DNA of 64,000 nucleotides from Natrarchaeobaculum sulfurireducens (GTDB lineage Archaea; Halobacteriota; Halobacteria; Halobacteriales; Natrialbaceae). The DNA lies in contig NZ_CP024047.1 of NCBI RefSeq assembly GCF_003430825.1, forward strand, positions 806,001-870,000, read 5' to 3'. The translations under genes and the position numbers were made by a program. Below, in pieces: positions 1-64,000 of this stretch (positions are counted from its first letter, which is position 1; each line of letters opens with the position of its first letter). The notes beneath the pieces were generated by a model. It worked only from the letters and a program-made list of their open reading frames with translations, had not been told where the DNA came from and did not search any database.

Positions 1-441
1 GGTGCGGAGGTGACCGGCTTCATCATGTTCGAGGCGTTCCCGTTCGGCGCAGCGTTCATGATCGCGTTCCTCGTGCTCGTGACGACGTTCTTCGTCACCT
101 CGGCGGACTCCTCGACGCTCGCGGTCTCGATGATGACCACCGGCGGGAAAGCACAGCCGTCGAACGTCAACCGCATCTTCTGGGGCCTCGTGCTCGGACT
201 GACCGCCGCGATTCTCATGTTGCTGGGTGGAGAAGGTGGTGCCGGCGCACTCGAGCAGGCGGTCGTCATCACGGGCGCGCCCTTCGCGTTCGTCTGTCTC
301 TTCGCGATGCTCTCGCTGGCCAGAAACTTCAGCGCCAACCACGGTCGGGTCCTCTTGCAGGATCGATCCGTTCTGATCGGCTCGAGCCCCGACCGAACGG
401 ACGAACCGGCACCGAGTGCGGAGCCCTCTGACGACGACTGA
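1..441 (+). CDS. BCCT-family osmolyte transporter, C-terminal part (5' end outside window)
   Basis: The reading frame is open from base 1, so this is the last 146 residues of a longer gene. It contains the BCCT signature region TSADSSTLAVSM and two further hydrophobic segments, then a short polar tail rich in Ser, Pro and Asp. BCCT proteins import betaine, choline, carnitine or ectoines across the cell membrane with Na+ or H+. The next gene on the same strand is an aminotransferase 115 bp downstream, and a DoeA-like ectoine hydrolase lies 6 kb away. Ectoine or betaine are therefore plausible substrates, but that is inference only. Confidence 0.85.
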   Translation, partial: GAEVTGFIMFEAFPFGAAFMIAFLVLVTTFFVTSADSSTLAVSMMTTGGKAQPSNVNRIFWGLVLGLTAAILMLLGGEGGAGALEQAVVITGAPFAFVCLFAMLSLARNFSANHGRVLLQDRSVLIGSSPDRTDEPAPSAEPSDDD

Positions 442-540
442 CGGTCGATCGAACCTGTTTTCTGCCCTCGTTGTGACTGGCAGTCAACGGGCTCGGGCGT
501 GGTGCCACGGCCACTTCATAACAATATTTAATGTACGCTG

Positions 541-557
541 TACACATAATCTGTGTA
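541..557. promoter_or_regulatory. palindromic operator at aminotransferase start
   Basis: Perfect inverted repeat TACACA-N5-TGTGTA (TACACATAATCTGTGTA). A TATA box (TATTTAAT, 525-532) lies about 25-30 bp before the start codon at 557, so the palindrome covers the expected transcription start of a leaderless mRNA, a typical repressor position. A near-identical 17-mer lies upstream of the DoeA-like gene (7468-7484). Confidence 0.6.
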
Positions 558-1918
558 TGGATAGGGACACAGCGGAACCGGACGTGGACGCCTTCCCCGG
601 CCCAAACGCCCGCGAGTGGGTTGCGTTCCACGGCGAAAACGCTGCACCGAGCGAATACTCCCACGAGTTCGTCTGGGACATCACCCGCGAGGCCGACGGA
701 CCGTTCGTCACCGACGTCGATGGCAACGTCCTTCTGGATTTCACCTGCCACATCGGCGCTGCCCCCCTCGGATACAACAACGAGAAGATCACGTCGAAGC
801 TCCGCGAGTTCGACCTCGTCGAGCCGATGAAGATCGCCGGCCAGGACATGTACTTCGGCGCCGGCCCGACCCCCGAGGAGTCGTCGGTGCCGGGCTCGAG
901 TCACCTGATGGACAAACTGGTCGAGGTTTCGAGTCGGTACGGGATGGACACCGTGTTCCTCTCGAACTCCGGCGCGGAGGCGATCGAGAACGCGATGAAA
1001 ATCACACACGACCACCGCGCGCCGGCGAAGTACGGCTACGCCTTCGCCGGCAGTTTCCACGGTCGAACCCTCGGGACCCTCTCGTTAACGAAGTCCAAGG
1101 AGGTCTACACGCGCCATTACCCCCAGATCGACGGCATCGAGACCGTCCAGTTCTGTGCGGACCGTGCCTGCGATCCCGACAGCTGTGACTGTGGCTTCTT
1201 CGCCGGCGAGGGCTCACAGCTCCGCAACGCCCTCGCGCCCGAGGGTGGCCACGTCAACCCCGAGGAGGTCGCGTTCATCGCGCTCGAGCCGATTCAGGGC
1301 GTCGGCGGCTATCGCTTCCCCAGCGACGAGTTCATGGCCGAGGTCGGTGCCGTCAGCGACGAGTACGATATTCCGCTCGTCGTCGACGAGATCCAGTCGG
1401 GCGTCGGCCGAACGGGCGAGATCTGGGCCTCGGATCACTACCCCATCGAACCGGACGTCATCTCGGCGGCGAAGGCGCTTCGCGTCGGTGCGACCATCTC
1501 GCGCTCCGATATTTTCCCGACCGAGAAAAACCGGCTCGGATCGACGTTCGGCGGCGGCGACCTGCTCGGCTCGATGATGGGTGCGTTCACCCTCGAGGCC
1601 ATCGAGGAGTACGACCTCCTCGAGAACGCGACGACCCGCGGCGAGCAGGCGAAAGAACTGCTGGCCGACGACGCGCCCGACTACGTCGAGGACGTCCGCG
1701 GGAAGGGGCTGATGCTCGCCATCGAATTCGACACGCACGAGCGACGGAACGCCGTCGTCGAAGCGTCGCTCAGACGCGGTCTGCTCACCCTCGGCTGTGG
1801 CACGAAGACGATCCGCCTGCTCCCGCCGCTCGACTCGAGCGCCCGCGAAATCGAACTCGGTGTCGGCATCTTCTGTGACGCCATCGAAGCCGTCGGAACG
1901 AACACGACTGCCGCCTGA
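557..1918 (+). CDS. class-III PLP aminotransferase (GABA/diaminobutyrate type, DoeD-like candidate)
   Basis: 453 residues. Fold-type I class-III aminotransferase: SNSGAEAIENAMK near residue 135, the motif VVDEIQSGVGRTGE with the PLP-ring Asp at about 277, and the probable Schiff-base Lys306 in SAAKALR. A Cys-rich insertion (CADRACDPDSCDCG, about residues 197-210) is unusual for the family. The start at 557 is preferred over an upstream ATG because a TATA box at 525-532 gives a leaderless transcript and because conserved sequence begins here. Class-III enzymes move omega-amino groups to 2-oxoglutarate or pyruvate; DoeD, which transaminates diaminobutyrate in ectoine breakdown, belongs here. 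The link to ectoine rests on the shared operator and the DoeA-like gene, so the substrate is unproven. Confidence 0.85.
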   Translation: MDRDTAEPDVDAFPGPNAREWVAFHGENAAPSEYSHEFVWDITREADGPFVTDVDGNVLLDFTCHIGAAPLGYNNEKITSKLREFDLVEPMKIAGQDMYFGAGPTPEESSVPGSSHLMDKLVEVSSRYGMDTVFLSNSGAEAIENAMKITHDHRAPAKYGYAFAGSFHGRTLGTLSLTKSKEVYTRHYPQIDGIETVQFCADRACDPDSCDCGFFAGEGSQLRNALAPEGGHVNPEEVAFIALEPIQGVGGYRFPSDEFMAEVGAVSDEYDIPLVVDEIQSGVGRTGEIWASDHYPIEPDVISAAKALRVGATISRSDIFPTEKNRLGSTFGGGDLLGSMMGAFTLEAIEEYDLLENATTRGEQAKELLADDAPDYVEDVRGKGLMLAIEFDTHERRNAVVEASLRRGLLTLGCGTKTIRLLPPLDSSAREIELGVGIFCDAIEAVGTNTTAA

Positions 1919-1982
1919 TCGGCCCGCTGTCTCCCCGTCGAGTTCTTTTGTAGGCTCCGGTTTGATAGGTGCCCACGCCGAT

Positions 1983-3422
1983 ATGCAGACGATGACGGCA
2001 GACGACGGTCTCTTGGCCGGCTTTCGATCGCTCGAGGCGGAGGTGACCGACCACCGGCTCCCGACAAGCGGGTCGGTCCCGGAGTGGCTCTCGGGGGCGC
2101 TGATTCGGAACGGGCCGGGCCGGTTCGAAAGCGGCGACGACAGGGTCTCCCACTGGTTCGACGGCCTCGCCATGTTGCGCCGCTACGCGTTCGATGACGG
2201 CACGATCCGGTACACCAACCGATTCCTACGAACCGAGGCGCACGCGGCCGCTCGAGACGGCAGCCTCGAGGGCCAGTTCGGTACCGACGTCGGCTTCGCT
2301 CGCCGACTCGCGGCCTGGGTCCAAGCCCGTGGCCCGCCGACGCCGACCGACAACGCCTCCGTACACGTCGCCCGCCTTGGCGACCACTACGTTGCACTCA
2401 CCGAGGCGCCGCGCCGGGTCGCGTTCGATCCGGTCACGCTCGAGACCCACGGGGAGTTCCGGTGGCGGGACGACCTCCCCGAACACCTCGCGACGGCTCA
2501 CCTTACCGTCGACCCGACCAGCGGGGAGACGATCGGCTACGCCACGACGTTCGGTAGGAACCCCCAGTATCACGTCTACCGGATCGAAAACGGCACCGCG
2601 ACCCGCGAGCTGATCGCCTCGGTTCCCGCGATCGGCCCCGGCTACGTCCACGACTGTTCCGTGACGCCGAACTACGTCGTCCTCGTCGAGACGCCGCTGC
2701 GGATCGCCATCTGGCGTGCGCTTACCCCGTGGGGCGACGACGGGTTACTCGACGCCCTGGTCTACGACCACGATCGACCGGTCCGGTTCGTGGTGATCGA
2801 CCGCGACACCGGCGACCTCGTCGCCGAGCCCCGAACTGACCCGTTCTTTACCTTTCACCACGCGAACGCCTTCGAGGACGACGACACGCTCGTCCTCGAT
2901 CTCGTCGCCTTCCCCGACGGCGACGTCGTCGACGGCCTGACGCTCGAGGCGCTCTCCCAGGACGGGTTCGACGCGGCGCCGGACGGACGACTCCGGCGGT
3001 TCCGGATCGACCCGCACGCGTCTGACGATAGAGTCGTCCGTGAGCAGGCGACGCGCTATCCCGGCGGCCTCGAGTTTCCGACCGTCGCGCCGAGCGCTCG
3101 AAGTCGACCCTACCGGTTCCTCTACGGCCAGACGACCGACCGCCGCGGGGCGAACGGCCTCGTCAAGCTCGACCTCGAGACGGGGACTGCCACCGAGTGG
3201 TGGAAGTCCGGCTGGTACGTCGAAGAGCCGCGATTCGTCCCTCGCCCCGGTGGTGCCGCTGAAGACGACGGGGTCGTCCTCGCAACTGCGATCGACGTCG
3301 AAGCGGCGCAGTCGCTCGTACTCGTCTTCGACGCCGAGACGCTCTCCGAGCGGGCACGGGCGACACTCCCGCACGTCGCTCCGTTCGGCTTTCACGGTCG
3401 GTTCTTCCCCGACGCGGCCTGA
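1983..3422 (+). CDS. carotenoid oxygenase (RPE65/apocarotenoid oxygenase family)
   Basis: 479 residues; non-haem iron dioxygenase that cleaves a carotenoid or apocarotenoid double bond. The four iron-ligand histidines of the family can be placed: HLTVDP (after EHLATA), GYVHDCSV, FTFHHANAF, and the C-terminal GFHGRFFP. The N-terminal LIRNGPGRFE motif is also typical. The frame extends further 5', but the ATG at 1983 is where family similarity begins. Haloarchaea normally make retinal with Brp/Blh, so this enzyme more likely acts on another apocarotenoid or on C50 or C40 breakdown products. It sits among amino-acid and solute genes, not with the crt genes at 17-24 kb. Confidence 0.85.
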   Translation: MQTMTADDGLLAGFRSLEAEVTDHRLPTSGSVPEWLSGALIRNGPGRFESGDDRVSHWFDGLAMLRRYAFDDGTIRYTNRFLRTEAHAAARDGSLEGQFGTDVGFARRLAAWVQARGPPTPTDNASVHVARLGDHYVALTEAPRRVAFDPVTLETHGEFRWRDDLPEHLATAHLTVDPTSGETIGYATTFGRNPQYHVYRIENGTATRELIASVPAIGPGYVHDCSVTPNYVVLVETPLRIAIWRALTPWGDDGLLDALVYDHDRPVRFVVIDRDTGDLVAEPRTDPFFTFHHANAFEDDDTLVLDLVAFPDGDVVDGLTLEALSQDGFDAAPDGRLRRFRIDPHASDDRVVREQATRYPGGLEFPTVAPSARSRPYRFLYGQTTDRRGANGLVKLDLETGTATEWWKSGWYVEEPRFVPRPGGAAEDDGVVLATAIDVEAAQSLVLVFDAETLSERARATLPHVAPFGFHGRFFPDAA

Positions 3423-3449
3423 GCCACCGATGTCGGGGTTCGGTTCGAG

Positions 3450-4760
3450 TTACTGCCCGCCGACGGCGTCCCCTCGTGGAATCGGATGTCGCCGCTCGAG
3501 TTCCCGAACCGTACCGACGAGGACGTCGACGCCGTGTTCCAGGCTGGTTTCGTCGACGTCGAACGTCGGTGTGTGGTGGCTTCCCGGATGGTCGGTGCCG
3601 ACGATCAGGTAGGCGGCGAGTCCGCCCTCTCGCTGGACGCGATCCATGAGGAAGGTGGCGTCTTCGCTCGCGCCGAACTCGGCCGTGGGGACGACGCGTT
3701 CTACCCCGTGCACCTCCCCTGCGGCCGCTGCGACCACGTCGACGAGTTGTGGGTCGCTGTCGGCCCGAGGCGACTCGCTAACCACGTCGACGTCCGCTCG
3801 ACAGCCGTGCATTCGGGCCGCGCTTTGTATCACGCGCTCGAGTCGAGTTTTGGCGTACTCCATCAGGTGGGTCGTCTCGCCACGGGCCTCGGCCTCCATG
3901 TGGGCTCGCTCGGCGATGACGTTGCTCGCGGTTCCGGCTTCCGCGTAGCCGACGTTGATGCGGGTCATCCCGTCTGCGTGCCGTGGGATCGCGTAGGCGT
4001 TTTCGATCGCCGTCCCCATCGCGTGCATGGCGTTGTCGCCCTCGTTCGGCGCTTTCCCCGCGTGAGCCGAGGTTCCCTCGATGGTTACGTCGACGTGACA
4101 CATCGCGAGCGGTTTCTCGATGCCGGCGACGACCTCACCCGTCGGGTGATCGAGGCCGACGTGGGCGGCGAGCAGGTAGTCCAGATCGGCGGCGAACTCG
4201 CTTTCGGCCATCGGCTGTCCACCGCCGCTTTGCTCTTCGGCGGGCTGGAAGAAGACGACGAATCGCCCTGAAAAGTCACTCTCGGCGATCGCTTCGAGCG
4301 CCGCAAGCCCCCAGGTCATGTGGACGTCGTGGCCGCAGGCGTGCATTGTCCCCTCGAACTCGGACCGGAAGCCCTCGGCGGCTGGATCGTGTTCTGCGGC
4401 CGTCGACTCCTCGATGAACAGCGCGTCGATGTCGACACGAAGGCCGATGGCGGGGCCGTCACCGCGCTCGAGCACCGCGACCGCCCCCGTGTTCCCACCG
4501 GCCATCCGCTCGAGGAGCTTCTCGTCGGCCCCGTTCTCGCGGGCCCGCTCGAGCCAGGGCGCAAGCGCCTCCTCATCGGGGACGGCCATCCGGTCTCCGG
4601 GGTCGTACGCGTCGGGGCCGATGGCGAGTTCGTCGACGCCGATCGCACGGAGTTCCTCGACGAGCCGAGCGGTCGTGTAGAACTCGCGCCAGGCCGGCTC
4701 GGGGTGGCGATGCAGACCCCGTCGCAGCGTCGCAAGCCGATCCCGTACAGGTTCGTTCAT
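3450..4760 (-). CDS. M20 amidohydrolase, AbgA-like
   Basis: 436 residues, the size of E. coli AbgA. Metal-binding and catalytic motifs of M20 peptidases are present: ACGHDVHM, FQPAEEQ with the general-base Glu, and the late GSHHTPTFD histidines. The dimerisation domain (SAHAGKAPNEGDNAMHA) is AbgA/indole-acyl amidohydrolase-like. It probably removes an acyl group from an N-acyl amino acid in the cytoplasm. DoeB, the N-acetyl-diaminobutyrate deacetylase of known ectoine pathways, is a different fold (AstE/AspA family), so this protein is not DoeB; it could do the same chemistry, which is inference. It is divergent from the dehydrogenase at 4887, with a TATA box (TTAATTATA, about 4786-4794) placed for a leaderless start. 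Confidence 0.85.
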   Translation of the reverse strand: MNEPVRDRLATLRRGLHRHPEPAWREFYTTARLVEELRAIGVDELAIGPDAYDPGDRMAVPDEEALAPWLERARENGADEKLLERMAGGNTGAVAVLERGDGPAIGLRVDIDALFIEESTAAEHDPAAEGFRSEFEGTMHACGHDVHMTWGLAALEAIAESDFSGRFVVFFQPAEEQSGGGQPMAESEFAADLDYLLAAHVGLDHPTGEVVAGIEKPLAMCHVDVTIEGTSAHAGKAPNEGDNAMHAMGTAIENAYAIPRHADGMTRINVGYAEAGTASNVIAERAHMEAEARGETTHLMEYAKTRLERVIQSAARMHGCRADVDVVSESPRADSDPQLVDVVAAAAGEVHGVERVVPTAEFGASEDATFLMDRVQREGGLAAYLIVGTDHPGSHHTPTFDVDETSLEHGVDVLVGTVRELERRHPIPRGDAVGGQ

Positions 4761-4793
4761 GTGGGTGTGTAGCGTGCCCCACTGACTTAATTA

Positions 4794-4824
4794 TACACAA
4801 TTGCTGTTGACGCGAGGTACACAA
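4794..4824. promoter_or_regulatory. divergent promoter region with two TACACAA repeats
   Basis: Between the M20 gene and the D-2-hydroxyacid dehydrogenase, TACACAA occurs twice in direct orientation (4794-4800 and 4818-4824), 24 bp apart. The first copy followed by TGT after five bases is a weak match (about 11 of 17) to the palindrome at 541-557. Whether it is the same operator is uncertain. Confidence 0.35.
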
Positions 4825-4886
4825 AAAGGATAAGTCGGCCGCTCGCAATCGTAACGCAAAGCGTCCTCGAGACGCCCGATATCACC

Positions 4887-5849
4887 ATGAGTCAACCGGA
4901 CGTCGTCGTCCTCCGAGAGGGGACCGAAGGCCTGTCGATGGAATCGTACGCCGAGACCCTACAAGAGCACCTGCCGGACGCCGAGGTCGCGCTCGCTCGA
5001 ACGCCGACCGACGAGCGGGAACTCGTCCCGCAGGCCCGCGTCGTCACCGGCATCACGGTCGAGGAGACACTTCTCGAGGACGCCGACCGCCTCGAGTTAT
5101 TCGCCTGTACGTTCGCCGGAACCGACCACGTGCCGATAGACGCCCTCGCGGATCACGGCGTGACGGTGACGAACGCGGGCGGTATCCACGCCCCTGGCAT
5201 CGCCGAGCAGTCGATCGCGAACATGCTCGTCTTCGCACGCAACCTCCACGAAGGGTGGCGACGCAAGCGAAACGGCGAGTGGCGTCACTTCCAGTCGGAC
5301 GAGTTCACGGGCTCGACGGTGACGATCGTCGGCCTCGGCTCGATCGGCCAGGAGATCGCACAGCGCCTCGAGGGCTTCGAGGTCGAGACGATCGGCATCC
5401 GCTATACGCCCGAAAAAGGCGGCCCGACCGACGAGGTGTTCGGCTTCGACGAGGCGGACATTCACGAGGCGTTCGCCCGAAGCGAGTACGTCGTCCTCGC
5501 CTGCCCGCTGAACGACCTGACGCGCGGACTCGTCGGGAGCGAGGAACTCGCGACGCTGCCTCCGAACGCCGTCGTCGTCAACGCCGCCCGTGGAGGGATT
5601 ATCGACACCGACGCCCTCGTCGCTGCCCTCCAGTCGAACGCGATCCGGGGAGCCGCTCTCGACGTCACCGACCCCGAGCCGTTGCCCAACGACCACCCGC
5701 TCTGGGACCTCGAGAACTGCCTGATCACGCCCCACACGGGTGGGCACACGCCGAAACACTGGGACCGATTGGCCGAGATCGTCGCACACAACGTCGACGC
5801 GCTCGAGGGCGACGGGGACCTCGAAAACGTCGTCCTCGACCCGACATAG
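4887..5849 (+). CDS. D-2-hydroxyacid dehydrogenase (NAD(P)-dependent)
   Basis: 320 residues. The order is that of the D-isomer 2-hydroxyacid dehydrogenases: an N-terminal substrate lobe, a Rossmann nucleotide site GLGSIGQEIAQRL at about 150, catalytic Arg in NAARGGIID, Glu in the DPEPLP segment, and His in ITPHTGGHTP. It reduces a 2-keto acid to the D-hydroxy acid or the reverse; the exact substrate (lactate, glycerate, hydroxyisocaproate and others) cannot be read. It is transcribed divergently from the M20 amidohydrolase over a 126-bp spacer. AAAAGGATAAG at about 4824-4834 may be its promoter. Confidence 0.85.
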   Translation: MSQPDVVVLREGTEGLSMESYAETLQEHLPDAEVALARTPTDERELVPQARVVTGITVEETLLEDADRLELFACTFAGTDHVPIDALADHGVTVTNAGGIHAPGIAEQSIANMLVFARNLHEGWRRKRNGEWRHFQSDEFTGSTVTIVGLGSIGQEIAQRLEGFEVETIGIRYTPEKGGPTDEVFGFDEADIHEAFARSEYVVLACPLNDLTRGLVGSEELATLPPNAVVVNAARGGIIDTDALVAALQSNAIRGAALDVTDPEPLPNDHPLWDLENCLITPHTGGHTPKHWDRLAEIVAHNVDALEGDGDLENVVLDPT

Positions 5850-5946
5850 CTGCTCGAGGGACACTTATCGACACCTGACCGGTCGGTTGGCCACGCTTGC
5901 GAACGTCTGGACGAGAGCTATGTGACGCGTCGGACTATCTGCAGTG

Positions 5947-6072
5947 ATGGGTTCTCGACGCACCTCCGACGAGAGAGCAGTCACGTGCCAGGCATGTGGC
6001 ACGGAAAACAACGCCTTCTACACCTACTGCCGGAGCTGTCTTGGGTCGCTTCCCTCGAGGCCGAGGGCGTAA
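5947..6072 (+). CDS. 41-residue zinc-ribbon protein
   Basis: Short open frame with two CxxC knuckles (CQAC at residues 14-17 and CRSC at 28-31) separated by TENNAFYTY, the pattern of single zinc ribbons common in small haloarchaeal proteins. It begins with ATG and ends in TAA. The role is unknown; such mini zinc-finger proteins are often regulatory or partner-binding. The longer open frames that overlap it on both strands lack this conserved pattern. Confidence 0.6.
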   Translation: MGSRRTSDERAVTCQACGTENNAFYTYCRSCLGSLPSRPRA

Positions 6073-6228
6073 CGCGACGGCGAGCGGGACCAATCGGTGG
6101 GACCAGTCAGTTCGTACTCGCGAGCGATGGTTGGGTACGGACGACGAACGGAACGGACGACGAACAGCAGAAAGGAGACGACTGAAACCGATCGATAGCG
6201 CCAACCCTCCGACTGACCGGCGGGCAGT

Positions 6229-7407
6229 TCAGCTCGTGAACAGCTTCCGCGGGAAGTCCGCGAGCGTCTCCGCGCCCGAGCCCGTGATGCGGAACGTCTC
6301 GCTGATCTCCATGCCGATCTCGTCGGTCCAGATGCCGGGGATCATGTGGAACGTCATGTCCTCCTCTAAGACCGTCTCGTCGCCCGGCCGGATGCTCGCG
6401 GTGTGCTCGCCCCAGTCCGGCGGATAGCCAAGCCCCATCGAGTAGCCGATCCGATCCTCCTTCTCGAGGCCGTACTGGGCGATCGTCTCGCGCCAGGCTT
6501 CCTCGACGGCCTCGCAGGTGACGCCCGGTTCGACACGATCGAGGGCCGCTTCGATCCCTTCGACGACGATGTCGGCGGTCCGCTCGAGTTCATCTGGTGG
6601 GTCCCCGACGAACGTCGTCCGCGCAAGCGGCGAGTGATAGCGGTGGCGACAGCCCGAGAGCTCGATGATGACCGGGTCGCCGTCTTCGAACGGCCGGTCG
6701 GTCCACGTCAGATGCGGAGTGTCGGTGTGGTCGCCCGACGGCATCAGCGGAACGATCGCGGGGTAGTCGCCGCCGAACTCGTCGGTGCCGCCGAGCAAGG
6801 CGTCGTAGATCGCCCGCGCCGCCTCGTACTCGGGAACGCCCTCGCCGATTGCGTCGATGCCCGCCTGCATCGCCTGCTCCGAGATCCGGGCGGCTTGCTC
6901 CATGTACTCGAGTTCCTGGGCCGATTTCTTCACGCGCACCCAGTTGACCAGCAGTGTCGTATCGACGAACGTCGCGTCGGGCAGGTTCCCCTGGAGCCGG
7001 GTGTAGGATTTGGCGGTGAAGTAGGAGGCGTCCATCTCGAGGCCGATCCGGCCAGTCGCGACCTCGAGTTCTTTCAGGACGCCCGCGACGTAGTCCATCG
7101 GATGAAGGTCGTACGGCGAGTGGACGTGATCGTCGCTGTAGGCTCGGATGTTCTCCTCGGAGAGCCAGGTGGTCGCACGCGCACCGCCCGCGTCCATATC
7201 CCGACCGACCCAGACGGGTTCGTCACGCTCTGGGGTGACGATCACGGCCTGGTGGACGTAGAACGACCAGCCGTCGTATCCCGCGAGGTAGTTCATATTC
7301 GCCGGATCGGAGACGACGATGGCGTCGAGATCCTCCTCGAGCAGTCGTTCCTGGGTCCGTGATAGCCGGTGTTCGTACTCGCTCTCGTCGAAGACGTCCC
7401 ATACCAT
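6229..7407 (-). CDS. doeA: ectoine hydrolase-like M24 family protein (DoeA/EutD type)
   Basis: 392 residues, creatinase/prolidase (M24) fold: N-terminal creatinase-like domain to about residue 165, then the pita-bread domain. Several segments match what I recall of DoeA/EutD: GYDGWSFYVHQ, HPMDYVA, VNWVRVKKS, GGDYPAIVPLMPSG, GYPPDWGEHTASIRPGD and FHMIPGIW. The metal-binding Asp, Asp, His and Glu positions of normal M24 aminopeptidases are replaced (IELSG, SPLARTTF, FHMIPG), as expected for the metal-independent ectoine hydrolases. DoeA opens ectoine to N-acetyl-diaminobutyrate. The gene stands alone on its strand; the palindrome at 7468-7484 upstream is shared with the aminotransferase at 557. 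The alternative is an uncharacterised M24 relative. Confidence 0.75.
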   Translation of the reverse strand: MVWDVFDESEYEHRLSRTQERLLEEDLDAIVVSDPANMNYLAGYDGWSFYVHQAVIVTPERDEPVWVGRDMDAGGARATTWLSEENIRAYSDDHVHSPYDLHPMDYVAGVLKELEVATGRIGLEMDASYFTAKSYTRLQGNLPDATFVDTTLLVNWVRVKKSAQELEYMEQAARISEQAMQAGIDAIGEGVPEYEAARAIYDALLGGTDEFGGDYPAIVPLMPSGDHTDTPHLTWTDRPFEDGDPVIIELSGCRHRYHSPLARTTFVGDPPDELERTADIVVEGIEAALDRVEPGVTCEAVEEAWRETIAQYGLEKEDRIGYSMGLGYPPDWGEHTASIRPGDETVLEEDMTFHMIPGIWTDEIGMEISETFRITGSGAETLADFPRKLFTS

Positions 7408-7467
7408 GATATAGATCCTCTACCATCCGACTCGGTGACCAGTTCCTAAACTTTTTCGTTTACATAG

Positions 7468-7484
7468 AATACAGATTCTGTGTA
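7468..7484. promoter_or_regulatory. operator-like palindrome upstream of the DoeA-like gene
   Basis: Read on the minus strand the site is TACACA-GAATC-TGTATT. It matches the aminotransferase operator TACACA-TAATC-TGTGTA at 14 of 17 positions. It lies about 60-75 bp upstream of the start codon at 7407, just upstream of an AT-rich TATA-like stretch. Confidence 0.5.
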
Positions 7485-7552
7485 GGTAGCTGTCGAGCGT
7501 GGCCGGGACCGAACCACCGGAGGTTAAGACACACCAGTTCGTCGCGCCGTCT

Positions 7553-8098
7553 ATGGCAGTACTCGAGACGATCGTCGTCGCGTTCTGGGCGATGTTGCCC
7601 GCCTACGTGCCGAACAACGCCGCAGTGTTGGCCGGTGGCGGCCGTCCGATCGACGGCGGCCGGACGTGGGGTGACAAGCGCGTTCTCGGCGATGGGAAGA
7701 CCTGGCGCGGGACGGCCGCCGGCATTCTCGCCGGTCTCGCGGTCGCCGGCCTGTTGACGGTCGTCGCCGACGACGTCGGAGCCGCCGTCGGCGTCGACGT
7801 GCCGGCGTTCGAACCGCTCGCCGCGCTCGGCCTCGCCGCCGGGGCCATGCTCGGCGACATCCTCGCGTCGTTCCTCAAGCGCCGGACGGGCCGTCAGCGC
7901 GGCGCGATGTTCCCCGGCCTCGATCAGTTGGACTTCGTCGTCGTCTCGCTCCCGCTGGCGGCGCTGCTCGCTCCCGGCTGGTTCTTCGAGGTGTTCACCT
8001 GGGACGTGATCCTCGTCGTCGTCGTGCTCACGCCGATTCTCCACGTGACGACGAATATGCTCGCGTACAAACTCGGCCTGAAAAACGAGCCCTGGTAA
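7553..8098 (+). CDS. carS: CDP-archaeol synthase
   Basis: 181 residues with about five hydrophobic helices. The signature segments VPNNAAVLAGGGRPIDGG, GDGKTWRGT, GAMLGDILASFLKRRTGR and GLDQLDFV are those of CarS, the CTP transferase that activates 2,3-di-O-geranylgeranylglyceryl phosphate for archaeal phospholipid head-group attachment at the membrane. The ATG at 7553 starts the first helix; an upstream ATG in the same frame (7499) would add an 18-residue polar extension and was not chosen. The gene is convergent with the secreted protein at 8102, with only 3 bp between stops. Confidence 0.92.
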   Translation: MAVLETIVVAFWAMLPAYVPNNAAVLAGGGRPIDGGRTWGDKRVLGDGKTWRGTAAGILAGLAVAGLLTVVADDVGAAVGVDVPAFEPLAALGLAAGAMLGDILASFLKRRTGRQRGAMFPGLDQLDFVVVSLPLAALLAPGWFFEVFTWDVILVVVVLTPILHVTTNMLAYKLGLKNEPW

Positions 8099-8101
8099 CG
8101 C

Positions 8102-8896
8102 TCACTGATCGGACACTGTTGCATTTTCGGGAAGCCAGTCGGGGGCCGAACCCTCGGTATCGCGCTCGAGTTCGTACGTCATCGTCAGCGTCTCCCGTTC
8201 GTCGTGCTCAAGTAGGTACTCGAGGCGCGTCTCGGCGTCTATGGCCTCGAGTGAGACGTTCGCGTAGTAGAGTCGATCGGCCTCGCCCACGTGGAGTTCG
8301 CCGTCCGCGTGGCGTACGTACCGCAGCCTGGAGGGGCCGTCGGTCCATCCCTCGCGGGGTTCGTAGACGGTTGCCGACTCCGCCGTGTGGGTTCCGTTGG
8401 CCTCGATCGTTCCGACGTCGGCGTAGGCGATGTTGGCGAATATATCGGCGATCAGGGGGTCAGGATACCGCGATTCGATCGGTTCTCGGACGCCCGCTTC
8501 CTCGTCGAGCGCGACGACGGCCGTATGGTCAGCGGCGGATCGCTCGAGGACCGCTCCCGGCGTGTCCTCCAGGGAATCATCGAGTTCCCGTTCGGAGGCG
8601 GCTGAGAGCCTTGCGTACTGGTTGCCAGACGGGTCCCAGTAGTTGTCCGTCGAACCGTTTTCGAACGAGATCTGCTGTCGCTGCGTACCGGCGCGTTCGT
8701 CCACGACGGTTGTTCGCTCGACGAAACGGGTCCCGTCGACGGTGATCCGCTCGGAGACCGTGAACGAACCCTCGAGTTCGTCCGACGTTGCCGGCGATGA
8801 CGCGGTCTCGGCGGACGGCGTGACGAGTATCGCCGTTCCCACTCCGACGACGGCGAGTGCGACGACGGCTCCGACGATCGCGTACCGGCGTTTCAT
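8102..8896 (-). CDS. membrane-anchored exported protein, unknown function
   Basis: 264 residues. Residues 5-25 form one hydrophobic signal or anchor (AIVGAVVALAVVGVGTAILV) without a lipobox Cys, and the rest is acidic and beta-rich. The pattern is like the haloarchaeal DUF7537-type surface proteins that resemble lipoprotein-binding folds, but I do not recognise it with certainty. It probably sits outside the membrane. No operon partner is visible. Confidence 0.7.
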   Translation of the reverse strand: MKRRYAIVGAVVALAVVGVGTAILVTPSAETASSPATSDELEGSFTVSERITVDGTRFVERTTVVDERAGTQRQQISFENGSTDNYWDPSGNQYARLSAASERELDDSLEDTPGAVLERSAADHTAVVALDEEAGVREPIESRYPDPLIADIFANIAYADVGTIEANGTHTAESATVYEPREGWTDGPSRLRYVRHADGELHVGEADRLYYANVSLEAIDAETRLEYLLEHDERETLTMTYELERDTEGSAPDWLPENATVSDQ

Positions 8897-8962
8897 ATTC
8901 CCAATCCAAATGACAGCAACAAAAACACTCCGCTTTGCCGATCGAACGACGGCCGCGCTCGC

Positions 8963-9091
8963 TCACTCGAGCGCCGCCCGCAGGTCCGCTTCGATCCGCT
9001 CGTAGACGTCGTGGGCGGCCTCGAGCGACTCGTACAGGTCGAGAAAGCGCTGGACGTCGGGATGGGGCTCGTTGGCGCGTGTCGGCGTCAT
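8963..9091 (-). CDS. 42-residue acidic helical protein
   Basis: ATG at 9091, TGA at 8963. The product (starting [16 protein letters not shown]) is acidic and predicted helical, with [21 protein letters not shown]. Composition and codon use match genuine haloarchaeal genes. It is divergent from pyrE. I do not recognise the family; it could also be a remnant. Confidence 0.45.
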
Positions 9092-9206
9092 CACTTGCAC
9101 AGTTGACAGCACCCCTCAAAAACGTCCGCGTCGCGGAATCCGCGGTCGCCCCGTCGACCGGCGACGTTCCACACCGCTTATTTCGTCGGGGCGCGCCCCT
9201 TCGAGC

Positions 9207-9740
9207 ATGCCAAATCAGGACCTCATCGACGCGCTTCGGGAGTCCGGGGCCGTCCAGTTCGGCGAGTTCGAACTCGCCCATGGTGGCACGAGTGAGTACT
9301 ACGTCGACAAGTATCTCTTCGAGACCGACCCCGACTGCCTCGAGGTCGTCGCCGACGCCTTCGCCGCTCGAGTCGACGAGGACGACAAACTCGCGGGCGT
9401 CGCCCTCGGTGCCGTCCCGCTCGCCGCCGCGACCAGCATCAGTGCCGGCGTTCCCTACGTGATCGCGCGCAAGCAGCGCAAGGAGTATGGCACCGGTAAC
9501 GTCGTCGAAGGGCGACTCGAGGAAGGCGAGGAAGTCGTCGTGCTCGAGGACATCGTCACGACGGGGACGAGTCTCGTCGACGCGATCGAAGCCCTGCGCG
9601 AGGCGGGCGCGACCGTCGAGCGCGCGCTGATCGTCGTCGACCGCGAGGAAGGCGGCCGCGAAAACGTCGAGGACGCTGGCGTCGAGATGGAAGCCCTCGT
9701 GACGGCGAGCGAGTTACTCGCGGATCGAGACGACGAGTAA
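9207..9740 (+). CDS. pyrE: orotate phosphoribosyltransferase
   Basis: 177 residues, type I PRTase fold. The PRPP-binding motif [14 protein letters not shown] is at about residues 110-123, and the N-terminal hood has the orotate-loop segment [12 protein letters not shown]. It converts orotate and PRPP to OMP in pyrimidine synthesis. The ATG at 9207 is chosen although the frame is open further upstream, because upstream residues are Arg-rich and unlike the family. Confidence 0.93.
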
Positions 9741-9752
9741 CGGGCGAGCGAC

Positions 9753-10097
9753 TCACTGGGCGCGTCTGAATCGGCGGTACTGGACGATGGCACCGAAAAG
9801 CGCCAGGAATCCGCCGGCGGCGAGTCCACCACCGATGAGCCACTGCCCACGAAAGCCGACGAGCATCAGCCCGAGCGCGGCGGCGAACAGTCCGGCGTGG
9901 ACGAGTACGCCGACGACGATGAACGCGAGCAACGTCGCTCGCGGAATCTCGCCGAGGGTCTTCTCGATGTCATCGGCCCCGTCGCTCCCGGTATCGGTCC
10001 GACCGTCGGCGAACGGATCCTCGAGCGGGTCGTCCGCGAAGGGGTCCTCGAACGGATCGTCGGCGAACGGATCGTCGTCTGATGGATCGAAGACCAC
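9753..10097 (-). CDS. two-helix membrane protein with DPF repeats (DUF7322-like)
   Basis: 114 residues from a GTG start at 10097. The N-terminal third carries repeated DPFADDPFEDPF units, very acidic. Two transmembrane helices follow (LLAFIVVGVLVHAGLFAAALG and GGGLAAGGFLALFGAIV), then a basic C-terminus YRRFRRAQ. The arrangement resembles a haloarchaeal DUF7322 family (label from memory). The GTG start removes an implausible Arg-rich extension. Function unknown. It is convergent with pyrE. Confidence 0.65.
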   Translation of the reverse strand: MVFDPSDDDPFADDPFEDPFADDPLEDPFADGRTDTGSDGADDIEKTLGEIPRATLLAFIVVGVLVHAGLFAAALGLMLVGFRGQWLIGGGLAAGGFLALFGAIVQYRRFRRAQ

Positions 10098-10176
10098 GGC
10101 CGCACGTAGCCGACCCGGGACTAAAGCCGTTGGCCCAACGGCTGGCGACGCCGCTGTTTGTCGATCGGCGGGCAAC

Positions 10177-10665
10177 TCAGTGAAACCGGTCGTCCGCGCG
10201 CGTCGACCGAGCGTCCTCGGCGGCACCCTCGAGCCATCCCGCCGTCACGTCTTCGGGGACGTCGAAGTCGGGAACGAACGGCTTGAGATCGAGAAGCGGC
10301 GTCCCGTCGACCACGTCGACGCCGCCGACCGTGAGTTCGCCGTCGTCGACAGCCAGTATCTCGACGACCGAGAGCCCGATCGGGTTGGGTCGATTCGGGG
10401 CACGCGTCGCGAACAGTCCGCGCGCGTCGGCATCCAGAAACGGCTCGACGCGCATCGAGACGTCGTCGGCCGTCTCGTGGAAGTGATACAACAGCACGCA
10501 GTGAGAAAATCCCTCGAGATCAGCCACTCCGTCGGCGTAGCCGTCCTCGAGTTCGACGGTCCCCTCGGTCGTCGCGTCGCCAATCGGCTGGATCGGCATG
10601 TCCACCGGCGACTCGAATGGGGTGTGGATCACGCCGATCGGCTCGTACTCGTAACGCTCGCCCAT
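10177..10665 (-). CDS. trmO: tRNA (adenine(37)-N6)-methyltransferase TrmO
   Basis: 162 residues, TsaA/TrmO beta-barrel family. Motifs include IGVIHTPFESP at the N-terminus, FSHCVLLYHFH, and the SAM-binding ATRAPNRPNPIGLS at about residue 95. TrmO methylates N6-threonylcarbamoyladenosine at tRNA position 37. The ATG at 10665 is used; the longer frame upstream is Arg-rich and runs into the neighbouring gene. It is a single gene, followed by the DPF-repeat membrane protein. Confidence 0.9.
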   Translation of the reverse strand: MGERYEYEPIGVIHTPFESPVDMPIQPIGDATTEGTVELEDGYADGVADLEGFSHCVLLYHFHETADDVSMRVEPFLDADARGLFATRAPNRPNPIGLSVVEILAVDDGELTVGGVDVVDGTPLLDLKPFVPDFDVPEDVTAGWLEGAAEDARSTRADDRFH

Positions 10666-10738
10666 GAGTCGAGTCGGTCGTGACCGACCAAAACAATACC
10701 GAACGAATCGATCGGTTGGTTCTTTCGGACAGCCTCTG

Positions 10739-11260
10739 TTACGGACGCGGGTCGTCGAATGGGTCAACCGTTGCGTCGACGATCGCTTCGCTCTCCGTGT
10801 AGGCGTCGTCCATCGTCCGACGGACCACGCCACCGAAGACGGTGGCGACCAGTCCGGCGTTCATCCGCGAGATGTAGACCCTGCCGTCGCTCGTCTCGTA
10901 GACCGAAACCCGACAGGGCATCATCGATGAAACGACTCGCTCGTCGTCGCGCGTGAGGATGTTCGAGGCGTGCTCGCTCGAGCAAATCTCGTAGACGGTG
11001 GTGCGATCGGCCACGTAGCCGTGATTCTCCATCTTTCCCTGGAGGTCGTGGACGTGAAGTATCTTCCAGTCAGTCGACTCGACCGCGGACTCGAAGCGAT
11101 CGGTCGTCTCCGCGAAGCCATACGGACTCTCGTCTTCGACCATCAGTAGTCGCGGGCCGAGCGCGGCCATCGCGGCGACCGTTCCGACCGCTCCGGCGAC
11201 GAGCCCACCCAGCAGTGTGAGTCCGCGAGATGATCGTCGACCGTCGTTGTCTCTGTTCAT
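10739..11260 (-). CDS. membrane-anchored DUF302 protein
   Basis: 173 residues. A short basic N-terminus precedes one transmembrane helix (LTLLGGLVAGAVGTVAAMAAL). The DUF302 domain follows, with FAETTDRFESAVESTDWKIL, EICSSEHASNIL and MMPCRVSVYE. The Cys pair (CSS and PCR) is typical and may bind metal or haem. DUF302 proteins are linked to redox stress, but the function is open. The start at 11260 gives the cleanest TM and N-terminus. Confidence 0.8.
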   Translation of the reverse strand: MNRDNDGRRSSRGLTLLGGLVAGAVGTVAAMAALGPRLLMVEDESPYGFAETTDRFESAVESTDWKILHVHDLQGKMENHGYVADRTTVYEICSSEHASNILTRDDERVVSSMMPCRVSVYETSDGRVYISRMNAGLVATVFGGVVRRTMDDAYTESEAIVDATVDPFDDPRP

Positions 11261-11432
11261 AGTATAGTGACTTCTACACAAGAGCGATGTTTAAGCGTTC
11301 GTATCTCCGACCGTCGCTGCGTGCATACACAGTCGTCGACGACTCCACGTTGGGGGGTCGATCCTCCACGCTGCCGGTCGAACGGGGACGTCCGTCGTTG
11401 GGGCACCCGTCAGAACGGCGTCCATCACAACG

Positions 11433-11522
11433 TTTTTATCCCGCTCGAGACAACTCGCATCCACGATGGTAGGTGTCCGCTTTACAGGGCCGTTCGCCCG
11501 TTTTTAACCACTCACACCTACC
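11433..11522 (+). promoter_or_regulatory. thrS leader with TATA box and 9-bp stem
   Basis: TATA-like TTTTTATC (11433-11440) lies 26 bp before a short ATG frame (11466). GGTAGGTGT (11468-11476) and ACACCTACC (11514-11522) form a perfect 9-bp inverted repeat around a 37-nt loop. A second TATA-like run (TTTTTAACC, 11501-11509) lies about 110 bp ahead of thrS. The arrangement suggests an attenuation-type or dual-promoter leader. Confidence 0.4.
11466..11507 (+). CDS. 13-residue leader ORF ahead of thrS
   Basis: ATG to TAA encoding MVGVRFTGPFARF. It starts where a leaderless transcript from the TATA box at 11433-11440 would begin, and its 5' codons lie inside the left arm of the leader stem. It holds one Thr codon (ACA) only, so classic Thr-run attenuation is not evident. 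It may be chance. Confidence 0.25.
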   Translation: MVGVRFTGPFARF

Positions 11523-11618
11523 GCTCGCCGTGGTCCGATCGACGCACGGTCGAGCGGCAGACGCGGACACGCAACCGAACTTCTCACCGAAGTTCCATAC
11601 CCAGCAACAGCTACACCA

Positions 11619-13565
11619 ATGTCAGACTCAGATTCACAGGAACGGATCGCGGTAGTACTGCCAGACGGCTCCGAACTCGAGGTCGACGCCGACGCGACGG
11701 TCGAAGACTGCGCCTACGAGATCGGTCCCGGCCTCGGCCGGGATACGGTCGCCGGCAAACTCGACGGTGACCTCGTCGCCAAAGAGGAGCCGGTCTACGA
11801 CGGTGTCAAACTCGAGATCGTCACCGACGGGGGCGGCGAGGAATACCTGCGTGCGATGCGTCACTCGGCCTCACACTGTCTCGCCCAGGCCGTCTGCCGA
11901 CACTACGACGACGTCGAACTCGCGATCGGTCCACCGACGGACGAGGGCTTTTACTACGACTTCGACGACCTCGAGGTCGACGAGAGCGATCTCGCGACGC
12001 TCGAAGCCGAGATCGAGGAGATCATCGACGCCGACTACGAAATCGAACGCGAGGACCTTTCGATCGAGGAAGCCAAAGACCGCCTCGAAGGCCAACCGTA
12101 CAAACTCGAGTTGCTCGAGGAGTTAGCCGACGAGGAAGAGACCGTCTCGTTCTACAGACAGGGCGAGTGGGAGGACCTCTGTGCCGGCCCCCACGTCGAC
12201 TCGACGGGCGAGATCGGCGCCGTGAAACTGCTCGAGATCGCTGGCGCCTACTGGCGCGGCGACGAGGAGAACCCGATGCAGACCCGGATCTACGGGACGG
12301 CCTTCGAGGACGAAAGCGACCTCGAGCAGTTCCTAACGCGCCGCGAGGAGGCCAAAGAGCGCGATCACCGCAAGATCGGCCGGGAGATGGACCTGTTCTC
12401 GATCCAGGACGTCACCGGCCCCGGACTGCCGCTGTATCACCCGCCGGGGAAGACGATCCTGAACGAACTCGCGGACTTCGTCACCGACCTGAACGAGGAC
12501 ACGGGCTACGACTACGTCGAGACGCCCCACCTGTTCAAGACGGACCTCTGGCAGAAATCGGGCCACTACGAGAACTACGCCGACGACATGTTCGTCTTCG
12601 AGCTCGGCGACGACGAGTTCGGGCTGAAACCGATGAACTGCCCCGGCCACGCGACCATCTTCGACGACGGCTCCTGGAGCTATCGCGACCTCCCGGTTCG
12701 CTACGCCGAAGACGGCAAAGTGTATCGCAAAGAACAGCGCGGTGAGCTTTCGGGACTCTCGCGGGTCTGGGCGTTTACGATCGACGACGGCCACCTGTTC
12801 GTTCGCCCCGACCAGATCGAAGCGGAAGTCGAGGCGATCATGGACTCGATCGACGAGGTCTTACAGACGTTCGATCTCGAGTACGAAGTCGCGCTTGCGA
12901 CCCGCCCGGAGAAGTCCGTCGGCAGCGACGAGATCTGGGAGCGCGCCGAAGAACAGCTCGAGGCCGTTCTCGAGGACCGTGCGATGGAGTACGACCTCGA
13001 GGAGGGTGACGGCGCTTTCTACGGCCCGAAGATCGACTACGCCTTCGAGGACGCGATCGGACGCAAGTGGGACGGCCCAACCGTCCAGCTCGACTTCAAC
13101 ATGCCCGAGCGGTTCGACCTCACCTACGTCGGCGAGGACAACGAGGACCACCAGCCGGTCATGATCCACCGCGCGCTCTATGGCTCTTACGAGCGCTTTT
13201 TCATGATGCTCATCGAGCACTTCGAGGGCAACTTCCCGCTCTGGCTCGCCCCCGAACAACTGCGCGTCCTGCCGATCTCCGACAACAACCTCGAGTACGC
13301 CCGCGAGATCGCCGCTGAATTCGACGACTTCCGCGTCGAGGTCGACGACCGCGACTCGACGTTAGAGCGAAAGATCCGTGCGGCTCACGACGACCGGGTT
13401 CCCTACCAGATCATCGTTGGCGACAACGAGCAAGAAGCCGGAAACATCTCCGTGCGTGACCGATTCGAAGACCAGGAGTACGACGTCTCGATCGACGCGT
13501 TCAGGAGTCACCTCGAGGCCGAACGCGACGACAAACGAACCGAGCCGGACTTCCTGCAGGGATAG
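11619..13565 (+). CDS. thrS: threonyl-tRNA synthetase
   Basis: 648 residues, bacterial-type ThrRS architecture: TGS domain (1-70), editing/SAD domain with [13 protein letters not shown] (about 81-93), class-II catalytic core with CPGHATIF, motif 2 [18 protein letters not shown], and motif 3 near [12 protein letters not shown], then the C-terminal anticodon-binding domain. It charges tRNA-Thr with threonine in the cytoplasm. Many archaea carry a different archaeal-type editing domain; haloarchaea commonly have this bacterial-like form. The 5' leader holds a stem and mini-ORF described separately. Confidence 0.95.
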
Positions 13566-13643
13566 CCAGCGGACCGTTAGGCCGATCGCGGACGGCATCG
13601 GTCGCCCTAAACGTTTATTCACTGGTGGTGAGAACTGCGTAGC

Positions 13644-13823
13644 ATGGCCAGCTACGACAGTCTCGAGGTACCCCTCGATGTCGACTTCCAGAGCGGTACC
13701 CTCTTGCAACAGCTCCTTCGGGAGTACCCGAACGCGCCGATACACGCGTTCATCGCCCTCGTCTATCTGTTCGTATTTGGGTACTTCCTGTTCGTCGTTA
13801 CGGCCCTGTACGTCGGGATCTGA
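13644..13823 (+). CDS. 59-residue single-pass membrane protein
   Basis: ATG at 13644, TGA at 13821. Hydrophilic first 30 residues (MASYDSLEVPLDVDFQSG) with LLQQLLREYP, then one long hydrophobic segment (FIALVYLFVFGYFLFVVTALYV). It is read in the same direction as thrS, 78 bp downstream. It looks like a conserved haloarchaeal small membrane protein; function unknown. Confidence 0.6.
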   Translation: MASYDSLEVPLDVDFQSGTLLQQLLREYPNAPIHAFIALVYLFVFGYFLFVVTALYVGI

Positions 13824-13896
13824 CGGGGCCGGTCACGGAGAACAAGGCCCCTACCGGGTGCCAACTACGCCAGCGGTCGCTGTCGCTTTTCGCTCG

Positions 13897-14304
13897 TTAC
13901 TCGTCGTCGAACTCGAGCGCCACGGAGTTGATGCAGTACCGTTTTCCCGTCGGCTGTGGCCCGTCGTCGAAGACGTGGCCGAGGTGGCCACCGCAGTTCC
14001 CACAGCACACCTCGGTGCGGCGCATGCCGTGGCTGGTGTCGAGGTGCGTCTCGATCCGGTCGTCGTCGACGTCGTAGAAACTCGGCCACCCACAGCCCGA
14101 CTCGAACTTCGTGTCCGAGTCGAACAGGGTCGCCCCACAGCCGGCACAGCTGTAGCTGCCGTCGTCTTCGTGATCGACGTACTCGCCGCTGAACGGTGGT
14201 TCGGTTCCTGCTTCGCGGAGGACCCGATACGCTTCGTCCTCGAGTCGTTCTCGCCACTCGGCGTCAGTCTCGGGGAGGTCGTGGTCCTCGGAGTGCTGTG
14301 ACAT
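13897..14304 (-). CDS. msrB: peptide-methionine (R)-S-oxide reductase
   Basis: 135 residues. It has both zinc CxxC pairs (CAGC, CGNC), the conserved GCGWPSFY and GHVFDDGP motifs, and the catalytic Cys in [10 protein letters not shown] near the C-terminus. It reduces methionine-R-sulfoxide in proteins, usually with thioredoxin. The ATG at 14304 is preferred to one nine codons upstream because family similarity starts at the EWRERL segment shortly after it. Confidence 0.95.
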
Positions 14305-14470
14305 GGTTCCATCTAGGAGCGTGAAGACCAAGAGTCTATCCAGGCGTGTACTCGAGACTGGATCGACCTCGAGGTGTTCGTTCGCTCGGCACGCTCGAGG
14401 CTGGAGTCGACCCGGACGTGTCTGTCCACCGGAACGAAGAACGTGGCAGGACTGTCGGTCACCGAGTCGT

Positions 14471-14632
14471 CTAACGGTGTGTCATGACGTCCGTACTCTC
14501 ACAGTTCGGACACTGGGTCATCCGACCCAGTTTCGGGACCTCGATCCTGATCCACTCGTCTCCGCCGCCGGGTGCTTCGAAGCCGCAGTTGCGACACCGT
14601 GACAGGTTGGCAGTGGCTGAGTCGCTGGCCAT
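14471..14632 (-). CDS. 53-residue zinc-finger protein
   Basis: Two CxxC knuckles (CRNC and CPNC) about 30 residues apart, with [20 protein letters not shown] between. This is the layout of small CPxCG-related zinc-finger proteins abundant in haloarchaea. The start at 14632 is chosen over 14671 because the upstream residues are atypical. Role unknown. Confidence 0.65.
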
Positions 14633-14732
14633 ACGAATGCGTACGACGTCGTGTTGTATATAAGTTAACACGCCACGCTCGTCGAGGCTGTCGACCGAAA
14701 TGGGGAATACGCCGAGCGCGTGACTCGAGGAG

Positions 14733-15326
14733 TCAGTACGGCCCGGGCGAGTGTGGTTCTACGTGGGGGTCCGGTTCGGTCGGCCTCGACCGGACCCGCC
14801 TGGAGATCGAGTCGTCTCGGCGATCGTCGGGATCACCGTCGAACCGGACGAGCCGATCGCGGCGACTGTCCGCACGCAGCGTGTCGAACCGGTCGAAGAC
14901 GTCGATCGTGCGGTCATCGTCACGACAGGGGGCAACGTGGACGAGACCGCGTTCGTCGAACTCGGCGAGTGCGACCGTCGGTAGTCGGTAGACATCGTGG
15001 CGCTCTCCCGTGATCGTCGACTCGACCTGTCGCCGTCGGAAAAACGGCTCGAGGTCGCGATCGGTTCGGCCAGCCCACTCCTCGAACGCCGTGAGGCGGC
15101 GTTCGATCTTCCGGATCTGGGGAACGCGTTCTGACAGGGTTTCGAGTTCGATCTCCGCTCCCCAGCCGTCGACCGAGACGGACTCGACCGTGCCGGTCGC
15201 CTCGAGGCGTGCGACCTGCTCGAGTGCCCGCTCTCTTGTCGGGCCCGTCGCGGTCGGTGCGAACGACCGAACCCAGAGTTCGATCGTCCGCTGGGCTGTG
15301 TGGCTGTCCTGCACGGTGATCTCCAA
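14733..15326 (-). CDS. haloarchaeal conserved protein of unknown function (HTH-like)
   Basis: 197 residues. The N-terminal half (IELWVRSFAP, TRERALEQVARLEATGTVESVSV) resembles a group of haloarchaeal proteins annotated as HTH-domain proteins. A helical region with RKIERRLTAFEEW, a segment RLPTVALAEFDERGL and a low-complexity Arg/Asp-rich tail follow. No catalytic motif is visible. It lies divergent from the ornithine-cyclodeaminase-type gene. Confidence 0.6.
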   Translation of the reverse strand: MEITVQDSHTAQRTIELWVRSFAPTATGPTRERALEQVARLEATGTVESVSVDGWGAEIELETLSERVPQIRKIERRLTAFEEWAGRTDRDLEPFFRRRQVESTITGERHDVYRLPTVALAEFDERGLVHVAPCRDDDRTIDVFDRFDTLRADSRRDRLVRFDGDPDDRRDDSISRRVRSRPTEPDPHVEPHSPGPY

Positions 15327-15568
15327 GGAGAATATCCACGATGATGTACAAAAGTGTTGCCCGTCGAATCAGAATTCGTGAGCCAGGGGTTCGATCCGTC
15401 TGCTTGCTGTTTCGCACGAACTGCCCTGATGAACATCGAGCAACGAAACGGCCCCGAGTGAAGACACTCTCGTTGCTCGAAGGGAGGATGGCCGGACTCG
15501 TTGTTCGAGGGCGGGCCGATCGGCCGAAGACGCACACATTGACGATTCCCCGGCACAAAGAGCGTTCG

Positions 15569-16795
15569 ATGACAGTTTCGCGAACCGTCGAACTCGAGGG
15601 GCACATCATCGACTCAGGGATGATGGGCACCTGTTTCGGCCTCGTGATGGACATGGGCGGCGAGTTCGAAGTCGAGGAGTTCGAAGTCGGTCGCACCAAA
15701 CACGCCGAGACGTACTGTCGAATGCGGGTCACCGCCGACACCGAGGAGGACCTTCGGGCGATCCTCCACGAACTCAATCAACAGGGGGCGACCGTCACGG
15801 ACCCACGCGACGCGACGCTCGAGGCCGCACCGGAAGACGGCGTCGTCCCGGTTGACTTCTACTCGACGACGAACCATCCGACGGTCGTCCGCGTCGACGG
15901 CGAGTGGCTCCCGGTCGAGGACGTCGAGATGGACTGTGCGCTCGTCGTCGACCGCTCGGGCGAGACACCACGAGTCCACACCACAGTCCTCAACGCGATC
16001 GAAGCGGGTGACCTGGTCGTCACCGGCGACACCGGCATCCGGGTCGACCCGCCCGAGCGCCCGCGAAACGGCACCGGCTCGTTCGGCTTCATGCAAGGCG
16101 GCGTCTCGAGCGAGCGCCCGTCCGCGTCACTGATCGAAGAGATCGCCGACGAGATGCGTGCGGCCAACGAGGACGACGGGACCGTCCTCGCGGTCTGTGG
16201 GCCGGCGATCGTCCACTCCGGCGGTCGAAACGCCCTCGCAGACCTCGTTCGGACGGGCTACGTCGACGCACTCAGCGCGGGTAACGGCTTCGCCGTCCAC
16301 GACTTGGAGCGAGACCTCTACGGAACCTCACTCGGCGTCGACACCGAGTCACTCGAGCACCCACGGAAGGGCCACAAACACCACATCTACACGATCAGCG
16401 AGATCGTCCGTCTCGGCGGGATCGAGGCGGCCGTTTCCGAAGGCGTCGTTTCCGAGGGCGTCATGTTCGAGTGTGTCGAAAACGATGTCCCATACGTTCT
16501 CGCGGGCTCGATCCGCGACGACGGCCCGCTGCCGGATACGATCACCGACGCGATCGAGGCCCAGGACGCCATCCGCGAGCAAGCCCAGGATGCCGACCTC
16601 GTGCTCATGCTCTCGACGTTGCTTCACTCCGTCGCCGTCGGCAACTGCCTGCCCTCGACGACGAAAACCGTCTGCGTCGATATCAATCCCGCCACCGTCA
16701 CGCAGCTGCTCGATCGCGGCAGCGCCCAGGCCATCGGCCTCGTTACCGACATCGGCACGTTCCTGCCGATGCTCAGAGACGAACTGCTCGAGTAG
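15569..16795 (+). CDS. archaeal ornithine cyclodeaminase / LOR-SDH-related protein (TIGR00300 type)
   Basis: 408 residues. The N-terminal domain (VELEGHIIDSGMMG, FEVGRTKHAETYCRM) and the Rossmann-like C-terminal domain (VCGPAIVHSGG, SAGNGFAVHDLERDLYGTSLG, DINPATVTQLLDRG) match the archaeal TIGR00300 family. Members convert ornithine to proline and ammonia, and related cyanobacterial ArgZ enzymes act on arginine. The start at 15569 is the first ATG at which family similarity begins; the longer upstream frame is Arg-rich. It is a single gene with no arginine-pathway neighbours in the window, so physiology is inferred. Confidence 0.8.
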   Translation: MTVSRTVELEGHIIDSGMMGTCFGLVMDMGGEFEVEEFEVGRTKHAETYCRMRVTADTEEDLRAILHELNQQGATVTDPRDATLEAAPEDGVVPVDFYSTTNHPTVVRVDGEWLPVEDVEMDCALVVDRSGETPRVHTTVLNAIEAGDLVVTGDTGIRVDPPERPRNGTGSFGFMQGGVSSERPSASLIEEIADEMRAANEDDGTVLAVCGPAIVHSGGRNALADLVRTGYVDALSAGNGFAVHDLERDLYGTSLGVDTESLEHPRKGHKHHIYTISEIVRLGGIEAAVSEGVVSEGVMFECVENDVPYVLAGSIRDDGPLPDTITDAIEAQDAIREQAQDADLVLMLSTLLHSVAVGNCLPSTTKTVCVDINPATVTQLLDRGSAQAIGLVTDIGTFLPMLRDELLE

Positions 16796-16852
16796 TCCGG
16801 GCTACCGGATTTCCTCCTCGAGTAGTCCGCTCTGAAAAACCGATCGCGTCGC

Positions 16853-16996
16853 TTACTGGATCGAGTAGCTGCCGTCGACGTCGACGTCCGTGACGACGAC
16901 CTGTGCGCTTTCGCTTGCGAATCGCGTCGCTGTCGCTCGTCCGATACCCGAACCACCGCCGCTAACGATGGCTCTGCCATCTGCAATGCCGTTCAC
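16853..16996 (-). pseudogene. collapsed short-chain dehydrogenase (SDR) remnant
   Basis: A 47-codon frame from GTG (16996) to TAA (16853). It opens with an SDR dinucleotide motif, [20 protein letters not shown], then a beta-strand ending in TDVD, and jumps directly to DGSYSIQ, the typical last residues of SDR enzymes. About 200 residues, including the YxxxK active site, are absent. This is best read as an internal in-frame deletion. Confidence 0.6.
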
Positions 16997-17209
16997 GAGT
17001 GGTCACCTAACTCGAAAGACTCGTGCGAGCAAAATGCGTGTGGTCACAAGAATCACGGAAAACACTTTCACTGGGAGGTCGCCAGCGTGATGGTGGCGAC
17101 CGCGTCGAATCGGCCGTGTGAGGACTGGACATCCCCCCGAAACTGTCCGATCGTTTTACTCGGTCGGCGTCTCGCTCGTCCGGTTTCGTTATGTCGCTCA
17201 ATGACGTAG

Positions 17210-18853
17210 GTGGCGCCGATGGGTAGCCGGAACGACCTCGCAGCGGCGACGCTCGAGACGCTTCCCGTGACGGTAGCCGTCATCGACGATGACGGCGAGA
17301 TCCTCCTGACGAACCGGGCCTGGCGCGAGTTTGGATCGGACGAACAGTCAACCGACCACGTCGGCGTCAACTACGTCGCGACGGCTGTGATGTTCGAAGA
17401 CGACGACGAGTACGCCCGACAGGCAGTCGAGGGCCTCGAGTCCGTGCTCGAGGGCGAACAGGAGACGTTCGTGATGGAGTATCCCTGTCACACGCCCACG
17501 CGTCGGCAGTGGTTCATGATGCGGGCGAACCGGTTTACCGTCGACGACGACGTTCGCGTCTCGGTCGTCCACCTCGAGATCACCGAGCGAAAGCTGGCGG
17601 AACTCGCCGCCGAGGAGTCTGCCGAGCGAATGCGCGACGAACACCGGGCGCTCGAGCACGTTCTAGAGCGAATCGACGGACTCGTCCGCGACGTCACCGA
17701 TGCCGCCGTCGGCGCGGGAACGCGCGAGGAGATCGAACGCCGCGTCTGTTCGCGCCTCGCAGCGACCGAGCCGTACGTCCTCGCGTGGGTCGGTCGGGTC
17801 GACGTGACGAACCAGCGCGTCTCGCCGCGTGAGTGGGCCAGCACCGGCGACGTCCCGCTCGAAGACGGCGACCTCGTTCTCGGTACCGACGAAACCCACC
17901 CAGCCGTGAGAGCGCTCGAGGCCGGCGAACCGTACGTCGTCCAGGATCTCTCGTCGTTTCGCGACGCCGACAACTGGTGGCCAGTCGGGGCCGAATCCGA
18001 CTATCAGTCTGTCGCCGCGTTACCGCTTTCGTACGGTGACGTCACGTACGGCGTCCTCGTGTTGTTCGCGGCCGACGCCGGCGCGTTTTCGGATCGCGAA
18101 CTGCTGGTGCTCGAGTCGCTCGCCGGAACGATCGCGACCGCGATGAACGCGATCGAGAGCCGGCGGATGCTGACGACCGAGTCCGTCGTCGAACTCGAGT
18201 TGGCGATCGAGGACTCGTCGCTGTTCGTGACCGCCCTCGCCGAGGCCCTCGAGGCGACGGTCACCTATCGCGGTCTCGCTTACGACGACGGAACGCCGCT
18301 CGCGTTCTTTTATGTCGATCGAACCGGGGCAGTCACCGAACCGGCAGTCGAACTCGAGGGTGTCGCCGACGCCACGACGCTCGTGACCTACGAGGACGGC
18401 ACGCTGCTCGAACTCGAACTAGTCGACAGTATCGTGACGACGCTCGTCGAACACGGCACCGTCGTTCGGCGGTTCGACGTCACCGACGGCATCGCCGACC
18501 TCGCGCTCGATCTCGCCAACGGCCAGTCCGCCCGATCGGTGTACGACTTACTCGAGCGCCACTACGACCGGGTCGAACTGATCAGCTACCACGAGAGCGA
18601 ACAGCCGACGCGAACCCCACAGGACCTGATCGCGACGCTCGAGCAGACCCTCACGGACCGCCAGCAGATGGCCCTTCAGAAGGCGTACGTGGCCGACTAC
18701 TTCGAGTGGCCTCGAAACGTCTCCGGTGAGGAACTGGCCGAGTCGATGGACATCTCGCGGTCGACGTTCCACCAGCACCTCCGGACGGCCCAGCGAAAGT
18801 TGCTCGAGGAACTGTACGAGGGCGATACGGCGATCGGTCGTCACTCGGAGTGA
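17210..18853 (+). CDS. bat: Bat-type PAS-GAF-HTH transcriptional regulator
   Basis: 547 residues. Order seen: an N-terminal PAS-like domain (VAVIDDDGEILLTNRAW, to about 125), a GAF domain (about 165-325, FSDRELLVLESLAGTIATAM), a bacterioopsin-activator middle domain, and a C-terminal bat-type HTH (ESMDISRSTFHQHLRTAQRKLLEELYEG, about 510-540). Bat of Halobacterium activates bop, brp and crtB1 under low oxygen and light. The gene lies 158 bp upstream of crtB on the same strand, which supports a carotenoid/retinal role. It is shorter than Halobacterium Bat (674 aa). Starts at 17210 and 17219 are both possible. Confidence 0.8.
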   Translation: MAPMGSRNDLAAATLETLPVTVAVIDDDGEILLTNRAWREFGSDEQSTDHVGVNYVATAVMFEDDDEYARQAVEGLESVLEGEQETFVMEYPCHTPTRRQWFMMRANRFTVDDDVRVSVVHLEITERKLAELAAEESAERMRDEHRALEHVLERIDGLVRDVTDAAVGAGTREEIERRVCSRLAATEPYVLAWVGRVDVTNQRVSPREWASTGDVPLEDGDLVLGTDETHPAVRALEAGEPYVVQDLSSFRDADNWWPVGAESDYQSVAALPLSYGDVTYGVLVLFAADAGAFSDRELLVLESLAGTIATAMNAIESRRMLTTESVVELELAIEDSSLFVTALAEALEATVTYRGLAYDDGTPLAFFYVDRTGAVTEPAVELEGVADATTLVTYEDGTLLELELVDSIVTTLVEHGTVVRRFDVTDGIADLALDLANGQSARSVYDLLERHYDRVELISYHESEQPTRTPQDLIATLEQTLTDRQQMALQKAYVADYFEWPRNVSGEELAESMDISRSTFHQHLRTAQRKLLEELYEGDTAIGRHSE

Positions 18854-18926
18854 GTCTCGTCGTTGCTTCGGATGCCGTCCGACCGAGTCCATATTGTCTT
18901 TCTTTACGATACCTTTCGAATGAACA

Positions 18927-18955
18927 CCCCACTAGTGAGGGGATGGTATTTTATA
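18927..18955 (+). promoter_or_regulatory. crtB promoter: palindrome next to TATA box
   Basis: CCCCACTAGTGAGGGG (18927-18942) contains the perfect palindrome CACTAGTG flanked by C-run and G-run arms. TATTTTATA (18947-18955) follows directly. The crtB start codon is at 19012. A site abutting the TATA/BRE region is where Bat or another regulator would act; which one is not known from the sequence. Confidence 0.5.
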
Positions 18956-19011
18956 GCAATCTGTCGTAACACTAGCACCCCGCCAGCCTCGGGTTAAACA
19001 CGAGACCGAGA

Positions 19012-19962
19012 ATGCAACAGGAACACATCGACGCCGGCAAGGAAATTCAGAAGCAGACCGGGAAGACGTTCTACCTCGCGACGCGCTTTCTTCCCAAACG
19101 AGTGCGTCACGCGACGCACGTCCTGTATGGCTTTTTCCGGATCGCCGACGAGGTCGTCGACGACGCTGCGGACGCCCCGCCAGCGACCCAGCGCGCCGAA
19201 CTCGAGTCGCTTCGGGCGCAGGCACTCGGCGAGGTCGACCCCGACGAGCCCGTCCTCGAAGCCTTTCAGGAGCTTCGCGACCGCTACGGGATCGACGACT
19301 CGGAAGTCGAGGAGTTTATCGACGCCATGGCGACCGATATCACGACCAGCCGCTATGAGACGTACGCCGACCTCGAATCGTATATGCGTGGGTCGGCGGC
19401 TGCCGTCGGCGTGATGATGACCGCGATCATGGAACCCGAGATGGAGGAGACGGCTCTCCCCCACGCCATCAAACTCGGTGAGGCGTTCCAGTTGACGAAC
19501 TTCCTGCGGGACGTCCGCGAGGATATCGTCGACCGCGACCGAATCTATCTCCCCCAGGAGACCCTACGGAGCCACGGCGTCTCGAACGAGCAGATCGAAC
19601 GCCTCGAGTACTCGGAGTCGTTCGCTGCGGCGATGGCCGAGGAACTCAAGCGAGCGGAAACGCTTTACCGCGAGGGCGTCGCCGGCATCCGGTACCTTCC
19701 TGAAGACTGCCAACTGCCGGTGTTACTCGCTTCCGTGTTGTACGCCGAACACCACGCGGTGATCCGGGCGAACGAGTACGATGTCCTCACACGAGAGCCG
19801 TCGCTGTCGACGACGCGCAAGCTCTGGTGCCTGGCGAAGACCCGCTGGCACTGGCACTGGAGTCGTGACCCCGAAGCCGTCTTCCAGCGCGTCTCGGCGG
19901 TCCCCACGCTCGAGCCCGACACCCGAGGCCCCGGCCACGGTGGCCGCGTTCCGACGCGCTGA
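19012..19962 (+). CDS. crtB: phytoene synthase
   Basis: 316 residues, head-to-head prenyl synthase. The two Asp-rich motifs are RIADEVVDD (about 44-52) and NFLRDVREDIVDRDRIYLP (about 164-182), with FQLTNFLRD typical of phytoene synthases. It condenses two geranylgeranyl diphosphates to phytoene, the first step to lycopene, bacterioruberin and retinal. It follows bat, with its own promoter (18927-18955), and faces the crtD-lyeJ-cruF operon 1.5 kb away. Confidence 0.93.
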   Translation: MQQEHIDAGKEIQKQTGKTFYLATRFLPKRVRHATHVLYGFFRIADEVVDDAADAPPATQRAELESLRAQALGEVDPDEPVLEAFQELRDRYGIDDSEVEEFIDAMATDITTSRYETYADLESYMRGSAAAVGVMMTAIMEPEMEETALPHAIKLGEAFQLTNFLRDVREDIVDRDRIYLPQETLRSHGVSNEQIERLEYSESFAAAMAEELKRAETLYREGVAGIRYLPEDCQLPVLLASVLYAEHHAVIRANEYDVLTREPSLSTTRKLWCLAKTRWHWHWSRDPEAVFQRVSAVPTLEPDTRGPGHGGRVPTR

Positions 19963-20064
19963 GTTCGTCCCGGCACCCGGTCGATTCAGCCTCGAACGCA
20001 CCGGTAAGCCGATCGAAAGGCGCCGCCGACAGTATATTTATGCCGGTCTACCGTATCGGCTAGT

Positions 20065-20499
20065 ATGAACTCTCACGTTCTCGTTCCGATCGACGACTCC
20101 GAGTGTTCGACGCGAGCGCTCGAGTTCGCCCTCGAGGAGTACCCCGATGCCCGTATTACGGCCATGCACGTCATCGACCCGAGCGACGTCTATCGGGCCA
20201 CCGGCATCGAGAGCGGTTCGATGGCCAACTACGAACAGATCCGCAAGAATCACGAAGCGAACGCCGAAGGGTTACTCGAGTCTGCCCGGCGGACGGCCGA
20301 CGACGCCGGCGTCGAGATCGAGACCGACCACGTCCTCGGGGGTGTCTCCCGGACGATCCTCGAGTACGTCGAGGACCACGACGTCGACCACGTCATCGTC
20401 GGGAGCCACGGTCGAACCGGTGCTGGACGTATCCTCATGGGCAGCGTCGCCGAACGGATCGCCCGGCGCTCGTCGGTGCCGGTGACGATCGTCCGCTGA
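20065..20499 (+). CDS. universal stress protein (UspA family)
   Basis: 144 residues. N-terminal VLVPIDDSECSTRALEFALEE and the C-terminal ATP-binding signature GSHGRTGAGRILMGSVAERIARRS (G-2x-G-9x-G-S type) mark an ATP-binding Usp. Such small Usp proteins are numerous in haloarchaea; the specific signal is unknown. It sits between crtB and cruF and is convergent with cruF. Confidence 0.9.
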   Translation: MNSHVLVPIDDSECSTRALEFALEEYPDARITAMHVIDPSDVYRATGIESGSMANYEQIRKNHEANAEGLLESARRTADDAGVEIETDHVLGGVSRTILEYVEDHDVDHVIVGSHGRTGAGRILMGSVAERIARRSSVPVTIVR

Positions 20500-20515
20500 C
20501 CGGCTCGCTTCTCGT

Positions 20516-21430
20516 TCAGTTCCCGGAACCGTCTCCACCGACTGCCGAGTAGCCGGGCAGCGCCGTCCGGACCATCTCGAGGTCGTATCGGTCCGTGCTG
20601 AACAGGCCCGCACAGAAGAGGCCGGCGACGCCGGCGGCGAGCCAGTTGCCATAGAGGAGGTTGATCATCCCCCACAGGAGCACGAAGCTCACCAGGTCGT
20701 CGAGGACGAACTCACACTCACGGACCCGTTCTAGCAGGTCAGCGCGGTCGAACGCGAGGTCGACGAGCACGACGGCGACGGTGCCGGAAATGACCCAGCC
20801 GACGTAGTTCGAGATGGGCACGCCGTAGAAAACCCCTGGCGGGTCGAACGCCCAGAAGCCGACGGCGACAGCGGCCGGATCGAGAACGACGTCGACGGCA
20901 ACGACGGCGGCGATCGCGACGGGAATCCTGACGATCGCCCGTCGCGTCCACGAGCCGAACACGAGTAGCGTGAGCAGATAGGCGTTCACCACCAGCGGGA
21001 TAAAAAATAGCGGCAGCGCCAGTGGAACCTCGCCCAGCAACATCGGCCCGAGTGAGATTGTGTACTCGAAGGCACCGTATGGCCAGTCGGTTCGCACGCC
21101 GACGATCTCGATCGCATAGGTGTAGGCCGTCAGGGCGCCGAGACAGCCAAGCGCCCACCAACCGATCTTCGGAAGTAAGCCGACGATCAGCGGGGAGCGC
21201 ATCACGAACGTCCCGAAGAGAATCAACAGTGGATTGTACTCGAGCGGCTCCGGGAGCAGCCCCTCGGCGCTCGCAACCAGCGTCACCGCACCGATAAACG
21301 GGAAGACGACGGCGATCGTAAACCGGTTCTCTCTGATTACCCCCTCGAGCCGCCGCTGAAGGCTGGCTCGATCCTCGAGGAGGCTCCCGTTCGACGACTC
21401 TCGCGTTCCGACATCCACGTCCTCATCCAT
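20516..21430 (-). CDS. cruF: bisanhydrobacterioruberin hydratase
   Basis: 304 residues with about seven transmembrane segments and conserved YGAFEYT, LGEVPLALPL and DPPGVFYGVPISNYVGW. It is the carotenoid-hydratase (CruF) of the bacterioruberin pathway, adding water to both ends of bisanhydrobacterioruberin. It is last in the operon crtD-lyeJ-cruF; its start overlaps the 3' end of lyeJ by 8 bp (21423-21430). The order matches characterised haloarchaeal clusters such as Haloarcula japonica. Confidence 0.9.
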   Translation of the reverse strand: MDEDVDVGTRESSNGSLLEDRASLQRRLEGVIRENRFTIAVVFPFIGAVTLVASAEGLLPEPLEYNPLLILFGTFVMRSPLIVGLLPKIGWWALGCLGALTAYTYAIEIVGVRTDWPYGAFEYTISLGPMLLGEVPLALPLFFIPLVVNAYLLTLLVFGSWTRRAIVRIPVAIAAVVAVDVVLDPAAVAVGFWAFDPPGVFYGVPISNYVGWVISGTVAVVLVDLAFDRADLLERVRECEFVLDDLVSFVLLWGMINLLYGNWLAAGVAGLFCAGLFSTDRYDLEMVRTALPGYSAVGGDGSGN

Positions 21431-22283
21431 GCACGATCACCCAAAGGGCACCCAGCGTCAAGATGGTCCCGACGGCGGTATTGATCGCCGGAAACCACCA
21501 GTAGGCCCGATCGACGCCGACGCTCGAGCCGGCGATAATTCCCACGAGCAGCGGGTAGACCGCCATCACCGCACCAAGTCTGACGTCGACCGCACCGAAG
21601 GCGAGCGCGGCCAGGAGCCAGCAACAGCCACAGTAGGCATACGTTCGACGCTCGCCCAGGACGGTTGCCGTCGTCCGGATCCCCGCGTTTCGGTCGGGCT
21701 CGAGGTCGGGGATCGCCGAAAAGGTGTGCATCCCCATCGCCCACAGCCAGCCGCCGACGATCGCGAGGATGGGCGGTTGGCTTCCCGCGACGGCGACGTA
21801 GGCCGCGATGCCTGGGGCGACGTAGAGGCCGTTCGAGACCGAATCGAACAGTGGCGTAGTTTTGAATCGGACCGGCGGCGCGCTGTAGGCCGCTCCCAGG
21901 ACGAGGAAGACGCCGATCCAGACAAGCGCCCCCGTCGGCACGAGGGGGACAAGCGCCAGCGCCAGGGCCGCACAGCCGGCGACGACGACCGGTACCCAGC
22001 GCTGGCCGCCGTATCGTGTCTCTTTCGACGCCTTTTTCGGGTTTTCGACGTCGATCTCCCGGTCGAAGACGTCGTTGATCCCATACAGGAAGACGTTCGC
22101 TGGGAGGAGGAAGTACGCAAACAGGGCTACCGCCGCCGGCGCGAACAGTTCACTCTGGGTTTCGGCAGCGTAAGCGACGCCCACGACGACTGGTCCCGCG
22201 AGATAAAACCAAAACCGCGGCCTCGAGAGCACCACGAGGTACTGGAGCCGGTCGATGACACCGTCGTTCGTCGCCACCGTCAT
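21423..22283 (-). CDS. lyeJ: lycopene elongase / 1,2-hydratase (UbiA family)
   Basis: 286 residues, a UbiA-type membrane prenyltransferase with about nine helices. The first Asp-rich site is NDVFDREIDVENPKK (about 74-88), the second is around IPDLEPDRNAG. It adds C5 units to lycopene to build C50 carotenoids. The start at 22283 overlaps the crtD stop as ATGA-type coupling (22280-22283), so the three genes are translationally coupled. Confidence 0.9.
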   Translation of the reverse strand: MTVATNDGVIDRLQYLVVLSRPRFWFYLAGPVVVGVAYAAETQSELFAPAAVALFAYFLLPANVFLYGINDVFDREIDVENPKKASKETRYGGQRWVPVVVAGCAALALALVPLVPTGALVWIGVFLVLGAAYSAPPVRFKTTPLFDSVSNGLYVAPGIAAYVAVAGSQPPILAIVGGWLWAMGMHTFSAIPDLEPDRNAGIRTTATVLGERRTYAYCGCCWLLAALAFGAVDVRLGAVMAVYPLLVGIIAGSSVGVDRAYWWFPAINTAVGTILTLGALWVIVHG

Positions 22284-23761
22284 CCGTGGTCTTCGACGAG
22301 CTTTTCTGCGGTCAGTTGGCCGCTGATGAGACACATTGGCATCCCGATCCCGGGCGTCGTGTCACCGCCGACGAAGTAGAGTCCATCGACTTCTTTCGAC
22401 CGGTGTGGCGGCCGGAACAGCGCCGTCTGGCGCAACGTGTGCGCTAGCCCGAGTGCGGTCCCCTGGTAGCTGTTGTACCGACTGGCGAAGTCCTCGACGC
22501 AGAACCGCTCTTCGAGGACGATTCGCTCGCGAAGGTCCTCGCCGGTGTGGTCGGCCAGGTCCTCGAGTACCAGGTCGCGGTACTCCTCGCGGCGTTCGGG
22601 GGTGTCCTCGAGGCCGGGTGCGATCGGAACGAGGACGAACAGGGCGCTGTGGCCTTCGGGGGCGACATCGTCGTCCGTTTCGGAGGAGACACAGACGTAG
22701 TAGGCTGGGTCGTCCGGCCACTGTGGGTCGTCGAATATCTGTTCGAAGTGGTCGTCCCAGTCGGTCGGGAGCACGAGCGTGTGGTGGGCCAGTTCGGGAA
22801 CGTCACCCTCGACGCCGAGGTAGAGCAAGAACGCGGAGGGGGCGTACGTCCGCTTCTCCCAGTAGTCGGCGTCGTAGCCGCGGCGTTCGGGTGCGAGGAG
22901 CTCCTGTTCGGTGTGGGCGTAATCGGCGTTGCTGACCACCAGGTCCGGGCGCAGGGGACCGTCGGGCGTCTCGAGCAAGAACGCCCCCTCGCGACCCTTG
23001 ATCGCGCTGACGGGGCGATCCGTCTCGTACTCGACGCCGAGTTCCGAGCCGAGTTCAACGATGCCGTCGACGACGCTGCCGATCCCACCCTCGGGGTACC
23101 AGACGCCGAGGTTGAAGTCGACGTGGCTCATCAGGTTGTACAGCGCCGGCGTGTTTTTGGGCGAGCCACCCAGGAAGACCAGCGTGTACTGCATGATCTG
23201 CTGGAGCTTCGGGTGTTCGAAGTAGTCCTCGACGTGCCCCTGCATCGACCCCAGCAACGAGAGCCCGCGGGCCTGGCGGGCGACGTCGAGGGTCATGTAG
23301 TCGCGAAGTCGGGAGCGGTCCTCGTAGACGAAGTGTTCCATCCCTACTTCGTAGTTCTCGCGGGACTTCTCGAGGTAGCGCTCTAACGTCTCGCCAGCGC
23401 CCGCTTCGTACTCCTCGAAGATCTCTTTGGTCCGCTCGAGGTCGGGCGTGACATCCACCCGGTCGTCGTCCTTGAAGAAGATTCGATAGTGGGGGTCGAG
23501 ATGCGTGAGTTCGTAATAGTCACTCGGCGTTCGGTCGAAGTGACCGAAAAACCGCTCGAAGACATCAGGCATCAGATACCACGACGGCCCCATGTCGAAC
23601 CGAAAGCCATCGCGCGCCAGGCGGCTGGCTCGACCGCCGAGCTGTTCGTTCTTCTCAACGACAGTAACGTCCGCCCCTGCGTCGGCGAGATAGCAGGCCG
23701 TCGAGAGTCCACCAATTCCGCCACCGATCACGACGACCGACTCGCCGGCCAGCGATTGCAT
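22280..23761 (-). CDS. crtD: carotenoid 3,4-desaturase, phytoene-desaturase family
   Basis: 493 residues, FAD-dependent amine-oxidase/CrtI fold. The N-terminal dinucleotide site is VVVIGGGIGGLSTACYLADAG, and the C-terminal substrate and FAD motif is GLYFVGGDTTPGIGMPMCLISG. Its place as first gene before lyeJ and cruF identifies it as CrtD, which introduces the 3,4 double bonds in the C50 pathway; a phytoene desaturase (CrtI) role cannot be fully excluded. TTTAT at about 23787-23791 (minus strand) may be its TATA box. Confidence 0.87.
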   Translation of the reverse strand: MQSLAGESVVVIGGGIGGLSTACYLADAGADVTVVEKNEQLGGRASRLARDGFRFDMGPSWYLMPDVFERFFGHFDRTPSDYYELTHLDPHYRIFFKDDDRVDVTPDLERTKEIFEEYEAGAGETLERYLEKSRENYEVGMEHFVYEDRSRLRDYMTLDVARQARGLSLLGSMQGHVEDYFEHPKLQQIMQYTLVFLGGSPKNTPALYNLMSHVDFNLGVWYPEGGIGSVVDGIVELGSELGVEYETDRPVSAIKGREGAFLLETPDGPLRPDLVVSNADYAHTEQELLAPERRGYDADYWEKRTYAPSAFLLYLGVEGDVPELAHHTLVLPTDWDDHFEQIFDDPQWPDDPAYYVCVSSETDDDVAPEGHSALFVLVPIAPGLEDTPERREEYRDLVLEDLADHTGEDLRERIVLEERFCVEDFASRYNSYQGTALGLAHTLRQTALFRPPHRSKEVDGLYFVGGDTTPGIGMPMCLISGQLTAEKLVEDHG

Positions 23762-23993
23762 ACCTAAATGTCACCGGTGGGACGGACATAAAGATAGCTC
23801 ACACGTAGGTAGGGAGACCAGTCATCGATCGTGATAGTCGGGCTCAGCCACCGAGGTGGATTATTCACGTCAGATGTGGCTCCGTCAGCGGCCCCCGTCA
23901 GCCCAGGCGGTTCGTCGACTCGAACGGCCCTCTGACATCAGTCGTTGCATACGTTGGGGATAGCTTCCTGTAACCACTGACTGTAGGTGATGT

Positions 23994-24692
23994 ATGGACG
24001 AACACACTGTCGTCGTCACCGGTGGTACCCGCGGGATCGGTCGCGCTGTCGCCGAGGCGTTCGCCGCCGAGGGATCGACGGTCGTCGTCGGCGCTCGAGA
24101 CGCTGACGCGATCGACGCCGTCGTCTCCGACCTCGAGGAGCGCGGTGCAACTGCGGCGGGCATCCGTACCGACGTCCGGGACGAACTCGACGTCGAACGA
24201 CTGCTCGAAGTGGCCTCGAAAACGGGCGACTCGAGCGGCGTCGACGTCGTCGTCGCGGCTGCAGGCGTCTACCACGGGCCGCCCGGCGAGACGGCCACCG
24301 ACGACGAACCCTACGCCGCATTCGACGATCACTGGCAGACCAACGTCCGCGGCGTCTTCGCAACGATTCGTGAGTCGTTGGCCCACCTGACCGAAGACGC
24401 TCGCGTGTTGGTCCCAAGCGGCGCGGTCGCTCGGAAAGCAAAACCCGGCTATGGCTCCTACGCGGTCTCGAAAGCCGCCGCCGAAGCCGTCGTCCGCGGA
24501 TTTGCCACTGACACCGACTACGTCGTCGGCGTCGTCGATCCGGGAATCGTCGCGACCGACCTTACCGGCGGACAGGGACGGGACCCCGACTCGGCCGCAG
24601 ACCTGTTCCGCTGGGCGGCCCTCGAGGCCGACCCCGACGAACTGGATGGGCAGGTAGTCGATCTTCGGACCTGGAAACGCGCTACCGCGTGA
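23994..24692 (+). CDS. short-chain dehydrogenase/reductase
   Basis: 232 residues, classical SDR. TGGTRGIGRAVAEAF binds the cofactor (residues about 9-23), VVAAAGVY is the NNAG-like strand, and YGSYAVSKAAAE contains the catalytic Tyr and Lys (YxxxK, about 159-163). The Ser of the triad is probably in VLVPSGAVA. The substrate is unknown. It stands alone, downstream of and divergent from the crtD operon. Confidence 0.88.
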   Translation: MDEHTVVVTGGTRGIGRAVAEAFAAEGSTVVVGARDADAIDAVVSDLEERGATAAGIRTDVRDELDVERLLEVASKTGDSSGVDVVVAAAGVYHGPPGETATDDEPYAAFDDHWQTNVRGVFATIRESLAHLTEDARVLVPSGAVARKAKPGYGSYAVSKAAAEAVVRGFATDTDYVVGVVDPGIVATDLTGGQGRDPDSAADLFRWAALEADPDELDGQVVDLRTWKRATA

Positions 24693-24761
24693 TCGTGTCT
24701 TTCATTTGAACACTACCTCTCGGGTGGAAATCGTCTCTCGATCCGCTCGAGTAGTGAAACC

Positions 24762-25022
24762 ACCACGAAAGCCCCTGCCGGTATCCGGTCGATGCGCTCG
24801 CTGCGCGCGCTCTCTCCGTTCGCGTGCTTGCATCGCCCGTCTTCCCGGATACCGCCAGCCCCTTTCAGTCCCACCCTGCGGTGGCCTGTCAAACCAGCCG
24901 ACACGGGTGGGACTGAAAGGGGCTGGCTCGCTCGGCGAACGAGACGACGGAAGCACCGCAGGACGATGTCCGAGGAGCGCACCGAGTCGCAGTCGTCGAG
25001 CGAGCCAGGGGCTTTCGTGGTA
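24762..25022. repeat. nested inverted-repeat element, non-coding
   Basis: Outer arms of 16 bp are perfect (24762-24777 and 25007-25022). A left hairpin has 10-bp arms (24779-24788 and 24845-24854), and a central hairpin has 23-bp perfect arms (24854-24876 and 24905-24927) around a 28-nt loop. Together they could fold as a branched structure about 260 bp long. It is between the SDR gene and the YegP-repeat gene. Similar GGGTGGGACTGAAAGGGGC words occur in other haloarchaeal genomes as far as I recall. It may be a non-autonomous mobile element or a structured RNA. Confidence 0.65.
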
Positions 25023-25181
25023 TTACAACCGTTCAACCGAAACGGGCCGACGATCTGAACCGTCCAACTGTACGACGAAGCTGGTAGCCACTCGAGAGCC
25101 GGCGACTGCCCCACTCTCGTCCGAGACCGTCCCGTAAGCGCTCCATTATTATGGGCTGGCCGGCGGTTCGGACTGCTACGC

Positions 25182-27899
25182 ATGGCTTGCTCGAGCGTCG
25201 GATACGGATCGTCGGTCGCCGTCGCAGGGATCCTCGAGCACGCGGCGACGGCGTCGGCGGGCACGCTCTCCTGGGTCAGCTGGAGCGAGCGAGGCCTCGA
25301 ACTCCACCCCGTCGTCTCCGCCCTGCTCGGCCTCGCGGTCCTCGGCATCGTGTACTCGCTGGTGCGCTTTCTGCGCTCACAGCACGAGCCTGCCGGGGAC
25401 GATGCGTCGCCGATCCTCGAGACGGCGGACGAGGGCGGCCACGTCGACGTTCGGCAGGTCGACGGCGACTGGGCGTGGCGGGTTCGTCGCCTCGAGACGG
25501 TTGCTCAGAGCGTGGACCGGCCGAACTCACAGGCGGAGGCGACGGACCGAATCGAGTCGCTCCGGGACGTCGTGGCCGACGCCAGCGTTCGCGAACTCTC
25601 GGAGCCGGCGGTTCGGCTCTTCGAGACGGAGGACGGCACCTGGCGGTGGACGCTGGCCCGGCCGGACGGGACGATCCTCGCCGACGCGCCCCAAGCGTTC
25701 GACGACCGCGAGGAAGCCGAGTCGGCGGTCGCGTTCCTGACGACTCGCGGGCCGGACGCCGACGCGCTCGAGGTCGGGACAGGCGCGTTCACGGTCGTTC
25801 GCCGCGGGGGCCGGTGGCACTGGCGGCTGCTCGACGCGAAACGGGACCCGCTCGCCGAGAGCGCCGCGGGCTATCCAAACCCCGAACGAGCCGATGCAGC
25901 CATCGATCGTTTTCTCGAGGCGCTCGAGTCCGCACGTGTCCTCTGCGTCGATCACGTCGGCGTCGAACTCCACGCGGACGACGAGTGGGGGTGGCGACTC
26001 GTCGACGAAGACGACGAGGTTCTAGTCGACTCCGTCGGCGGATTCGAGGACCGACACGGGGCCGAAGACGAGGCTGACGCGGTCCGCGAGGCGCTCGCGA
26101 CGGCGGACGTGACGGTCGCCGGCGAGCCCACCTACGAACGGTTTCCGGTGGAGTCGGGCGACGGCGGACGTTGGCGACTGGTCGACGACACCGGCCGAAT
26201 CGTCGCCCACTCGCCGGACGGCTCCCCGAGCGACGAACCGACGCGAGGGATCGACTCCTTCGCCGACACCGTCGGCGAGGCGCCCGTGCTCGAGGCCGAA
26301 GAGGCAGCCTACGAGGTCTTCCCAGCGATGGACGTTGGTGATGTGTCCCCGACCGACTCCGCCGAATTCACGGAGTCCGCCGTCGTTCGGACCGACGGGG
26401 AGGGGGCCGACGCCTCACCGGACGAATCGCGAGACGGGGACCAGAACGAGGACAACTCGAGTGGACCGCGCGACGGAAGCGACTCGAGTGAGGCGACTGA
26501 CTCGAGCGGGGCGACCGACGATCGCCGCGAGTGGGGGTGGCGGCTCGTCAGCGAGGATCGGACGGTCCTCGCTTTGGGGATCGGCCTCGTTTCGGATCCG
26601 GACGCGGCTGAAGTGGCTATCGACCGCGTCCGCGAGCGGGCCGCAGCGGCCGAGATCGTCGTACCCGAAGAGGCGGCGTTCCGACTGTACCGGACCGACT
26701 CCGGCGAGTGGCGCTGGCGGTTGCTCGACGAGAACGGCAGCCTGCTGGCCGACAGCGACGCGGCACACGACTCCCGTGGCGAGGCCGCCGAAGCCATGTT
26801 GACGCTGACCGACAGGGCGACCGGCGCGGACGTGGTCGAGGTCGACGCCCCCGCATTCGAACTGTACGCTGACGAGACGGAGGACGAGGCCGGCTGGCGC
26901 TGGCGGCTCGTCGACGACGCGGGGAAACACCTCGCGCTGGGCTCGAGGGCGCATCCGACGACGGCGGGGGCCCAGGAGGCCGTCGAACGGGTGTGTAAGG
27001 ATCTCGAGGCATCCGTCCACTGCGTCGAGCGTCCGTTCGTCCAGCCCTACGCGACCGACGTGTGGCACTGGCGGTACGTCTTCCCCGGCGGCGAGGTCGT
27101 TGCAGTCGACGGCGACGGCTACGCGACCCGAGACGAACTGCTCGACCATCTCGAAGAACTCCGCGCGGTCGCCGGTGACGCACCGGTGACTGACGTGGGC
27201 GACTACTTCCTCCAGCTGTACGACCGCGGCGCGTGGCACGTTCGCGTCCTCGAGCGCGACCGCGAGCCGGTGGCCGACTCGAGCGTCCCGTTTCTCGACC
27301 AAGAGTCAGCTCGGGACGTCGTCGATACCATCCGGGAGCACGTGACGGATGCGCCCGTGTTCACCGTCGACGGGACGGCCCTCAGACTCGAGTGCGACGA
27401 CGGCGACTGGGACTGGAGGTTGGTCACTGCTGGCCGCAAACCGGTCGCTGCCGGTATCGATGGAGTAGAGAGTGAGGGGGCAGTCCGGGAAGTCGTCGAC
27501 GAGGTGCGACGACTCGCGCCGCTGGCCGATCGGATCGACCGTACAGGTGCGTCGTTCGTCCTCGAGGAGACCGACGACGGAGGGTGGCGCTGGCGGCTGC
27601 TCGCCGCGGATGGTCGGGTCGTCGCGACCCCGGCCGACGAAGTTGCATCACCCGACGAGGCACGGGAGGCCCTCGAGACGGTTCGGTCGGCACTCGAGGA
27701 CACGACCGTGCTGACGCTCGAGGCCACGACGTTCGAACTGTACGTCGACGACGGAGACTGGCGCTGGCGGCTGGTCGACGACCACGACGCGACCGTCCTC
27801 GAGAGCGTGCGGCCGTTCGAGGGACGAACAGAAGCGATGGCGGGGCTCGAGGAGGTTCGGCGGATCGTCCCCGAGGGGGAGCTTTCGATCGTAGACTGA
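25182..27899 (+). CDS. membrane-anchored protein with about 13 YegP/DUF1508-like modules
   Basis: 905 residues. One transmembrane helix (about 42-64, HPVVSALLGLAVLGIVYSLV) follows a short N-terminus; the rest is acidic and repetitive. About 13 modules of roughly 60-70 residues each contain a WxWRLVDxxGxxLAxS core followed by a helix ending in V..; examples are EWGWRLVDEDDEVLVDS, WRWRLLDENGSLLADS and WRWRLVDDHDATVLES. This is the YegP/DUF1508 pattern, normally one or two copies per protein. A Ser/Asp/Glu-rich linker (about 395-449) splits five modules from eight. Function unknown; probably a surface-exposed or cytoplasmic binding array, topology not determined. Confidence 0.75.
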   Translation: MACSSVGYGSSVAVAGILEHAATASAGTLSWVSWSERGLELHPVVSALLGLAVLGIVYSLVRFLRSQHEPAGDDASPILETADEGGHVDVRQVDGDWAWRVRRLETVAQSVDRPNSQAEATDRIESLRDVVADASVRELSEPAVRLFETEDGTWRWTLARPDGTILADAPQAFDDREEAESAVAFLTTRGPDADALEVGTGAFTVVRRGGRWHWRLLDAKRDPLAESAAGYPNPERADAAIDRFLEALESARVLCVDHVGVELHADDEWGWRLVDEDDEVLVDSVGGFEDRHGAEDEADAVREALATADVTVAGEPTYERFPVESGDGGRWRLVDDTGRIVAHSPDGSPSDEPTRGIDSFADTVGEAPVLEAEEAAYEVFPAMDVGDVSPTDSAEFTESAVVRTDGEGADASPDESRDGDQNEDNSSGPRDGSDSSEATDSSGATDDRREWGWRLVSEDRTVLALGIGLVSDPDAAEVAIDRVRERAAAAEIVVPEEAAFRLYRTDSGEWRWRLLDENGSLLADSDAAHDSRGEAAEAMLTLTDRATGADVVEVDAPAFELYADETEDEAGWRWRLVDDAGKHLALGSRAHPTTAGAQEAVERVCKDLEASVHCVERPFVQPYATDVWHWRYVFPGGEVVAVDGDGYATRDELLDHLEELRAVAGDAPVTDVGDYFLQLYDRGAWHVRVLERDREPVADSSVPFLDQESARDVVDTIREHVTDAPVFTVDGTALRLECDDGDWDWRLVTAGRKPVAAGIDGVESEGAVREVVDEVRRLAPLADRIDRTGASFVLEETDDGGWRWRLLAADGRVVATPADEVASPDEAREALETVRSALEDTTVLTLEATTFELYVDDGDWRWRLVDDHDATVLESVRPFEGRTEAMAGLEEVRRIVPEGELSIVD

Positions 27900-27951
27900 T
27901 GGACGGCTGGGTTGCCCTCGGAACCGGGCTCCGAGACGGCAGCTTCAGCAG

Positions 27952-28683
27952 TTAGTCCGATACCGGTTCGGCCGGTTCCGCTAACCGCTCTTCGGCACGA
28001 TCGCGGTCCTCGGGGTAGCCGACGTCGATACGCCAGCCGTCCATCCGGATGGCGTCGATCGTTCGCCCGGACTGGATGAGGAGGTCGATCGCGTCGGGGA
28101 GTTCGTACTCACCACGATCGGATGGCTGGACGAGGTGGCAGGCGTGGAAGATCGCCGGCGTGAAGGTGTAAAAGCCGGTCATCACGAGATTGGATGGCGG
28201 GTCGTCGGGTTTCTCCATCACTTCGACGATCTCGCCGTACTCGTTGGTGTCGAGGACGCCGTAGCGCGAGGCCTCCTCCCAGGGAACCTCCTCGACGAGG
28301 AACGCGGCGTCAGCGCGGTCTTCCCGCTGGCGGTTGATCACGTCGCCGAGGTTGCCGCGGAAGACGTTATCCCCGAGCATGAGCACGAAGTCGTCGTCGA
28401 CGTACGGCTCGGCCTGCAAGATCGCGTGGGCGAGTCCCAGTTGTTCGCGCTGGTGGGTGTACGTTATGGGGACCCCGTCGTACTCGTCGCCGTAGCGTTC
28501 GATGATCTGCTCTTTCTGATAGCCCACGACGACGATCAACTCGGTGACGCCGATCTCGAGGAGGTTGTCGAAGACGTCCTCGAGGAGGGGTTTGCCGTTG
28601 ACCTCGACGAGCACCTTCGGCTTGTCTTCGGTGAGCGGCCGGAGGCGGGTGCCCTTGCCCGCGGCCAGGACGACTGCTTGCAT
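27952..28683 (-). CDS. aglF: glucose-1-phosphate nucleotidyltransferase (AglF-like)
   Basis: 243 residues, the length of Haloferax AglF. The signature AVVLAAGKGTRLRPLTEDKPKVL is at the N-terminus, MLGDNVF marks the metal/nucleotide site, and the C-terminal segment has DGWRIDVGYPEDRDRAEERL. It makes UDP- or dTDP-glucose from glucose-1-phosphate for N-glycan or S-layer sugar synthesis. It lies at the edge of the glycosylation block (27.9-42.1 kb). A broken relative is at 46040. Confidence 0.85.
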   Translation of the reverse strand: MQAVVLAAGKGTRLRPLTEDKPKVLVEVNGKPLLEDVFDNLLEIGVTELIVVVGYQKEQIIERYGDEYDGVPITYTHQREQLGLAHAILQAEPYVDDDFVLMLGDNVFRGNLGDVINRQREDRADAAFLVEEVPWEEASRYGVLDTNEYGEIVEVMEKPDDPPSNLVMTGFYTFTPAIFHACHLVQPSDRGEYELPDAIDLLIQSGRTIDAIRMDGWRIDVGYPEDRDRAEERLAEPAEPVSD

Positions 28684-28899
28684 GTCTTGATTGGTTCCGG
28701 TGGGTCGACATATACTTTGTGAGCGACCAATGGTCGCTGGCGGACGATCTGCTGCGTTCTCGCTATACGTTCGAGATCACCCCCTCGAAAGGCGTTCTAG
28801 ATGCCAGTAAGCCAGATTCCCGTCTGACAGCATGTGCTCGAAGCTGTCGGAAACTCGACTCAACGCGGCCCAAGGTCCTCAGGCCGACGACAGCGCCTG

Positions 28900-29247
28900 T
28901 CAGCCCGGCGGTTCGTCCCGACTCTGCTCACTGCAGTCAGTGACGGGGCCGAGCACGGATCTCGAGCCGACGCCACGGCGGACGACCATTGGGACCTCGA
29001 TATCCGCATCCTCCGGGAGCGCCCGTCGAACGCTTTCGACTTCCGCGCGAACCTCTCGAACGTGCCTGACGACGGTGCGGGCCGTTTCGGGCTCGAGATC
29101 CGCATCGTTCGTAACGTCCTCGAGCACCGACGCCGCGAGCTGGTCGATCGCCTCGAGGTGGGCGTGGCGGGTCAGACAGTGGTCAGGATGGTCGTCTCGA
29201 GGGTGGTCGTTCAGTCGGTTGGGGTTTCGTGAATCTCTTTCTGGCAT
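28900..29247 (-). CDS. small acidic helical protein, unknown function
   Basis: 115 residues, polar and acidic, with a central helical core (HAHLEAIDQLAASVLEDV, ETARTVVRHVREVRAEVESV). The sequence statistics are coding-like, but I recognise no family and the C-terminus looks low-complexity. It lies between aglF and a wHTH gene, on the aglF strand. Confidence 0.5.
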   Translation of the reverse strand: MPERDSRNPNRLNDHPRDDHPDHCLTRHAHLEAIDQLAASVLEDVTNDADLEPETARTVVRHVREVRAEVESVRRALPEDADIEVPMVVRRGVGSRSVLGPVTDCSEQSRDEPPG

Positions 29248-29475
29248 CGCTCTATCAGTTGCAATGTGGACGTCGACGCAGCTTTGAGCCGAATCTACGG
29301 GTTCGACTTCTCTTCAGTTGTGGGTACGTCCACGTAGTCTCTCTTCAGCAGACCTATTGGGCTCTCAACTATTAACTCTAACTACGAACGTGGTTTTACA
29401 GATACAACATACGTAGTTGCGCAGCTCACGGATAGTGCTCCTTTTTCAGTCTCCGTCTCGCGCTATCCCGACAGG

Positions 29476-29736
29476 ATGGTCGAGCGGGTCCCGTGGATGA
29501 AGCCAGTCGACTACGAGATTCTCCTCTTTCTCGACGATCACGACATCCAAATTTCACCGAAGGTCCTTTCCGCGAATATCGATTACGACCGACAGTACGT
29601 GAGCAAACGATGCGGTGTCCTGACCGACGTCGATCTCCTCGAGTCCGACGGCAGCGGGCTCTACCAACTCACAGATACTGGGCGTGCCTACCTCGCGGGT
29701 AACCTCGAGGTCACTGATCTCGAGCCGGACAGGTAA
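29476..29736 (+). CDS. PhiH1-repressor-like winged-helix protein
   Basis: 86 residues. The helix-turn-helix core KPVDYEILLFLDDHDIQISP ... IDYDRQYVSKRCGVL followed by LTDTGRAYLAG is the haloarchaeal PhiH1-repressor/ArsR-like type. Starts at 29476 and 29494 (MKPVDYE) are both possible; the second fits most homologues I recall. The upstream 200 bp are AT-rich with several TATA-like runs. The target genes are unknown; the neighbouring agl genes are candidates. Confidence 0.75.
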   Translation: MVERVPWMKPVDYEILLFLDDHDIQISPKVLSANIDYDRQYVSKRCGVLTDVDLLESDGSGLYQLTDTGRAYLAGNLEVTDLEPDR

Positions 29737-29775
29737 GCGAACGATGTCTTTTCGAACACATTGGCAGTCGTCGTT

Positions 29776-31212
29776 CTAGATTAGCGGAACGTCGAACGGC
29801 AGATTCCGCGAGACTGTGGTTCGAAAGGTACTCGAGATCCCAAGCAGGACGAAAAAGTAGATGAGCGCGCCGAAACCAACGAGCGCGACGACAAACACTT
29901 CATTATAGGCGGCGATCGGATGCGGTTCGCCGATCGCTCGAGCGGCGTAGACGACGACGCCCATGAGCAAAGCGGCGAAACACTGCTTCGAAATTTCCCC
30001 AAAAGGGATGCTGAACCCAACGTGACGACGAGTGTAGTAGAAGCCGAAAGCGAGACCAATAGCAGCAGAACTGGCCGTGGCGATCGCCGCGCCGACCCAG
30101 CCAATGGTGTAAACGAGTGCAACGTTGAGCACGAGGTTTGCCCCGATGAAGACGGCGTTGGCCCGGAACGCGAGGTCTGGTCGGTCAATCGCGTTGAGGG
30201 TGTTCAGCAACTGTTTATTATAGGTGTACGCAAGGATCCCCACGAGCAGTATCACCAGCACCTGTGCGCCGATCTCGAAGCCGTCGCCGTAGATGAGCAT
30301 CAATCGGTCGCCAAGGATTGCTGCGCCGGCGATTCCGGGGATCAAGAATAGTCCTGCATACGAGAGTGCGTCGTTGGTGAGCGTCCGGACCATGTCAATG
30401 TCATCGGACGTGGATCTCTTGCTTAACTCGGGAAACAGCGTGGTTTGGATTGCACTCCCAAAGATGTCGAGGAACTTCGCGAGCGTGTAGGCGACCGCGT
30501 AGATACCAGTGAGGCCTGCAGAAACGAAGAGTCCGAGCACAATGATGTCCATGTCACTGAACGTTTTCTTTCGCATGCTCCCAAGCCAGGAGAACTTCGC
30601 GAAGTCGAACAGACTGACGACGTGTCGCCACCGTGGCCGGGCAAACGTCGGTCTAACGATGAGTAGTCCAATCGTGGCAATTACAGCGGTCCCGACGGCA
30701 TGGCCGAGGAGCATCCCCGAAAGCTCCCACCCCAGGTAGACGAGCACGATCATCATGACGCTCCGGGCACCTTGTTTGGCGGTGCTGAGCGGGGCATAGA
30801 CGTACACTCGATGTGTCCCCTTGAGCGCAGCATTGACCAGCCCGCTGAAGATCGAAACGACCAGCAACAGGACGACGAACTCAGCAACCGGCTGGCCGAC
30901 GTACGCATTAACCTGTTCTCGGAATACCAAGACGCCGATCGCGACGAGACTTGTGAGTATTGCCTTGATCGTCGTTCCGGCAGCGAGGTATTCGTCCGGC
31001 TCTTCGTTTTCGCTCATGCGCTTGACGATCGCCTGCCCGAAACCGACGCTCTTGACGATCCCCAGCCACGAGACGAGCGCGAGTGTGATTGCATAGAAAC
31101 CATAGATCTCTTCACCCAGCGTTCGTGTGAAGTAAATCGTGGCGAGGAAGCCGAGAAGAGAACCAAGCAGTTTCGAAACGAGGTAGATGACGGAAGTTTG
31201 GCCGAGACGCAT
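29776..31212 (-). CDS. aglR: oligosaccharide flippase (AglR/Wzx-like)
   Basis: 478 residues with about 14 hydrophobic helices, MOP/polysaccharide-exporter superfamily. Typical segments: SVIYLVSKLLGSLLGFLATIYFTR at the N-terminus, GFGQAIVKRMSENEE, and a C-terminal block with NALDRPDLA-like NAIDRPDLAFRANA. AglR is proposed to flip dolichol-linked sugars across the membrane in Haloferax N-glycosylation. The start at 31212 removes an unlikely N-terminal extension. The next gene upstream is the ParB-like protein at 31276. Confidence 0.8.
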   Translation of the reverse strand: MRLGQTSVIYLVSKLLGSLLGFLATIYFTRTLGEEIYGFYAITLALVSWLGIVKSVGFGQAIVKRMSENEEPDEYLAAGTTIKAILTSLVAIGVLVFREQVNAYVGQPVAEFVVLLLVVSIFSGLVNAALKGTHRVYVYAPLSTAKQGARSVMMIVLVYLGWELSGMLLGHAVGTAVIATIGLLIVRPTFARPRWRHVVSLFDFAKFSWLGSMRKKTFSDMDIIVLGLFVSAGLTGIYAVAYTLAKFLDIFGSAIQTTLFPELSKRSTSDDIDMVRTLTNDALSYAGLFLIPGIAGAAILGDRLMLIYGDGFEIGAQVLVILLVGILAYTYNKQLLNTLNAIDRPDLAFRANAVFIGANLVLNVALVYTIGWVGAAIATASSAAIGLAFGFYYTRRHVGFSIPFGEISKQCFAALLMGVVVYAARAIGEPHPIAAYNEVFVVALVGFGALIYFFVLLGISSTFRTTVSRNLPFDVPLI

Positions 31213-31275
31213 GAAGAGTCGTATTACGTGAGTAACGGACGGGTGGTTTAAGGATATTCTTACTTGCAACAGGTG

Positions 31276-32100
31276 CTACTCGTCTCCGAGTACGTCTACC
31301 AAATCCGGATGGTCGTGGAGATCTTCCGGAATCTCTTCTCCCCGTCGTGCACGATCCCGTATCGCTTGCCACTCGGCGTGGCGGCGAAACACCTGTACGG
31401 GAATTCGGTCAATCTCGAGCACGTTCGCGATCGCGAGCCTGTGTTGGCCACACATGTTCCACAGTAGCTCTCCGTCACGACCGATGTCAACGGCAATCTC
31501 GTTGGCGAGTGGGTGCATCGCGTCGTTGAGTCCCTCCCAGGCAGTCTTGGGGGATTCCTCGAGCAGTTGTCGTTGCGATTTATATCCCCCATCGCGAATG
31601 TGTTTATATAGTCGGTCAATCTCCGCTCCACGGTCCTCGAGCGTTGACGTATCATATTTGTCGGCGAGGACCGTTTCGTCCCACTCGAGTTCGTCAACGA
31701 AGCGCTGTTCAATCGCCCTTGGACGTGTCCGCTGCACGAAATGCTTACTGCGCCTGTCCCATTCACCATCTATGGCCCACCCTCGTCGTCTCGACGCACC
31801 ACTCGTGTACTCAATCGACGACGGGTCAACGAGGATTCGTTTGTACGGATCCGCATCGGTGTATCTGTGTGGGTACCTTCTGTTGAGCAGCCATACCGTT
31901 CGGCGTACTGTTCTCCTAATCAGAATGTATACCACTGTTGCTATCGGGCTTGGTAGGGATCGAACGAGCCGATGTATCTGTAATTTCCAACTCAGATACC
32001 TCGTCCCGTAGAGAATGAATCGGTGCAGACCCTCTTGACGAAGCGTTCTCAACGAACGTTTTGCCAGATCTCGGATTCCGGAAATCCCAACGTCCGCCAT
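31276..32100 (-). CDS. ParB/sulfiredoxin-like protein of glycan locus, paralogue 1
   Basis: 274 residues. The C-terminal third has VDIGRDGELLWNMCGQHRLAIANVLEIDRIPV followed by FRRHAEWQ. The GQHRLAIA part resembles the ParB nucleotide-binding GxHRxxA box of the ParB/Srx fold. The N-terminal 80 residues are basic with a hydrophobic patch (IATVVYILIRR), which may touch the membrane. It is 63 bp upstream of aglR. A paralogue lies at 33722-34477 beyond the IS element. Function is not known; it may be a kinase-, sulfiredoxin- or CTPase-like activity acting on a glycan or lipid. Confidence 0.7.
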   Translation of the reverse strand: MADVGISGIRDLAKRSLRTLRQEGLHRFILYGTRYLSWKLQIHRLVRSLPSPIATVVYILIRRTVRRTVWLLNRRYPHRYTDADPYKRILVDPSSIEYTSGASRRRGWAIDGEWDRRSKHFVQRTRPRAIEQRFVDELEWDETVLADKYDTSTLEDRGAEIDRLYKHIRDGGYKSQRQLLEESPKTAWEGLNDAMHPLANEIAVDIGRDGELLWNMCGQHRLAIANVLEIDRIPVQVFRRHAEWQAIRDRARRGEEIPEDLHDHPDLVDVLGDE

Positions 32101-32427
32101 GTAGAGTTCGTACCTTTACGATCGTATAGTAGTTCCGTAGGCGGCCCGTCGGTAGTCTCATGCAACTTCGAGTATGTCTCCCTGCCCGACGGTCGACAGC
32201 GTGGAGATCCGGCGCCAGTGTCGTCGGTCGTACCCGAGATCGGGAGTTCGGTGGTTTTCATTCGTACGAGAGTGCGACTGACTGGACGGCCACACCAGTG
32301 TGGTTCGACTCAGCGTTCTTTTGCAGGCGACCCGCGGTAGTTGGATGTGGCTCGAAGGGAATCATGTTCCCATAGCCGACAACCGCCCGCTTGCCGTGGG
32401 CCGTGCTCGCTTGAGTGTACTACATTC

Positions 32428-33356
32428 TGTCGTGTTGAATAGCGATCTAATCCGCTCATATCGCGGAGTAGAAGGACGAAGCCGAGGAAATCGATTCTAT
32501 CCATGGAAGTCGATCTCCTCGACTTCGTTGAGCAGTGTCGGCACCTAGTCAAACAAGCGTTGGGGAAACACGCGGGCGAGCCCGCCAGCGGCGGGTTCGC
32601 CCGCTGGAAACACGTCGTTCTGCACTGTTTTCGTCTCGAAGAAGACCATAGCTACCGCGAAACGCCGAATCGGCTGAAGTATATGGCCGAGATTCGTGAC
32701 GCACTCGACTTAGATCGAGACGATCTACCGGACTACACCACGATCTACAAATCGTTCGACCGGCTGAAAATGTGGGTGTGGCGGGCGCTGCTGCGCGTTT
32801 CAGCGCAGCAGCACCCGCAGTCCGGACATGCAGCACTCGACAGCACGTTCTTCGACCGCCGCTCGGCCTCGTCGTACTATCGCCAGCGGTCGGGAAGTAA
32901 CGTTCAAACACTGAAAGTGACGACATTAACCGACAGAGAGTCTCTTGCCGTCCTTGACGTACATATTTCGGCCCGGTGGAAACACGATACGAAGACCGGG
33001 CCGCAGGTCGTCCGCCGGAACGCGGACGACCTGCTGTCCGTGGCTGCTGACAAAGCGTTCCACAACTGGATCACGAAATACGAGTTCTACGCACTCGGTG
33101 TCGAGCCACTCATCTTACAGCGTGGATCGAGACCGTTGACGGTGGGACATAACGCGCTCATCCGGACAAAAGGCTATTCTCAGCGCTGGATGGCCGAGAC
33201 TTCGTATTCGACAACAAAGCGCTCGCTCGGCGATGCCGTGCGAGCGCTCGGCTGGTATCGACAGTTCCGTGAAATCATCCTCATGTTCGCCATCTCGAAC
33301 ATAGAACCACTCTGTGAGCCGCTGTAACCGTGACTCAGTATCTATTCAACACGGCA
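32428..33356. mobile_element. IS5-type insertion sequence with 8-bp target duplication
   Basis: 929 bp bounded by 15-bp terminal inverted repeats (32428-32442 TGTCGTGTTGAATAG; 33342-33356 its near-perfect complement, one mismatch). The flanking 8 bp CTACATTC is duplicated exactly at 32420-32427 and 33357-33364. One intact transposase frame fills most of it. The intact ends and clean duplication suggest a recent insertion. Confidence 0.9.
32503..33327 (+). CDS. IS5-family transposase
   Basis: 274 residues, DDE transposase of the haloarchaeal IS5 group. Typical segments: LLDFVEQCRHLVKQALGKHAGEPASGGFARWKHVVLHC at the N-terminus is cut here to its key words LLDFVEQC and ARWKHVVLH; ALDSTFFDR carries the first Asp, VAADKAFHN the second, and AETSYSTTKRSLG the Glu region. 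It is uninterrupted and likely active. It lies fully inside the inverted repeats. Confidence 0.9.
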   Translation: MEVDLLDFVEQCRHLVKQALGKHAGEPASGGFARWKHVVLHCFRLEEDHSYRETPNRLKYMAEIRDALDLDRDDLPDYTTIYKSFDRLKMWVWRALLRVSAQQHPQSGHAALDSTFFDRRSASSYYRQRSGSNVQTLKVTTLTDRESLAVLDVHISARWKHDTKTGPQVVRRNADDLLSVAADKAFHNWITKYEFYALGVEPLILQRGSRPLTVGHNALIRTKGYSQRWMAETSYSTTKRSLGDAVRALGWYRQFREIILMFAISNIEPLCEPL

Positions 33357-33364
33357 CTACATTC

Positions 33365-33721
33365 GGTAACGAATCCGTGAAGCTCATGGCGTGCTGTCAA
33401 TCGTACGGGTGACCGGGCTGCCGTTGTTTTTGTGCTTGGAGGTGTATCTCACCGATCGAAGATTATTTTGATATCGGATGATCCTACTAATCTTTGAGAG
33501 GTCCGAGTGGAATTACGAATTAGATAATGTTTCAATCTTCAAAGAACCATTTTATATTAAAGTCTTTGATGTTCTTCGTCTGATTTATTACTAATTGTGC
33601 AAATATGCTGGTGTTGGTTGCCTCGTATGATTGATACTGCTAGTCGTCCTGCCAATCTCACTTACTATTTGAGTAGACACTTTATGTTCTTCAAGGAAAG
33701 TTCGTACTTCGGCAGAAGATA
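33365..33721. other. AT-rich intergenic stretch
   Basis: 357 bp of clearly lower GC than the flanking genes between the IS and the second ParB-like gene. No coding frame, repeat or RNA gene could be supported. It marks the left side of the AT-rich block 33.4-36.1 kb. Confidence 0.6.
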
Positions 33722-34477
33722 TTAACTTTCAAATATGTGCTGAAGGTCAGGATGTGTACATAAAGTCGGTTCAACATTCTGTGTATTTGTATTGTTTAAC
33801 CGCTCTCGAAGTGTTTGCCACAGCTTATGTCGAACACCAACAATAGCAGGAATTTTGTCAATATCGAGTATCTTCGCGATTGAGAGTCGGTGCCATCCGG
33901 TACCGTTGAAGACGAGCTGCCCGTCTCGACCAATGTTAACAATCACCTCGTCAGCTATTGCCTCAAAATCTGATTCGCTGGAGACTTCTCGATGGGAACG
34001 ATATCCATCATGCTTGATACGTTCGTAAAGCACATCTATATCTGAATATCGATCCCCAATGTCCGAGGGAGTTCGACAGCCGTCGAGACATCCTTCTGAT
34101 TCGATCCGTGAGCGCATATAGTCAAATACGCCTGTTTCTTTCCACGACACTCCGTCAACGAACCGTCGTTTGACTGCCTTGTATTTTGGGTGAGTTTCGA
34201 ACGATTTTGCTTTTAGGTCCCAATCGCCCCCGCGTATCGCGCCTATATGGTGATATGTACCGAACCGGTCCGTCCACGTGTTCACATCAGCCGGTGAGAT
34301 CTGAATAACAGCGAGTGGATCAGAATATGCCGAGTATTTTACTTTGTTGAACTTCGATCGAAGGGATACCTGTGACGCTGGATACCTGTACCGAAGAAAG
34401 CGAAGTGCCCCTGTAAAAACGGCTGATGGGCCACCTCTATAATAAAGCCGGTAAAGTCGGTGAATTAGTCGTCGCAT
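33722..34477 (-). CDS. ParB/sulfiredoxin-like protein of glycan locus, paralogue 2
   Basis: 251 residues from the ATG at 34477 (an ATG at 34534 gives 270). It shares with the 31276 gene the block VNIGRDGQLVFNGTGWHRLSIAKILDIDKIPA followed by RHKLWQ, and upstream RFVDGVSWKETGV, YSDIDVLYERIKHDGYRS. The N-terminus is basic (RRLIHRLYRLYYR). GC content is clearly lower than paralogue 1, so it was probably acquired separately rather than duplicated in place. Function unknown; see paralogue 1. Confidence 0.65.
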   Translation of the reverse strand: MRRLIHRLYRLYYRGGPSAVFTGALRFLRYRYPASQVSLRSKFNKVKYSAYSDPLAVIQISPADVNTWTDRFGTYHHIGAIRGGDWDLKAKSFETHPKYKAVKRRFVDGVSWKETGVFDYMRSRIESEGCLDGCRTPSDIGDRYSDIDVLYERIKHDGYRSHREVSSESDFEAIADEVIVNIGRDGQLVFNGTGWHRLSIAKILDIDKIPAIVGVRHKLWQTLRERLNNTNTQNVEPTLCTHPDLQHIFES

Positions 34478-34818
34478 GGGTCTTGCTCGGAATTCCACGT
34501 TAGATTTGGGATGATATAATTCCTGTGAACGCACAAGAGATCACTCTTAGAGAATTGTACACCCGGACGTAACTGAGGGTACCGATCTTATTGTAATGAT
34601 GTCATATTGGGATTATTTTCAAACTTCAATACCACTATTAGTCTATGTGTTTTCATCTCACCAAAATTGTGGTTGTGGGACCGTGAACTTTAGAACCAAG
34701 TTGAATACACCTTTTGATACCGATGTTTTGATTAGAAGAGGACCAGTAGTTATTGGTGTGTCGGCCTCAAGTCAGTTCAGAATACTATTCCAAGTCGTGC
34801 TCAAATAACATTTTGTAG
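34478..34818. other. AT-rich intergenic stretch ahead of GT61 gene
   Basis: 341 bp, low GC, between divergent genes (ParB-like on minus, GT61 on plus). It must hold both promoters, but several AT-rich runs prevent choosing a TATA box. No open frame with coding character was found. Confidence 0.5.
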
Positions 34819-36045
34819 ATGAACCCAACAAGTGTGGTCGTCAACAGTATACTCCAACTTCAACGCAAATACAGCAATGACGGCATGGTGCCGACACTTG
34901 AAGCGGTCAACACTCGAATTTATCGAGATTGGATCTTAAAAAAGGGGATCGTGTCGTCTTGGGTGGATCAACTTGATCCAATCTCGCAGGAAGAACTCGC
35001 ACTGGCGGAAGACACAGTTCGTTGTTCACCCATTGACGGTCGATACCAGAATGTCATTGTTAAGGATTCAGATACGCCCAATACACCGGACGACGCGTTT
35101 CGTCGTGAAGACGTTTCCGAACCTTTTGTGACGAGCTTTTCAGATGGGAGCGTTCTTGGTCCGTCAGGACTCGGCATAGTTGGTGAACGACCAATCGCCG
35201 ACACGGTAAGTGATCCATGGCATGAACGGCGGCGACTAGAGGTTGCGATTGCATCCGCTGGTGCAACACACGGTATTCGCTCAGCGCGTCGGCGATTGTT
35301 TTCTAGGTCCTCATCCACTTGCGGATCTATTTCGGCTTCGTCGACATATGAGGCTGTCACCCCAATCGTTCCGCAGTGGAAGAACTACTTTCATTGGACG
35401 GTTGAATGTCTTCTTCGAGTTCGGCCGCTAGAGGCCTATGCCCAGCATACTGGCATCCGTCCAACACTGTTGATACCTGCGTCACCAGCAGACTGGATGA
35501 TCGAAGGACTAAATGCTGTCGGATGGGCGGGACATACAGCGCGTCTTCGTGAACCGGCCGTCCACGCTTCAACTCTCGTTGTCCCATCTCATCCGGAACC
35601 GACACCTGCTGATTGTCAATGGCTTCAAGAAATGTTCGGTGTAGCAGATAAACAGGGTACCGAGCGGATATTCATTTCTAGAAATGATGCAACTCTTCGA
35701 CGAATAGTGAATGAATCTTCGGTTAAAAATGTACTCACCGAGTACAACATTCGCCCGGTCGTTTTGAGTGATATGACTGTTCATGAACAAGCATCATTAT
35801 TTGCTCAGGCGAGCCTAATCATTGCACCACATGGTGCAGGTCTAACCAACTGTGTGTTTAGTACTAACGCTACTGTCATCGAACTTTATGGACAAAAAAA
35901 AAGTACTACGTTTCAACGCATAGCCGAAGTCAATGGACTCAAGTATCGACGCCTTCGATGCCAGCCACAGCGAGTTGATCTTCGTGTTAATACAAACATG
36001 CTAGAAGAAGTAATCAAAGAAACAATTACTTCTTTAGAGCCATAG
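34819..36045 (+). CDS. family 61 glycosyltransferase (DUF563)
   Basis: 408 residues. The GT61/DUF563 domain is in the C-terminal half: WKNYFHWTVECLLRV (about 193-207), RIFISRNDATLRRIVNE, MTVHEQASLFAQASLIIAPHGAGLTNCVFS (about 316-345) and VIELYG. It should transfer a pentose, hexose or hexosamine to a glycan at the cytoplasmic membrane. It is AT-rich compared with surrounding genes, so probably transferred. It is followed after 71 bp by a GT2 gene on the same strand. Confidence 0.85.
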   Translation: MNPTSVVVNSILQLQRKYSNDGMVPTLEAVNTRIYRDWILKKGIVSSWVDQLDPISQEELALAEDTVRCSPIDGRYQNVIVKDSDTPNTPDDAFRREDVSEPFVTSFSDGSVLGPSGLGIVGERPIADTVSDPWHERRRLEVAIASAGATHGIRSARRRLFSRSSSTCGSISASSTYEAVTPIVPQWKNYFHWTVECLLRVRPLEAYAQHTGIRPTLLIPASPADWMIEGLNAVGWAGHTARLREPAVHASTLVVPSHPEPTPADCQWLQEMFGVADKQGTERIFISRNDATLRRIVNESSVKNVLTEYNIRPVVLSDMTVHEQASLFAQASLIIAPHGAGLTNCVFSTNATVIELYGQKKSTTFQRIAEVNGLKYRRLRCQPQRVDLRVNTNMLEEVIKETITSLEP

Positions 36046-36116
36046 CTAACAGATGTACTATAATGTAGAATTTAACTTAATACTCACGAATAATCAATTT
36101 ATTTCGTCGACATAGG

Positions 36117-37019
36117 ATGGTATACTCGAAGGCCGCTATCGTCGTCCCCGTCTACAACGACCCCGATGGTATTCAGACCACCCTCGAGTCCCTCCTCACC
36201 CAAACAACCTCCCATCAAATAGTTGTCGTCGATAACGACTCCACCGACCTTACCCCGGACATCGTCCGCTCCTACGAAACAGACCACGACCACCTCACTC
36301 TCCTCCACGAGACCGAGCTCCAGTCCTCTTACGCGGCCCGAAACACGGGCATCCGCAACACCGATAGCGACCTCCTCGCGTTCGTCGACGCGGACATGAC
36401 CGTCCCCGAGGACTGGCTCGAGTCCGCCCTCCACACCTTCCAAACCACAGACGCCGACTACATGGGCTGTAACGTCGAGCTCACCCCCCCAGAGAACCCA
36501 CCCCTCCCGGCCCGTTACGATCACCACACGGGCTTTCCCGTACAGCAGTACCTCGAGTCCCAGCACTTCGCCCCGACCTGTTGTCTGTTCGTCCGCCGAG
36601 CCGTCTTCGAGGACGTGGGGCTGTTCGACCATCGCCTCGAGTCCGGCGGTGACAAGGAGTTCGGCAACCGGGTTCACGACGCCGGATACGACCTCCACTT
36701 CGCCGAGGACGTGACGATGTACCACCCGACGAGAAACACCCTCCGTGCACACGCCAAAAAGGATCGTCGCGTCGGCCGCGGGCTCTGTCAGCTGCAACGC
36801 TATCACCCCGACCGCTACGGCACACCCGGCGTCCCACCAAGACCCAGCGGCATCAAACGCCCCGAGCGGGATCTTCCAACGAGCGACCGACTCTCCTTCG
36901 GTGCACTTTCGAGCACTCTCACCGCCGTTCGCGGACTGGGGTACTACGAGGAGTATCTCACCGGTGATCGGCACGAAGACCTCGAGGACGTTCCCCGACT
37001 CGAAAAGTCGGATATCTAA
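36117..37019 (+). CDS. family 2 glycosyltransferase
   Basis: 300 residues, GT-A fold. VVPVYNDPDGIQTTLESLL and VVDNDSTD form the nucleotide-sugar site, AFVDADMTVPEDWLE has the metal-binding DxD, and the acceptor-domain GGDKEFGNRVHDAGYDLHFAED is typical for soluble GT2 enzymes. No transmembrane segment is obvious. It belongs with the surrounding surface-glycan genes. A C-terminal fragment of a related gene is found at about 37950-38037. Confidence 0.88.
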   Translation: MVYSKAAIVVPVYNDPDGIQTTLESLLTQTTSHQIVVVDNDSTDLTPDIVRSYETDHDHLTLLHETELQSSYAARNTGIRNTDSDLLAFVDADMTVPEDWLESALHTFQTTDADYMGCNVELTPPENPPLPARYDHHTGFPVQQYLESQHFAPTCCLFVRRAVFEDVGLFDHRLESGGDKEFGNRVHDAGYDLHFAEDVTMYHPTRNTLRAHAKKDRRVGRGLCQLQRYHPDRYGTPGVPPRPSGIKRPERDLPTSDRLSFGALSSTLTAVRGLGYYEEYLTGDRHEDLEDVPRLEKSDI

Positions 37020-37180
37020 AAATGATGGAAAATCCGTTCATATCGACCGGAGCGGTGGAGTGAACTGACGAACGGACTGCCTGGCCACGATATCGGTTCA
37101 CCCCGGCGCGTTCGAGGTGTCCCGTTACGAGGAGTTCCGAGACCAGCTCGAGGCCGCAAAGCCGTCCCTCGAATCGGAGA

Positions 37181-37564
37181 TCAGTAACTCACGACCTCGA
37201 GATCGTCGACCGCATCGAAATCTGCGTCCCGCGTGACGAGTTGGCCGCCGTTGTGTCGACACACCGCCGCGATGAGGATGTCGCCGAGGTTGATCGGGGT
37301 GCCGTCCTCGAGCAACTCGGCTTCTATCGTGGCGGCCTCGCGAGCCACGGGCTCGGTGAGGTCCAACGGCTCGATCCAATCTAAGCCCGTCGTGACCCGT
37401 TCGATGCCGTCGCGTCCAGCAGACCGTGCTGCGCCCCGGTACGCTTCGAACAACGCGAGCGACGGTGCGAAAAACGGCTTCCCGTCGTGCTCCTCGAGGA
37501 ACGCCGCCGCGGCGTCCTCCTCGTTGAGGTAATCGACGAGAAACGTCGAATCGAAGACGATCAC
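37181..37564 (-). CDS. vapC: VapC-type PIN ribonuclease toxin
   Basis: 127 residues. PIN-domain acidic residues are visible: IVFDSTFLVDYL (first Asp), FEAYRG (Glu), and INLGDILIAAVC plus TRDADFD (later Asp residues). VapC toxins cut initiator tRNA or rRNA when freed from antitoxin. Its start overlaps the stop of the antitoxin gene by 4 bp (37561-37564), a normal toxin-antitoxin arrangement. It sits inside the glycosylation block. Confidence 0.88.
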   Translation of the reverse strand: MIVFDSTFLVDYLNEEDAAAAFLEEHDGKPFFAPSLALFEAYRGAARSAGRDGIERVTTGLDWIEPLDLTEPVAREAATIEAELLEDGTPINLGDILIAAVCRHNGGQLVTRDADFDAVDDLEVVSY

Positions 37565-37785
37565 TGCGTCTCACGCTCGCGGAGATCGTCGTCGAGTTGC
37601 TTGCGAGACGACTCGACTGCGTCCGCGAATCCGTCGACGTCTTTCATAGCACCGAATCCCTTCATGACATCGCGTTCCCCACCGGTGATCCGAAGAATCG
37701 TTTCGGTGAAGCTTTCATCCTCGCGCTTGTGCTCTTTCAGACTCTCGTAGGCGTCTTCCGTGATCGTTATCGTCTTCGTACCCAT
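37561..37785 (-). CDS. vapB: VapB-type antitoxin
   Basis: 74 residues. KTITITEDAYESLKEHKREDESFTETILRI is the AbrB-like or RHH-like DNA-binding part of haloarchaeal VapB antitoxins; the acidic C-terminus (FADAVESSRKQLDDDL) would cover the toxin. It is the first gene of the pair. TATAAATTTC on the minus strand near 37807-37816 is a plausible promoter. Confidence 0.85.
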   Translation of the reverse strand: MGTKTITITEDAYESLKEHKREDESFTETILRITGGERDVMKGFGAMKDVDGFADAVESSRKQLDDDLRERETQ

Positions 37786-37949
37786 ACACGTACTTGTACA
37801 CGTAGAAATTTATAATTCGCGGGCTATTCGAGGGGACGCTCGAGACTGAGGAATAATGCCGCGCTCACGAGACATCGCGAGGGATCAGTGAGCCGTAACC
37901 GTGCCATCGAACCCGCCACGCCTTCGACTACAGAATTCACCGATCTCCT

Positions 37950-38037
37950 CGCAGAACATGGGACTGCCGTCATCGCTGGCTTCCTCACCAGGGACCGACA
38001 CGAGAACTTCGAGGGCATGCCACGACTCGAAGAGTGA
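37950..38037 (+). pseudogene. C-terminal fragment of a family 2 glycosyltransferase
   Basis: Open frame ending LTRDRHENFEGMPRLEE-stop at 38037. This closely resembles the last residues of the GT2 gene at 36117 (LTGDRHEDLEDVPRLEKSDI). Upstream similarity fades quickly, and no start or GT-A core is present. It is probably the leftover of a duplicated or replaced glycosyltransferase. Confidence 0.5.
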
Positions 38038-38079
38038 GCGAACGCTCGAGGATACAGTACAAGACTGAAAACCCGTGCG

Positions 38080-39039
38080 TCAGTTGCCTGCCGCAGCGTC
38101 ACGGCCGGCAATCAACTCAGACCGATCGACATCGGCCAGCCCATAGAGATAGCCGAACCCGACTGCGGCGGTGAAAATAAAGATCGTCACGAGCTGTTTC
38201 ACCTTCGGGAGCGAGGGCTCGCGAAAGATACCCTTCAGCCGTGACGGCACGAACTCGAGCATCAGCTGTCCCAGATACTCGTTCTTGTCACCGGACGCCT
38301 CTGGCAACAGCAGGTCCATAATTCGCTTCGAGTACCCCTGCCAGAACGAGCGGAACACCAGCCACCGGAACTCCCCGCGATAGTCGAATAACTTGTGGTG
38401 AACCACGGCGTCGGTGTTGTAGATCACACCCTTGCCGTACTTGTTGGCCATCCGAATACAGACGGGCGCTTCGTGGGCCTGGATGTGCCGATCACCTTTC
38501 CGGCCGGTGTTCTCGTCGTACCCACCGACGTTCAGGAAGACATCACGACGATACGAAATATTCGACCCATACGTATTACGCAGCTCTTCCATATGCTCGC
38601 CCATCCCGCGTTCGTCACAGCCGACGAGCCAGTAGAACTCCGCGGGGAAGAAGTCGGGTTTCTCGGTCACCCAATCCGGTTTCACGTGCCCGCCGACCGC
38701 GATCGCGTCGCTCTCTTCGTACACTCGAGCCAACTCCGCCACCCAGTCCGCCTCGGCAACAGCGTCGTCGTCGATAAACGCCACGACCTCGCCAGTTGCG
38801 ATTTCGGCCCCACGCGTCCGACTGTAGGAGATACCCTGGTTCGTCTCGTTACAGTGTAAGACGACGCCCTCGAGGCCTCCGTAGTCGTCCTGAACGCGAT
38901 CGAAGACCTCCTCGTTGCCGTCGACGACGATAACGACCTCGAGCGGCTCGTAGGTTTGCTCGAGGACGCTGTCGACGCACTCGGAGAAGACGTCGTATCG
39001 TTCCATCGCGTACGTACAGATGACGACGGAGACCTTCAT
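38080..39039 (-). CDS. aglG: glycosyltransferase family 2, AglG-like
   Basis: 319 residues. The N-terminal GT-A domain has KVSVVICTYAMERYDVFSECV, VVIVVDGNEEV and VAFIDDDAVAEADWVAEL (DDD metal site). A single C-terminal hydrophobic segment (QLVTIFIFTAAVGFGYLYGL) anchors it to the membrane. The sequence resembles Haloferax AglG/AglI, which add hexuronic acid to the dolichol-linked N-glycan. The start at 39039 fits a leaderless mRNA from the TATA element at 39065-39075. It is divergent from aglB. Confidence 0.8.
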   Translation of the reverse strand: MKVSVVICTYAMERYDVFSECVDSVLEQTYEPLEVVIVVDGNEEVFDRVQDDYGGLEGVVLHCNETNQGISYSRTRGAEIATGEVVAFIDDDAVAEADWVAELARVYEESDAIAVGGHVKPDWVTEKPDFFPAEFYWLVGCDERGMGEHMEELRNTYGSNISYRRDVFLNVGGYDENTGRKGDRHIQAHEAPVCIRMANKYGKGVIYNTDAVVHHKLFDYRGEFRWLVFRSFWQGYSKRIMDLLLPEASGDKNEYLGQLMLEFVPSRLKGIFREPSLPKVKQLVTIFIFTAAVGFGYLYGLADVDRSELIAGRDAAAGN

Positions 39040-39064
39040 CGTCCGGTCGGTACCCACGAGCATT

Positions 39065-39194
39065 GAATAAGCCTTTTCGTTCGCTTGAGCCGACGTCAGC
39101 TGACCGAACGGGTGACAGTGTCGTGACTGTCAGGAAAATTGCGTGGTTTCCGTGGCGATATCAAAACACCGCGGATAGATGACAAGGCTTATTC
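39065..39194. promoter_or_regulatory. mirrored core promoters of aglG-like gene and aglB
   Basis: GAATAAGCCTT (39065-39075) and its exact complement AAGGCTTATTC (39184-39194) form an 11-bp inverted repeat. Each copy lies 25-26 bp before the start codon of the nearer divergent gene (39039 and 39219). The element reads as a BRE/TATA core used by both, giving leaderless transcripts and probably equal expression. Confidence 0.65.
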
Positions 39195-39218
39195 GTTACT
39201 TGGGTCTCGTTCGTGCTA

Positions 39219-42128
39219 ATGAGTACGGAAACCGAACGGATCGAGGAGGGAGCCGAAGCCTCGCTCCTCGAGCGGTGGGACGAGTGGTATCACATCCCCG
39301 TGATCGGGGTCGTGATGCTGTTTATGTTCCTGGTTCGTATCCAGGCCTACGATAATTTCGCGATGCGGGACGGCAGTCCGTCGCTCGCTGCGGTCGACTC
39401 CTGGTATCACTGGCGGACGATCGAGTGGACGGCCGAGAACTACCCGTCCACGATGCCGTACGAAATCTGGACGAGCTTCCCCGACGGTCGGTACGTCGGC
39501 CAGTTCGGGACGTTGTTCGACCAGCTTATCGTCACTGCGGCGATGATCGTCGGGCTCGGCGATCCATCCACTGAGACGCTCTATGCGGTCGCTCTGATCG
39601 CCGTTCCGGTGATGGCCGCACTGGTCGCGATCCCCGTCTTCTACATCGGGCGCCGACTCGGCGGAACTCTCGGCGGGATCGTCGCCGTCGTTCTCCTCGC
39701 GCTGGCACCTGGACAGTTCCTCCAGCGATCGACGACCGGACAGCTCCAGCACCACGTCGCCGAGGTCCTGTTCATGGCGATCGCGATCCTCGCGTTCATG
39801 ATCGCGCTTCGCGTCGCCGAACGCGAACAGCCGATCTACGAGCTAGTCGTCGACAAGGACTGGGACACGCTCAAACAACCCGCTATCTACAGCGCACTCG
39901 CAGGTATCGCACTCTCGCTGTACATCTGGGTCTGGCCACCCGGTGTGGTGTTGATCGGAATTTTCGCAGCATACTTCACGGTCCAGCTCTGTCTCGACTA
40001 CGTTCGAGGCGTATCGCCGGATCACGTCGCGTTCGTCGGTGTCGTTGGCCTCGGAGTTACGGCACTCGTGACGGCATTGCTGATCGAAGAGCCTGGTACC
40101 AGCGTGACGAGTTTCGGCTACCTACAGCCCGTCAGTGCTGCGCTCGTTGCCGTGGGATGTGCGTTTATGGCATGGTTTGCGCGCCAGTGGAACGCGTACG
40201 ACGCTGATCGACGCTACTACCCTGTTGCGATCGCGGGCCTGATCGTCGCCGTATTCGGGGCAATGGCGGTTGTTCTTCCAGATCTGTACAGTACGATCGT
40301 TGGTAACCTCACGAGTCGACTCTTGCCTCTCGACCCGGGCACAGGGGCGTTGACGATTCAGGAGGCCCAGCCTCCGGCGGACTTCACAGCTCACGTCTTC
40401 GACGAGTTTGGGACGGCGTTCTATACGATGTTAGCCGGACTCGGGCTCCTCGTTGCTCGCCCCTTCCTCGGCCGCGAGTTCCGTGCTGAGCACACGCTAA
40501 TCGTCGTTTGGTCGTTGTTCTTGATCAGTATGGCTGCGACCCAGATTCGCTTTGCTTACTACCTCGTCCTCGCGGTCGCAGTCGTCAATGCCATCTTCGT
40601 TGCAGACGTCGTCCGATTCTTCGATCTGGACATCCGAAGCGGCGTCGACTCGATCAGACAACTCGAGGGGTACCAAGTCATCGTCCTGCTCATGGTGGTC
40701 TTGCTCCTGTTCGCTCCGTTGCTTCCGCCGGTCGCCGCCGAAGACTCGACGGCGTGGGAGCGCGGCGAGATGGTCGGCCCACACAACGAGGCGATGGTCT
40801 GGGAGGATTCGAACCACTGGCTCAACGAGAACACGCCCGAGCCCGGAAACTGGGCAGGCGCCGGTTACGAGGATGAACTCGAGTACTTCGGCACCTATGA
40901 CATCCCTGACGATGGAACGTACGACTACCCAGAAGGGTCGTATGGCGTGATGTCGTGGTGGGACTACGGTCACCTAATCACTGTCCAGGGTGAACGGATT
41001 CCCCATTCGAATCCGTTCCAGTCGAACGCACGATCGTCGTCGGCGTTCCTGACCGCCGAGTCTGAAGAGCGATCCGAACTGATCCTCGATGCGATCGCCG
41101 CCGGCGAATCGCCCGACGACCACACCGACGAGGAACTCGAGGCGATGGCCGAGGATGCCGACGAATCGCACGAGCACATCCGCTACGTGATGATCGACGA
41201 TCTGATGGCCGGCGGGAAGTTCAACGCCATCGCGACGTGGACGGGCCCGGACCCAGCACACTACTCGACGCCCGAGGACGTCGAAGCGAACGAACAGATC
41301 GAACGTGACGAAGTCGCCGACCGATTCGCAACCGTCCCGTACGATAACACGACACTCTCGAAGCTGTACTTCGACGACGCTGTCGGGATGGAACACTACC
41401 GACTCGTCCACGAGAACGATCAGCGCATGCCGACGTTCGTGAGCTACGCGATCATCGACACCGACACCGATCAGGTCCTCCTCGGCGAAGGCGGCGACCC
41501 ACAGGTGTTCGTCAACCGGATGGTCGACGAACAGACGCAAATGGAACTCATGCAACTCGAGCAACACCCTGAGTTCGACGTCGAGGTCTTCGACGAACGT
41601 CAGGGCTCCGCAGTCGGCACGTACGAACGCGTCGAGGGCGCGACGCTCACTGGCAGTGTCGACGACGTCGGCGACGTCGAGGATGCAACCGTTAGCGCGG
41701 CCCTCGAGCTCGAAACCAACACGGATCGGGAGTTCACCTACGTCCAAGAGGCCGAACTCGCCGAGGACGGTAGCTTCGAACTGACCGTTCCGTACGCCAC
41801 CGACGACGAACTCGGCGTCGAGGACGGCTACACCGACAGCGCCGTCGAGGCGCTCGAGGAGTACACAGTCTCCGTCGTCGTCCCGAGCGATGACGGCTTC
41901 GAGGGCTATGAGGCCGAGACCGAGGTCCCCGAGACGGCAGTCGTCGAGGGTGAGACGGTCGACGTCGCGCTCGAAGAAGTCGAGTTCGACGACCCCGACG
42001 AGGTGACCGAGGAGGGTGACGTCGAGGACGATGACGCCGACCTCGAGGACGCCGAGGATGGCGAGGTTATCGAAGACGGTGAGGAAACCGACGAGACGCC
42101 GATCGGCGAAGCCCAGGCCGGCGACTGA
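39219..42128 (+). CDS. aglB: archaeal oligosaccharyltransferase
   Basis: 969 residues. The N-terminal half has about 13 transmembrane segments; the catalytic DxD-type loop is probably SLAAVDSWYHWRTIEW near residue 50. The STT3 signature SWWDYGHLITVQGER is at about residues 579-593. The C-terminal soluble domain ends in an acidic tail. AglB transfers dolichol-linked glycans to Asn in N-x-S/T of S-layer glycoprotein and archaellins on the outer membrane face. The start at 39219 is supported by the TATA element at 39184-39194. Confidence 0.95.
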   Translation: MSTETERIEEGAEASLLERWDEWYHIPVIGVVMLFMFLVRIQAYDNFAMRDGSPSLAAVDSWYHWRTIEWTAENYPSTMPYEIWTSFPDGRYVGQFGTLFDQLIVTAAMIVGLGDPSTETLYAVALIAVPVMAALVAIPVFYIGRRLGGTLGGIVAVVLLALAPGQFLQRSTTGQLQHHVAEVLFMAIAILAFMIALRVAEREQPIYELVVDKDWDTLKQPAIYSALAGIALSLYIWVWPPGVVLIGIFAAYFTVQLCLDYVRGVSPDHVAFVGVVGLGVTALVTALLIEEPGTSVTSFGYLQPVSAALVAVGCAFMAWFARQWNAYDADRRYYPVAIAGLIVAVFGAMAVVLPDLYSTIVGNLTSRLLPLDPGTGALTIQEAQPPADFTAHVFDEFGTAFYTMLAGLGLLVARPFLGREFRAEHTLIVVWSLFLISMAATQIRFAYYLVLAVAVVNAIFVADVVRFFDLDIRSGVDSIRQLEGYQVIVLLMVVLLLFAPLLPPVAAEDSTAWERGEMVGPHNEAMVWEDSNHWLNENTPEPGNWAGAGYEDELEYFGTYDIPDDGTYDYPEGSYGVMSWWDYGHLITVQGERIPHSNPFQSNARSSSAFLTAESEERSELILDAIAAGESPDDHTDEELEAMAEDADESHEHIRYVMIDDLMAGGKFNAIATWTGPDPAHYSTPEDVEANEQIERDEVADRFATVPYDNTTLSKLYFDDAVGMEHYRLVHENDQRMPTFVSYAIIDTDTDQVLLGEGGDPQVFVNRMVDEQTQMELMQLEQHPEFDVEVFDERQGSAVGTYERVEGATLTGSVDDVGDVEDATVSAALELETNTDREFTYVQEAELAEDGSFELTVPYATDDELGVEDGYTDSAVEALEEYTVSVVVPSDDGFEGYEAETEVPETAVVEGETVDVALEEVEFDDPDEVTEEGDVEDDDADLEDAEDGEVIEDGEETDETPIGEAQAGD

Positions 42129-42330
42129 GACGCCGTGAACTGACGATATCTCCGCTTTTTCGGTCGCCGCTCGCTTGCGTCGCTGTCTTACGCTGCTACC
42201 CGACTCTCACTTACTAGATCACCCCGCTCCCTATCCGATCTAAGAACTCTGCCATCCGTGATTCTTGACGCCAGGCGAGGGACCAAAATGCCGGCCCGTG
42301 ACTTTTCGGTATCGGACCACTGTCAGACGT

Positions 42331-42489
42331 ATGGCCATCAGACCACCGGTCGAGTGTCCCCTCTGTCACGACGATCTCGACCGCGACCAGAAACTCGAGG
42401 ACCACCTCGTCGGCACCCACTCGAAACGAACGCTGGCGAAGTTCGTCGTCTCGGAGACGGTCGCGATGAACGACGGCGACCTCGTCTGA
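42331..42489 (+). CDS. 52-residue C2H2-like zinc-finger protein
   Basis: CPLCHDDLDRDQKLEDHLVGTH fits C-x2-C-x12-H-x4-H. The protein is MAIRPPVE plus this finger and a short helix (KRTLAKFVVSETVAM). The start at 42331 is chosen because the upstream extension is basic and unlike the rest. Role unknown, probably nucleic-acid or protein binding. Confidence 0.7.
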   Translation: MAIRPPVECPLCHDDLDRDQKLEDHLVGTHSKRTLAKFVVSETVAMNDGDLV

Positions 42490-42673
42490 ACGGGGGCTCG
42501 TATCTCGTCGGGTACGGACGCCAGTCTCGAGTCTGACGTGGAACCGAGATACAGCAGGATTCGAGGGAGGTGCCTGTCGGTAATCGATGCGGACGATCTC
42601 GAGTCTGTCAATAAGTGAACTGGCTGGAGCCGGAACCAACGTTTATCAGCCTCTTCGTCCTATTCGAGGGTAG

Positions 42674-42949
42674 ATGGCGAGTGCTACCCGCAACGATCGC
42701 ACGGAGGGCGTAGAGTTCTACTATGAGAGCGACGGGAGTGTCACTGCCAAGGATATCGAGACGGGACTCGCCCGTGGCGGCGAAACGCGCGCGGAAGCGC
42801 TCGCGCAACTGGCCGAAGTTCTTGAGCTGCACGAGGGTGGCGGCGAACCGATCGACAATGCCGAAGAATTTCTTCGGAATGAGTTCGACCTCGAGCCTGA
42901 CGATCTCGCGGATGTCAACGAAGACGACCGGCCGGATTTCATGCGGTAA
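42674..42949 (+). CDS. hicB: HicB-family antitoxin
   Basis: 91 residues. The degenerate RNase-H-like HicB fold is visible: VEFYYESDGSVTAKDIETGLARGGETRAEALAQLAEVLEL in short, with key words SVTAKDIETGLA and ETRAEALAQL. The HicA toxin gene follows 3 bp after its stop. HicB normally neutralises HicA and represses the operon. Confidence 0.88.
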   Translation: MASATRNDRTEGVEFYYESDGSVTAKDIETGLARGGETRAEALAQLAEVLELHEGGGEPIDNAEEFLRNEFDLEPDDLADVNEDDRPDFMR

Positions 42950-42952
42950 CGG

Positions 42953-43198
42953 ATGGTCCGAACGACGTTCTCCGGTCGCGAGGTTGTGAAAGTGCTGACC
43001 TCGTTTGGCTACGTTCCTGTTTCGCACACTGGAAGCCACGTCCGGCTCCGATACGAGCATCCCGAAACGGGTGAAGTTCGTAACGTCGACGTCCCGCAAC
43101 ACCGTGAGATCAAAACTGGAACGCTTCGCTCGATCGCTGACCAGTGCGGCGCTGACGATTTTTATGAATGGTGTCGCTGGATCGACGAACATAACTGA
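42953..43198 (+). CDS. hicA: HicA-family mRNA interferase toxin
   Basis: 81 residues, dsRBD-like HicA. It has FSGREVVKVLTSFGYVP, the catalytic His in HTGSHVRLRY, and IKTGTLRSIADQCGADDFYEW near the C-terminus. HicA cleaves mRNA. It is translated directly after hicB. Confidence 0.9.
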   Translation: MVRTTFSGREVVKVLTSFGYVPVSHTGSHVRLRYEHPETGEVRNVDVPQHREIKTGTLRSIADQCGADDFYEWCRWIDEHN

Positions 43199-43592
43199 GT
43201 CTTCGTCTTGACTCATCGTAACAAACGATCTTTTCGAATCACTCGAGAATCCATGTCACAGATCCAGCACACCCAGGTTGATGTCTTCAGGTCGGAGATC
43301 GGGATCTTGAGCCCGGCGGCAGACCACAGCTCAGTCGAGTACAGGTGTCGCCTTCGCCACAAAAGTTGGCACGGTCGCAACCGTCACCGAAGACACGTGC
43401 GAACTGGTTGGTGACATGGGCTCTACAGGCCGGTAGATGGACGTCTTGGCAGACTTCAAGCGCCCCCAACTGGTTTCAAGTTCAAATCCACATTTCTGGC
43501 CCGATTTCGCGAACGCGAACCTCTGGATAGGGGGCCTGAAGTGTGCGTAAACGCCGCTATCGGGTGCAACTACAAAACGGCGAGAAACTGGA
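43199..43592. other. intergenic region before tRNA-Tyr, no supported gene
   Basis: 394 bp. Short frames exist on both strands, including a Cys-containing 60-residue frame at 43287-43469, but none shows family motifs. It may contain decayed mobile-element sequence. The 3' flank of the minus-strand tRNA-Tyr is at its right end. Confidence 0.4.
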
Positions 43593-43666
43593 TCCGCCCT
43601 CCCCGATTTGAACGGGGGGCAAGTCGATCTACAGTCGACTGCTCTACCAGTCTGAGCTAAGGGCGG
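43593..43666 (-). tRNA. tRNA-Tyr (anticodon GUA)
   Basis: 74 nt. The acceptor stem CCGCCCT pairs with AGGGCGG plus discriminator A, the D arm is GCTC/GAGC, the anticodon stem GTCGA/TCGAC encloses CTGTAGA (anticodon GTA), and the T arm CCCCG-TTCAAAT-CGGGG is standard. No intron is present and CCA is not encoded. It lies between the HicBA pair and cdrL. Confidence 0.97.
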
Positions 43667-43783
43667 TTACTCAATTGTAGCCGCCGAGGGAGACATAAGG
43701 GTTATCATTCTCGTCGACTCGCCCGGGATGAACGGAAGAATGATTGATATAGGATGGCTGTTAACACAGTAGCATCGGCTGGT

Positions 43784-44359
43784 ATGAGTAAAATCACGTT
43801 CCGTGCGGACGACGATCTCATCGAGGAACTCGAGTCGCTCGAGGTATCCAAGAGCGAAGCGCTTCGCGAGGCGCTGCGTTCGTACCTCGAGGAGTCGTCT
43901 CGCGACCGGCGGGTCGACGATCGCACGGGGCGTGATGGACAGACCGGCGCAATCGACGACCTGGTGCGGGATCGAGTCGACAAACTGCTCGCTGATCGTC
44001 TGGCGGACCTCGGCGTCGGACAGCCACTGCGCGCACACGCGCCTGACACACAGGACGTCAACGTCACGATCACGCTCGAGGGGGCCGACGCGACCGCGAC
44101 CGACGAGTCGCCACAAGCTGCGCCACAGCCCACTGACGAACAGCCCGCCGCGCCAGCTCGCCGTCAGACAGCCCAGCAGACTCAGTGTGGACAATGCGGT
44201 GAACACGTCGACGATGATCACGTGTACTGTCCGAACTGTGGTGAAAAAGCGACGCGGCGGCTGTTCTGTGAGTGTGGGGACGAACTTCGGTCGGACTGGT
44301 CGTTCTGTCCGGGCTGTGGTCGCCGAACGCCGGCTGCGGACGTACTCGAGTCAGGATAG
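43784..44359 (+). CDS. cdrL: cell-division regulator CdrL (RHH plus double zinc ribbon)
   Basis: 191 residues. The N-terminal ribbon-helix-helix is ITFRADDDLIEELESLEVSKSEALREALRSYL in its key parts (ITFRADDD, KSEALREAL). A Gln/Pro/Ala-rich linker follows, then two zinc ribbons (CGQCGEHV, CPNCGEKA, CECGDEL, CPGCGRRT, about 150-185). In Halobacterium salinarum CdrL lies just before the cdrS-ftsZ2 operon and binds its promoter. The same order is seen here. The start at 43784 gives the RHH domain at residue 1. Confidence 0.85.
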   Translation: MSKITFRADDDLIEELESLEVSKSEALREALRSYLEESSRDRRVDDRTGRDGQTGAIDDLVRDRVDKLLADRLADLGVGQPLRAHAPDTQDVNVTITLEGADATATDESPQAAPQPTDEQPAAPARRQTAQQTQCGQCGEHVDDDHVYCPNCGEKATRRLFCECGDELRSDWSFCPGCGRRTPAADVLESG

Positions 44360-44377
44360 CCCGTATCCTCGACTGGT

Positions 44378-44546
44378 GTAAGACAGAGATTTTCGCGTCT
44401 GACGAAAGTTTTATTATCTAAGACAGTATTCGGTTAACTCGCGTAAGACGGTCGTCTTACAGAACTCGGCTAACGCCGAAATCGGCTGCGAACGAGCGGC
44501 TAACCGTGTAAGACACAATGCGTCTGACAGGGGCGCGCCGTCTTAC
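44378..44546 (+). promoter_or_regulatory. GTAAGAC operator array ahead of cdrS-ftsZ2
   Basis: Six GTAAGAC-type heptamers: 44378-44384; 44418-44424 (CTAAGAC); the palindrome GTAAGACGGTCGTCTTAC at 44443-44460, which holds two; 44508-44514; and 44540-44546 (GTCTTAC, reverse). TTTATTATC at 44409-44417 is a TATA candidate. The array fills the space between cdrL and cdrS, where RHH proteins CdrL or CdrS would bind. Confidence 0.65.
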
Positions 44547-44564
44547 CCAACGGGGAATACAACC

Positions 44565-44744
44565 ATGGAGCGTGTGACACTGCGAATTCCGAAACAGCAG
44601 ATCGAGGAGGTAGAGCAACTCGTCGACTCGGGCGAATTTCCGAACCGGAGCGAGGCGATCCGGTCGGCCGTTCGCGAGATGATCAACGAGCAATACGACG
44701 GACAGACCGAACAGTCCGGCAAACGCAACTGGGCCAAGGTGTAA
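44565..44744 (+). CDS. cdrS: cell-division regulator CdrS (short RHH protein)
   Basis: 59 residues, too short for many gene callers. [20 protein letters not shown] and [17 protein letters not shown] form a complete ribbon-helix-helix domain; a short polar tail ends NWAKV. Its stop is 2 bp before the ftsZ2 ATG, so the two are one operon. In Halobacterium, CdrS regulates ftsZ2 and cell division. Confidence 0.9.
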
Positions 44745-44746
44745 CG

Positions 44747-45928
44747 ATGCAGGATATCGTACAAGACGCACTCGAGAACGCCGAACAGGAAGCCCGAGAG
44801 ATGGACGCCGACATGGGCGACGACGAGTTCGGCGATCCGCGGATCGTCATCGTCGGCTGTGGTGGTGCGGGCAACAACACGATCAACCGGCTGTACAACA
44901 TCGGCGTCGACGGTGCCGACACCGTGGCGATCAACACGGACAAACAGCACCTGAAGATGATCGAGGCCGACACGAAGATCCTCGTCGGCAAGTCGCTGAC
45001 GAGCGGCCTCGGCGCCGGTGGCGATCCGTCGATGGGCGAACGCGCCACCGAGATGGCCCAGAGCACGGTCAAAGAGGTTCTCGGCGATGCGGACCTCGTG
45101 TTCGTCACTGCAGGCATGGGCGGCGGTACCGGAACCGGTGCTGCCCCCGTCGTCTCGAAGATCGCCAAAGAACAGGGGGCAATCGTCGTCGGGATGGTCT
45201 CGACGCCGTTTAACGTCGAGCGCGCCCGAACCGTCAAGGCCGAGGAAGGTCTCGAGAAACTGCGCGAACAGGCCGACTCGATCATCGTCCTCGACAACAA
45301 CCGGCTGCTCGATTACGTCCCGAACCTCCCGATCGGCAAGGCGTTCTCGGTGATGGACCAGATCATCGCCGAAACCGTCAAAGGCATTTCGGAGACGATC
45401 ACCCAGCCCTCGCTGATCAACCTGGACTACGCGGACATGTCCACGATCATGAACCAGGGTGGCGTCGCCGTGATGCTCGTCGGCGAGACTCAGGACAAGA
45501 ACAAGACCGACGAGGTGGTCAAAGACGCGATGAACCACCCACTGCTGGACGTCGACTACCGCGGCGCGAGCGGCGGACTCGTCCACATCACTGGCGGCCC
45601 CGACCTCACGCTGAAAGAGGCAGAGGGCATCGCCGACAACATCACCGAGCGCCTCGAGGCGTCGGCAAACGTCATCTGGGGTGCCCGGATCCAGGAGAAC
45701 TACAAGGGCAAGGTCCGCGTCATGGCGATCATGACCGGCGTCCAGAGCGCCCAGGTCCTCGGGCCGACCACCCAGAAGCAGGCCGACCGATCCCGTGCGA
45801 GCATCGAAGGCTTCGACGACGGCGACTTCGACGCGAGCAACAACGTCAAAGGCCCGAACTTCGGTGCCCAGAGCGACGGCGGCCGAAACGAACTCGAGAA
45901 ACAGAACGGCGTCGACGTCATCCGCTAA
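44747..45928 (+). CDS. ftsZ2: cell division protein FtsZ2
   Basis: 393 residues, tubulin/FtsZ GTPase. The G-loop is [14 protein letters not shown] at the N-terminus, the tubulin signature is [15 protein letters not shown] (about 125-139), and the T7 loop is [16 protein letters not shown]. The N-terminal extension [22 protein letters not shown] and coupling to cdrS identify FtsZ2 rather than FtsZ1. FtsZ2 assembles at mid-cell and is needed for constriction. Confidence 0.94.
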
Positions 45929-46039
45929 TCCGGGCGGAGTCAGTCGATACTCAAGCTCCTGCTTCTCTCGCTTTTCACGCACTCGAGTCCAGCGTAAGAC
46001 TCGAGCGACTGGCCATCATCGCTTACCGACAACTCAGCT

Positions 46040-46733
46040 ATGGACGCGATCGTCTTCGCTGCGGGCCGAGGCTCTCGATTACGGCCGTTTACGGACGGAA
46101 AGCCAAAGCCACTGCTCGAGGTCGGCGGCAAGCCGTTGCTCGCTCGCTGTCTCGACGCACTCGTGGCCGTCGACGTCGACCAAATCGTCCTCGTCGTCGG
46201 CTATCGGGCCGACCAGATCGTCGAGACCGTCGGCGATTCCTACGAGGATGTCCCGATCGTTTACGCTCACCAGCACGACCGGAAGGGACTTGCACACGCC
46301 GTCTGTCGGGCCGCCGAAGACGGCTACAGTATCTCGCTCTCGTCGCGTTCGTCCGACGCCGAGCGCACGCTGCCGTCGGCTGCACCCACCGACGTGCTGA
46401 CCGTCAACGGCGACAACGTCTTCGATGACTGTGCGCTCTCGAGGCTCGCGACCGATACGCCGATCCGGACATCGACGGGACGGTCGTCCTCGACCGAGTC
46501 TCGAGAAACGAGGCGACGGCGACGGCCCGCTGTGAGCTGACCGACGACGGGATCGTTCGATCGATCACCGCCTCGGTAGACACAACGAGGGCCAAACCGG
46601 GCTACATCGCTGGCGGGGTCCAGATACACGATTTCGCCGCGTTGATCGAGGCCTGTCTGACGGTCGATCGCGCCGACAGCGGCGAGTACGAACTTACCGA
46701 CGCGCTCGAGTCCCTGGACGCCCAAAACAACCA
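46040..46733 (+). pseudogene. frameshifted, 3'-truncated sugar nucleotidyltransferase
   Basis: It begins as an intact AglF-like enzyme (AIVFAAGRGSRLRPFTDGKPKPLL, VNGDNVFDDCALSRLAT). Near 46447-46460 the protein changes frame: the good sequence continues in another frame as RYADPDIDGTVVLDRV, CELTDDGIVRSITASV, AKPGYIAGGVQIHDFA and SGEYELTDALESLDA. Similarity stops at about 46733, about 40 residues short of the family C-terminus, next to the TumE-like gene. A one-base indel plus truncation best explains it. Confidence 0.8.
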
Positions 46734-46748
46734 TCCCCCTTCACGAGA

Positions 46749-47198
46749 TCACTGTATCGACCACAGAGTCTCGATACGTTGCTCTATTGCCGTGAGGACG
46801 GTGGAGTATACTTCGAGTGGATGGAGTGACGGAAGTTCGAGGTCAGTAATTTCGGTGGCAGACGGTGGCTTATGAAAGTGCAACCGGGTGTTGTGCGTGT
46901 TCGGGTGCCGGTCCCAGCGACACTCCCAGCGTTCCCCGTCCTCGTGTTCTTCGACGTAGTGAACTGAGAAATCGCCAGTCGTAAACCACCGAATGTCGAG
47001 ACGGGCTACAGTCACTGAGTCCGGGTATCGTCCAGCGTCGAGCAGACCACAAAGCAGTCGAGGTTCGTAGGAATCCGGGTCAAACGCAGTCTCGGCCACG
47101 AGTGAATCCGACGAAAGGTGTCGCTCCAGTAGGCGCAGTGTCTGTCGATCCGGTGGACCCGTCGAGTGTGGCGTCGAATCATCCGGTGGCTGGCTCAT
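46749..47198 (-). CDS. TumE-like (DUF6516) toxin candidate
   Basis: 149 residues. The core VARLDIRWFTTGDFSVHYVEEH ... WECRWDRHPNTHNTRLHFHKPP is of the DUF6516/TumE kind (label from memory): a strand pair followed by a His-containing RWDRHPN-HNT-HFH motif. It is directly preceded by a wHTH gene whose stop touches its start (47199/47198). This is a toxin-antitoxin-like arrangement. The first 40 residues are low complexity. Confidence 0.6.
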   Translation of the reverse strand: MSQPPDDSTPHSTGPPDRQTLRLLERHLSSDSLVAETAFDPDSYEPRLLCGLLDAGRYPDSVTVARLDIRWFTTGDFSVHYVEEHEDGERWECRWDRHPNTHNTRLHFHKPPSATEITDLELPSLHPLEVYSTVLTAIEQRIETLWSIQ

Positions 47199-47726
47199 TT
47201 ATGCCGGAATCAGACGCCCGTCGTTCTGGGAGAGCTGGCGAGCAAGTTCGTACAGCCTGATATTCCGAATCACACCCTGCCACTCGCTGACTGCGGTCAT
47301 CCGCTCGTGAATAGTGTCGTGACTATCGTGATCAAATACGTTGACCGCCGTTGGGTCCCCCGTTTCGAACCGGGCTTCGTATTCCGTTCGCTGGGCTTCA
47401 AGCGCCTCCACACGGTCGATGATCTCGTCGACAGAGAGTTCGGTTGCGATTCGACTGGCATCCTGCCATTCGAGATACCCCTCATTTCGTTCGTATGTTG
47501 CCGGGCGACTGTCTCTATCGGCGCGAACGATACCCATCTCCGCCAAGCGGTCGAGATGCTTTTTCGCCGCGTTTGGAGAGCAGTCCGCAAGCGCTGCGAT
47601 CTCGGTGTACGCAGTCGGAGACGTAATCCCGAGGACGACGTCGTAGACACGGCCGAACGTGTCTGTTCCGGTCTGCCACCGTCGCTGGGTATCGTCGGAC
47701 TCAGGGGTGGGATCGAACTCGGTCAT
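47199..47726 (-). CDS. winged-helix regulator (DUF7342-like), antitoxin-type partner
   Basis: 175 residues. The wHTH is TSPTAYTEIAALADCSPNAAKKHLDRL followed by MGIVRADRDSRPATYERNEGYLEW, and the C-terminal part is a helical dimerisation region (VDEIIDRVEALEAQRTEYEARF; TAVSEWQGVIRNIRLYELARQL). It looks like the haloarchaeal DUF7342 family (label from memory). It immediately precedes the TumE-like gene and probably represses the pair. Confidence 0.75.
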   Translation of the reverse strand: MTEFDPTPESDDTQRRWQTGTDTFGRVYDVVLGITSPTAYTEIAALADCSPNAAKKHLDRLAEMGIVRADRDSRPATYERNEGYLEWQDASRIATELSVDEIIDRVEALEAQRTEYEARFETGDPTAVNVFDHDSHDTIHERMTAVSEWQGVIRNIRLYELARQLSQNDGRLIPA

Positions 47727-47936
47727 ATCTAGCTAGAGGTGGCTCTCCTCAATATATGTTTGGAACATTCATATATGTGTGGGCGTGCTGGGTTCGGGTC
47801 CCTGGAAAGGCACATTCAGCGTCGAGCCCCGAGGTACCTCTGCCTTGACCGCTTATGAACTTCAGCGAGCGTTCGTCGGATTCCTGGAACTATCCACGAA
47901 GGGGTAAGACATGTCGTACACACTCCACACCGGTTC

Positions 47937-48896
47937 TCAGGCGAGTGACTCGAGCAGCGAACACTTCCGACAGATCTCTCGAGTCGTCGTCGAGCCACAC
48001 TCAGCACAGTCACGGAGGTCGGCCCCGTCCTCGCCACTGTACTCGTCGGCGACGATTCCGCCGAGTTCCTCGTAGCCAGCGAGAATCGAGTGTCGCGTGC
48101 CGGGGTGGTTCTCCTCGAGTGTGTAGAGCAACTGCTGGATCTCGCCGCGGTAGGCCTCACTCGAGTGGGGACACTCGGTGATGTGGGCGGGGAGGTCCTC
48201 GAGGTGGGCGTAGAGGGCGACCTCTTTCTCGGGGACGTCCCGGAGGGGTTTCGCCCGCGGGACGAACTCGTCCTGGGCTTTCCGTTCGGACAGCGGGCCG
48301 AGGCTCGCGTCGAAGTGTTTGCCGATCTGGGCGACGTCACCCTCGAGGAAATTCATCAGCGCACTCTGAGCCTCGTCGTCTAGGTTGTGGCCGGTCAGCA
48401 GGATGTCCGCCTCGAGTTCGTCTGCGTACCGGGAAAGGACGTCCCGTCGAAAGACACCACAGTAGGCACACGCAGCCATGTTCTCGGGATCGTCCTCGAC
48501 GACGTCGTCCATGCGGATGCCGAACTCCTCCTCGTAGCTGACGACCTCGTGGCGGATGTCGAGGTCCGAGGCGAGTTCGACGCAGGCCTCGAGGCTCGCA
48601 TCGCGATAGCCCTCGATGCCCTCGTGGATCGTCAGCCCGACGAGTTCGATACGGGGATCCTCCGCGAACGTGTCGTGGAGGATCTTGGTGAGGACGACGC
48701 TGTCTTTCCCGCCGGAGAGGCCGATCACCCACGTCTGGGGGTTCTCGGGCGTTGCCTCCCGGGGAACGAGATCGTCACGTCTGACGCGTCGGCGCACGCG
48801 CTTTTCGACCGACTCGAGAAAGTGCGACTCACAGAGGTGGGCCCCCGAGTAGGCGGCGTGCATGACCGCCTCGTCGTCACAGCGGGTACACTCCAT
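47937..48896 (-). CDS. ncsA: tRNA 2-thiolation protein NcsA (Ncs6/TtuA family)
   Basis: 319 residues. N-terminal zinc knuckle CTRCDDEAVMHAAYSGAHLC, the ATP-pyrophosphatase loop WVIGLSGGKDSVVL (about 57-70), ACAYCGVFRRD with the catalytic Cys pair, LLTGHNLDDEAQS, and a C-terminal CxxC zinc site (CAECGSTTTREICRKC). It thiolates wobble uridine 34 of Lys, Glu and Gln tRNAs with a SAMP sulfur donor in haloarchaea. The start at 48896 begins right before the zinc knuckle. Confidence 0.9.
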   Translation of the reverse strand: MECTRCDDEAVMHAAYSGAHLCESHFLESVEKRVRRRVRRDDLVPREATPENPQTWVIGLSGGKDSVVLTKILHDTFAEDPRIELVGLTIHEGIEGYRDASLEACVELASDLDIRHEVVSYEEEFGIRMDDVVEDDPENMAACAYCGVFRRDVLSRYADELEADILLTGHNLDDEAQSALMNFLEGDVAQIGKHFDASLGPLSERKAQDEFVPRAKPLRDVPEKEVALYAHLEDLPAHITECPHSSEAYRGEIQQLLYTLEENHPGTRHSILAGYEELGGIVADEYSGEDGADLRDCAECGSTTTREICRKCSLLESLA

Positions 48897-48998
48897 CAGC
48901 GAGTCGTTGTGGACCGGCACGCATCACGGTTTCGTCTGGACAACGGGACGGCAAACGTCGGATACTCCTCCTCGCGGTCACAAAAGCTCGGATGACGC

Positions 48999-49718
48999 TC
49001 AAACGGGTACTCGAGCGCCCTCTTCGACGACCGTCGCGCCGTCGGAGAGCGACTCGAGCAAGAGATCGAGGTAGCGCTCGCGGGTGGGTGAGGAGAACAG
49101 TTCGTGGCCGCCGTCGTAGAGGACGACGTGTTCGGCGGGAACGCGCTCGCCGATCGCGTGGTGGTCGATCAGCGGATCGCGAAGCGAACAGAAGACGACC
49201 GCGTCGTGGTCGATCGTCAGCAGTTCTCGCTGGGCGTGGCGAGTTTCGCGAACGAACGCGGGCGAGACCCACCGCGGAAGGGTCGCAAGCTGGTGGTCGG
49301 TCGCCAGCCGACCGAGGACCTGCTCGTCCCAGGTGCCGACGGGAAGAAACGGGAAACTCGAGGGGACCTTCGCGGCGACCTCGAGGGCTGCGTCCGGGTA
49401 GTGGTCGCCATACCCCCACCACGGGCTGAGGTAGACGTGGTTGTCCGCGCCGTCTAACGCCTGGCCGATAAGCGCGCCGGCGCTGTGGCCAAGCAACTGA
49501 TACTCCTCGAGATCGACGACGTACTCGGCGATCGGCTCGAGCCAGTCGGTTTTGAAGTCCTCGATGTTCGTGGGCAGTTCGAAGGCGTGGACCCGGTAGT
49601 CGGCGTCGGTCAGCTTCCCGATCAGCCAGCTGACGTTCTCGTGGGTCCAGCGGTTGCCCCAGCCCATGACGAAGACGAGTTCCTCGCTGCCGTCCTCGTT
49701 GAAGACTCTGTGTCTCAT
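48999..49718 (-). CDS. alpha/beta hydrolase
   Basis: 239 residues. It has the nucleophile elbow GHSAGALIG (about 79-87), an oxyanion-type motif FVMGWGNRWTHEN near the N-terminus, and the C-terminal catalytic His in YDGGHELFSS; the acidic residue is likely in CSLRDPLID. The substrate is unknown. The start at 49718 follows homologous alpha/beta hydrolase N-termini; the upstream 16 residues are Arg/Ser-rich. Confidence 0.82.
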   Translation of the reverse strand: MRHRVFNEDGSEELVFVMGWGNRWTHENVSWLIGKLTDADYRVHAFELPTNIEDFKTDWLEPIAEYVVDLEEYQLLGHSAGALIGQALDGADNHVYLSPWWGYGDHYPDAALEVAAKVPSSFPFLPVGTWDEQVLGRLATDHQLATLPRWVSPAFVRETRHAQRELLTIDHDAVVFCSLRDPLIDHHAIGERVPAEHVVLYDGGHELFSSPTRERYLDLLLESLSDGATVVEEGARVPV

Positions 49719-49867
49719 GTGGATACCTTCACCGTCGTCCGACAAAAACCTGCGCGCTTGACACAACGCGAGACGGGCGACAGCCCGGGCGTCGGCTCTG
49801 GAGCAAACTGCCGGCCACGCACCTGACGTTTGCCAATAGATTTCACTGTGTCCGCTCGAGAGAGGAC

Positions 49868-50341
49868 ATGCTCGATGCGTTGCGATCTCGACTCTATCGG
49901 CTCGGCTTCAACCTGTTTCCGGCGTACCGGCGGACGGGCGGTCGTGTCACGTATATCGCGTCCGACTGGAGCGAAGTGCGCGTAAAGCTCCCTCACTCGT
50001 GGCTGACGCGCAACTACGTGGGGACGACCTTCGGCGGCAGCATGTACGCAGCGCTCGACCCCTTCCATATGATGATGATGCTGAAACGGCTGGGAAACGA
50101 CTACGTCGTCTGGGACAAGGAAGCCGAGATTCGATTCAAAAAGCCCGGTCGCGAGACGCTCTACGCCCGATTCACGATGTCCGACGCGGAAATAGCGGCG
50201 GTCAAAGCCGACCTCGAGGCGACGGATACCGACGCGGTCGACCGTCACTACACCGTCGACCTGATCGACGCCGACGGGACGGTTCACGCGACCGTCCGCA
50301 AGACCGTCTACGTGACGACCGATACGGCGAAAGCACCCTGA
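49868..50341 (+). CDS. DUF4442 hotdog-fold protein (thioesterase-like)
   Basis: 157 residues. The hotdog segments RVKLPHSWLTRNYVGTTFGGSMYAALDPFHMMMMLKRLG in its key parts (TRNYVGTTFGGSMYAA, PFHMMMMLKRLG) match DUF4442, a thioesterase-related family. It may hydrolyse acyl-CoA or simply bind acyl groups. It is the first of two genes on the plus strand (next at 50394), convergent with none. Confidence 0.85.
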   Translation: MLDALRSRLYRLGFNLFPAYRRTGGRVTYIASDWSEVRVKLPHSWLTRNYVGTTFGGSMYAALDPFHMMMMLKRLGNDYVVWDKEAEIRFKKPGRETLYARFTMSDAEIAAVKADLEATDTDAVDRHYTVDLIDADGTVHATVRKTVYVTTDTAKAP

Positions 50342-50393
50342 GAGTCGGCTCGGCGAGAAACCGTTTTGAGCGTCGGACCCCGATACGCCGACG

Positions 50394-51077
50394 ATGAGTG
50401 ATTTCAGTCGTCGAGACGCGGTCGACCGCCTCGAGAAACTCGTCGACACCGTCGAGGACGAACGGATGCCGGTTCCCGTCCGCGAAATCTGGGCGTTCGG
50501 CGACATCGCCCTCGGCGTCGACCCCGTCGATCGACTCGACGTCTACCTCACGAAAGACATTCTGATGCGCGACGACAGCAGTAGGACCACAGGCTCGAGC
50601 GACGAAACAGATCCAGCCGAGCGATTCCGGGACTCCCACGGGATCGAGGGCGTCGGCAAGTCGGTTCGTGCAGACTGGGCCCTCGAGTATCCGGACTACC
50701 TACGGGCGAACGCGAACGGACACGCTGCGCCTGAAAAATGCCTCGCCGCCCACTTGCTCGAGGTCGACGAACCGATCCACCTCGAAGTGTGTAACGCCTC
50801 CTTCGAGGACAACGTCGGCCAGCGCCTCCGTGGGGCGAAGCTCCGCGAGGATTACACCCAGTTACTCGACCCTCGAGGGGTCTGTCTCTGGGTCGACGGG
50901 ACCCGCAGTGAGGACGCGTTCCGGAAACTCCGCGAGAGCGAACTCGCCCTCCCGACGCTCTCGGCGGCCCTCGAGATGCTCGGCTTAGACGACGAAGAGG
51001 CGACGACTGCCGCACAGGAACTCCACGCCTGGCGCGAGGATCAAGACGGAGTGACGATCCGCGGCGACGTCGTCTAA
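50394..51077 (+). CDS. haloarchaeal conserved protein (DUF7095-like)
   Basis: 227 residues, acidic, soluble. RDAVDRLEKLVDTVEDERMPVPVREIWAFGDIALG and DPVDRLDVYLTKDILM near the N-terminus look like a nucleotidyltransferase-style GDxALG...D strand pair. The remainder includes LEVCNASFEDNVGQRLRG and a helical C-terminus. I recall a haloarchaeal DUF7095 with this N-terminus. No biochemical role is known; it lies 52 bp after the DUF4442 gene and may be co-transcribed. Confidence 0.7.
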   Translation: MSDFSRRDAVDRLEKLVDTVEDERMPVPVREIWAFGDIALGVDPVDRLDVYLTKDILMRDDSSRTTGSSDETDPAERFRDSHGIEGVGKSVRADWALEYPDYLRANANGHAAPEKCLAAHLLEVDEPIHLEVCNASFEDNVGQRLRGAKLREDYTQLLDPRGVCLWVDGTRSEDAFRKLRESELALPTLSAALEMLGLDDEEATTAAQELHAWREDQDGVTIRGDVV

Positions 51078-51259
51078 TCGACCTCCGGACAGACGTCCAC
51101 AGCCGCGAGTGTGGATCTTCCGAACCTTCCCTCAGATCCCGTCCTCGAGCGGTTAACCGGTCATCGGAATAAGGTCCATCCGGACGCCGACACGTCGTAA
51201 GACGCGCAGAGCCCTGCTGAGTATCAAGAGTTTTGCTCCTCCCGTTGGTTTCCCGTCGT

Positions 51260-51454
51260 ATGGGACCGTCTCTCCGCGAGCGACTCCAGTCACCTCGGGT
51301 AGCGTTGCTCGCGAACGTCGCACTCGTGATGGCCGGATCGACGCTCGCGCTGGCGTCGTTCATCGATCTGATCACCGGCGTGGTCATCGTCGTGATCGGC
51401 CTCGTCGGCATGTTCGTGTCGTTGCTCGGCTACCGTGACGACGGTGACGACTGA
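51260..51454 (+). CDS. 64-residue two-helix membrane protein
   Basis: Basic N-terminus (MGPSLRERLQSPR) followed by two hydrophobic helices (VALLANVALVMAGSTLALASF, ITGVVIVVIGLVGMFVSLLG) and an acidic tail YRDDGDD. The start at 51260 follows the first clear ATG; the upstream frame is short. Function unknown. Confidence 0.6.
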   Translation: MGPSLRERLQSPRVALLANVALVMAGSTLALASFIDLITGVVIVVIGLVGMFVSLLGYRDDGDD

Positions 51455-51484
51455 CCCGAAACCCCGTTTTGCGGCCGGTTCCGA

Positions 51485-52282
51485 TCAGGGTACCCGTCCG
51501 ACGGTGACGAAAAACGGGACGGCTTCCGCTCGTTCGTACGCGCGTGCTTCCATCTGGTCGACGACGTCCCGGCCCATCTCGCGCCAGGCGCGCCGGAGAG
51601 CGTCGTACTCGGCCTCGGTCATCGACCCGGTGAGCATCGTTTCCTGGTCGTCGGCGAGCCCGGAACCGGTTGCCTTCCGAGCGGCTGCAGCGAGGGCCGC
51701 TTCTGAATACGGTGGTTCGACCGTCCGAACGTGGTCGTATCGCCGTGTTTCGAGCACCTCGAGCCCTGCCGTCTCGAACGCCTCGCGGGCATCCGCTCCC
51801 AGCGCCACGTCGGTATCGACGCCGTCGATGTACGCCCGCCGGGCGCGGCGTTCGAGTCCGGCTTCGGCGTCGACGCTCGAGTGGACTTCGACGGCGGCGT
51901 TGTCCGGTTCGACGGCGGCAACGAGGTCGCTCGAGACGCGGGCGAACTCCGAAAGCGCGCCAGCGGGGTCGGGGAGATTGATCAACAGCGCCTGACAGAC
52001 CACGAGGTCGAACGCGTTGTCGGTAAACGGCAGGCGGCCAGCGTCGCCTGCGACGGTCGGGACGTGGCCGTTCGCAGCCGCGAGCAACGCGGGGTCGGCG
52101 TCACAGCCAATCACTTCGCCCGGACACTCGGCGGCGAGGACCCGACTCAACTCGCCGGTGCCACAGCCGACGTCGAGCACGCGCTCGCGTGACTCGAGTG
52201 CCAGCGGCTCGAGGGCGTCCCGAGAATCCTCCCACATGCCCTGGCGGGTGCGCTCGAGGTAGGCTTCGGAGAACTTCCGCAC
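51485..52282 (-). CDS. class I SAM-dependent methyltransferase
   Basis: 265 residues. Motif I VLDVGCGTGELSRVLA, motif II GCDADPALL, AGDAGRLPFTDNAFDLVVCQ and LLINLPDPAGAL are typical of small-molecule methyltransferases of the UbiE type. The C-terminal half is helical and variable. The substrate cannot be predicted. It is convergent with the membrane protein gene at 51260. Confidence 0.9.
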   Translation of the reverse strand: MRKFSEAYLERTRQGMWEDSRDALEPLALESRERVLDVGCGTGELSRVLAAECPGEVIGCDADPALLAAANGHVPTVAGDAGRLPFTDNAFDLVVCQALLINLPDPAGALSEFARVSSDLVAAVEPDNAAVEVHSSVDAEAGLERRARRAYIDGVDTDVALGADAREAFETAGLEVLETRRYDHVRTVEPPYSEAALAAAARKATGSGLADDQETMLTGSMTEAEYDALRRAWREMGRDVVDQMEARAYERAEAVPFFVTVGRVP

Positions 52283-52360
52283 GCGAGGGCGTTCGGTCGT
52301 CTCGAGTAAAAACGGGTCGATTCGGTTCGACGGTTCTACCGGCGAGCAGTCCCAGTCTCG

Positions 52361-52729
52361 TTACCCGAGCAGATCGCGACCGGCGGCAGCGACCAGTACG
52401 AGTCCGATGAGGATCATCGAGCCCTGCGCGACGGCGGCGACGGTCGAGTCGACGGCCCCGCCGGTCAGGAGCGCGATCACGTCGGGGATTCCCCGAGCAG
52501 ATCCGAGGACGCCGAGCAGGGAGAGGACACCGATCCCGAGGGTTGCGAGTTTTCGTCGTTCGGTCCGACGGGCCGCCACGCCGAGTGCAGCGATGACGAC
52601 GCCGAAGACGGCCGGTACGAGCGCTGTCAGGCTTGCAAAGCTCGAGAGTACGTAGGCCCCGATTCCGATGGCGACGAGGACTATTCCGAGAACGATACCG
52701 AGTACGGGGGTCGATCGAGCGGACGTCAC
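52361..52729 (-). CDS. small integral membrane protein
   Basis: 122 residues, four hydrophobic segments (VLGIVLGIVLVAIGIGAYVL, LTALVPAVFGVVIAALGVA, IGVLSLLGVLGS, GSMILIGLVLVAAAG) with an Arg-rich cytoplasmic loop ARRTERRKL. No family is recognised. It is divergent from the PQQ-like lipoprotein gene at 52888. Confidence 0.7.
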   Translation of the reverse strand: MTSARSTPVLGIVLGIVLVAIGIGAYVLSSFASLTALVPAVFGVVIAALGVAARRTERRKLATLGIGVLSLLGVLGSARGIPDVIALLTGGAVDSTVAAVAQGSMILIGLVLVAAAGRDLLG

Positions 52730-52887
52730 TGTCGAGATACTCTCAGTCCGGCCACGTAGGGCTTCCGTTCGACCGTGATCGTTCGAGGCTCGAGGGGATA
52801 AGCGAAGCCGCAGCCGTCCTCAGTGTGCGCCTCGAGCGAACTACATCTGACACAAAATTTATCCACTCCGGTCAGAAAAGTAATACG

Positions 52888-54093
52888 ATGTCGCCCTCCC
52901 GCCGTTCGTTTCTCGCGACAGCTGCGTGTGGTGTCTCGATTTCGAGTGCTGGGTGTACCGACCTCTCGCATTCGATCCGTGAACGACGGCTCGGTCCGCC
53001 CGAGCGAACCGTCCCCGTAGATTGGGTCCCTGAGCCAGGTACGTGGCCGCTTCCAGCGTACGACGCTGGCCGAAGCGCGACTAACCCACATGCCGAGCCA
53101 CCCCGGTCGCCCCCTCGAGCGTCGTGGTCGTGGGACGCTGACGGACGGATCTCGTCACTCGTCGTCGTCGACGGAACGGTCTATGCGGCCGTCGACGAGA
53201 CAGTCGTCGCACTCGACCCCAATGACGGTACGGAAACGTGGTCACGAACTGTCGAGACGTATGGCTCCGGGCTCGCAGCGATCGCCGACCGTCTCTATTC
53301 CTTCGGCGGCGGCGTAACGGCGTTGACGCTCGATGGCGAGTTGGCCTGGACGACGCGGCTCGACCTCTTCACCCATGGCTTTCTCGAGCGAGACGGCTGG
53401 CTCTTCGTCGGTGACGTCTCCGGTGAGTTCCGTCGGCTTCACGCCGACACCGGTGACGTCGTCGAGGCGAAGACACTCGAGGGGGCGCTCGCCGGGGTCG
53501 CGACCGACGGCGACCTGCTTTACGGCGTCGGTCGCCGCGAGCTGTACGCCTATGCGGTCACAGACGGTCAACTCGACCGACACTTCGAGATCGACGCCGA
53601 CGATCACGGCGCGTCTGCTCACGACCACCTGCTGTCGCCAGCGGTTGCGGACGGTCGCGTATATCTTGCCCGGCAGCTCGAACGTGATGGGATCGACGAC
53701 GGCGTAGTAGCTGTTCACGATGGGACGTCCGGTGACCGACTCGACCAGGTCGAGTTTACACCCCGGCCGAGACACCCTGTCGTCGACGACGAAACTGTGT
53801 TCGTCACCGCCTCGGTCGGAGAACTCGCCGAACTGTTTCGTCTCGATGAAGGTGACGTCACCTGGCGGTACGAACCCGATGGTCCCGAAGGGTTACGATC
53901 ACCGATCAGTACGGGGGAGACAGTTCTCGTTCACGCAACGAACCACGATCGTCCCGTGATCGCGTTCGATGCCGAGAGTGGCGAGGAGCTGTGGCGACGG
54001 GATATCGATGCCGATGGCCCACTGATAGCCGTCGACGACGTCGTATACGTAGGTACTCGAGATGGTATCGCTACCCTCCGAGCGGATGGGTGA
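52888..54093 (+). CDS. Tat-exported PQQ-like beta-propeller lipoprotein
   Basis: 401 residues. The Tat signal SRRSFLATAACGVSISSAGC ends in a lipobox-type Cys at about residue 20. Repeated blade motifs (VVDGTVYAAVDETVVALDPNDG, TETWSRTV, WRYEPDGPEG, VIAFDAESGEELWRRDI) match the PQQ/YncE-type WD-like propeller. Such proteins act as cell-surface binding or assembly scaffolds; the ligand is unknown. The ATG at 52888 is chosen because it begins the Tat signal; the frame is open further upstream. TATA-like AAAATTTAT is at about 52854-52862. Confidence 0.85.
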   Translation: MSPSRRSFLATAACGVSISSAGCTDLSHSIRERRLGPPERTVPVDWVPEPGTWPLPAYDAGRSATNPHAEPPRSPPRASWSWDADGRISSLVVVDGTVYAAVDETVVALDPNDGTETWSRTVETYGSGLAAIADRLYSFGGGVTALTLDGELAWTTRLDLFTHGFLERDGWLFVGDVSGEFRRLHADTGDVVEAKTLEGALAGVATDGDLLYGVGRRELYAYAVTDGQLDRHFEIDADDHGASAHDHLLSPAVADGRVYLARQLERDGIDDGVVAVHDGTSGDRLDQVEFTPRPRHPVVDDETVFVTASVGELAELFRLDEGDVTWRYEPDGPEGLRSPISTGETVLVHATNHDRPVIAFDAESGEELWRRDIDADGPLIAVDDVVYVGTRDGIATLRADG

Positions 54094-54110
54094 AAACTCT
54101 CCAGACGGGA

Positions 54111-54983
54111 TCAACCGTCGTCGCGCAGTTCCTTGACCTTCTGGATGTTCCAGGCGAACCCACGGCCGTCCTCGGTAGGCGTCTCGAGCGCGAACGGCAG
54201 GTCCCGCAGATCGGGGTGGTTGACGATCGCCTTCATGCCGTCCTCACCGATGTAACCCTCACCGATATGGGCGTGTTCGTCCTTGTGGGTGCCGACGTCG
54301 TGTTTCGAGTCGTTGAGATGGATGTACTCGAGGTATTCGAGGCCGACCTCGTCGTCGAACCGGCCGACGGTCTCATCGACGGCCTCGGGCGTCGTCAGGT
54401 CGTTGCCCGCGACGAGCGTGTGGGCGGTGTCGATACAGATGCCGATGTCGGTCTCGGTGCGGTCGATGATGCCCGCGAGGTGTTCGAACTCGCCGCCGAG
54501 TTTCGTACCGCTGCCCGCGTCGGATTCGATGAGAATCTGGACCCCGTCTGGCACCTCGAGGTCGTCGATGACGCTCGCAGCGTTGTCGAGCCCGCCTTCG
54601 ACGCCAGCGCCCGTGTGAGCGCCGAGGTGGACGTTGACGTACGGAACGCCGAGCGTGGCAGCAGCGTCGAGTTCGGCCTGCATGCTCTCTTTGGATTTTC
54701 GTCGGAGGTCTTCTTTCGGGGTACAGAGGTTGACCAGATACGCCGAGTGGATCACCCACGGTCCCTCGAGCAACTCGTCGCTTTCCTCGCGAAAGCCGTC
54801 GGCGGCCTCGTCGCTGATCTCGGGCTGGGCCCAGACCTGTGGTGAGGTGGTGAAGATCTGTCCGCAGTTGCCGCCGAAGGCGAGCTGGCGGTGGACCGCG
54901 TTGCGGACGTCGTCGTACGGTGGGGTCTCTTCGTCTGAGGAAACGCGCGAGCCGGAGATCGAAACGTGTGCGCCGACGTTCAT
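54111..54983 (-). CDS. nfo: deoxyribonuclease IV (AP endonuclease)
   Basis: 290 residues, TIM-barrel endonuclease [13 protein letters not shown] at the N-terminus, [50 protein letters not shown] and a final LETPTEDG carry the zinc-ligand His, Asp and Glu residues. It cuts abasic sites in base-excision repair. It is convergent with the lipoprotein gene. Confidence 0.95.
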
Positions 54984-55082
54984 GGACGCTCGTCAGTACC
55001 GGTTCGTGATAGGTACTTCGGACCGACGTTCACGGGCCACCGATCGCAGCGCCTCGAGTCGACTCTCGAAAGCGGCGGCTCG

Positions 55083-55919
55083 TCACTGTTCGCTCGCCTC
55101 GAGGACTTCGCGGTCCCGAATCCAGGCGTCGGCGCCGAACTTTCGCTCGGCGAGGTCGGCCGCAGCCTCGAGTTCGGCCGCACGCCACGTCCCATCCTCG
55201 GCGTCACACCACTCACCGAGTGCCGTCGCCAGGGTCTCGACTGCCTCCTCGCGATCGATCCCGGCCTGCTCACGAATGCTCGTGACGCGGTCGGTGAACG
55301 TCTCTCCATCGGTGTCGGTCTCGAAGACACCGAGGTGAGCCTCGGGTTCGAGATCGTAACTAATCGAGCCGTGCTGGATGACGACGTCACGCTGGCGGTA
55401 CTGGGCGTTGCCGCTGATTTTCTGTGCCGCTTCGCCCGCGTTCGCGGGGGCGACGACGTCGTGGGCAGGGTTGATGTCCCGAAGGTAACACGACGGCTGG
55501 TAGATCGAGTCCTGTTCGACCGCCGCGAAGTCGGCGTCGACGCCCATCCGCTGGAGCCCCTCGAGCACCGGTTCACAGAACAGGTCGTAACAGTCCATCA
55601 GGTTCCCCGGGACCTCGTCGGCGGGCGCGACGATCGTATACGAGATGTCGCCGTATCGGTCGTGGTAGATCCCACCGCCGCCGGTCTGGCGTCGGGTAAC
55701 GTCGATTCCCTCGCGATCACAGACCTCCCAGTCGACCGTCTCGGCGTCCTGTCGATACCCCAGCGAGAGCGTACTCGGCTCCCAGGCGTACACTCGCACC
55801 GTCCGCAGGCCGTCCTCGAGGGCCGTCTCGGCGGCGACCTCCTCGAGTGCCATCTGAGTGGCTCCATCACGTGCGTCATCGACGATGAGTCGCCACGCTT
55901 CGCCCGCGAGTTCGGTCAT
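55083..55919 (-). CDS. lplA: lipoate-protein ligase A-like protein
   Basis: 278 residues from the ATG at 55919 (a start at 55931 is also possible). It has LSLGYRQDAETVDWEVCDREGIDVTRRQTGGGGIYHD in its key parts (LSLGYRQDA, TRRQTGGGGIYHDRYGDI), and the catalytic Lys in AQKISGNAQYRQRDVVIQHGSI is marked by KISGNAQ. It attaches lipoate or octanoate to E2 subunits and GcvH. Haloarchaea often have several family members, and the acyl donor is unknown. Confidence 0.87.
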   Translation of the reverse strand: MTELAGEAWRLIVDDARDGATQMALEEVAAETALEDGLRTVRVYAWEPSTLSLGYRQDAETVDWEVCDREGIDVTRRQTGGGGIYHDRYGDISYTIVAPADEVPGNLMDCYDLFCEPVLEGLQRMGVDADFAAVEQDSIYQPSCYLRDINPAHDVVAPANAGEAAQKISGNAQYRQRDVVIQHGSISYDLEPEAHLGVFETDTDGETFTDRVTSIREQAGIDREEAVETLATALGEWCDAEDGTWRAAELEAAADLAERKFGADAWIRDREVLEASEQ

Positions 55920-56296
55920 AGACTGGTCCATGCTGTCGGCGAGCAAAGTGGTTCCGGTATCACGCGTCGATGCCGCTGGCCAGCCACACTGATCTATCAA
56001 GTTCGTCCCGCCTCGAGAGAATTCTCCCTATTTGTTTTGTGAGTTTCTGCGCGGCAACAAGTGTTTTACTGTCGCACTAGAAATCAGTTCTCGAAGACAC
56101 AACTGTGACCGCCGCCGACGAACGCCGTCGGGGCACTGACTCACATGTACGTCAAACTCAATCAGCTAACCGATCATCGCCGTAGACGTATCGTATCCGA
56201 GGACTGCTCCAGGTGGGGGCCTTCGTTCGCCAGGAGCGAACAGCTACCCGGTACACTCGACGCGGCCGCTTCTCTCACGGTCGGGGGTGTCGGCCG

Positions 56297-57040
56297 GTGA
56301 TCGAGCATTCGACCCTCTTTGGTTTCTCGAGTGCGCTCATTGGCTTGATGGCTCTCGTATTTTTGCTCTGGACTATCAGATTGCCATCGCAGCTTCGTGC
56401 GTACGGAGCCGCCGTTGTCGTCGCCTGTGGTGCTATGAGCGGGGCCTACCTGTTCATGGCTGCTGATGTGTTGACCGTCGCGACGACGGGTCGAGAGGAA
56501 TCCGTCGCACGGTTTTTCGGCTACACGGTCGGGTGGGCTGCTGTCTGTGCAGTTGTCGGGGCTGTCACTGACGCAGACCGCCGCTACGTCGTCGGGTTAC
56601 TCGCATTCATCCTCGGGTGTCTCTGGGGGACCTTTGTGAGCTGGATCGTCGGCGGCATCGCCGGGACCGTGGTTTCGGTGGCGATTTTTGCGTCCCTGAT
56701 CGCCATGATCTACATCCTGATAGGTCCACTTACACGGTCGGCACAGACCGTCAGTGGCGACCGCCAACTGCTCTACGCGAAGACCCGAAACCTCGTAATT
56801 CTGGTCTTCGGCGGCCTCATACTCACGGGGATCGTCTCCGAACAGAACCTCGGATTGACCGACGCGTTCGTCGGCCAACTGGTCGCGACGTACCTCGATC
56901 TGATCTGGCTCGCCGGCTTCGGCGGCCTAGTCTTTCGCTACCAGGACGCGCTCGAGGACGCAGGAGTGCCGTCGCTGGTCGCGACGCTTCGTGGTTCGGA
57001 CTCGAGTCGCCTGGAGTCGGATCTCGACGCATCACCCTGA
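56297..57040 (+). CDS. microbial-rhodopsin homologue without the retinal lysine
   Basis: 247 residues from a GTG at 56297, about the size of bacteriorhodopsin (248 mature). Seven hydrophobic helices are visible. Two stretches align to bacteriorhodopsin (recalled sequence) without gaps: from R72 (bR R82) to the loop motif DAD (bR 102-104), and from RN at 164-165 (bR R175-N176) to the end of helix G. In helix G, LDLIWLAGFG replaces LDVSAKVGFG: bR Asp212 is kept (D201), but the Schiff-base Lys216 is Leu205. Asp85 is Gly75 and Asp96 is Val86, and Trp182, Pro186 and Trp189 are lost. It cannot bind retinal covalently or pump protons in the known way. Function unknown. Confidence 0.72.
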   Translation: MIEHSTLFGFSSALIGLMALVFLLWTIRLPSQLRAYGAAVVVACGAMSGAYLFMAADVLTVATTGREESVARFFGYTVGWAAVCAVVGAVTDADRRYVVGLLAFILGCLWGTFVSWIVGGIAGTVVSVAIFASLIAMIYILIGPLTRSAQTVSGDRQLLYAKTRNLVILVFGGLILTGIVSEQNLGLTDAFVGQLVATYLDLIWLAGFGGLVFRYQDALEDAGVPSLVATLRGSDSSRLESDLDASP

Positions 57041-57256
57041 CGGATTCGTTTCTGAGTGCTGTTTTCGACAGCCCTTGTCGTTGGACGTGCTCACAGCACA
57101 GTATCCGCACGACCGCTGAGACAGCGTTTTCGGGTCGCTGCGCCGTCAGTTCGACCACCGGTAGACGGTGTAGTGGTCCATATCACAGAACGCCCCGGAG
57201 TTCCGCCTCGAGGCGATCTGCCGATGGCGAGAGTGGTGAGAATGTGCTTGACCTCC

Positions 57257-57733
57257 TCCCGCGCCTGAAGACGCGGGAATCCGCGAAGCGGAGTTCAAGG
57301 TTGCGCGTTTCCTCGGTGGCGAAGTACGCTTTCGCGTCCCACGTCGACGGTCGCCGTCCAGTTGTGACCAAGGACGTGCGTTGCAGCGCGTCTAGCCCGG
57401 CCAAACGGGCCTTCCGTCCGACACTCGGTCGGCGTTTCGACGCGACGAATACCGCTCGTCGCTCCACGGCGGGGTATTCAGCCCGTACGGTACCACGATT
57501 CGCGTCACCCGAAGTCTGGCGGAATCGAAGATTCCGCTGCCCTCGCGGAACTGGGTTCCGCTTAGTGTTACGTCGTGGACTGGTTCGATCGGATTTGTTA
57601 CCACGTGAGAAGTTACGGCGAAGCCGTAGTGCCGTCGAAGACGGCATTTCTCAACGTGGGAACTCCGGTACTGCCGTTTACGGGATACAGCCCAATCAAG
57701 CTTACGCGCGTATCCACGGCCTTCAGGCCGTGG
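57257..57733. mobile_element. IS200/IS605-like hairpin ends, element without transposase
   Basis: Two perfect hairpins: CCCGCG-CCTGAAGA-CGCGGG (57258-57277, extended by one T-A pair), preceded by TTGACCTCCT, and CCACGGCC-TTCA-GGCCGTGG (57714-57733). Such subterminal hairpins are typical of IS200/IS605 or IS1341 elements in haloarchaea. The 440 bp between them code for nothing recognisable, so it may be a MITE-like deletion derivative. A tnpB remnant follows at 57904. Confidence 0.45.
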
Positions 57734-57903
57734 CATTGCGCTGCTCCGCCTGTAATGTGATCGTGAATATGCCAGAGGTCCTCCGTCTGCTCTTCAAGAG
57801 AGGAGATGATCTCGTCTCGTGGAGTAGGTGAGACTGCAGTTGTCATCACTCTCATCATCAATCAGATTGCGTCTACCGGGCAGTTTCAGCACGTGCCCGC
57901 GAG

Positions 57904-58212
57904 TGACTCCCTGTCAGGTGTTCAAAATATAGGTGCTGGAACGCGGACTACAACATCCTGATACGCGGACTGAAGCAAGTAGGGACGGGCTGTCCCGAAT
58001 CGACGTCCTCAGAATCCGTCGGTTCTGATAGGCTGCGAAAGAAGCCCCATCTGCTCACGGACGGAAAGCGCCCGTTCGCATTGTCGGTGAGTCCGGTGGT
58101 CTCACGCTACCTAAAGGAGCGAACGGCGCAAGCCATGACCGAGTGGGGTGGTGTGGAAGTCACTGACGCCAGTGGTCAAGGTCTTGGTGTGATTGGGGAA
58201 GATTTTGGCTAA
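57904..58212 (+). pseudogene. TnpB (IS1341-type) C-terminal remnant
   Basis: An open frame ending at 58212 reads RCSKYRCWNADYNILIRGLKQVGTG-type sequence followed by CPEST, then SVSPVVSRYLKERTAQAMTEWGG. The ADYN...IRGL...G.PEST pattern is the C-terminal zinc-finger/RuvC end of TnpB proteins. No N-terminal part or start is present. Only one knuckle of the zinc finger remains. It is a decayed transposon end next to the RNR cassette. Confidence 0.55.
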
Positions 58213-58540
58213 GTCGAGCAATAGGCTACCAGGGGCGGATTTGAGAAATTCAACATGACATGTCGTTTCGGAACCAATCGAACAGAATTAAAATGCCGTT
58301 AACGCTGTAGTTAGGTTAGGGTTTTGATTCAGTCTAACGTATTGGTGTGCCAATGTGTTGGTAAAGCGAGAGCTCACTATCGGTGCCTATCGTTGATGCA
58401 AAAGAAGTGAGTTCAAGTAAATTTGTTCTAGTGCAACTGAATTGCATATCTTTATTAGTCTCCCTAAGATAGCACATGTTACAGTTGCGTCCTCTGGCAC
58501 CACACAGACAGATGGTTTGACGAGAGCACCACATCGACAC

Positions 58541-59086
58541 ATGAACTGTCCAGACTGTAATAATGACCAAACCCGCGTGCTTGATACAGAAACCAATACA
58601 AACGGGGACGCAGTGCGCCGTCGCCACGAATGCGAACGCTGTTTGTTCCGCTTCAGGAGAGACGACCGTCCGGAATGGAACTCATTCCAAGTGAAGAAGC
58701 GAGACGACAACATCGAACCGTATGACGAGCAGAAAGTCCGCGACGGTATTATCCGGGCTGTGAAGAAACGTCCTGTGGTCGATGCTCAAGTTACTGAATT
58801 AGTGGACACCATCGAAGCAGACCTCCAAACACGCGACGAACGAATCGTCCCGTCCAGCCTCATCGGAGGCCTCGTCTTCGAGAACCTTCGAGAGCTTGCC
58901 AAAGTCGCGTACGTTCGGTTCGTCTCTGTGTACAAGAGTTGTTCAGACCCAGAAGACTTCAGCGGTGTCCTTGACGGTGTTTTGACCACCAATGACGTTG
59001 CATACCCTAAGACCACAACACGACAGCAACAGGTAACGGATACACAACGTGCTCTCAGATCAGCACAGTCCACCAGCCCAGTATAG
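58541..59086 (+). CDS. nrdR: transcriptional repressor NrdR
   Basis: 181 residues. The N-terminal zinc ribbon has CPDC and CERC, with DAVRRRHECERCLFRF typical of NrdR. The ATP-cone follows: VKKRDDNIEPYDEQKVRDGI, AVKKRPV, VPSSLIGGLVFENLRELAKVAYVRFVSVYKSC. NrdR senses dATP/ATP and represses RNR genes; it is common in bacteria and rare in archaea. The start at 58541 begins right at the zinc ribbon. It heads the cassette nrdR - mini-ORF - nrdB - nrdA. Its tail (about 30 residues) is longer than usual. Confidence 0.88.
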   Translation: MNCPDCNNDQTRVLDTETNTNGDAVRRRHECERCLFRFRRDDRPEWNSFQVKKRDDNIEPYDEQKVRDGIIRAVKKRPVVDAQVTELVDTIEADLQTRDERIVPSSLIGGLVFENLRELAKVAYVRFVSVYKSCSDPEDFSGVLDGVLTTNDVAYPKTTTRQQQVTDTQRALRSAQSTSPV

Positions 59087-59087
59087 T

Positions 59088-59115
59088 GGGGTGCGGTGAA
59101 GAAATTTCGCACCCC
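59088..59115 (+). terminator. hairpin after nrdR
   Basis: Perfect 8-bp stem GGGGTGCG / CGCACCCC around a 12-nt loop, 2 bp after the nrdR stop. No U-run follows directly, but an A/T-rich TATA-like run (ATAAAATAAAA, about 59125-59135) comes next. It may end nrdR transcripts or separate them from a second promoter for nrdB-nrdA. Confidence 0.45.
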
Positions 59116-59148
59116 TCGGTGGCATAAAATAAAAACAACTCAACCAAC

Positions 59149-59259
59149 ATGAATACCAAACAGGTTGCTCCGCCACAGCATGCACGAATTAGCGGTTACG
59201 GTACAGCCCCATCGATTGCCGATGCATCAGCCAATGGCTCCCAAGGTGATTTTCAATGA
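59149..59259 (+). CDS. 36-residue ORF translationally coupled to nrdB
   Basis: ATG at 59149, stop TGA at 59257-59259, so the stop overlaps the nrdB ATG at 59256 as ATGA. A TATA-like run at about 59125-59135 places its start as a leaderless transcript. The product (MNTKQVAPPQHARISGYG...) is Gly/Ala/Ser/Gln-rich without known motifs. Coupling suggests it is translated and may set nrdB translation or be a small RNR partner; both are inference. Confidence 0.5.
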   Translation: MNTKQVAPPQHARISGYGTAPSIADASANGSQGDFQ

Positions 59260-60296
59260 ATACGGGCGACTCTCTCCACACTCCATCTGACAGTGATGTG
59301 GACGCAGTCACAGAGACACAGACTGACATCTTCGAGGAGCGAACCCAACTCAAACCCTACGAGTACCCGGAACTCCTCGATTATGTCGAAGCTATTCGGA
59401 ATAGCTACTGGGTACACACTGAGTTCAACTTCGAAGGTGACGTGCAAGATTACAAGGTTAACACCACACCTGCAGAAAAGACGGTCATCAAGCGGACGAT
59501 GCTGGCCATCGCGCAGATCGAAGTGCAGGTGAAGACGTTTTGGTCGGACATCTACAAGCAGATGCCCAAACCCGAAATTGGGAGTGTGGGCATGACGTTT
59601 GCCGATAGTGAAGTCCGTCACATGGATGCCTACAGTCATCTCCTCGACGTACTCGGTATCACAGAGGACTTCAAGCAAGTCACGGAAGAGCCTGCGATCA
59701 AGCAGCGAATCGACTACCTCAACGAGTACCTAGAGCGCGGTCAGACTGATGACCGCAAAGAGTACGTAATGAGTATTCTGCTGTTCAGCACGTTCGTTGA
59801 ACACGTCTCGCTGTTCAGCCAGTTTCTCATCATGACGAGTTTCGATAAGCACGAAAAGAAATTCAAAGGGATTGCAAACGCTGTCGAGGCAACGAGCAAG
59901 GAAGAACAGATTCACGGCCTGTTCGGTGTCGAACTCGTAGAGACCATCCGCGAGGAAAACCCCGGTCTCTTCGATGAGGACTTCGAGGCCGATGTCAAAC
60001 AGGCCTGTGAGCAGGCATACGAGGCTGAAATGGAAATTCTTGACTGGATCTTTGAGGAGGGCGAACTGGAATTCCTCCCCAGAGAACACGTGAACGCGTA
60101 TCTCCGGGACCGATTCAACCAGGGCCTCGAAAACGTGGGCGTCGAACCCATCTTCGAACCCGACGAAGCGTTACTCGAAGAGACGCGTTGGTTCGATGAG
60201 GACATCATGATGACGAAGGATAACGACTTCTTCAGCAAGCGATCTACCACGTACAACAAGCACACCCAGAGCGTTACTGCGGAGGATATGTTCTAA
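59256..60296 (+). CDS. nrdB: class I ribonucleotide reductase small subunit
   Basis: 346 residues, ferritin-like R2. Metal ligands are visible: IAQIEVQVKTFW (first acid), SEVRHMDAYSHLL (Glu, His and the likely radical Tyr three residues later), LFSTFVEHVSLF and SKEEQIHGLFG (later Glu, Glu, His). It supplies the radical for dNTP synthesis. It is coupled to the mini-ORF at its 5' end and to nrdA at its 3' end (1 bp between stop and start). Codon use is less GC-rich than neighbours. Confidence 0.93.
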   Translation: MNTGDSLHTPSDSDVDAVTETQTDIFEERTQLKPYEYPELLDYVEAIRNSYWVHTEFNFEGDVQDYKVNTTPAEKTVIKRTMLAIAQIEVQVKTFWSDIYKQMPKPEIGSVGMTFADSEVRHMDAYSHLLDVLGITEDFKQVTEEPAIKQRIDYLNEYLERGQTDDRKEYVMSILLFSTFVEHVSLFSQFLIMTSFDKHEKKFKGIANAVEATSKEEQIHGLFGVELVETIREENPGLFDEDFEADVKQACEQAYEAEMEILDWIFEEGELEFLPREHVNAYLRDRFNQGLENVGVEPIFEPDEALLEETRWFDEDIMMTKDNDFFSKRSTTYNKHTQSVTAEDMF

Positions 60297-60297
60297 A

Positions 60298-61986
60298 ATG
60301 TCACAACAAGCATACAAACTCGTCACGGAACAACAGGAGAAACCGTTTTACTGGCTAAACGAAAACAGCAGGGAATTCCTCAGAGAAGGATACCTGCTCG
60401 AGGGCGTTGAGCCTGAAGAGCGCATTCGACAGATTGCAGAACGTGCCGAAGAGATCCTCGATGAGGGTGGCTTCGCAGACAAGTTCTACGAGTACATGAG
60501 CCGGGGGTACTACAGCCTTGCCAGCCCGGTCTGGGCGAACTTCGGACTTGACAGAGGCCTCCCCATCAGTTGTTTCGGCAGTTATATGCAGGATAGTATG
60601 GAGAGTGTTCTTTTCACACAAGCCGAGGTGGGTGAAATGACCAAGCTCGGTGGTGGGACAAGCGGTTATTTCGGCGAACTTCGACCTCGAGGCAGTCCGA
60701 TCACCAACAACGGGAAGAGTAACGGAAGTTACAGCTTCACGCAACTTTTCGACACCATCATCAACGTTGTCAGCCAGGGCGAAACCCGGAGAGGCCAGTT
60801 CGCTGGATACATCGACGTTGAGCATGATGACCTTGATGAGTGGCTGAACATCAAAACCGAAGGCGACCCGGTACAGGACATCTACTACGGTGTCATCATC
60901 GGTGATGAGTGGTTCCAAGCGATGCTTGACGGCGATGCAGAAAAGCGAGAGACATGGGCCAAAATCGTCGAAACGCGGATCAACATTGGTGTCCCCTACA
61001 TCATCTTCCGCGACAACATGAACGAGGGGAAACCTCAGGTCTACAAGGACAAAGACTACGAGATTAACGCCTCAAACCTGTGTACCGAGATCGCGCTCCC
61101 TGCCACACCGGATGAGAGCTTCGTCTGCTGTCTCTCAAGCATGAACGCGCTCCACTTTGATGAGTGGAAAGAGACTGATGCGGTCGGCACACTGACCCGT
61201 TTCCTCGACGCTGTAATGGAGGAGTTCATCCAGAAGGCAGCCGACGTACAATTCATGGAGCGTCCTGTCCGGTTTGCCAAACGCCACCGAGCTATTGGGA
61301 TCGGTGTCCTCGGCTGGCACAGCTACCTTCAAAAGAACATGATTCCGTTCGACAGCATGGAGGCAATGCAAAAGAACGAGCAAGTGTTCCAAACCATCAA
61401 GGAGCATAGCTACGAGGCGAGTGCAGAGCTTGCTAAAGAGCTTGGTGAGCCGGAAGTTCTTGAGGGGTACGGGCGACGGAATGCCACGACGATGGCCGTC
61501 GCACCAACGAAATCCAGCAGTGTGATTCTTGGACAAGTCAGTCCGAGCGTTGAACCACTGAAGTCGAACTACTTCGTTCGAGATGGTGCCAAGTTGAAGG
61601 CGACGCAGAAAAACCGGTTCCTCGAAGCGCTGTTAGCCGAACGTGGAAAGGATACTCGAGACGTCTGGGATAGTATCGCGGCCAAGGACGGCAGCGTTCA
61701 GCATCTCGAGTTCCTCACCGATGAGGAAAAGGAGGTGTTCAAGACGTTCTCGGAAATCCCACAAATGGCCATCATAAATCAGGCTGCACAGCGACAGAAA
61801 CACATCGACCAAGCACAGAGCATCAATGTCTCTATTGACCCTAGTGAAGTGAGTGTCAAGCAGATTAATGAGCTCTACATCGGTGCGTGGAAGAAAGGAA
61901 TCAAAAGCCTGTATTACCAACACAGTGTCAATGCGGCACAGAAATTCAGTCAGGACATCCTCGAATGCAAGGCCTGTGAGAGCTAA
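60298..61986 (+). CDS. nrdA: class I ribonucleotide reductase large subunit, short form
   Basis: 562 residues, against about 760 in E. coli NrdA. The N-terminal ATP-cone (overall activity site) is absent: the protein begins close to the catalytic barrel (SPVWANFGL, PISCFG). The key residues are kept: Cys in PISCFG, NLCTEI (Asn, Cys, Glu), second Cys in FVCCLSSMNA, the radical-transfer tyrosines in KSLYYQHS, and the redox CxxC in ECKACES at the end. So the enzyme should be active but lack dATP feedback through a cone; NrdR carries the only ATP-cone here. Short forms are known in phages and some bacteria. Confidence 0.9.
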   Translation: MSQQAYKLVTEQQEKPFYWLNENSREFLREGYLLEGVEPEERIRQIAERAEEILDEGGFADKFYEYMSRGYYSLASPVWANFGLDRGLPISCFGSYMQDSMESVLFTQAEVGEMTKLGGGTSGYFGELRPRGSPITNNGKSNGSYSFTQLFDTIINVVSQGETRRGQFAGYIDVEHDDLDEWLNIKTEGDPVQDIYYGVIIGDEWFQAMLDGDAEKRETWAKIVETRINIGVPYIIFRDNMNEGKPQVYKDKDYEINASNLCTEIALPATPDESFVCCLSSMNALHFDEWKETDAVGTLTRFLDAVMEEFIQKAADVQFMERPVRFAKRHRAIGIGVLGWHSYLQKNMIPFDSMEAMQKNEQVFQTIKEHSYEASAELAKELGEPEVLEGYGRRNATTMAVAPTKSSSVILGQVSPSVEPLKSNYFVRDGAKLKATQKNRFLEALLAERGKDTRDVWDSIAAKDGSVQHLEFLTDEEKEVFKTFSEIPQMAIINQAAQRQKHIDQAQSINVSIDPSEVSVKQINELYIGAWKKGIKSLYYQHSVNAAQKFSQDILECKACES

Positions 61987-62131
61987 TCTCCCATCAGTCG
62001 GTGTGATCATGTGGCCACGTCTGAAAACCGTTTAGTCACCTCGAACCAGTCAGTCGTGGTCTCAACAAACGTCACCACCGAGTCCAAACCGTCTCGAAGA
62101 CACCAAACCGCCTTCAGCGAGGAGAACTGTT

Positions 62132-62341
62132 TCAACTGATTGCTGTCTTCTCTATCGGTTCTTTGGGTTGGACGATCTGCTCACGGATTGGCAACCACTC
62201 CCCCGTGGGACGATGGTTCTCAACCGAGTTTGTGAGGTGAAGTAGGTCTCCAGAGACCGCCGAGACAGTCTTTTTATCATCCGCCAGTGAGAGTCCTCCG
62301 TCATCCCATAGTTTGTACCCAAGTGTTCTCGAGCCGTTGCA
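62132..62341 (-). pseudogene. coding-like remnant without start codon
   Basis: A 69-codon open frame on the minus strand ending TGA at 62132. It reads LGYKLWDDGGLSLADDKKTV, SGDLLHLTNSVENHRPTGEW, LPIREQIVQPKEP, which is coding in style, but no ATG or GTG opens it and a stop precedes it. No family is recognised. The rest of 61987-62507 shows nothing else. Confidence 0.35.
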
Positions 62342-62507
62342 TCAGATAGCTGTTACTCAGTTGGTGGTTTGTCGAACTCCAGACTGCGAAGCCGGGGGTT
62401 GTGAACCTACTCGTATTTGATATCGCATAATTCTGTTTATGATGACTACTCTCTCGGCCAACGCCCGTGTCACGACGTTTTTACGTTCACACCGGCTATC
62501 TCGAGTC

Positions 62508-63416
62508 ATGGTGCGGAACGTCGCCGGAACGCTCCCGGAACTCGAAGACGAGGACTTCTATCTCCTTTCGGGGATCGAACAGGGGATGCGCTTTTCGGAG
62601 TGGGTCCAGCGCGAGAAGCTCCCGAAGTTCACCGGCCTCACCGACGAAGAGGTGACGTATCGACTCGAGCGCTGTCTCAAACGCGGCCTGGTCGAGAAAA
62701 AGACCATTCAGTACGAAGGCTACACCCTCCAGTTCGAGGGCTACGATCTGCTCGCATTGCGCGCACTCGTCGAGCGCGATACCATCTCGGAGTTCGGTTC
62801 GCCGCTCGGAGTCGGCAAGGAAAGCGACGTCTACGAGGTCAAATCCTACAAGCCGCTGGCCCTGAAGTACCACCGCGAGGGCTACACCAACTTCCGGGAG
62901 GTCCACAAGGAACGAGATTACACATCCGACAACCGCCACGTCTCCTGGATGTACACGGCCCGGAAGGCGGCCGAACGCGAATACGAGATCCTCGAGTCGC
63001 TGTTTCCCGACGTCTCGGTCCCGCGCCCGATCGACCAGAACCGCCATGCCATCGTTATGGAGAAGATGGACGGCGTCGAACTCTCGCGGGTCAAACTCAC
63101 GGACGGGCAGGTGCTGGGCGTGCTCGATCTGTTACTCTCCGAACTCACGCGTGCTCACGACGCGGGATACGTCCACGCGGACATGAGCGAGTACAACGTC
63201 TTCGTCGGCGAGGACGGCGTGACGATCTTCGACTGGCCACAGGCCGTCCCGACTGACCACGAAAACGCCGCGGAGTTCCTGGCTCGCGACGTCGAGAACC
63301 TCCTCGGCTACTTCCGTCGGAAGTATCCACGGAAAGTCCCGGAGGACGTCTCGAGTGGGGACCTCGCGACGTCGATCGCCGACGGGTCGTTCGAGAGTGT
63401 GGCGAACGTCGTCTAG
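62508..63416 (+). CDS. rio2: RIO2 serine/threonine protein kinase
   Basis: 302 residues. An N-terminal winged helix (EDEDFYLLSGIEQGMRFSEWV ... KRGLVEKKTIQYEGY in parts) precedes the RIO kinase domain: GVGKESDVYEV (phosphate loop), ALKYHREGYTNF, HADMSEYNVFV (catalytic Asp and Asn) and IFDWPQAVP (metal Asp). The winged helix distinguishes RIO2 from RIO1. RIO2 acts in 18S/16S rRNA maturation of the small ribosomal subunit. The start at 62508 is chosen at the first conserved residues. Confidence 0.93.
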   Translation: MVRNVAGTLPELEDEDFYLLSGIEQGMRFSEWVQREKLPKFTGLTDEEVTYRLERCLKRGLVEKKTIQYEGYTLQFEGYDLLALRALVERDTISEFGSPLGVGKESDVYEVKSYKPLALKYHREGYTNFREVHKERDYTSDNRHVSWMYTARKAAEREYEILESLFPDVSVPRPIDQNRHAIVMEKMDGVELSRVKLTDGQVLGVLDLLLSELTRAHDAGYVHADMSEYNVFVGEDGVTIFDWPQAVPTDHENAAEFLARDVENLLGYFRRKYPRKVPEDVSSGDLATSIADGSFESVANVV

Positions 63417-63642
63417 TGCACTCTTTTGTGAGCCTCGTTTCGGAGATCCTTGGTCGGCTCGTCGGTGAGCACCGAGAAGGTGGTAGTCTCGCCGATGACC
63501 CGCTGAGACGGTGGTAGTCTCGCGAATCGTGGACCTCGAATTCATTGGTCGGAGCTCACGAACGACATGCGACCTCGTGGCGGTTCAAAAAGACGGTTGT
63601 CGAGTCGACCTTCCCGGGTTGCTGACTGGAAAGAGGTGGTTC

Positions 63643-63860
63643 CTACGCCGATTCGATTTCGTCGACCAGGTCGATCACACGTTGTTGGATCTCGTCGCGA
63701 ATTCGACCGACGTCGGCCGCCGATTTCCCGTCCGGGTCCTCGAGGTTCCAGTCCCGGTTCTCGCCGGCCCAGCCCGCCGGACAGACGTCGTCGGCTGAAC
63801 AGCCCATGGTGAGACGTAGTCGCTCTCCTGGATTCCTTCGAACGTGATTTCACGGGGAGT
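63643..63860 (-). pseudogene. arsenate reductase / low-MW phosphatase C-terminal remnant
   Basis: The minus strand reads REITFEGIQESDYV, then after a one-base shift MGCSADDVCPAGWAGENRDW, NLEDPDG, VGRIRDEIQQRVIDLVDEIESA and a stop at 63643. VTMGCSADDVCPAGWAGE is the ArsC-type C-terminus. The first half, including the CxxxxxR loop, is missing. The frame break sits just before the ATG at 63807. Confidence 0.6.
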
Positions 63861-63865
63861 CCGCC

Positions 63866-64000
63866 ACGACCTGTCGTCCCCATCGCAATCAGGTCGATCC
63901 CCTCAGATTCTACGTAGTCAGTGATCCCGTCGGCAGGAGTCCCCTCCGTGACCGTCGTCTCGACGTCGAGGCCGCGTTCCCGTGCATCCGCAGCGAGTGT
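63866..64000 (-). pseudogene. UspA-family fragment, fused to arsC remnant
   Basis: From the window edge the minus strand reads DARERGLDVETTVTEGTPAD, GITDYVESEGIDLIAMGTTGRGGL, the second half of a universal stress protein. The expected final GSVAERV segment is replaced abruptly by the ArsC-like sequence at about 63866. The upstream part lies outside the window. Confidence 0.55.

Follow-up and report, generated by a model that had tools for sequence, protein, structure and literature searches.

We show here that a gene in a 64,000-nucleotide stretch of DNA (the window) from a salt-loving archaeon is an intact, selectively maintained relative of the light-sensing rhodopsins which lacks the site of retinal attachment, and we propose that its product probably serves as a non-photosensory receptor subunit that signals through an HtrII-type transducer, possibly in trans. 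The protein (Table 1) belongs to a class that was already known, being a group B haloarchaeal opsin-related protein (ORP) as defined by Becker et al., 2016 (PMC4915679): that paper describes the ORP class, a group B with Leu at position 216, a link to HAMP/MCP genes, and expression and retinal-binding assays of two ORPs, neither of which bound retinal. The novelty implied by the original prediction thus falls away. The protein itself is a new member of the class, and our analysis adds the co-conservation on the transducer side, a larger census, and the situation of orphan transducers and ORPs without an adjacent transducer.

Table 1. Features of the ORP gene and its conserved neighbour (window coordinates).
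Feature	Position	Strand	Basis and remarks
ORP (opsin-related protein), group B, 247 aa, GTG start	56297..57040	+	ORF, Pfam, AF2/Foldseek, dN/dS
Helix C, aa 71-91	56507..56569	+	R72, G75, Y76, W80, V86; alignments, model DSSP
Helix G, aa 190-214	56864..56938	+	Most conserved helix of the clade; Y199, D201, W204, L205
Y199 codon	56891..56893	+	Corresponds to the NpSRII residue with a hydrogen bond to HtrII N74; Y in 104/104 ORPs
L205 codon, where bR has its Schiff-base lysine for retinal, K216	56909..56911	+	Leu in 14/14 of the clade
Lipoate-protein-ligase-family gene	55083..55931	-	Pfam, synteny; neighbours the ORP in Halobiforma-type genomes too; listed for context

First, sequence and predicted structure both place the protein among the microbial rhodopsins, as had been claimed from the DNA alone. 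The window ORP scores 25.3 bits against the Pfam Bac_rhodopsin model (cut-off 24.6), the same model is matched by each of the 14 proteins in its clade (best E 1.4e-7), and phmmer returns NpSRII as the nearest solved sequence (E 4.7e-5, residues 12-213); by its sequence the protein is a distant member of the Bac_rhodopsin family. In NCBIfam no rhodopsin or ORP family exceeded its cut-off. A scan of genome contigs with the single protein found nothing, and a scan with a profile named 11 relatives. The AlphaFold2 model (pLDDT 85.5, pTM 0.81) comprises seven helices and a BC hairpin as read by DSSP, and in Foldseek it is matched best by structures of SRII (prob 1.00), the SRII/HtrII complex among them, with TM values of 0.78-0.80 by query and, for most SRII entries, 0.84-0.90 by target. 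The model superposes on SRII, in agreement with the earlier claim that the rhodopsin fold is kept.

Second, the retinal site has been lost. The numbering of the window ORP coincides with that of NpSRII in helices C to G, and a comparison with bacteriorhodopsin (bR) bears out, position by position, what the original prediction had listed as kept and as gone. R82 (here R72) and D212 (D201) are retained, as are the 'DAD' at 92-94 and the 'RN' at 164-165. In helix C, D85 is replaced by G75, W86 by Y76, T90 by W80 and D96 by V86, and further along the chain W182 has become F171, Y185 L174, P186 I175, W189 G178 and K216 L205, so that the proton-pump set of D85, D96 and K216 is lost altogether and the aromatic pocket formed by W76, W171, Y174 and W178 is not kept. 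At all eight pocket positions checked (W76, T80, P81, W171, Y174, P175, W178 and K205) the window ORP differs from each of the 10 canonical controls, carrying Y, W, A, F, L, I, G and L, respectively. Lys at position 205 is found in 10/10 canonical controls and in none of the 104 ORPs of our census, which usually carry Arg or a hydrophobic residue there, and every one of the 14 clade members has Leu. The conclusion that this protein cannot bind retinal covalently is therefore supported, L205 having replaced the Schiff-base lysine, and no Lys-bearing homologue in the clade points to a mere local mutation. Moreover, Trp80 and Trp204, invariant in the 14-member clade, occupy positions that hold small residues in canonical opsins and thus probably fill the retinal channel.

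These substitutions weigh on the idea that the protein is a photoreceptor of another kind, one that would hold its chromophore, be it retinal, a carotenoid or some other, with no Schiff base. We regard this as improbable, given the eight altered pocket positions, the two tryptophans that would fill the retinal space and the finding that two other ORPs supplied with retinal gave no 480-580 nm peak (PMC4915679), although genes for forming retinal (two brp/blh genes next to canonical opsins) and a set for bacterioruberin are present in the genome, and aminated retinal analogues, as cited in the same paper, can work in mutants lacking the lysine. Linkage to carotenoid genes is not conserved, which likewise counts against a bound chromophore. 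The ORP and a lyeJ-type carotenoid gene are separated by ~34 kb here, by 6 kb in a congener, by 51 kb and 282 kb, respectively, in two genomes of Halobiforma type and by ~1.9 Mb in one of Natrialba type, and in Natronorubrum halalkaliphilum the two lie on different contigs; these variable distances rule out a functional linkage of the ORP to the carotenoid and bat genes of the window. The bat and carotenoid genes to which attention had been drawn are really present, but the weight placed on them is not supported. They comprise a BAT/HTH_10 regulator (17219-18853) and a bacterioruberin set (19012-23761) of phytoene synthase, CruF, a LyeJ-type UbiA prenyltransferase and CrtID. The window also encodes an RPE65-family carotenoid oxygenase (1983-3422, plus strand), the host having two brp/blh-type genes elsewhere, and a 905-residue protein with seven HVO_2922-type repeats (NF041908; 25182-27899, plus strand). 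Loss of the lysine as a consequence of lost retinal biosynthesis is ruled out for this genome, which keeps canonical opsins and its two brp/blh genes.

Third, the gene is under purifying selection. The reading frame is intact and open over its full length, the congener orthologue has ATG at the same residue as the GTG start, and dN/dS between the two is 0.18 (bootstrap 0.13-0.27), which together with the invariance of Leu205 in the clade rules out a pseudogene or a local K216L mutation. That the gene is a decaying paralogue on its way to becoming a pseudogene could be argued from the third ORP of the same genome, which is a deletion remnant, and from a Pfam score barely above the cut-off; the full-length frame, the low dN/dS, the invariant helix G residues and the conservation of the locus in another genus make this highly improbable, and it is already disfavoured. 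The locus is syntenic in Halobiforma-type genomes (L041, L060), which share a lipoate ligase, an AP endonuclease and a methyltransferase on one flank, and at L060 the other flank holds a counterpart of the window gene at 62508. In one of these genomes two ORPs stand in tandem at the syntenic locus, with no transducer. We found no plasmid-borne ORP copies. Downstream of the ORP, a simple codon-usage caller predicted no gene over ~1.4 kb (57041-58440).

To place the protein within its class, we searched 391 Halobacteria genomes with the window ORP as query (P0001; E 1e-12 or better) and obtained matches in 81 of them. The gene surroundings were read for 104 ORPs. A HAMP-MCP transducer gene lies upstream on the same strand and overlaps or abuts the ORP in 67 cases and lies within 500 bp in 8 more; 75 of the 104 thus stand beside such a transducer and 29 have none adjacent. 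Similarly, 17 of 32 group B ORPs have been reported with an adjacent HAMP/MCP transducer and 15 of 32 as unlinked (PMC4915679), so that the transducer is not obligatory and does not define the group. No MCP or transducer gene was found near the window ORP, which is hence what we call a soloist. Phylogenetically, the 104 ORPs form one clade apart from 11 canonical opsins (support 100/100), which shows a common ORP ancestry; the link to the sequences of Becker et al., 2016 is made through genomes of Natrialba and Halobiforma nitratireducens represented in the clade, and not by accession. Six soloists, the window ORP among them, are sister to eight transducer-linked ORPs from Natrialba and Natronorubrum halalkaliphilum (support 100/99), and across the tree the adjacent-transducer state changed at least nine times.

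Several of these neighbourhoods have features of their own. In several Natrialba and Natronorubrum clusters the gene order is ORP-transducer-ORP, and the clusters L056, L058, L059 and L061-L065 of these genera abut a convergent second, apparently soluble transducer, which at L056 carries a protoglobin (HemAT-like) domain by Pfam and whose counterparts elsewhere are alike by sequence; these second transducers hint at an oxygen or redox taxis island. In addition, the ORPs of L089-L110 (genera g9, g42 and g5) make up a separate clade that has Arg at the K216 position and keeps the D85 equivalent (or Glu), and their transducers have a large insert (~200 residues) separating TM1 from TM2, with H or N at the site discussed below.

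Fourth, our alignments indicate that the ORP systems, the window ORP and the ORP-type transducer of its own genome included, keep both partners of a bond known from the sensory rhodopsin complex. The crystal structure of SRII/HtrII shows two specific bonds, Tyr199-Asn74 and Thr189-Glu43/Ser62, and HtrII is bound even by bR and HR once these have been given the T189 and Y199 equivalents (PMC3274258). Tyr199 is present in every ORP of the census, a receptor-side feature that Becker et al. had already noted (PMC4915679), and the linked transducers match NpHtrII (PDB 5jjj_B) over TM1-TM2-HAMP (E 3.8e-27), with Asn74 of NpHtrII aligning to Asn without a gap within TM2. Among the 71 linked transducers whose second TM helix was aligned, the N74 site holds N in 55, H in 15 and S in 1, that is, N or H in 70 of 71, and it holds N in 3/3 orphan transducers of other genomes. 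Both sides of the first SRII-HtrII bond are therefore kept. Within the genome of the window, only the ORP-type transducer and one SR-type transducer have N at this site, seven other HAMP transducers being without it. Moreover, ORPs are present in every one of the 26 genomes that have an ORP-type transducer, compared with 81 of 391 overall, a co-occurrence that is partly circular because most ORP-transducer pairs are adjacent. At the second contact, D189 is invariant in the linked sister clade and variable among the soloists, the window copy keeping D; this variation allows some relaxation of the contact and counts mildly against the receptor-transducer reading that we favour. The main text of Becker et al. 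contains no mention of N74, HemAT, pseudogenes or orphan transducers (PMC4915679).

The window ORP could find its transducer elsewhere in the genome, which contains three canonical opsins, the window ORP, a second ORP (C3:2844485; 43% identical to the window ORP) and the remnant of a third. Two of the canonical opsins adjoin MCP transducers, and the third, which the tree groups with the pump-type opsins, has a brp/blh gene nearby. There is one ORP-type transducer (G000 C3 ~3404.2-3405.6 kb; 62% over the TM-HAMP region), an intact HAMP-MCP gene, and directly downstream of it lies the ORP remnant (L036:5735-5990, minus strand; G000 C3 ~3403.7-3404.0 kb), which covers helices F-G only and contains stop codons. 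In the congener G003 the place of the remnant is taken by an ORP that overlaps the transducer gene (L040), both genes being intact, and the congener G002 (a Natrialbaceae MAG) has the ORP-type transducer and no recognisable ORP. Between G000 and G002, which both lack its ORP, the orphan transducer evolves with a dN/dS of 0.13 (0.08-0.20), a value to which divergence from before the ORP loss may contribute if the two losses were separate events. Two genomes of Halobiforma type (G332, G016) also have such orphan transducers, and soloist ORPs are present in all four orphan-transducer genomes (G000, G002, G016 and G332), an association that involves few genomes and is not statistically significant. 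These observations suggest that soloist ORPs can drive orphaned transducers in trans. Counting against our favoured explanation are the lack of a transducer adjoining the window ORP and the case of Halobiforma nitratireducens, in whose 85% complete draft genome we found three soloists and no full-length ORP-type transducer.

A soloist ORP might instead modulate an opsin or ORP paralogue as a hetero-oligomer, or act on another membrane protein, with no chemotaxis signalling; a modulating role has been proposed for the bacterial Rh-noK beside proteorhodopsin (PMC10308929). The 29 ORPs without an adjacent transducer, the repeated changes of this state on the tree, the flanking of one transducer by two ORPs in Natrialba clusters, the tandem pair of the Halobiforma-type genome and the relaxed D189 of the soloists would all fit; however, Y199 and helix G remain highly conserved in soloist ORPs, and the window ORP is not beside a canonical opsin gene, the three of its genome lying ~300-400 kb away, and we consider this role rather unlikely. 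A structural or chaperone-like function in the membrane is decidedly improbable. It would have a parallel in the yeast opsins without the lysine, which reportedly influence the H+-ATPase and pH homeostasis and for which a chaperone role has been suggested (PMC7714340), and Becker et al. mention some unlinked ORPs near stress genes, but the same source treats the fungal ORPs as a separate lineage (PMC4915679) and the conserved surface of the haloarchaeal ORPs is the one used between SRII and HtrII.

With the other group B ORPs, its nearest named relatives being those of Natrialba, Natronorubrum and Halobiforma nitratireducens, the window ORP shares the Bac_rhodopsin fold, a hydrophobic residue at K216, a single clade apart from canonical opsins, the retained Y51, R72, D189 and Y199, and the pocket losses F127 to S/T (S127 here), Y174L and W178G; it differs in having no adjacent transducer, in a genome that has lost its one transducer-linked ORP. 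SRII/HtrII of Natronomonas pharaonis offers the best structural match and the Y199 contact residue, and the transducers of related ORPs have its TM1-TM2-HAMP layout and N74, whereas the window ORP lacks the retinal lysine, the W76/Y174/T204 set and D75, is not light-driven by known means and has no transducer beside its gene. From bR, with which it shares the overall fold and the R82 and D212 equivalents, it differs by the loss of K216, D85 and D96, and pumping is not possible in the known way. Bacterial Rh-noK, the FArhodopsins (PMC10308929) and fungal ORPs likewise combine a rhodopsin fold with loss of the lysine or of the retinal pocket, but they are separate lineages in other gene neighbourhoods, the FArhodopsin cluster being without transducer genes (PMC10308929).

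Finally, we propose how such a receptor may work. A group B ORP would be a sensor subunit of seven helices that descends from the sensory rhodopsins and has given up the use of retinal. A stimulus other than light, such as a small ligand that enters from the outside or an altered state of the membrane, of ions or of redox balance, would shift helices F and G, and through physical binding this shift would pass via a contact of the Tyr199-Asn74 type to the second TM helix of a HAMP-MCP transducer, which would then hand the signal to the chemotaxis system. The likeliest partner of the window ORP would be the single ORP-type transducer of its genome, whose own ORP has been deleted and which is itself intact and under selection. 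The original prediction had rightly left a receptor role open; the functional link, which could not be seen from the DNA alone, is with HAMP-MCP chemotaxis transducers. More tentatively, soloist ORPs may be interchangeable non-photosensory 7TM input modules, and ORP-less transducers may be kept by selection and driven by them in trans. The co-conservation of Tyr199 and Asn/His74, together with two intact soloists and exactly one orphaned ORP-type transducer in one genome, makes a simple genetic and biochemical test possible. Since the description of the ORPs in 2016 the question has stood whether prokaryotes use the rhodopsin fold more generally as a receptor for stimuli other than light, and if the more tentative reading is true, haloarchaea would carry a small combinatorial, GPCR-like set of chemoreceptors built on the rhodopsin fold.
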